Part shown: positions 1 through 23,473 of the stretch, piece by piece
Position numbering within the stretch: the stretch's first letter is position 1
Layout: each line of letters starts with the position of its first letter
Source of the DNA: a virus
Length of the DNA: 23,473 nt
IMG/VR virus record: IMGVR_UViG_3300027779_000164
Span: 1-23,473 of that record
Reading direction: 5' to 3' (one strand)
The notes under the pieces: model-generated
Told to the model about the DNA's origin: nothing
What the model saw: only the letters and a program-made list of their open reading frames with translations
The model's database searches: none
Program-made: the position numbers and the translations under genes

Positions 1-2594
1 CCATCAAATCTATACCTCAAAATGACCACCCCGGAGCCGCCAGCACCCGAATCGTTATTTAAACTCGCGCCGCCACCGCCGCCCGTATTTGCTGCCCCTG
101 CACTACCCCAAGATCGTGAGATGCCGGCACCTCGACCGCCGCCGCCAGTACCACCAACGCCATAATTGCCTCCACCTGACCCACCACCGCCGCCAGCACG
201 AGTAGTGGGTACCCCATCAATACTTGATGATAAACCATTACCGCCAGCACCACCATTATATGAGTTGTTGCCAACATTGCCCCCCACGCCACCCGCGCCG
301 CCACCACCGCCACCACCGCCGCCGCGCCGATTGCCGGAATACCCAGAACCGCCATCGTGCCCTTGTCCAGAAGTTCCAGAACCAACAGGGTTGTTCACGT
401 ATGCGCTGCCGCCACCAGAACCGCCCGCTCTACCGGCTTCATTGGCTGATGAACCACCACCGCCACCGCCAATTGCAGTAATGGATGGTTGCCCATATGA
501 GCCGCCAAACGCTGAATTGGTTCCGTCACCACCTTGAACGTGTTGAAGGGCTGGTGATGCTCCGCCTATGCCGACAGTCACCGCGTAGGACTGAGCAGTT
601 ATTGTGTGGCTGGTCCCTGTGAGATAACCGCCCGCACCACCACCGGCAGCTTCTATCCAGCGGCCAGAGGAGGTTCCATGCCCACCTGCGCCGCCGCCAG
701 CAATCACTAAATATTCAACCGAGATATTGCCGCCCGAGACACCCGCATCCGTCACCTGAAACGTTCCGCTCGATGTGAATGTGTGGATTATGTAATCGCC
801 GTCAACCGTAATCGTGCCACCCGTAGCCGCCACACGGCCACTCGCCTTCGCGCGGTCACCCATGTTATAGCTTTCGTAATCCCACGTGCCCGTAAGTGAG
901 TCATAAGCTCTTTTTGTTTGAAAATAATTTTTATCTGGATTTATCCAAAATTCAATAGTAAATTCATCTTCGGCTAAACCGAAGTCAGCGCGATAAGGAA
1001 TTTTTTGACAACTCCCACCATCAAATATTGTATGCGCTCTATTATATTGTCTATTATTAAAGTTTTTCTCTTTCCACCTTTTTGAATACGCGTCCGTGGG
1101 TAAGGTCTGTATTTTGCGCGCGGTTTCTTCGTTTGGATCGTAAGAAAATGATTCACCATATTTTATTTCTCTCCCGGTGCTTAACTCATGATCCTTAAGC
1201 AAGGAGCCGTCCTTTAATTTTACCGAAACCTCCCCTGAAGAAATCTGACTATCGAAAAAATCATTATTTAAATGAAGCAGGAGAGCCGTCGGGCCATCGA
1301 TAGCAAATTCTGATATAGTCGTAGTAGAAGATTGAGTATGAGGATTAATTACGGATATAGAAAATCCAGCTGAGTTAGTTACGTATATTCTGTCGTTGAG
1401 GGGCGAGTATTCTATATCAGATGAATTTTTAAACGAGCTATGAGAAAAACTTCCTAGTATTTTATCTGTTACTGGGTCAATAACAGTAAGCCAACTTTTC
1501 ACGGGGTTGCCATGCAGAACATAAATTTTATTATTTGTTGGGCAATAAATTAACTTACTAGGCGTAGGCAATGAATCTTGCATAGAAGATAAAGAAGCAT
1601 CCGGATAAGTTTCTCCAAGAACAGGATCAAAATTATATAAATTTATTTCTTTCTCAATTATATTTGTATGTGGATTTAACTTAGCAATTCCGAATCCGCC
1701 ATTTAGATTTTCATAAAGCTGTTTAGAGCCGAACGCGTAGTAAATCCTTTCATTAATTGGAGAGTACGCCCCATCAATATAATATTTATTTTCGTAGGAG
1801 GTAAAATTGCCTATGTAATCTTTTCGCGCAAAATCTTTCGTGCCCCTCCACTGAATAGACTCTTCTAAAGCCCCATCGTAAAGAGCTCGCGCGCTAAAGT
1901 TTTTGACTTTGACTGTCGATTGAGTTAAAGTTGCTGAGCCGCCAGAACTCGCGCAATTTTTCATTGCCCCGCCAACCCAAATCTCCACAGAATCACCAGC
2001 ATCAACATTTACAGTAATAGCATATGGAGTATAAGAAAATAAATCACTTATATTTTTTGGTTTATTTCTATTAATTGATTTGTCTATGTTGGCGTCATAG
2101 CACCCTTCGGAGATAACGTTTTCTAAAGTTAGCGAGCTACTTGAGTTATTTTTTGAAATTTTATATCCATAATAATACGAAGCGCTCGTATCTATAGAAA
2201 TAGAGAATTTGACCTCCACGTTTCCCGAGAATGACGAGTTGGTGAACGACGTAGCTTTATGCATGCTTCCGTTTGCGCTTACGGCGGAAGGTATATATTC
2301 AGAATCGTACTCTGTAGTCACGGAATATTCTACAGAATCATCATGAAGAACGCTTGGGTTAGCGCCCTCAACGCTTTCGGTTTTCTTGGGGTTTAAGCTG
2401 TAAATAAAACGATCAGCATTCCCACAGTAAATTTTTTCTGTTGACGGGCAATATACCGCAGAAATTGGATCAAAGTTTGACACTGCTCCGTTAGAAACAA
2501 TAGGGCGAATTTCTAACGAGCCATAGGGCGTAGCAAGAGAATAAGATTGCTCCATCCTCCCGATTCTTCTTCTTATGTCTTGATTAGTTATCAT
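1..2594 (-). CDS. Partial mosaic adhesin/tail-fibre protein: propeller repeats, LamG-like segment, glycine-rich domain
   Basis: An uninterrupted frame begins at ATG 2594 and runs off the left edge: about 864 codons, no stop. The ATG overlaps the upstream stop (ATGA), the usual sign of translational coupling. Propeller-type repeats (consensus YCPxxxxIY ... IDP) lie near residues 48-68, 275-305, 348-375 and 394-417. A different beta-rich segment separates the first from the rest. A LamG-like segment starts around residue 435 (ALLLHLN) and reaches FTIEFWINPDK near 545-555, then stops abruptly. From about residue 585 follows a glycine-rich domain of the kind opening ATGGTITVDGDY and closing SGVVILRY, with runs of up to eight glycines. 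GC content rises sharply at about nt 900, where this module starts. Likely a virion adhesin (inference). Glycine-rich helices form receptor-binding tips in some phage adhesins such as Salmonella phage S16 gp38. The C terminus is missing. Confidence 0.85.
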   Translation of the reverse strand, partial: MITNQDIRRRIGRMEQSYSLATPYGSLEIRPIVSNGAVSNFDPISAVYCPSTEKIYCGNADRFIYSLNPKKTESVEGANPSVLHDDSVEYSVTTEYDSEYIPSAVSANGSMHKATSFTNSSFSGNVEVKFSISIDTSASYYYGYKISKNNSSSSLTLENVISEGCYDANIDKSINRNKPKNISDLFSYTPYAITVNVDAGDSVEIWVGGAMKNCASSGGSATLTQSTVKVKNFSARALYDGALEESIQWRGTKDFARKDYIGNFTSYENKYYIDGAYSPINERIYYAFGSKQLYENLNGGFGIAKLNPHTNIIEKEINLYNFDPVLGETYPDASLSSMQDSLPTPSKLIYCPTNNKIYVLHGNPVKSWLTVIDPVTDKILGSFSHSSFKNSSDIEYSPLNDRIYVTNSAGFSISVINPHTQSSTTTISEFAIDGPTALLLHLNNDFFDSQISSGEVSVKLKDGSLLKDHELSTGREIKYGESFSYDPNEETARKIQTLPTDAYSKRWKEKNFNNRQYNRAHTIFDGGSCQKIPYRADFGLAEDEFTIEFWINPDKNYFQTKRAYDSLTGTWDYESYNMGDRAKASGRVAATGGTITVDGDYIIHTFTSSGTFQVTDAGVSGGNISVEYLVIAGGGAGGHGTSSGRWIEAAGGGAGGYLTGTSHTITAQSYAVTVGIGGASPALQHVQGGDGTNSAFGGSYGQPSITAIGGGGGGSSANEAGRAGGSGGGSAYVNNPVGSGTSGQGHDGGSGYSGNRRGGGGGGGGGAGGVGGNVGNNSYNGGAGGNGLSSSIDGVPTTRAGGGGGSGGGNYGVGGTGGGGRGAGISRSWGSAGAANTGGGGGASLNNDSGAGGSGVVILRYRFD

Positions 2595-3754
2595 GTGGTT
2601 GGGTTTATATATTTTACATATCCGCTGTCGCCCACTCCATAAATTCTATTATTTACAGGAGAATAACTGACTCCGTTGGTATTTATTGACAAGCTATCGT
2701 CGAAAAATTCCGTTACAGGCCTGACCCCGAAGGAGTCCGCTGGGTTAATCATTTGCATACCGCCGCTTCCCAAAACATAAATCATATTATTATCAGGGCA
2801 ATAAACGAGTTTTTCATAATTGCGGTTTAAATCAATTGATCTCACCGGCGGCGCCGGGTTTGTGGGTGTCGGACTCTGATTAGTCATGTCCATTCTAAAT
2901 ACCCTAGATAAAGGGATAAGCTCACCAGACTCGCCAGAAGAAGACAACCAATAGGAGGCTCCATCGAAAGGGCAATAAATTACATCCTTAGTTTTATGAT
3001 CAGGCTCAAGCCAATCGTGCGCGGACAGAACATGAGCATATGAAATGATATTATTTTTGTTTACGGATATTTGGATATGATTAGAATGAACGCTAACCCC
3101 CGAAGATTTGCTTTGATTGCCATCAAATAAATATAAGATATTTCTTTCTGGGCATGTCCGAAGTCCGGTTATCGCTCCATACCCCAAGCTATTTAAAATT
3201 GATTTTATTTCCGTTTCTTCTTTAGCTCCGGTTACTATTCCTGAATTCGAAATTTTCCCGGGGTCTACCACGGTAATAACAGAAGAATTAGAAGAACCAA
3301 TATAAATTTTATTTACCCTAGGGTTATATGCCGCGCATGCAGGAGACCATGAAGAAGCCATGGTTATTTCACTTTCTATCGTATTATTCCTAGGGTCTAT
3401 TATGCTTATTTTGGTTGGGGCCATAGCAAATATCCTACGGACGCTTGGGCAATACAAAATTAGATTAGCATAATTTCCGACCGCCACGCTTGCTTGAGGA
3501 GATTGAGTTTGCGTTGTCGCGTTTGGGCAGACGATATCCACAAATCCCGCGTTAGAAGATGAATTTGTTCTTACTAAATATAGTTTATTATTAGTCGGGC
3601 AAAAACACGAGTCTTTATAATCCTCGTTATCCATAGAAGAGTCCCGACCCAAGACCGTAACAGAATTAACGATCCCCTTTTCTAAAGAGGAATCATAGAA
3701 ATACTTTTTTTTCGTAATTCTATTCGACATCGATATTGCGTTTTGAATTGCCAT
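2591..3754 (-). CDS. Seven-repeat beta-propeller-like virion protein (YVTN/NHL-like)
   Basis: This 387-residue protein is almost entirely repeats of one unit: [FY]xPxxNxIY, a short gap, then a strand ending near IDP or INP. I see repeats near residues 50, 100, 143, 200, 260, 318 and 364, which would make one seven-bladed propeller. The pattern resembles YVTN/NHL/SMP-30-type beta-propellers, which usually bind ligands or proteins. A Cys precedes the Pro in most blades (YCP), which is not typical of YVTN repeats. There is no signal peptide or membrane segment. The gene starts 2 bases after the stop of the 1263-residue gene and its stop overlaps the next ATG, so it is translated as part of the fibre operon. 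A role as a fibre or baseplate adhesin is inferred from context. The same repeat occurs in both flanking genes. Confidence 0.82.
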   Translation of the reverse strand: MAIQNAISMSNRITKKKYFYDSSLEKGIVNSVTVLGRDSSMDNEDYKDSCFCPTNNKLYLVRTNSSSNAGFVDIVCPNATTQTQSPQASVAVGNYANLILYCPSVRRIFAMAPTKISIIDPRNNTIESEITMASSWSPACAAYNPRVNKIYIGSSNSSVITVVDPGKISNSGIVTGAKEETEIKSILNSLGYGAITGLRTCPERNILYLFDGNQSKSSGVSVHSNHIQISVNKNNIISYAHVLSAHDWLEPDHKTKDVIYCPFDGASYWLSSSGESGELIPLSRVFRMDMTNQSPTPTNPAPPVRSIDLNRNYEKLVYCPDNNMIYVLGSGGMQMINPADSFGVRPVTEFFDDSLSINTNGVSYSPVNNRIYGVGDSGYVKYINPTT

Positions 3755-3756
3755 TA

Positions 3757-6700
3757 TTAATAGTTAGGCTCAAATAAGAATGAGTCCTTGCTAACGTAAT
3801 TACTCATATAGTATATTGTATCGTTTATGTGTGAATATATCGGAATGAAAGACTTTCCTCCCGAGCTCATTACGAAGTCCGTGGGCGCAGTATAAGTTTC
3901 TTCTATTTCTAAATCGTCGGGTCTAACTTTTAGTAAAATCCCATGGCATAAAACATAAATTCTGTCATTACTCGGGCAATAAATCAAGCTTTCGGCCGTA
4001 TTCGAAGGTATGTTTTTAGTAAGTTGCGCGTTCGTGACATCCGCCGTATCACATGGGTATGCAAGGTGGTCGAGATCTGGATTGCAAGGCAAGACGTAAA
4101 ATAAGATGCCGTTTCTCGAAACGTAAAGCATTCTATCTTGTGACGGAATATAAATTCCATCCGTCACGTCAAGCGCCTCTCCGATCTTAACGTAGCCATC
4201 TGGCGACATTTTTTTATTCCCATCCGAATCTTCATAAATAAAATCTATCCCAGTGTCGCTTGCTTGCATGTAATGAGAGCCCGTACTTGGGCAAAAAATT
4301 AGCTTTCGCGGACTCCCGCCATTGTTGCCGAGATAATACATACAATTATTAGAATAAAAATTACCTGTTGGGGCAAGCTCTGGGAGCTCGCCGTGCTGCC
4401 TCGCGCCCGAGTTCACAGAACCGGACCAACGTAACCCCCAGACTGCTGGGCGTGACCACCCCCGCCAGAAAGGCATGTCTTGCGAGACCGGTAAACTGAT
4501 GCATTTTCTGCTCGTCGGGCATAGTCCACCACCCCCCTCGTCAAGCGTTTCCAATCTTTCTGTCCATGTTCTATTCCATGACCCCTCAACAGTATCACTA
4601 GGGAGGGTCCTCGTAGCGTTAGTATACCCCCAGCCCGCACGCGAATGCAAAGCAATTACTTCTCCTGATCGGGGGTTATTGCTAAGACCCGTGTACATGG
4701 AACGAAGCCAAGGCGGATACTGCCACCTGCTAGGCGTCCAGCCCGAATCCTCGGCGTCACTTCCAAGTCCGGGTGGGGTCTCTTTATGTAAGGGGCCCAC
4801 GTTATATCCGCCTTGGAATTCGTCATCAGTCCAAGCGGCACTCCACAAACTCTTGATTTCGGTGATGGATCTTGTTTTAATACTGTACGTAAATAATTTA
4901 AACGACGTTGACGACGAAAAAGAATGATCCGACCACCCGCCGCCACCGCCATAATCGCCGATATCGGGAACAACCAGCCCCCAACTATACTGTTGAATAT
5001 GCTCATGAAATAACATGTGCAAGCTGTTGTCGTAAGGAGAGTAGACTATATCCCTTGGTAGGCTGTATTCTCTTTTCTTCCCATCACCGCTAGAGCGATA
5101 TTGAGGATTACTAAATTTATGTACATTCTCTGTTTGTAGCGTTAGTGGATTAAATGTGCATAAGCCATAATTACCGTCACTTATTGTTGTAACTGATATG
5201 TCTTTCTTCGTTGCGTCTAGGTGCAAAAGTAAAGATGTATCTACTGGGGGCTCAGAACTGAACTGACCCTCTGGGGGGAGGAATTGCTCGTGTCGATTAG
5301 GGTCAAAATACCGGAAGCGTATTGCTATGTTGCACGCCGCCCCCCAAGTCATTTTGTACGTATCGGATGACCAATAGTGTCCGCTGAGACTCGCCGGGCA
5401 CCCCCCGGTACCGGAGTTAACAGATAAGTACGCCAAACCGCCCAGACTAAATGCGTAAAACCAGCCGGCAGGATAATACACACCACTCGCGTAACCCCCG
5501 CCAATTTTGAGCCCGGGTTTGTTTATGGGAGAGGGGCTATAGTATATATACTTCGTTCCTCCCCCGTTGGGATGGAGACCTTTCCACGCCGGCATACCAT
5601 TGTACTCTCCACGATGGGTGTCGGTCAAGAGCGTGAATGTTGAGGACTGGTTCGATGACACATGAGTTACGATTATTTCATTACAATACGGTGGTCGCGA
5701 GCAGTCTGTAGGGTCCGTAATATCGGACATTTTATTTTCTGCCTTGCTCCATTTTATATCATCCATGTAGATGAGCTCAAAGTGGTTACTGAATTCACTC
5801 GCAGACTGATCTCGACATTTTGCTCCCCCTACTACTAAGTCGTCTTTATTACTTCTTTCGCTTGGGCTAGAGGTCACAGCCCATGCCATATCATCTACGC
5901 GCATTTCTCCCTGTTTTTCCCCGTCAACAAATAAGGTCGCCATACTTTGAGGCGCCGCGGCAAATACTACACCCTCTTGATACCCGCTTGCGCAAAGCAC
6001 AGTTACGAAATGCCTGCCCGCACCCAATTTGTTTTTGCTCTTAATTGATCTATTTATGTGCGTTACCGACCCGGTAAGAAGAGAAGGGCTTGATCGCACT
6101 TCTAGCGATAGGTACCCCTGCTTATCAACGGTCAGCCACCATCCGTGAAGATTTCCATCGATCCATCTTATTTTTGATAATATAACATTTACATCAAAAT
6201 AATTATTTGCATCACTTCTGGGAATCCAAGAATCCGTTGGGTTATATAACCATAAATCAATTCTAGAAGTTTTCTCACTCTCAAGTAAATTAAAATCATC
6301 ACTATGAGGAATTTTTAAACTATCTCCACTCGAATCAAATTTTATTCTACTTTTGTCTAAGCCCGATGTAGATCCAGCGCCCCATTGATCATAATCGTTG
6401 CTGTGGGCTGCTCCGTTTATTGTAATAGAATGTTTTTCAGGGCTACTGTCTGTTATGTCGACAGAGCCATCGACCTCGTCAAATGACTGTATCAGTAATT
6501 TAGTTTGATTAGAGTATGTGCTATTATTGGGGGTCGCGACAAATGGGGAGGTGGGTACAGTAAAATTTGCTGTATATCTCGCTAATTGAGATACTCGCAT
6601 TTCATTTAGGTGACCGTCGAAATAAGCCGTTGGTGTCTCTAATCCATTTTCTGAGATTTGCGTTTGTCTTCCTATGTATAATTTATTATACCACCCGCCG

Positions 6701-7548
6701 AGTGCTTCATTTATTCTCCATTGAGAGCCATCCCATATTTCAGTTTCTACATTTGATCTCCAATTTTGATTCGCTTCTGAAACTCCATCAATATACAAAT
6801 CGACACGATAAGAATTCTCTGGGTCCACGTCAGGAACGAATTTTTTTACGATAGCTACGTGATACCAAGTTCCCTCTGATAAAATCGTTGTGCTGCTTAA
6901 GTTAAGGTCTATGGCGTTTGCTATTTTTTCATTTTTAAAACCTTTGACGTGAACTTTCCCTTTGGTCCATCCACCACGAGTAGCGCCAATCGATATCTCG
7001 AATGTCGACGCCACTTCGCTAGGGCCGTAATCTCCATCCCTGTCTTTCGAATTTATAGCGAAGACCGTTTGGTAATTATATAGATTATCAAGATTCGTGG
7101 GCTTGACCCAAAACTCTACAGTAAATTCACCGTCTTTCCACCCTCCAATTTCAAATATTTCTCGGGAGCTATCGGCAGAAAGCTCTAGATAGTCGCCATT
7201 TCCATCGAACTTAGCGCTTCCATTAAAGCTTGAGCTATGATGCTCTGCTGGTGAGATGTATACGTTGCCGCGCTTTAAGACTTCGTTTTCGTATGAGCTC
7301 GAGTCACTCAGGTCTATGTTCGTGATTTCCGTTCTTGTATCGGTTCGCTCGGTGATGTCATGCGGATAGTCTTCATAACCAATATAATATATTAAATTAT
7401 CCGCTGAGGAATATGTTAAAGTAGACCCGAAGGTTTTACTAAAAGTACGAAACGCTGCCTTAGACGCAAGCGCGTCGGAGCTCGAATACTGAAGAGACGC
7501 GTCTATGGCGCTTCTCTCTATATTGTTTTGCGAATTTGTCAGTAACAT
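3757..7548 (-). CDS. Large LamG-domain adhesin / tail-fibre-like protein with propeller repeats
   Basis: A 1263-residue protein. Residues about 40-60 contain one propeller-like unit. Residues about 108-335 form a clear LamG/concanavalin-A-like jelly roll: SAKFDGNGDYLEL, EFTVEFWVKP, GTWYHVAIVKK, DLYIDGV and a closing YFDGHLNEMRVS. A second LamG-like domain covers about 345-605 (IKFDSSGDSLKIP, RHFVTVLCA, ATLFVDGEKQG, IYMDDIKWSK). Residues about 620-765 are a different, Gly/Tyr/Trp-rich module with higher GC. A third LamG opening (TSLLLHLDATKK, about 771-782) breaks off immediately into propeller-type repeats that continue to the C terminus (IVYSPYDNSLHML, LIYCPSNDRIYVL). LamG domains bind glycans or proteins, so host-surface recognition is the likely role (inference). 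The start lies inside a 10-bp tandem duplication (7541-7560); the upstream ATG at 7558 is out of frame. Confidence 0.85.
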   Translation of the reverse strand: MLLTNSQNNIERSAIDASLQYSSSDALASKAAFRTFSKTFGSTLTYSSADNLIYYIGYEDYPHDITERTDTRTEITNIDLSDSSSYENEVLKRGNVYISPAEHHSSSFNGSAKFDGNGDYLELSADSSREIFEIGGWKDGEFTVEFWVKPTNLDNLYNYQTVFAINSKDRDGDYGPSEVASTFEISIGATRGGWTKGKVHVKGFKNEKIANAIDLNLSSTTILSEGTWYHVAIVKKFVPDVDPENSYRVDLYIDGVSEANQNWRSNVETEIWDGSQWRINEALGGWYNKLYIGRQTQISENGLETPTAYFDGHLNEMRVSQLARYTANFTVPTSPFVATPNNSTYSNQTKLLIQSFDEVDGSVDITDSSPEKHSITINGAAHSNDYDQWGAGSTSGLDKSRIKFDSSGDSLKIPHSDDFNLLESEKTSRIDLWLYNPTDSWIPRSDANNYFDVNVILSKIRWIDGNLHGWWLTVDKQGYLSLEVRSSPSLLTGSVTHINRSIKSKNKLGAGRHFVTVLCASGYQEGVVFAAAPQSMATLFVDGEKQGEMRVDDMAWAVTSSPSERSNKDDLVVGGAKCRDQSASEFSNHFELIYMDDIKWSKAENKMSDITDPTDCSRPPYCNEIIVTHVSSNQSSTFTLLTDTHRGEYNGMPAWKGLHPNGGGTKYIYYSPSPINKPGLKIGGGYASGVYYPAGWFYAFSLGGLAYLSVNSGTGGCPASLSGHYWSSDTYKMTWGAACNIAIRFRYFDPNRHEQFLPPEGQFSSEPPVDTSLLLHLDATKKDISVTTISDGNYGLCTFNPLTLQTENVHKFSNPQYRSSGDGKKREYSLPRDIVYSPYDNSLHMLFHEHIQQYSWGLVVPDIGDYGGGGGWSDHSFSSSTSFKLFTYSIKTRSITEIKSLWSAAWTDDEFQGGYNVGPLHKETPPGLGSDAEDSGWTPSRWQYPPWLRSMYTGLSNNPRSGEVIALHSRAGWGYTNATRTLPSDTVEGSWNRTWTERLETLDEGGGGLCPTSRKCISLPVSQDMPFWRGWSRPAVWGLRWSGSVNSGARQHGELPELAPTGNFYSNNCMYYLGNNGGSPRKLIFCPSTGSHYMQASDTGIDFIYEDSDGNKKMSPDGYVKIGEALDVTDGIYIPSQDRMLYVSRNGILFYVLPCNPDLDHLAYPCDTADVTNAQLTKNIPSNTAESLIYCPSNDRIYVLCHGILLKVRPDDLEIEETYTAPTDFVMSSGGKSFIPIYSHINDTIYYMSNYVSKDSFLFEPNY

Positions 7549-7558
7549 TTAGTAACAT

Positions 7559-10063
7559 TTAATAAACTATTATCGACCCCACTGATCCCGCTACGGCGAA
7601 CTCCGAGGGGTAACTACCCGTGCTTAAGCAAACTAATTTGACAAAATCATTATTATGAGAACTTTCTATATACCCTCCCGAACCCGCCACGGTTTCCATA
7701 TACCCAAATATAATTTTCTGCTCGGCGTTCTGAGCCACTCTCCATCCTCCTAAGGTTTTTCCTACGACCTCTATTCGTCCGTTCGAAGAATTTCCCGTGG
7801 GTAACGTAAGAATTAATCGATCGTTCGCGGAACTATTATTTACTACATACCCCACGTTAGAAATCATTTGGGTATCTGAAACGACAGTTTGGTAAGCTAA
7901 ACCACCGGGGCCCTGCGGTCCCGATGCACCCTGTGATCCTTGATCGCCAACATTTCCTATGGGCCCTACGGGTCCATCTGCCCCACGGACTCCCCCAAGC
8001 GCGTGAGCGGAAAAGAACGTGTCGTACGAGGCGCCCTCTAGCGTATGTACTCCAGATTCGCTAAGATACAATTGACCGAAATATACTTCACCCGTCGCGA
8101 CAACATTAGTAATTACAGAGGTGTCTAAAGTGGGTGTTGTCCATGCGCTAGAGCTCGATTCAGAAGGATGACCGAAATTCATAACCTTCTCGGAAAGTAT
8201 CTGATTTGAAGACGAGGCAGATTGCCCGCCATGAGTCATTCTTAATGAAAGATGTGCGTATTCCCCGGAATCAATATAGTTGTTAACTCTTGTGCTCGCT
8301 TTAATTAAATACTTACCCGGAACACTCGGTTTCCAAAGCCCGCTATCTAAATAACCGGCAGACCAATCATTTTGAGTATCAAACCCGGCGGTGTAATCTG
8401 TACCAACGTAATTATCGACACTGTAATCTTGTAAAATTATATTTGTCGCTCCGCTAATGGAGTAATCTACCTGCCCGCTACGATAAGCAAAAAATCCAGC
8501 GCCCGTTGTGTACCCCACTACGCCCTGAAGTCCTTGGGGTCCTTGCGGGCCCGTGCTCCCCACGAAGTCCGAGCCTGAGGGCCCAGTTAACCCCGTTGGT
8601 CCCAATAACCCTTGAGGTCCTTGAGGTCCTTGCGTGCCATCGCTCCCAACAAATGCTAAGCCAGATAATCCTGATGGGCCCTGAGGCCCCTGAGGCCCCG
8701 CGTCTCCCTGTGCTCCTATGGCTCCTGATATTCCCGTAACACCCTGAGGGCCTATAAGCCCTATTGGCCCCGGGGGGCCACCTAATATATGAGCGCCGAA
8801 ATAAGATTTAGAAAAGCCGCCCTTTACATAAAGACTACTTGAGTCGCTTGGGTTAATATCTACCTTTAGAATATCCCCAGAGTATAGATCAGCAAAAGTA
8901 GAGATAGTTGAAATTCTGTCAGTAGTGGTGTAAAACGCATCTAAGTCCCGAAGATAATCTTGGCTAAGAATTGTTGTGGTTGCCCCTCGGGTCCTTTCGA
9001 GAGAAATAGTTGGGTTGTAATTATAGTCATAGCTCCCCGGCGCACTATCTGTTGTAACCTGAGAATGGACCAAGTAAGTTCCCGATATATCTGGGCTAAA
9101 TGAATAAGTGCTTACGTCATAATCATTTTTTGAATCAAAACTTTCTGTTTCAAATTGAATAGTGGTTTTTACGTTAGTAGGTATCGTCTGATCGGCGGAT
9201 TTGTACGCCAAGAATCCTCCGCCGCTAATTATACCCGCTGGCCCCTGAGGCCCACTAGCTGGGCCCTGAGGCCCCTGATCACCCTGAGGCCCCTGAGGAC
9301 CAATTAATCCTACGCCAGTTGCGCCAGAAGGCCCGACTATGCCCGTGACTCCCTGCGGTCCCTGAATGCCTTGGGGTCCCAGAGGGCCAGTTATACCCGT
9401 GGCTCCACTTGGACCAACAATCCCCTGAGGCCCAAGTGCCCCGACTAAACCCTGTGTGCCCTGAGGCCCTGTTATGCCCGTGGCTCCACTTGGACCGACA
9501 ATTCCTTGGGGCCCCTGCGGGCCCTGAGGGCCGTAAGAAGCGCCCTGAGGCCCCGTCGTCCCCTGAGCACCCTGAGGACCTATAGAGCCTAAATCTCCAG
9601 CTCTAGAAAAAGAAACAACGACTGAGTCGTTATCAAGAAAGACTCCAGAAGCAGCATGGTTTGTTTGGGGGGAGCTGGAGTATACAAATTGAGAAGGAAT
9701 AGAGTAGTATTCGCTCGTTGCGTTAGTTACTCCTGTGTGGCCTACTACGCTTCCCGTTATATCGAACAAAGCAAAATCTAGCGCATTTCCAGAATCATAA
9801 AATCTAAGAGAACCTTTTACGGAAGACGAGGAGTCATCGAGACCAGAAATCCATGCTTCATGATTAACGGACCCTAGACCAGTTCTATGGACATAGACGT
9901 TAGAGACGTTAGCTAAGCCGCTTTCGAAAAACGAAAAACGTCCTATGTTGGGGTCCGTGGAGGCGCCCGTCTCATGATTATATGAGTAGATAGTTATGTT
10001 TCCACCGGGCGCACCTTTTGGGCCGGTATCTCCAAGAAACGTTGTGAATGAACTATTAGGCAT
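7559..10063 (-). CDS. Collagen-like tail fibre with two C1q/TNF-like domains
   Basis: An 834-residue protein. Residues about 20-155 are a beta-rich domain found before collagen repeats in phage fibres (YSYNHETG, SNVYVH, AWISGLDDSSSSVKGSLRF, VSFSRAGD); a diverged copy is in the 695-residue gene. Gly-X-Y collagen repeats, mostly GPQ, occupy about 159-278, 430-515 and 690-720. Between them, about 281-428 has the strand pattern of a C1q-like jelly roll: GGGFLAYKSADQT, a FSPDISGTYLVHSQ strand, a FADLYSGDILKV strand and SKSYFGAHIL at the end. Residues about 521-690 are a more diverged copy (GAGFFAYRSG to FFSAHALGG). The C-terminal 110 residues are an unrecognised beta-rich tip. Collagen repeats trimerise fibre shafts and C1q domains are trimeric heads, so a trimeric receptor-binding fibre is likely. 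The gene lies 14 bases after the 301-residue gene. Confidence 0.87.
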   Translation of the reverse strand: MPNSSFTTFLGDTGPKGAPGGNITIYSYNHETGASTDPNIGRFSFFESGLANVSNVYVHRTGLGSVNHEAWISGLDDSSSSVKGSLRFYDSGNALDFALFDITGSVVGHTGVTNATSEYYSIPSQFVYSSSPQTNHAASGVFLDNDSVVVSFSRAGDLGSIGPQGAQGTTGPQGASYGPQGPQGPQGIVGPSGATGITGPQGTQGLVGALGPQGIVGPSGATGITGPLGPQGIQGPQGVTGIVGPSGATGVGLIGPQGPQGDQGPQGPASGPQGPAGIISGGGFLAYKSADQTIPTNVKTTIQFETESFDSKNDYDVSTYSFSPDISGTYLVHSQVTTDSAPGSYDYNYNPTISLERTRGATTTILSQDYLRDLDAFYTTTDRISTISTFADLYSGDILKVDINPSDSSSLYVKGGFSKSYFGAHILGGPPGPIGLIGPQGVTGISGAIGAQGDAGPQGPQGPSGLSGLAFVGSDGTQGPQGPQGLLGPTGLTGPSGSDFVGSTGPQGPQGLQGVVGYTTGAGFFAYRSGQVDYSISGATNIILQDYSVDNYVGTDYTAGFDTQNDWSAGYLDSGLWKPSVPGKYLIKASTRVNNYIDSGEYAHLSLRMTHGGQSASSSNQILSEKVMNFGHPSESSSSAWTTPTLDTSVITNVVATGEVYFGQLYLSESGVHTLEGASYDTFFSAHALGGVRGADGPVGPIGNVGDQGSQGASGPQGPGGLAYQTVVSDTQMISNVGYVVNNSSANDRLILTLPTGNSSNGRIEVVGKTLGGWRVAQNAEQKIIFGYMETVAGSGGYIESSHNNDFVKLVCLSTGSYPSEFAVAGSVGSIIVY

Positions 10064-10077
10064 GCTTAATTATTATA

Positions 10078-10983
10078 TTAAATTCTCCCTAAAGAACTAT
10101 TAAACTTTGTTAAAGCTCCGTTCAGGACTGTTATTTCTGTTTCGGTTAATTCTGCACCCATACTATAGAATAAGAGCTTGTATATGCTTGTCTGGGTTAC
10201 TTGTCCTCCAGAGTAAGCTCCAAATATTCTGAATTTATATCCGCCTATCGGGTGTGCAGATTGATTTGATGTCGCGTCAGAGTCGTCATACTCTACGGCG
10301 TCTTTATATAATTTTTGATTTATGTTCGAGGTTCTATTTGCTAACCAAAATCCTCCGACACTATTTACATTTTCTTTTCTTACGTATCCGTTCGACGAAC
10401 CCGGCGCAAACGAGCTTGGACTGCCTGCTTTTAATATCTGATCTGAGTTAAATTCAATGTAAGAACTTAAATCATTCTCAATAGAATAATCTCCTCCGCA
10501 TAGGGGCATCATATACCCGCCGACAGAAGACAAACTTACATCCGCAGAAGTAGACATAAATGATAAATGTCCATAACTGCTACTCATACCGGCCGAGCTA
10601 AGAAACACGTTCGTTTCAAGATATTTCGAGCCCGACTCCCCAAGAGCCGTCGCGCCTGCCGCAGATAAACCGCCCGTCTCTGAATAATCATATTCAGCAA
10701 AACCAAAATTTTTATCTTTTAAATAGCCTATCGATCTATCACTATCTCCTACAATAATCGGATGCAAAGAAGCTCTTAAATTAGAACCACAAAACAAATT
10801 ACATCTTTTAATTTTATTTCTAATATTGTTTACCCTTAAGGTTATTATAAATTCATTTAATGCCTCTAAAGTTTTTTGGCTTACTTCGCCCCCATCGCTT
10901 TCTATGTTAGATTTCCAACTCGCGACATCTTCAACGAAGACCCCTGTGCTAGCTAGCATCGCTGTGTTAAGCCCGCCTAACAT
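10078..10983 (-). CDS. Putative phage structural protein, LamG-like C-terminal strand
   Basis: A 301-residue protein with no signal peptide or membrane segment. The first 55 residues are helical; the rest alternates beta-prone, Ser/Gly-rich stretches. Its C-terminal end (KLLFYSMGAELTETEITVLN and then a final SLGR) matches the closing pattern of LamG-like jelly rolls in many phage tail proteins, where a conserved strand is followed by a helix in L-T-x-x-E. I do not recognise the N-terminal half. Its ATG overlaps the TAA of the upstream collagen-like fibre gene by one base (TAATG), so it is translationally coupled. It sits between two collagen-like fibre genes, which suggests a virion structural or fibre-associated role. 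An enzyme is unlikely because no catalytic motif is visible. Confidence 0.7.
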   Translation of the reverse strand: MLGGLNTAMLASTGVFVEDVASWKSNIESDGGEVSQKTLEALNEFIITLRVNNIRNKIKRCNLFCGSNLRASLHPIIVGDSDRSIGYLKDKNFGFAEYDYSETGGLSAAGATALGESGSKYLETNVFLSSAGMSSSYGHLSFMSTSADVSLSSVGGYMMPLCGGDYSIENDLSSYIEFNSDQILKAGSPSSFAPGSSNGYVRKENVNSVGGFWLANRTSNINQKLYKDAVEYDDSDATSNQSAHPIGGYKFRIFGAYSGGQVTQTSIYKLLFYSMGAELTETEITVLNGALTKFNSSLGRI

Positions 10984-13070
10984 TATTTTTCATCTCCGAA
11001 TGCTATGATTGTGTCGCTTTGGTTTGCTCCGAACGAGGTGAAACTGACTAAAGCATTTTTGCCTGCTTTTAATTCCGTGGGCGCTAGTGATCCAACGAAT
11101 ATAGGTTTATCGCTAGTCTCCCCAAAGATTAATGCGTAATCTATGACGGTGGTATTTTTTATTTTTAATGTGACTGTTTTACCAGTCCCCCCGTTAATTG
11201 TTTTTATAATTGTGCTACCTAATACATCGAGGGTTTGAAATGGTTCTCCGTCGAAATCTATTGAAACTTGCCCGTTATTCCAATTCAAAGCCTTTACCCC
11301 GAAAGAAGTTTGTAAAGATAATTTCTTACTGGTAAGGGTCTGTTGACCGTTACGCGTTACGTCTCCGATTCCCGGGATTATAAAGTTAGGGCCTATTCCT
11401 GACTCCACTACTTGCCCACGATAATTCTGAACAAAACCCCCAGTTGTACTCGTCGCACAAAATAAAGGCTTAGAGACTGATCCGACTGTATTAGGTTCGC
11501 CCGTGGTTAGTAAGCCGGCTACGGAGTCGTCTAACCAATAAATTTTTCCCGGTGAAAACTGAGCGTCTGTCGTGTGCGAAGCAAAGGGGCTCGTCTTCAT
11601 TAAGCCCGTTGGCCAACTAATAAACCCTTCAGTAACTACAGTAAATGAATTGTTGCCCGTATCTAAAGATTGCACCAAGCCTACGACTTCCGCATTCTCT
11701 TGAGAGTTAGCTCTAGATTTTGTATATTCAGTTCCGTTGTATCTAAGAGCATCAATTACTCCAAAAGCGTTCTCCCCAATCCAAAAATCATTTTGTTGAA
11801 TTGTTTTCGTGACCAAGCTTGTGCTGCCTGAGATTATCCCCAAGGCCCCTACTAATCCCTGTGCTCCCTGTGGTCCTTGACCACCCTGCGGTCCTGTTGA
11901 CCCCGGAGGGCCTCCCTCTGGACCCTGAGGTCCTTGGGGCCCTGTCACGCCGCTAGCTAAAATATCCCAATATTGATCATCTTGTGTGCCTCTTGGGATT
12001 TGGCCTTGGTGCTGGTTCCCAAATGAAGATATGAAAGAAGAGCTTCCGTGAAACACGGCGTCTTGGTCATTATAAGATATCAGACTATTCCAAGTACCGC
12101 TCCAGCCAATGCTCGTTCCTTGGGGCCCCTGAGGGCCTCCAGCGGGCCCTATGAGACCTTGCGGTCCTTGCGGTCCCTGAGGACCGCCTTGGCCCTGAGC
12201 TCCTTGAGGGCCGTCTGAGGGCCCTTGAGGCCCTACCTGCCCCTTATCCCCCCTAGCTGAGAAAGATAGCACAACTTTATCGTTTTCTGCGAATGCACCG
12301 GTAATTAAATTATTTGACTCGCTTGAGCTAACGTAAGACAAGGGAACAGTAAAATAGCCATCTCCGTTAGACAAAACACCGGTAACGTGATATGAAGAAA
12401 ATTTAGATGGATTATCATTTTTGAATAAGCGAAGCGTGCCCCTAACGTCGCTTGACGAATTAGCTAAATCAGTTATCCAAGGGGTATTATCGACTAGGGT
12501 AAATGCTCCAGTTTGAGAATAATAACCATAATCATGTACATATAAGTTATTTGCTTGATTAAAGTCGCCCGTAGAATCAAATGTAAAATATCCTGTAGCT
12601 GGATAAGTTTGAGATGACCCAGTCTGATGATCGTAATAATAAAGAGAACTATCCCCTCCGAAACCGCCCCTATCTCCTATGGGGCCCTGCGCCATTTTAA
12701 CTGAAGTAGAACTACCCGGGGCAGTAATTGAAAACACCCCATCCTGTATGCCTATCTTATGCCCTTTGTCTAGGTACAGATTTTCCCATGATCTATCTAT
12801 CGATCCTAAATCGTACCCGCTTCTAATAGGTAATAAATTTCCCGTAGCGGCGTATAATCTATCTACAATTTCATTTGATCCGGAAACAGAAATAGAATCA
12901 GCATAAACAGTTTTCCAAGCCAAGCTCGCTTGCCCTAAATCGTATACGCCGCTTTCCGATGGGTTAAGGTGCGTAGATTTCCCCGAGAGGGTTCCAGCGT
13001 ACACCTCTCCTATGTACCCAGAAAGCCCCTCTTTGTCCAGCTGCTTTACTTTAATCTTGTTGTCCGCCAT
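10983..13070 (-). CDS. Collagen-like tail fibre with a carbohydrate-binding-like insert
   Basis: A 695-residue protein, first of the fibre block. Residues about 43-64 and 86-106 are two copies of a short tail-fibre repeat (YDLGxxxxxWxxxYxD). Residues about 140-275 are the same pre-collagen beta domain as in the 834-residue fibre (YYYDHQTG, NLYVHD, WITDLANSSSDVRGTLRL, VVLSFSARGD). Collagen GPQ repeats run about 279-319 and 376-412. Between them, residues about 322-372 (GWSGTWNSLISYNDQDAVFH ... YWDILASG) have the Trp/Tyr spacing of a CBM5/12-like module (W, then Y..xD.V, then YW). The C-terminal 280 residues are a beta-rich region I do not recognise. A trimeric glycan-binding fibre is the best reading. 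A spacer of 38 bases separates it from TerL, and an AAAGG sits just before the ATG. Confidence 0.86.
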   Translation of the reverse strand: MADNKIKVKQLDKEGLSGYIGEVYAGTLSGKSTHLNPSESGVYDLGQASLAWKTVYADSISVSGSNEIVDRLYAATGNLLPIRSGYDLGSIDRSWENLYLDKGHKIGIQDGVFSITAPGSSTSVKMAQGPIGDRGGFGGDSSLYYYDHQTGSSQTYPATGYFTFDSTGDFNQANNLYVHDYGYYSQTGAFTLVDNTPWITDLANSSSDVRGTLRLFKNDNPSKFSSYHVTGVLSNGDGYFTVPLSYVSSSESNNLITGAFAENDKVVLSFSARGDKGQVGPQGPSDGPQGAQGQGGPQGPQGPQGLIGPAGGPQGPQGTSIGWSGTWNSLISYNDQDAVFHGSSSFISSFGNQHQGQIPRGTQDDQYWDILASGVTGPQGPQGPEGGPPGSTGPQGGQGPQGAQGLVGALGIISGSTSLVTKTIQQNDFWIGENAFGVIDALRYNGTEYTKSRANSQENAEVVGLVQSLDTGNNSFTVVTEGFISWPTGLMKTSPFASHTTDAQFSPGKIYWLDDSVAGLLTTGEPNTVGSVSKPLFCATSTTGGFVQNYRGQVVESGIGPNFIIPGIGDVTRNGQQTLTSKKLSLQTSFGVKALNWNNGQVSIDFDGEPFQTLDVLGSTIIKTINGGTGKTVTLKIKNTTVIDYALIFGETSDKPIFVGSLAPTELKAGKNALVSFTSFGANQSDTIIAFGDEK

Positions 13071-13108
13071 ACCTTTTAACCTACCTACGAATTTTAATTA
13101 ATTACACT

Positions 13109-14935
13109 TTAATGTATCATTCTAGGCACAAAAGTCACGCCCATGTCGCTTGGGATAGATTTCATGTCGTAATAGCTTTTTTGAGCCCAATTAACTAACA
13201 TCAAAGTCGTATAGTTATCTTTTCTAGCCCTCGACGCAGATGAGCTTCTTTTAAGGTGCAAAGGTAAGTCGAAAGTTTGAGTACCTTTCGCAGTGCTTTT
13301 AACCTCCACAAGGGCGCATTGTTTTTTCGTTTGGTGTATTAAGCTGTCCTGAGTGTCTATAAAATCCCCCAAGCTACTCTCGCCCGTGTGTGTTAACGTA
13401 ATTTTCTCACTTGTTTGCGACATAAATGCTGCAGAATGAGCGCTAGTCTTTGAGGCAAACCATATTTTTTTATGATCAATGCACGCCTGTAAATGCTCGT
13501 TTGCTTTTCTAATAAATTCTGTAGAAAATATTTGCTTAAATACAATTGCGCCAGAGTCTTTATTGTACCCTCTTCTCAGTTTTATTAACTCTTTTGCATA
13601 ATCTTTTCCATCTTTAGCGGACTCGAAATCGACAAAAGACATTTTTATTTTATCTCTTATGAATAAAGAATTTTCATTACAGCTATCAATAAATTGGAAG
13701 CCAGCATTATCTATACATATCATCTCGATATTAAAATTACTCATTACGTAATGCATATACTGGATATGGTCTCTTAAGTTTCCCCCTGCTACGGCGTAGC
13801 CATGCACTAACGTACCCTGCTGTGTTTCGTCATCTAGCTCAAGAACAGACATAGCAAAATAATCAGAAGCGGGGCTGTTACTGAAACTGGGATCGATAGC
13901 GACTATATATTTACTGTCAGGCTTTCCTTTAATTAGGGTTGTCGGGGATTGCCCGTCGGGTATGGTGCATTTGTACATTTTTTTCGCGCTAAAGTAGCTA
14001 TCAGAACCGTCGGTAAACTGAGCGCAATATTCACGCTGGAAACTTGAATGGCTCTGACCGCCATTTTGAGCTTCCTCAATAATCGTATGATCAATCATGT
14101 AATCTGGCAACGCTTCGTACCCTATTTGAGAAATGAAGTAAGTTGCGTCGCCCTTCTCTTTAGAGTAAATATGATCTACCCACTCTTTAAATGTTCTGTA
14201 TAAATTTTCAAACGTATAACTAGCTGAAGAAAGTGCAATCATTTTGGAATTATTTTCAAATACTATTCTTTGGCTCTCTTCCATTTTACCTAGTTCGATA
14301 AGCTTGTCTTCTGTTTCTCTAATTTCTAAACGCTCTTTCATGTTCTGCGGGGCGACTAAGAATGGCATGAGAACGGTTTTAATTATGTCTTCTGGTAAAA
14401 GTAGGAACTCGTCCAACACAAGAACATTCGCGCGGAAACCACGAATTTTTTCTCCAGATAAGGGAATCGCTGTAATTGACCCGCCGTTTATGTCCCACCG
14501 AAATTGATCGTTTCGTTTCGATTTCGCTCCGAACGTTTGAGCTAATAGCTCTGCGCCTTTCGAATTAACAAATTTTTCTAAATTTTCAAATATGAAGCGA
14601 GCGGTTCTGAAAGTAGGACCAGCAATTAAGATTTTAGTATTCGGTTCGAATATACACTGCAAGAAGCAATAAACTGCGGCAATAAAAGATTTACCGCACC
14701 CACGACCCCACACACACATACTAAAGTTCCTGTTAAATAATCCCTTAAGGGTCATCTCTTGATATGGGGCCAGCTTTATTCCCGCAATCAATTCCGTGGT
14801 CAATCCTAGATTTGCGCGTAAAAATTTAGCTAAAGTTATCTTTGCTTCTCTATCGTCAAGGCTACCTTTAATTTTCATTAACTCTGCGTTAATGTTTGTA
14901 ATCGGTCGTTCGTATTTTTCTGGCGCGTACCACAT
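13109..14935 (-). CDS. Terminase large subunit (TerL)
   Basis: A 608-residue packaging motor protein with the usual two-domain order and normal length. ATPase domain: Walker A GRGCGKS at residues 77-83, Walker B VLVLDE at 171-176, and a coupling-motif-like ALSSAS at 234-239. Nuclease domain (RNase H fold): Asp348 in AIDPSFSN, Asp409 in CIDNAG, and a late Asp573 in RKDNYTTL, the expected three acidic metal ligands. It translocates DNA into the prohead and cuts concatemers. The start ATG 14935 lies 17 bases downstream of the ERCC4-nuclease stop in the same operon. The fold order and size point to a T4 gp17-like headful enzyme, but the packaging type cannot be decided by eye. The stop is followed by an AGTGTAA motif seen in other gaps of the window. 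Confidence 0.95.
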   Translation of the reverse strand: MWYAPEKYERPITNINAELMKIKGSLDDREAKITLAKFLRANLGLTTELIAGIKLAPYQEMTLKGLFNRNFSMCVWGRGCGKSFIAAVYCFLQCIFEPNTKILIAGPTFRTARFIFENLEKFVNSKGAELLAQTFGAKSKRNDQFRWDINGGSITAIPLSGEKIRGFRANVLVLDEFLLLPEDIIKTVLMPFLVAPQNMKERLEIRETEDKLIELGKMEESQRIVFENNSKMIALSSASYTFENLYRTFKEWVDHIYSKEKGDATYFISQIGYEALPDYMIDHTIIEEAQNGGQSHSSFQREYCAQFTDGSDSYFSAKKMYKCTIPDGQSPTTLIKGKPDSKYIVAIDPSFSNSPASDYFAMSVLELDDETQQGTLVHGYAVAGGNLRDHIQYMHYVMSNFNIEMICIDNAGFQFIDSCNENSLFIRDKIKMSFVDFESAKDGKDYAKELIKLRRGYNKDSGAIVFKQIFSTEFIRKANEHLQACIDHKKIWFASKTSAHSAAFMSQTSEKITLTHTGESSLGDFIDTQDSLIHQTKKQCALVEVKSTAKGTQTFDLPLHLKRSSSASRARKDNYTTLMLVNWAQKSYYDMKSIPSDMGVTFVPRMIH

Positions 14936-14952
14936 ATATTAGAGTCTATTCG

Positions 14953-15903
14953 TCATAATATTTTTAAATCATAAGCTAGCTGTAGGTCTATTTTTTTATA
15001 CGCGCATCCGCACGTGAAGATTCTTTCAATAACTCTCGACGCCTCTTTCCGACCGTTAACAAATAAAAATTGGACATGCGGATATTTTTGGGCTAATTTT
15101 CTTACTCGATTAAATATAAATTCTGGGGTAGCTTTTACATTTTTAAATACTTTTTCTTTATTGTAAGATTTTCTTTGCTCGTTGAAATATAAAGCATTAT
15201 TAAATTTAGATTCCACAAGAACAATTAGATTAGCTTCGTTTTCTTGAGCTCTTTCGATTTCCTTAACGAATCTTTCATACCCCCCGCTTATCGTGCCGAT
15301 AAAGTCAGAGAGACCCTTGCGTTCTATATAACAATTGCAAGTAGCCTGCTTGCTATTAAAAGCGTAATCCCCATAGTCTAATTTACGGACCTCAACGCCT
15401 CTGGAAAACCGAAGTGGTTTTTGCTCACGCGTATCTATAAATATCTTGTATTCTGGCTTATTCCATTCGTCACCGCTGATTATATCATTAAATTGTCCGT
15501 ATTTATTTTTTAAACCAAGATCGGCACAAAATCGGTAATAATCTCCAAATAGTTCATTAAAATATTGTATGGGCGGGCATAGTATAGATCTTAATTCTAC
15601 TTGAGAAGGCGTGTATACTAAGTCTTTTTCTTTCTTTCTTTTTTCTATTAACTGGGTGCAGTAGTCTTTAGCGCTCTGCTCTGGTTGAGCTTTTAACCAC
15701 ATTCTTAGATTAGTTCTAGAATTAAAATCAGAAGAAAAATATTGTTTTTTGTTTTTGAATTTGATTATGTCACCGGTGTGGGGATCATATCGGGGGTAAT
15801 GTTTTTGATAATACTCAACCATACGCAGGTCATGCGCTTTTAAGTGCGAGTGAAGCTGCCTGTCTGAGTCGAACTCTTTATCACATATTTTACATTTAGC
15901 CAT
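14953..15903 (-). CDS. C2H2 zinc-finger plus ERCC4 (XPF-family) nuclease
   Basis: A 316-residue protein with a textbook C2H2 finger at the N terminus: Cys4, Cys7, His20, His24 (C-x2-C-x12-H-x3-H). Residues about 40-145 are a basic linker domain I do not recognise. Residues about 150-295 match the ERCC4 nuclease domain: FIDTREQKPL (Asp157), LDYGDYAF (Asp179), then IERKGLSDFIG with Glu194-Arg195-Lys196 and Asp200, which is the GDxnERKxxxD signature; IVLVES follows. XPF-family nucleases cut branched or flap DNA next to ss/ds junctions. Here there is no visible helix-hairpin-helix tail, so the finger may supply DNA binding. The gene overlaps the 359-residue gene by 8 bases and precedes TerL by 17, pointing to a job at packaging, such as clearing branches or end processing (inference). 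A homing-type nuclease is an alternative. Confidence 0.85.
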   Translation of the reverse strand: MAKCKICDKEFDSDRQLHSHLKAHDLRMVEYYQKHYPRYDPHTGDIIKFKNKKQYFSSDFNSRTNLRMWLKAQPEQSAKDYCTQLIEKRKKEKDLVYTPSQVELRSILCPPIQYFNELFGDYYRFCADLGLKNKYGQFNDIISGDEWNKPEYKIFIDTREQKPLRFSRGVEVRKLDYGDYAFNSKQATCNCYIERKGLSDFIGTISGGYERFVKEIERAQENEANLIVLVESKFNNALYFNEQRKSYNKEKVFKNVKATPEFIFNRVRKLAQKYPHVQFLFVNGRKEASRVIERIFTCGCAYKKIDLQLAYDLKIL

Positions 15904-16975
15904 TCAGCACCTCGTCTTCATTGATCCCTAAGATCTTAGCTTTCATTTCATCTATGGTTTCTAGTCGACCCACCTCTTCTTTAAGGGATTGTTTTTTTCT
16001 CTCGGCGAGCTCTAGCATTTTCTGTCTAGATTCTTCATCTTTCCACATTTCTACTAAATTAAGGATACTTGCGCTTGCTTTAATTTGCTTACTCAACCTA
16101 GAACTTCTTTTCTCTTTTAGGTCGCTCAGCAATTTCTGTTGGCGAGTGACGCACTGATTGTATTCTGTTCTTGCTGTGTTGTTTGCTTCAATCAATGCCA
16201 TGGGAATTTTTCCGCCTACTTCAATTTCTTGATCGATTTGTCTCTGTATGATTCGGATCGTTTCTTGAATGTTGGATGAGATTACGACCTCTATTGACAG
16301 GACTATATATTGATCCACTTCTTCTTGAGTTAGGTCTGACTTATCATGAGTGTAACGCACAAAGCTGCTTTCGAAAAGAGTTCGATCTACTTCAGAAGAG
16401 TAGGTGTTGATTTGATGCGCGAATCTAAAAGTACTTAGATATCTGATTAAAGATTCTAATTCTTTTTTTTGTTTAGGCAAAATTCTATTTTTATCTATGG
16501 CCTCTAATACGTATTTATTTACCCTCGCGATAGCCGCTGCTTGCGTTCTGGGGTTCTTGTATTCACTTTGTGGTACGTCGTTAGGGTCTGCGTATAAGTC
16601 TCTTGGGGAAAGCCCCTTTATGAATTCATTAACGGCTCTAGTTTCCCCATTTAAATTGTTAATTTTATCATTTTCGAATAAGACGCGGGCAATCTCTACA
16701 GCTTTCATAGCGTACACGTTATTGGTTATGTATTCTTTCTGTTCGTCTGTTAGGGCGATGTCTTTCGGCTGGTATTCATGCGCTCCCCTAGCTTTTATTT
16801 GTCTTGTTGCTAAGAATTCTTTAACTGCTCTGCCCTCCTTACTTCTACCATCAATATCTTGGTCAGGGAACGCTTCTTTAATAAGCTCCAGAAGGGACGG
16901 CGGGCTATCTGGATTTAGGTTCCACAGATCCAAAATCTTAGCTCTCTGCTGCTCTGAAAGTATATCTTCTCTCAT
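15896..16975 (-). CDS. Unknown helical protein; candidate terminase small subunit
   Basis: A 359-residue, almost all-helical protein that I cannot assign by motif. The N-terminal part holds two similar segments, about residues 6-60 and 75-125. Each has an L[ST]xEQ start, a helix pair, and a matching end (GRAVKEFL and TRAVNEFI), as expected for tandem helix-turn-helix-like units. Residues about 250-359 are strongly charged and likely coiled coil. Small terminase subunits often combine an N-terminal HTH with an oligomerising coiled-coil core, and they usually lie just before TerL. Here only the ERCC4 nuclease intervenes, so TerS is a reasonable guess, but it is an inference from position and fold. 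At 359 residues it is longer than most TerS proteins. The ATG is one base after the sigma-factor stop. Confidence 0.75.
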   Translation of the reverse strand: MREDILSEQQRAKILDLWNLNPDSPPSLLELIKEAFPDQDIDGRSKEGRAVKEFLATRQIKARGAHEYQPKDIALTDEQKEYITNNVYAMKAVEIARVLFENDKINNLNGETRAVNEFIKGLSPRDLYADPNDVPQSEYKNPRTQAAAIARVNKYVLEAIDKNRILPKQKKELESLIRYLSTFRFAHQINTYSSEVDRTLFESSFVRYTHDKSDLTQEEVDQYIVLSIEVVISSNIQETIRIIQRQIDQEIEVGGKIPMALIEANNTARTEYNQCVTRQQKLLSDLKEKRSSRLSKQIKASASILNLVEMWKDEESRQKMLELAERKKQSLKEEVGRLETIDEMKAKILGINEDEVLNG

Positions 16976-16976
16976 G

Positions 16977-17681
16977 TTAGAAAAAGTCTATTTCACCTTT
17001 ATCGAGGGTCTTTTTAACTTTAATTATTATAGACTTTTTTATATTTTTGATTTGCTTGTAGCCCGGGGACCTATTTTTTTCCGAGGTCCTGTAGCCCATT
17101 AATTTTGCTACTTCTTTTTCGCTTTTATGATCTATGTATAAATAACCATACATTTTCCACTCTAAAGGCTTCAATACTTCCTCCATTTTTTTATGAAGTC
17201 TTTTGGCGTTGCTCTCTATGTCGAAGTTGTTTCCGGTTAGTGACTTAACTTCGTATTGATGGTTTTCTATGGGTAGGGGCATTTTTATATCGAAGGCGCT
17301 TTTTTTATTTTTTTCCCAATCTGAATACAAGGGGCAAGTGGAGCATTGTTTCTCGTATATCTCGCAAAGATCTTCCCCTTCTGCTGCGGCACACCTCAAA
17401 CATGGACGACTGTAATTTCCATAATGATTTCTAATTAAATTTTTGATTTGATTAGATATAATCCTATTCAGCCATGGCCCTAGGGCTTTCGACTGATCAT
17501 ACATATGCCATTTTTTATATATATGAATTCTAATAATTTGAGAGACGTCTTCGTAATCCATCCACGCTAATGCGGTTAGATTCCATTTATTCTTTCTTTT
17601 TTTTATCTCTTCGTCGATTAAAGAAATATTCTCTTCGAAAGAAGAAGCTTTGGCTTCTTTTTTTTTCTTAGTTTCCTTCAT
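16977..17681 (-). CDS. Sigma-70-like factor with cysteine-rich insertion (possible late sigma)
   Basis: A 234-residue protein. Residues about 38-95 read as sigma region 2: MDYEDVSQIIRIHIYKKW, then WLNRIISNQIKNLIRNHYG, the pattern of the core-binding and -10-recognition helices. Immediately after comes an insertion with Cys spacing CxxC ... C ... CxxC (PCLRC, LCEIY, QCSTCPLY; about residues 94-118), a probable zinc site. Residues about 160-225 hold a helical region with an EKEVAKLMGY helix resembling the region 4 HTH. It would bind host RNA polymerase and direct it to phage promoters. The extreme C terminus, GEIDFF, resembles the short hydrophobic/acidic clamp-binding tail of T4 gp55 (weak, motif-level). 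The N terminus is very Lys/Glu-rich. It overlaps the zinc-ribbon gene by 14 bases and heads the packaging operon. Confidence 0.78.
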   Translation of the reverse strand: MKETKKKKEAKASSFEENISLIDEEIKKRKNKWNLTALAWMDYEDVSQIIRIHIYKKWHMYDQSKALGPWLNRIISNQIKNLIRNHYGNYSRPCLRCAAAEGEDLCEIYEKQCSTCPLYSDWEKNKKSAFDIKMPLPIENHQYEVKSLTGNNFDIESNAKRLHKKMEEVLKPLEWKMYGYLYIDHKSEKEVAKLMGYRTSEKNRSPGYKQIKNIKKSIIIKVKKTLDKGEIDFF

Positions 17682-17994
17682 TACCTTCTTGATTTAAATG
17701 AGGAAACATATCGCCGAGTGAAACTTTTTTAGGTTTATTTATCTCTATTTCGACATCAAGCTTTTGCATTTCACGTACTCGTGGATCGATTTCCTTTACG
17801 TCAAACTCTTCGGAGTCTGGATCCGAATTAGGGTCTTTGCCTGCGGCATTACTTTCTTGAGGCGGAGAGGGTTGAGGCGAAGAGGGTTGAGCAGAGGACT
17901 TAGTTTCAAAATTATAGCCACAGTTCATGCAAAACCTAGGCTTCGTTTGAGCGTATTCCATGGGCGTGCCGCACTCTGTACAGTAAATCTTCAT
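17668..17994 (-). CDS. Small zinc-ribbon protein with acidic tail
   Basis: Starting at ATG 17994 gives 108 residues. A TTG start at 18030 would add 12 residues of poor quality, so I prefer the ATG directly before the zinc ribbon. Residues 5-25 form a zinc ribbon (C5-x2-C8-x13-C22-x2-C25). Residues 30-55 are a Ser/Pro/Gln-rich linker, and the rest is acidic and then amphipathic. Near the C terminus is KKVSLGDMFPHL, close to the SLFDMFDF tail with which T4-type DNA polymerase binds the sliding clamp. It overlaps the sigma-factor gene by 14 bases, so the two are co-translated. A gp33-like late-transcription co-activator linking polymerase to the clamp is one hypothesis. No homology to gp33 is visible. 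Confidence 0.72.
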   Translation of the reverse strand: MKIYCTECGTPMEYAQTKPRFCMNCGYNFETKSSAQPSSPQPSPPQESNAAGKDPNSDPDSEEFDVKEIDPRVREMQKLDVEIEINKPKKVSLGDMFPHLNQEGNEGN

Positions 17995-18076
17995 ATTAAA
18001 ATTATAATAATAAACTCGCCTAAATAACAATTATTTTTAAGGTTTCGGTTATAACGACAGTGTAATTTGTTATATT
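17995..18076. promoter_or_regulatory. Divergent intergenic region, likely bidirectional promoter
   Basis: This 82-base, very AT-rich gap separates the leftward packaging operon from the rightward 69-residue gene, so promoters for both directions should be here. It contains CTAAATAA at about 18020-18027, AGTGTAA at 18059-18065 and TATATT at 18071-18076 directly before the plus-strand ATG. Neither start codon has a recognisable Shine-Dalgarno. I cannot assign exact -35/-10 boxes. Confidence 0.4.
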
Positions 18077-18286
18077 ATGAACCCTTCTGAAATAAACCAA
18101 TTAAAATCAGAATTGCTAAAAATTGGCACACATTCCATGTTTATAATTAGTGAGTCGCAAAGCTCGTCAGGAAAAGACGAAGTTTGGGATCGCGCCGTAA
18201 AAATCAACAAAATTGCGCAAAATCTTTATAAAAATTTACATTATTTCCAAAGTGCGGATCAGGCGTTGGCGCATATAAAAATTTAA
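18077..18286 (+). CDS. Hypothetical 69-residue protein
   Basis: I do not recognise this protein. It is one of only two plus-strand genes in the window. It is helical and mixed-charge, with a Ser-rich middle (SESQSSSGKDE) and amphipathic helices on both sides. There are no cysteines, signal peptide or membrane segment. The ATG follows an AT-rich divergent promoter region without a clear ribosome-binding site. It lies 42 bases before the plus-strand glycosyltransferase and is probably co-transcribed with it, although a hairpin stands between them. The reading frame is clean and no opposing minus-strand gene competes for the space. Confidence 0.55.
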   Translation: MNPSEINQLKSELLKIGTHSMFIISESQSSSGKDEVWDRAVKINKIAQNLYKNLHYFQSADQALAHIKI

Positions 18287-18301
18287 ATATCCAGCGCAAG
18301 A

Positions 18302-18320
18302 CCCTAGAATGAAACTAGGG
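18302..18320 (+). promoter_or_regulatory. Hairpin that encloses the glycosyltransferase ribosome-binding site
   Basis: A perfect 6-bp stem (CCCTAG 18302-18307 with CTAGGG 18315-18320) closes a 7-base loop. The AGGG of the 3' arm is 8 bases before the ATG at 18329, an ideal Shine-Dalgarno distance. The hairpin would therefore mask the ribosome-binding site. No U-tract follows, which argues against an intrinsic terminator. Confidence 0.5.
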
Positions 18321-18328
18321 CCATAAAA

Positions 18329-19021
18329 ATGATTTCGAATAGCAAAGGCGTTATGTACTACGTAGATAGTGAATACTACCTACCCATGGCGATGCATAGC
18401 ATAGAAAGCTTAAATAGGGTTAGCGATTTACCCATAACCGTATTCACAAGCTTCCCACATGAAATTGAATCTGAAAATTTCGATAACACAAACGTAATAA
18501 AAATCCCTAAAACAGCTATCGAATTAGATCAGAAAAGCAGACATAGACATAATTCACCTGTCTGGCGTGCGAAAACCTATATTTATTCAAGAATGCCATA
18601 TAACATAACTTTATATATAGATGCAGATACTAGATTCCTTAAAGACCCGACAGAAATAATGTCAGATGATTATGATATCGCAGCTTGCCGTCCGACAAAT
18701 TTCAAAACTAAAGAGGATCCGGGCCCAATTTTTTGGAAAGGGTTCTGCTCGGGGTTGCTTATTTTCAATAAGAATGAAAAGGTATTGTCTTTTTTAAAAA
18801 GAACCGAGGAAATTTACGACGATTTAGAAAAAAATATTAGCCCCACGGATACATTTAAATGTAATGATCAGTACGCGATGAATGAAAGCTTCTCTGAAAA
18901 CCCCTATATAGTTTTTAAACTTCTATCTAGCGAATGGAACGTTGGTGACCCAATTTTAGATTTAATAGAAGACCCAAGTGTTATTCACATGCATAACTTA
19001 CATCGGTCTCCGATTTTGTAA
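18329..19021 (+). CDS. GT-A type glycosyltransferase-like protein
   Basis: A 230-residue protein with the nucleotide-sugar transferase pattern. An N-terminal strand (GVMYYVDSEYYLPMAMHSIE) is followed by a sugar-nucleotide fold. Residues 93-103 (ITLYIDADTRF) carry a DAD metal-binding triad (the DxD motif) at 98-100. Later come SGLLIFNKN and, near the end, the IHMHN motif (about 219-223), a likely second metal ligand. This order resembles GT8-like enzymes, which transfer a sugar from UDP- or GDP-sugar. The acceptor is unknown: virion glycoprotein, phage DNA and host surface glycan are all possible. It lies on the opposite strand to nearly all other genes and converges on the 84-residue gene with only 12 bases between, so it behaves like an inserted accessory unit. 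A second GT-A enzyme is at 21084-21767. Confidence 0.8.
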   Translation: MISNSKGVMYYVDSEYYLPMAMHSIESLNRVSDLPITVFTSFPHEIESENFDNTNVIKIPKTAIELDQKSRHRHNSPVWRAKTYIYSRMPYNITLYIDADTRFLKDPTEIMSDDYDIAACRPTNFKTKEDPGPIFWKGFCSGLLIFNKNEKVLSFLKRTEEIYDDLEKNISPTDTFKCNDQYAMNESFSENPYIVFKLLSSEWNVGDPILDLIEDPSVIHMHNLHRSPIL

Positions 19022-19033
19022 GCATGATTCTCA

Positions 19034-19288
19034 TTAGAGTGTATAGATTTGGCTAATGTTTGTGGGTCTAAATCCGGCGTCTACCGAATGAGAATGACTG
19101 ACGCTCAATAAACTTAATTTTTTGTAGAACTCTCTACCGTAATGGTTTATGAAGGCTTCTTTCTCTGCATCTGTGCCTGCTGCGTAACCGCTTATCTGGC
19201 TTTGGAATGAAGAATCTCCCGCGCCGGAGGCAAGAAAAGCAGTAGAGTCGTTGCTCACGTGCGAGTTATGTAATATATTTCTGTCCAT
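19034..19288 (-). CDS. Hypothetical 84-residue protein
   Basis: I do not recognise this small protein. It is Ser/Gly/His-rich with an acidic middle (GTDAEKEAFINHYGREFYKK) that could form a helix, and low-complexity ends (SVSHSHSVD). It has no cysteines, signal peptide or membrane segment. It is the last gene of the leftward set running from 21767 and ends 12 bases from the convergent plus-strand glycosyltransferase. The ATG at 19288 follows the cysteine-rich miniprotein stop by 21 bases. No good Shine-Dalgarno is visible. It could be a minor structural or regulatory protein; nothing in the sequence decides. Confidence 0.6.
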   Translation of the reverse strand: MDRNILHNSHVSNDSTAFLASGAGDSSFQSQISGYAAGTDAEKEAFINHYGREFYKKLSLLSVSHSHSVDAGFRPTNISQIYTL

Positions 19289-19309
19289 AATTAATCAAGA
19301 TGGTCCTTG

Positions 19310-19453
19310 TTATTTGCATTTGCAGCTTGGCTTATTGCAGCATTTCTTCTTATGGCAATCGCAACGGCACGAGTTATGATTGCATAAACCTACATCGCAG
19401 AACCAATGCCGAAATGTACTCCAGATAGCTCCATAATTTTTTATTTTTTTCAT
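19310..19453 (-). CDS. Cysteine-rich 47-residue miniprotein, probable metal binder
   Basis: A small frame in the 185-base gap between the HAD and 84-residue genes reads cleanly from ATG 19453 to TAA 19310. The first 18 residues are basic and aromatic (MKKIKNYGAIWSTF). The last 29 contain nine cysteines, including CRCDC, a CC pair and CKCK at the end, with histidines in between. That density is typical of metallothionein-like or small zinc-binding proteins. The upstream sequence ends AATAGGT before the ATG, a weak ribosome-binding site. The orientation and 20-base spacing fit the operon. It is not homologous to anything I can name. Because the frame is short, chance cannot be excluded, but nine cysteines in 29 residues is hard to get by chance in AT-rich DNA. 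Confidence 0.6.
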   Translation of the reverse strand: MKKIKNYGAIWSTFRHWFCDVGLCNHNSCRCDCHKKKCCNKPSCKCK

Positions 19454-19473
19454 ACCTATTAATAATTACACTT

Positions 19474-19842
19474 TTATAATTCTTCTATTCTTTTCGATTT
19501 ATCGTCTATGACTAAATCAACCGCTGGCTTAATGTACTCTCCTTTCGTCCCCGTCGAGAGATCATGAAACTTGCAACCCCATGACAATAATTGTTGCAAG
19601 GTGAAATCATAATAGCACAGGCCAGCTTTTTTTGATTTTTTTGAGCCGCCTCTCGCAGTCCAATAAATGACCCTCCACCCTTCATGGTACAGCTTGTTAA
19701 TTTTTTCAATATTTTCTTTGTTCGGTTCGGCTAGGTCATACTGCCTTTTACCTGAATAAAAACAAATAGTTTCATCAATATCTACTAGAACTGATTTCTG
19801 TTCGTTTTCGGGTGTGCGTATTTCAGATTCGTGAAATTTCAT
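19474..19842 (-). CDS. Small HAD-superfamily phosphatase-like protein
   Basis: A 122-residue protein carrying the HAD motifs in order: motif I VDIDETI (Asp21 nucleophile, Asp23), motif II WTARG (Thr62), a candidate motif III Lys in KGEYIKP, and motif IV DLVIDDK (Asp113, Asp114). The absence of a cap insertion and the length fit the short polynucleotide/capsular-phosphatase-like HAD group. It probably hydrolyses a phosphate ester; the substrate (sugar phosphate, nucleotide or 3'-phosphate DNA end) is unknown. The ATG lies one base after the PhoH stop, so the two are probably translated together. Its neighbours are a glycosyltransferase, a SET protein and PhoH. Confidence 0.82.
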   Translation of the reverse strand: MKFHESEIRTPENEQKSVLVDIDETICFYSGKRQYDLAEPNKENIEKINKLYHEGWRVIYWTARGGSKKSKKAGLCYYDFTLQQLLSWGCKFHDLSTGTKGEYIKPAVDLVIDDKSKRIEEL

Positions 19843-19843
19843 G

Positions 19844-20623
19844 TTACATGTTCTTGAATTTTTTAATTAAGAATTTTACTAATTCTGATCTCATGATGTC
19901 TTCTTCGGTGAATTTAAAAGTATATATGCCCATTTTCGCAGATTCTTCATCCGAAAAACCTTCGAGCATTTTGGTAAACCCTCCTTGAAGACTATCGTTG
20001 CGTAAATCAGTTTGCATTGGGTCAGCCAAAACGAAACATCTACTGTTTTCCCCTAGCCGGGTTAAAACCGTAGTTATCTCTTTGAAAGTAGAGTTCTGGG
20101 CTTCGTCAAGGATGATACATTTTCCCTTCCAATCCATTCCGCGAGCGAAATTAACCGGGAACATAGAGATACGTTTTTCGTCCTCGAGCTTTTCGATTTT
20201 AGTGTTTTGGAGAAGCTCTTCGAGCTTGTCAATAAAAGGCAAATTATAAAATCTTAATTTCTCGTCTGCCGTACCCGGCAAAAAACCAAGACTTTGCGAA
20301 CTACTTTCGACGGCAGACCGTAAATAAATAATATCACTAATTAATTTCATATTAAGCATCTGCAAGCCACAATAAGTGGCTAAAAGAGTTTTAGATGAGC
20401 CTGCCGGTCCGTCGACGAATATTACTTTAGTGTCATGGCCTAGAGCTATTTTAAAAAATTCTTTTTGTCTCTCGGTCCATGGGAATTGATTTAACTTAAT
20501 TAGTCTTTTGATTGGGTTTTCTACAACGAATCTTTCAGATGAAGATCTGTCTAACTCTTCAGCGATTTCTTTTCCTCCTCGGATTTTTAATTTTCCACCC
20601 GGGGTATTCTTTTTAATGGACAT
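19844..20623 (-). CDS. phoH: PhoH-like ATPase
   Basis: A 259-residue P-loop ATPase of the PhoH family. Walker A GPAGSSKT is at residues 72-79, Walker B IILDEAQN at 170-177, and the conserved ADPMQTD motif at about 200-206. The preceding sequence (FPWTERQKEFFKIAL) is the usual PhoH lead-in helix. PhoH-like proteins are widespread in marine phages. Their role is unproven, with proposals including RNA metabolism and phosphate-stress response. No KH or PIN domain is fused. The gene starts 19 bases after the SET stop, with an AGTGTAA motif in that gap. It is followed after one base by the HAD gene. Confidence 0.92.
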   Translation of the reverse strand: MSIKKNTPGGKLKIRGGKEIAEELDRSSSERFVVENPIKRLIKLNQFPWTERQKEFFKIALGHDTKVIFVDGPAGSSKTLLATYCGLQMLNMKLISDIIYLRSAVESSSQSLGFLPGTADEKLRFYNLPFIDKLEELLQNTKIEKLEDEKRISMFPVNFARGMDWKGKCIILDEAQNSTFKEITTVLTRLGENSRCFVLADPMQTDLRNDSLQGGFTKMLEGFSDEESAKMGIYTFKFTEEDIMRSELVKFLIKKFKNM

Positions 20624-20642
20624 ACAAAGTTGTTTACACTAC

Positions 20643-21080
20643 TCATTTTAGGAATCTTAATTTATATTTTGAATTTTCAAGATCTTTTTTCATATTACAA
20701 AGTAGTTCTTCCCCTTTACGTATATTACGTATAGCTATGAACTCATTAATTTCAACATCATAAAAAACGTTCGGCGCTAGAGAGTGATTTATATAACTAC
20801 AAAGATGATGATAGTTCCATGCATAATCTGGTAAATACATTCCAGTATCAGTAATAAGATTATAATCATACAAAAGTTGTTTTATTTCTTCTGGCAATTT
20901 TTTTATCTGCAAATGCGTAAAAAAATGAATAGCTCCGATCATAGGGTCTTGTCTACCGAAGATGGACGAGTGGGCTTTGAGTTCTCTTATGGCGAACAGG
21001 CCAACGCCATGGACATCAGAACATTTAACTCTACAATTACAATATTCATTTAGACCTTTTATTATTTCTTTTTTAGTCAT
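20643..21080 (-). CDS. SET-domain protein, catalytic tyrosine apparently missing
   Basis: A 145-residue stand-alone SET domain. N-terminal signature: VHGVGLFAIRELKAHSSIF (residues about 23-41). Core signature: YINHSLAPNV (Asn98-His99-Ser100 ... Pro103-Asn104), the NHSxxPN part of the pseudoknot. This is followed by IAIRNIRKGEELL. In active SET lysine methyltransferases the last motif reads GEELxxxY. Here it reads GEELLCNM, with Met at the position of the catalytic Tyr, and no post-SET cysteines follow. SAM-binding elements seem present, but activity is doubtful or altered. Stand-alone SET proteins are known from viruses and bacteria. The substrate here is unknown. The gene begins 3 bases after the glycosyltransferase stop, in one operon. 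Confidence 0.82.
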   Translation of the reverse strand: MTKKEIIKGLNEYCNCRVKCSDVHGVGLFAIRELKAHSSIFGRQDPMIGAIHFFTHLQIKKLPEEIKQLLYDYNLITDTGMYLPDYAWNYHHLCSYINHSLAPNVFYDVEINEFIAIRNIRKGEELLCNMKKDLENSKYKLRFLK

Positions 21081-21083
21081 AGA

Positions 21084-21767
21084 TTAAGTTATAGTTAATC
21101 TAGATAAATCCCCTTCGTAAGTCTTGCTTCCTATGTGACCTAATTTCAACCAAGGGCAAAGTTTAATTTTAAAACCCATTCTAAGCGCGTTTTCCATAAA
21201 GAATACATCTTCGCCAAGATAAACCCCATCAGATTCTCTAATTCCATAATCAAACCAGCGAAAGCTCTTATCTCCCTCAGCGTTACTACACTCAAGATGC
21301 GGGTAAGAATCTCGATAATTTTCAAATACCGCGCGTTTTATCATCGAGAACCCTGTGCCAGCATGTTTTACGTCAAGTAATTTAGTTAAATCTAGTTTTT
21401 CACCATCGCTCAACTCAAAATTATACTTACTTTCTTTTTGTTTCAGCATGACGGGCGCTGTTATAATATCTTCATCGAATAGAGCAAGGGTTAATACATC
21501 GAGCGCTTTAAATCTAGTATCTGAATCAATAAATATCAAATGAGTGAAATCTGTTTTTAGAAAATTATTTACAATCATATTCCGCGCAGCAGCTAACATA
21601 GAGCTATTGTAGATGTATAAAAAAGTTATCGGTATCTTGAGGTCGAAACAAGCTCCAGAAAGCTCGCTACAGCCCATAGCATACTCCCCATGGCATTTTC
21701 CCTCGTACATAGGGGTTCCGACGGCTATTTTTCTTTTTTGCAATTGTGCGAGCTCTTCTGGGTCCAT
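21084..21767 (-). CDS. GT-A fold glycosyltransferase-like protein
   Basis: A 227-residue protein with a GT-A Rossmann-like start (KIAVGTPMYEG, residues 13-23), a helix with the SMLAAARNMIVNNFL pattern, and the DxD motif IDSDTRF (Asp81, Asp83). Later residues (AGTGFSMIKR, YLGEDVFFMENALRMG, KLGHIG) match the acceptor-side GED and terminal His features of phage-encoded glycosyltransferase-like proteins. It probably uses a nucleotide sugar and a divalent metal; the acceptor is unknown. It is the first gene of the leftward group ending at 19034. The ATG has a weak GAAAGA upstream, and the AT-rich region 21768-21880 should hold the promoter. Confidence 0.82.
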   Translation of the reverse strand: MDPEELAQLQKRKIAVGTPMYEGKCHGEYAMGCSELSGACFDLKIPITFLYIYNSSMLAAARNMIVNNFLKTDFTHLIFIDSDTRFKALDVLTLALFDEDIITAPVMLKQKESKYNFELSDGEKLDLTKLLDVKHAGTGFSMIKRAVFENYRDSYPHLECSNAEGDKSFRWFDYGIRESDGVYLGEDVFFMENALRMGFKIKLCPWLKLGHIGSKTYEGDLSRLTIT

Positions 21768-21875
21768 TCTTTCATATATTAGCTACTTTATATGACAAGC
21801 ACTATTTTAAGTTTATACCCCGGGGATATTATGACCCTAATGAAATATAGATAGTTGAATATATTAAAAGATTTT
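21768..21875 (-). promoter_or_regulatory. AT-rich upstream region of the glycosyltransferase-SET-PhoH operon
   Basis: About 108 bases without an ORF, lying between a terminator-like hairpin and the start of the leftward operon, so a promoter is expected. Several TATA-rich hexamers are present on the minus strand, along with a TTGTCA (5 of 6 to the -35 consensus). None is correctly spaced (the nearest gap is 11 bases), so I make no exact call. An 8-bp palindrome CCCCGGGG is at 21818-21825. Confidence 0.35.
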
Positions 21876-21911
21876 AAAAAGCCTCGGGGAGACTCGTGAC
21901 GACATCCCCCC
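21876..21911 (-). terminator. Terminator-like hairpin after the small-ORF cluster
   Basis: On the minus strand GGGGGGA (21911-21905) pairs with TCTCCCC (21892-21886) with one G-U pair. The loop can form a further TCG/CGA pairing. The stem is followed by five bases and then TTTTT (21880-21876). The offset U-tract makes it an imperfect intrinsic terminator, but it is in the right place to end the 52-residue gene transcript before the next operon. Confidence 0.45.
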
Positions 21912-21957
21912 TGCGATTATTGAGAACAAGTCGCAATAAGTTTTGTTAAAGGTGCCC

Positions 21958-22116
21958 CTACCACCAGCGTCCATTTATCCACGCTGGGCCGGACGGGAGT
22001 TCGAGCTTTTTCAGCTTTCGGTCGATGTCGGCCTTGATTTGCCTTGCTTGACTCTCGACTTCGCGAGGAGGAGTCACCATTTTTACGAAAGTAGCTTTTT
22101 GAGGTTGTTCTTCCAT
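21958..22116 (-). CDS. Hypothetical 52-residue protein
   Basis: A short frame from ATG 22116, one base after the stop of the 56-residue gene. The product is charged: a Lys/Glu-rich helical middle (ESQARQIKADIDRKLKKLEL) followed by an aromatic end (PAWINGRWW). It has no cysteines or membrane segment. The spacing and shared orientation with the neighbouring small frames suggest a phage small-gene cluster. I do not recognise a family. The TAG stop at 21958 is followed by the terminator-like hairpin. The call rests on tight packing and a plausible amino-acid composition; the frame is short enough that chance is possible. Confidence 0.5.
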   Translation of the reverse strand: MEEQPQKATFVKMVTPPREVESQARQIKADIDRKLKKLELPSGPAWINGRWW

Positions 22117-22117
22117 C

Positions 22118-22288
22118 TTAATTTGAAAAATGTTGAGTTAAGGATTTGCGTAGGGTTGAGGTCAACCCCTGTTGGATGAGTACGAATTTTGCATATCCAC
22201 AAGATTTTTTCTTGAGTTCTGGCAAGAGCGAGGTCATCGCTGCTCTAACGGCTTTATCGGTCACGATAATTGTTTCTGTGTTTGTCAT
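22118..22288 (-). CDS. Hypothetical 56-residue protein
   Basis: A short frame from ATG 22288. The product is mildly basic, with a helical pattern (TDKAVRAAMTSLLPELKKK) and one Cys. No family is recognised. There is no Shine-Dalgarno; the sequence upstream is TATATAGATAGATT. The gene is followed after one base by the 52-residue frame. The antisense frame on the plus strand over the same bases looks hydrophobic. I prefer the minus-strand frame because it follows the orientation and tight spacing of its neighbours. Confidence 0.5.
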   Translation of the reverse strand: MTNTETIIVTDKAVRAAMTSLLPELKKKSCGYAKFVLIQQGLTSTLRKSLTQHFSN

Positions 22289-22539
22289 AATCTATCTATA
22301 TAGCAGCAGGTTTCGTGCCAACTTTAAAATTGTGCCACTTACAAACGTATCTTGCGTTCTGATGTTTCCTCACCGTTTGCAGAGGTGGCGTCGTGGTACT
22401 CAGCCCCACAACTGGCCTTGCTCTGTGCTTTCGGCTCTTAAAATGCCACACTGAGCAGTAAAAAATACGGTGGTCACCTCGCTGGATGACTGATTCTCTT
22501 TGTTAATTTTACATCTTAACCTTTCTCGCTTTCGTTACT
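22289..22539 (-). other. Non-coding stretch upstream of the 56-residue gene
   Basis: No convincing frame exists here on either strand. It holds three TGGCA-type boxes on the minus strand, two of which (TGGCAC) are 17 bases apart, one sigma-54-like promoter match, a CACC/GGTG hairpin near 22371-22387 and a GGTGGTCACC near-palindrome around 22470. With the adjacent repeat and structured spacer it forms about 495 bases without a gene (22289-22783). An untranslated leader or a small RNA are both possible. Confidence 0.4.
22305..22321 (-). promoter_or_regulatory. Sigma-54-like promoter match
   Basis: The minus strand reads TTGGCACGAAACCTGCT, one mismatch from the sigma-54 consensus TTGGCACG-N4-TTGCT, with the required ten bases between GG and GC. 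Transcription would begin only a few bases before ATG 22288, giving almost no leader, so function is doubtful. Confidence 0.3.
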
Positions 22540-22653
22540 ATAATATACCACACAAATGTCCTTCGCGCAAGGGCTAGGCGAAAATAAATCGGTCAGAATA
22601 ACCCTGTTTTTGTGGGCTCAAACGATGGTCTTGAAAATAGTTCAAGTGGTGGG
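22540..22653. repeat. 114-bp perfect direct repeat, copy 1
   Basis: Identical over 114 bases to 23360-23473, offset exactly 820 bases. It contains a 17-base palindrome (CTTGAA-AATAG-TTCAAG, 22630-22646), a promoter-like sequence on the minus strand (22542-22570) and no ORF. The flanks diverge at 22539 on the left. The right boundary cannot be fixed because the other copy reaches the window end. Confidence 0.97.
22542..22570 (-). promoter_or_regulatory. Promoter-like sequence in repeat copy 1
   Basis: On the minus strand TTGCGC (22570-22565), a 17-base spacer and TATATT (22547-22542) preceded by TGG, an extended -10. The -10 matches 5 of 6; the -35 only 3 of 6. It faces the region leading to the 56- and 52-residue genes. 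Confidence 0.5.
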
Positions 22654-22747
22654 ACAGCGTGTGTCCTACTTGCGGCTGGCCGGCAGCGCGCTGGGCGCAA
22701 CTACTATGTAAATTGAGAGCGGGGTTGCCGCCATCAGCGGGCAACCC
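22652..22747. other. GC-rich structured spacer with several hairpins
   Basis: In 96 bases I see a GGACA/TGTCC hairpin (22652-22666), a perfect CAGCGCGCTG palindrome (22684-22693), and an 8-bp GGGTTGCC/GGCAACCC stem with a 10-base loop (22722-22747). There is no ORF. For minus-strand transcripts it follows the 63-residue gene, so it may serve as a terminator without U-tract, a processing site or a structured RNA. GC content is clearly higher than in the neighbouring genes. Confidence 0.5.
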
Positions 22748-22783
22748 TTTACCACCGCCACGGGGGCGACAGGCTCAAATAAT

Positions 22784-22975
22784 TTAATTCTCCAAAGCAT
22801 CATCGACGGCTTCTGCAAATTCTTCATCATCAAATAACATTTCGTTGCAATGCATCATATCCTGCACAGCTTCCTCGCTCATGTACTTAACGCAAGCCAT
22901 AATAACTTGGTCTTTATCATACAAGCCATCTTCAATGCGCTCCAGTAGTAGGTTCGTGTATTCTCTTGTTTTCAT
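22784..22975 (-). CDS. Hypothetical acidic 63-residue phage-type protein
   Basis: The product is acidic and helical: MKTREYTNLLLERIEDGLYD, then a helix with two Cys/His pairs (IMACVKYMSEEAVQDMMHCN), then an acidic tail. I take ATG 22975 rather than the TTG at 22993: GGAAG lies about ten bases before the ATG, and the longer version would overlap the upstream stop. Proteins of this build (TREYT start, K-D-x-V-I-M-A-C-V-K-Y-M-S middle) are, to my recollection, common small unknowns of marine phages; I cannot verify this. It is the last of three small co-oriented genes behind the promoter in repeat copy 2. Confidence 0.72.
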   Translation of the reverse strand: MKTREYTNLLLERIEDGLYDKDQVIMACVKYMSEEAVQDMMHCNEMLFDDEEFAEAVDDALEN

Positions 22976-22980
22976 AATCT

Positions 22981-23148
22981 TTACTTCCAGCAATCGGTTT
23001 CGTCAATTTCGTAGTTCCACGCGTTTTGGTCGTGGTCGCGGTAATCGTGGCCGAAGCAATCATTACGAACACCCGTAAAGGTTTCATCTTCGTTACTGAG
23101 TAAGCCCTTGACGGTTAGCTCGTTCGTGTTTTCGTTTTTGTTTTTCAT
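22981..23148 (-). CDS. Hypothetical 55-residue protein
   Basis: A short clean frame from ATG 23148 to TAA 22981, between two other small frames with 5- and 7-base gaps. The product is very acidic and Asn-rich, starting MKNKNENTNELTVKG and ending with an aromatic, Asp-rich part (HDYRDHDQNAWNYEIDETDC). It has two Cys and no membrane segment. No family is recognised. The tight, regular packing with its neighbours is the main support. No obvious Shine-Dalgarno precedes the ATG. Confidence 0.6.
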   Translation of the reverse strand: MKNKNENTNELTVKGLLSNEDETFTGVRNDCFGHDYRDHDQNAWNYEIDETDCWK

Positions 23149-23155
23149 ATCTGTT

Positions 23156-23356
23156 TTAATTCAGGCCCTTTTGCATCACCCTTTTGCACTCATCATAATA
23201 CCCGCAAGCCTCTTTGAAACGGTTAACGTCAAAGCGTGGGTTATCTGCTTTGAACTTGTCGGAGGCAAGCAGCACCAAGCCCAGCGGTGGTGTGCCACCG
23301 ATGGCGGCTGCTAGGAGGGCTGCGGTAAACTCGAAGTCTTTCTTTGTTGCTTTCAT
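23156..23356 (-). CDS. Hypothetical 66-residue phage-type protein
   Basis: The product starts MKATKKDFEFTAALLAAAIG and ends with a helix containing NPRFDVNRFKEACGY. This NPRFDxxRFxxAC end is, to my recollection, typical of small unknowns in environmental phages (not verified). A GTG at 23371 would add five residues (VVYYY) and has AAGGA seven bases upstream, a good Shine-Dalgarno. ATG 23356 has none, but it would suit a leaderless message from the promoter in repeat copy 2. I list the ATG form and regard the choice as open. First gene of the three-gene small cluster. Confidence 0.68.
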   Translation of the reverse strand: MKATKKDFEFTAALLAAAIGGTPPLGLVLLASDKFKADNPRFDVNRFKEACGYYDECKRVMQKGLN

Positions 23357-23359
23357 ATA

Positions 23360-23473
23360 ATAATATACCACACAAATGTCCTTCGCGCAAGGGCTAGGCG
23401 AAAATAAATCGGTCAGAATAACCCTGTTTTTGTGGGCTCAAACGATGGTCTTGAAAATAGTTCAAGTGGTGGG
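23360..23473. repeat. 114-bp perfect direct repeat, copy 2 (at window end)
   Basis: Identical to 22540-22653. The window stops inside or exactly at the end of this copy, so the true repeat may be longer. It contains the same palindrome (23450-23466) and minus-strand promoter-like sequence. Ending within a repeat is what an assembler produces when it cannot resolve a repeated sequence. Confidence 0.97.
23362..23390 (-). promoter_or_regulatory. Promoter-like sequence in repeat copy 2
   Basis: Same boxes as in copy 1: TTGCGC (23390-23385), 17-base spacer, TATATT (23367-23362) with an extended -10 TGG. It directly precedes the three small genes 22784-23356. The predicted start point falls at or next to ATG 23356, implying a leaderless transcript if both calls are right. 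Confidence 0.5.

Follow-up and report, generated by a model that had tools for sequence, protein, structure and literature searches.

What does a sequence of 114 nt, repeated without a mismatch among the small genes at one end of a viral genome, do there, and is it truly present twice? The sequence, here called E1, lies in the window, a complete viral record of 23,473 bp, which was analysed by computation on its sequence. Minus-strand ORFs of the window encode a terminase, an ERCC4 nuclease, a sigma factor, PhoH and a SET-domain protein (the last at 20643-21080, adjoining PhoH), together with what we take, from our reading of the ORFs on that strand, to be collagen-like and LamG-like tail proteins; the right end is a run of small ORFs. 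The terminase matches the Pfam T4-type N-terminal model, and its best matches in the phage collection, mostly to Bacillus phages, reach about 25% identity. The closest relatives outside the window's own population are G003 and G004, with a terminase at 86%.

The two copies are identical at 114 of 114 positions, as the first-pass annotation had described them; their starts are 820 nt apart, with a gap of 706 nt between them:

22540 to 22653, minus strand: putative promoter cassette E1, copy 1; matches copy 2 at 114/114 positions, with homology to relatives extending to 22669
23360 to 23473, minus strand: putative promoter cassette E1, copy 2, reaching the record's final base, 23473

No other exact repeat of at least 32 nt occurs in the window, and the longest non-coding exact repeats in related records reach at most 44 nt, which excludes a chance origin of the identity. 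Because copy 2 stops at the last base of the record, 114 nt is a lower bound on the length of the repeat. Homology in relatives runs past it to 22669, so copy 1 looks complete and copy 2 looks like the last 114 nt of such an element. At the other side, the identity stops 2 nt beyond a -10 hexamer. The elements inside and around E1 are the following:

22542 to 22570, minus strand: predicted promoter of copy 1, TTGCGC-N17-TATATT with extended -10 (TGTGG); -35 at 22570-22565, -10 at 22547-22542
23362 to 23390, minus strand: predicted promoter of copy 2, TTGCGC-N17-TATATT with extended -10 (TGTGG); -35 at 23390-23385, -10 at 23367-23362
22594 to 22622, minus strand: conserved core TTTGAGCCCACAAAAACAGGGTTATTCTG of copy 1; G006 and G014 match its first 26 nt exactly, and the 20-nt core is shared by L123 and G018 as well
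23414 to 23442, minus strand: conserved core of copy 2, the same as that of copy 1
22630 to 22646 (copy 1) and 23450 to 23466 (copy 2), no strand assigned: CTTGAA/TTCAAG palindrome
22652 to 22668, minus strand: stem-loop GGACA-N-TGTCC at the upstream edge of E1, kept with changes in G006, L123 and G018
22668 to 22702, minus strand: inverted repeat AGTTGC...GCAAGT upstream of copy 1, resembling one ahead of the G003 and G004 cassettes described below

The proposal that each copy holds a minus-strand, extended -10 promoter-like sequence with 17-bp spacing is thus borne out by both sequences. Transcription from copy 1 is predicted to start at about 22535, while the -10 of copy 2 sits 5 nt ahead of the ATG of the first small gene (gene A), a leaderless arrangement. 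The palindrome fared less well: it is present in both copies as CTTGAACTATTTTCAAG (22646-22630 and 23466-23450), but in an alignment of E1 it is not conserved in G006, L123 or G018, and we rejected it as a conserved operator.

How widespread is E1? It aligns in G006 (79% over 103 nt), in G018 (78% over 134 nt), in G014, which is near-identical to G006 around E1, and in L123, each relative genome carrying a single copy. Its best-conserved stretch, TTTGAGCCCACAAAAACAGGGTTATT, is present in a single copy in each of G006 (117 kb) and G014 (142 kb), and with up to 3 mismatches it was not found elsewhere among 15 related records; the expectation that this particular element would recur in many copies found no support in the relatives searched. 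The 20-nt core pattern matches five contigs of the viral collection, namely G006, G014, G018, L123 and L124, and in L124 the remainder of E1 does not align. In that contig, which is otherwise unlike the window, the core is immediately followed by half of a tRNA-like sequence (about 8080-8170, minus strand). The same core was also tried as a guide to the host; its three matches in bacterial genomes are coding sequence that, in our own reading, resembles a Clp-type ATPase motif (NNPVFVG), and were set aside as coincidence.

The conservation of E1 bears on what kind of signal it is. Conservation is stronger in the core upstream of the -35 than in the -35, as might be expected if E1 were a replication or packaging signal that contains a -10 by chance and is no promoter module. 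Yet in G006, G018 and L123 a distance of 4-6 nt separates the end of E1 from the ATG of a small gene, with the 17-nt spacing between -35 and -10 kept, and we regard such a signal as very improbable. The gene placed behind E1 differs among G006/G014, G018 and L123.

E1 has company. The window, G006 and parts of G017-G020 were scanned with a looser pattern, a TTGACA-like -35, a 17-nt spacer, a -10 and an ATG 3-10 nt behind, which returned 38 promoters. Of these, 37 share the strand of the array, 34 retain the extended -10 G and 33 the preceding T, and the usual gap between -10 and ATG is 6 nt. A stricter scan of five whole records yielded 37 cassettes (15 in G017, 8 in G018, 4 in G019, 5 in G020 and 5 in G006) as against 0-2 per record in shuffled sequence; each record's cassettes lie on one strand, and the gap is again usually 6 nt (23 of 32 outside G006). 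ORFs of at least 40 aa open at 33 of the 37 cassette ATGs, compared with 27% of random ATGs. Nearly all on one strand, the cassettes occupy the small-gene region upstream of the terminase with their ATG at a near-constant distance, and often have GTTATTNACA or its complement upstream, plus a TTGGCA/TGCCAA inverted repeat. Transcription normally starts about 7 nt behind the -10; with an ATG usually 6 nt behind it, we infer that these mRNAs are leaderless. As far as sequence goes, E1 appears to belong to a family of modular cassettes, each with a sigma70-type extended -10 promoter, a usually leaderless ATG and stem-loops nearby, that resembles the PeSL cassettes discussed below.

But what about the closest relatives? 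In G003 and G004, both fragments, the stricter scan found no sigma70-type cassette. Instead, the motif TTGGCAYRN4YTGCT occurs 16 times in G003 and 12 times in G004, always forward, with none for the reversed pattern used as a control. The motifs follow one another in a row (L094 2464-10098 in G003, L095 919-4929 in G004), each shortly before a small ORF, and 25 of the 28 following ATGs open ORFs of at least 40 aa. The window has one such element:

22305 to 22321, minus strand: putative sigma54-like cassette TTGGCACGAAACCTGCT, lying ahead of the ORF that starts at 22288; the only one in the window

The 28 cassettes and the one in the window are like sigma54 (RpoN) -24/-12 promoters in having TTGGCAC-N5-YTGCT with GG-N10-GC spacing, and we call them sigma54-like promoters on that resemblance. 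The sigma54 activator domain PF00158 was absent from 10 related viral records, which are fragments and whose host may supply one; the control was positive in 14 of 14 genomes. It would be surprising for a phage to have 12-16 sigma54-like promoters in succession. The arrays in relatives, of 4-15 sigma70-type or 12-16 sigma54-like cassettes, lend support to the earlier suggestion of a modular control system with one promoter cassette per small-gene set.

The first-pass annotation also held that each copy faces a run of tiny genes. This is so for copy 2, which faces genes A, B and C, but copy 1 faces non-coding DNA with a conserved RNA domain, about 250 nt of it before the ORF at 22288. The small genes and one further element are:

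23156 to 23356, minus strand: gene A, 66 aa; homologues in G017, G018 and G019, each behind a different cassette
22981 to 23148, minus strand: gene B, 55 aa; homologous DNA in G018, G019 (twice) and G020
22784 to 22975, minus strand: gene C, 63 aa; 92% amino acid identity in G019, two copies in G020
22709 to 22778, minus strand: stem-loop element in the non-coding DNA behind gene C; G020 has it at 97% identity over 70 nt, strong predicted hairpin
22118 to 22288, minus strand: gene D, 56 aa; an ORF with its own putative sigma54-like cassette at 22321-22305
21958 to 22116, minus strand: gene F, 52 aa; an ORF

In G017-G020, genes A, B and C and two non-coding elements turn up again, arranged differently in order, number and orientation and placed behind other cassettes. 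The order is B, A in G018; two B (in opposite orientation), A, C in G019; and C, B, C, A in G020, while G017 has A. Of the non-coding elements, 22709-22778 has a 97% match in G020 and 22325-22395 a 91% match. Shuffling of gene modules in this region may be caused by the cassettes.

What, then, lies behind copy 1? The predicted product is an RNA:

22325 to 22534, minus strand: predicted non-coding transcript from copy 1, about 210 nt, with no leaderless ORF and a conserved RNA domain inside
22390 to 22412, minus strand: predicted 5' hairpin GUUGUGG...CCACGAC; its position matches GUUCGUGAG...CUCACGGAC in G018 and L154 and GUUCGUGAG...CUCACGAAU in G020
22334 to 22389, minus strand: conserved RNA domain (model R1) with a GCCAC/GUGGC stem, a UGCRRACG/CGUYYGUA stem and a 26-nt loop

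The two-stem domain is matched in G020, G018 and L154, where it stands behind a -10 of the same type, and its loop is conserved in three of the four sequences. A copy 1-type -10 followed by ATAGTA is found in G017 (twice), G018 and L154. We had considered that the start behind copy 1 was a gene start decayed from ATG to ACG, and dropped this reading because the RNA domain and the ATAGTA start type are found in relatives. Model R1 matches the window and the three relatives with E-values of 3e-14 to 3e-20; as all four are training sequences, these values show no independent member. All 13 pairs are kept in the four sequences and two are compensatory, with changes on both sides, a count reached by 29 of 500 shuffles, so that covariation support for the domain is modest. 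The whole 217-nt stretch folds no better than shuffles (z -0.69), the conserved part being the 3' domain only. R1 had no further member in the other records searched, Rfam held no matching family at E up to 5 (matches near the window were at chance level), and the phage and plasmid collections gave no match for the RNA sequences tried. A match to the RNA pattern in L152 reads as coding sequence and was discarded as coincidence. What comes after the domain is a tRNA in G020 and small ORFs in G018 and L154; it may accordingly form an RNA of its own or act as a leader.

Taken together, the repeat is probably the E1 class of interchangeable phage promoter cassettes, duplicated in this genome, with copy 2 directed at A-B-C and copy 1 at a non-coding RNA. 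Each copy would provide an extended -10 promoter of the sigma70 type whose -35 is weak, and the conserved stretch of about 80 bp upstream probably binds an activator or RNA polymerase. From copy 2 would come a leaderless mRNA for genes A-B-C, and from copy 1 a non-coding RNA of about 210 nt with the two-stem domain, perhaps with readthrough into D and F. Since the cassettes are alike in sequence and sited between genes, homologous recombination between them could duplicate, swap or delete the flanking blocks of small genes, and may be the source of the second E1.

Are both copies real? An assembler might have closed a loop, or joined two cassettes through shared promoter sequence, where the genome has one E1. 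Copy 2 runs to the very end of the record, relatives carry one E1, and among 93 pieces only one other, L112, ends in a self-repeat, a 127-nt overlap of both its ends; moreover, no relative has E1 driving the RNA, and copy 1 might result from a misjoin. Against an artefact, the repeat of 114 nt does not have the length of the L112 overlap (127 nt), and where a circular k-mer overlap would repeat both ends, only one end is repeated, at an internal place. The identity ends at a functional boundary, just behind the -10, and gene A has a cassette at the corresponding place in three relatives. Contigs in this group can also end in internal repeats, as the G020 record ends 110 nt inside repeated coding sequence. 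We consider an artefact unlikely, if worth weighing. In G020 itself (L148/L149), the repeat is a 110-nt exact internal one in repetitive coding sequence, at 113175-113284 and 115977-116086, with the record ending exactly inside it.

Two genotypes with E1 in different places might also have been merged into one contig. Related contigs do differ nearby: L004, from the window's own population, is 100% identical over 21788-22464 and lacks 21100-21787. It stops at 22464, short of E1, and a second genotype covering E1 was not found; we think such a merger quite improbable. Recent duplication and gene conversion were weighed against an assembly artefact as the origin of the second copy. With the identity ending 2 nt past the -10 and the G020 record also ending in an internal repeat, duplication is favoured, and it is likely that the genome holds two true copies of E1. 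The stretch in which L004 differs bears a 227-aa ORF in the window (21084-21767; weak Anp1 match, phrog_1574), replaced by about 180 nt in that near-identical contig (L004 677-858).

Finally, we would like to place these cassettes among known systems. Arbiol 2010 and Comeau 2014, both cited in PMC4503421, reportedly described cassettes of T4-type phages named PeSL (promoter early stem-loop). In these an early-type promoter and a stem-loop lie between genes, repeated across a hypervariable region of small genes, and recombination between them has been proposed to duplicate, swap and delete gene blocks. The likenesses are several. Gene blocks are reordered among relatives, as A, B and C are in G017-G020; the promoter stands immediately upstream of the gene, with an ATG 4-10 nt behind the -35/-10 in the 37 cassettes of five relatives and in copy 2; and copies are many in a hypervariable region, although the E1 class itself is single-copy in relatives. 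The inverted repeats upstream of copy 1 (22652-22668 and 22668-22702) and of many G003 and G004 cassettes may be counterparts of the stem-loop, as candidate terminators in which no U-tract came to light. Unlike PeSL cassettes, the present system has leaderless ATG spacing and several promoter classes, one of them sigma54-like, one cassette type would drive a structured RNA, and a T4-type lineage of the phage would be tentative, with terminase matches of about 25% identity in the phage collection. By analogy, the system would work like PeSL cassettes. Such arrays exist outside T4-type phages: in the haloarchaeal virus HGTV-1, most ORFs of one genome arm are preceded by a promoter-like motif with an inverted repeat (PMC3950731). 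The array of promoter-like motifs before ORFs is shared, but the HGTV-1 motif is of the archaeal TATA type, whereas here it is a bacterial -35/-10 or GG-N10-GC (PMC3950731).

More tentatively, these phages may use a plug-in form of regulation, in which small genes with leaderless starts and a new structured RNA family are driven by interchangeable cassettes, of the sigma70 type in some phages and of the sigma54 type in their close relatives, one class serving both an mRNA and an RNA gene. If true, this would carry the PeSL idea to phages outside the T4 type. It would also mean that related phages use different kinds of promoter at one genomic position, and the structured RNA that such a cassette carries would be an added family.

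Structured RNAs among small genes are familiar in phages from manA RNA and from tRNA and tmRNA genes (Rfam), which the RNA behind copy 1 resembles in its setting and differs from in matching no Rfam family at E up to 5. Two more non-coding stretches stand behind TATATTATAGTAGTT promoters in G017 (L135, about 3073 and 7356, minus strand), one of which has the GTTCGTGAGGGT 5' hairpin in common; neither gave an Rfam match above the gathering score. In G006, a manA RNA motif exceeds that score (L092 4519-4697), and G020 carries a tmRNA with a tag reading frame (L145 10829-11256), with tRNA-Trp and tRNA-Thr nearby.
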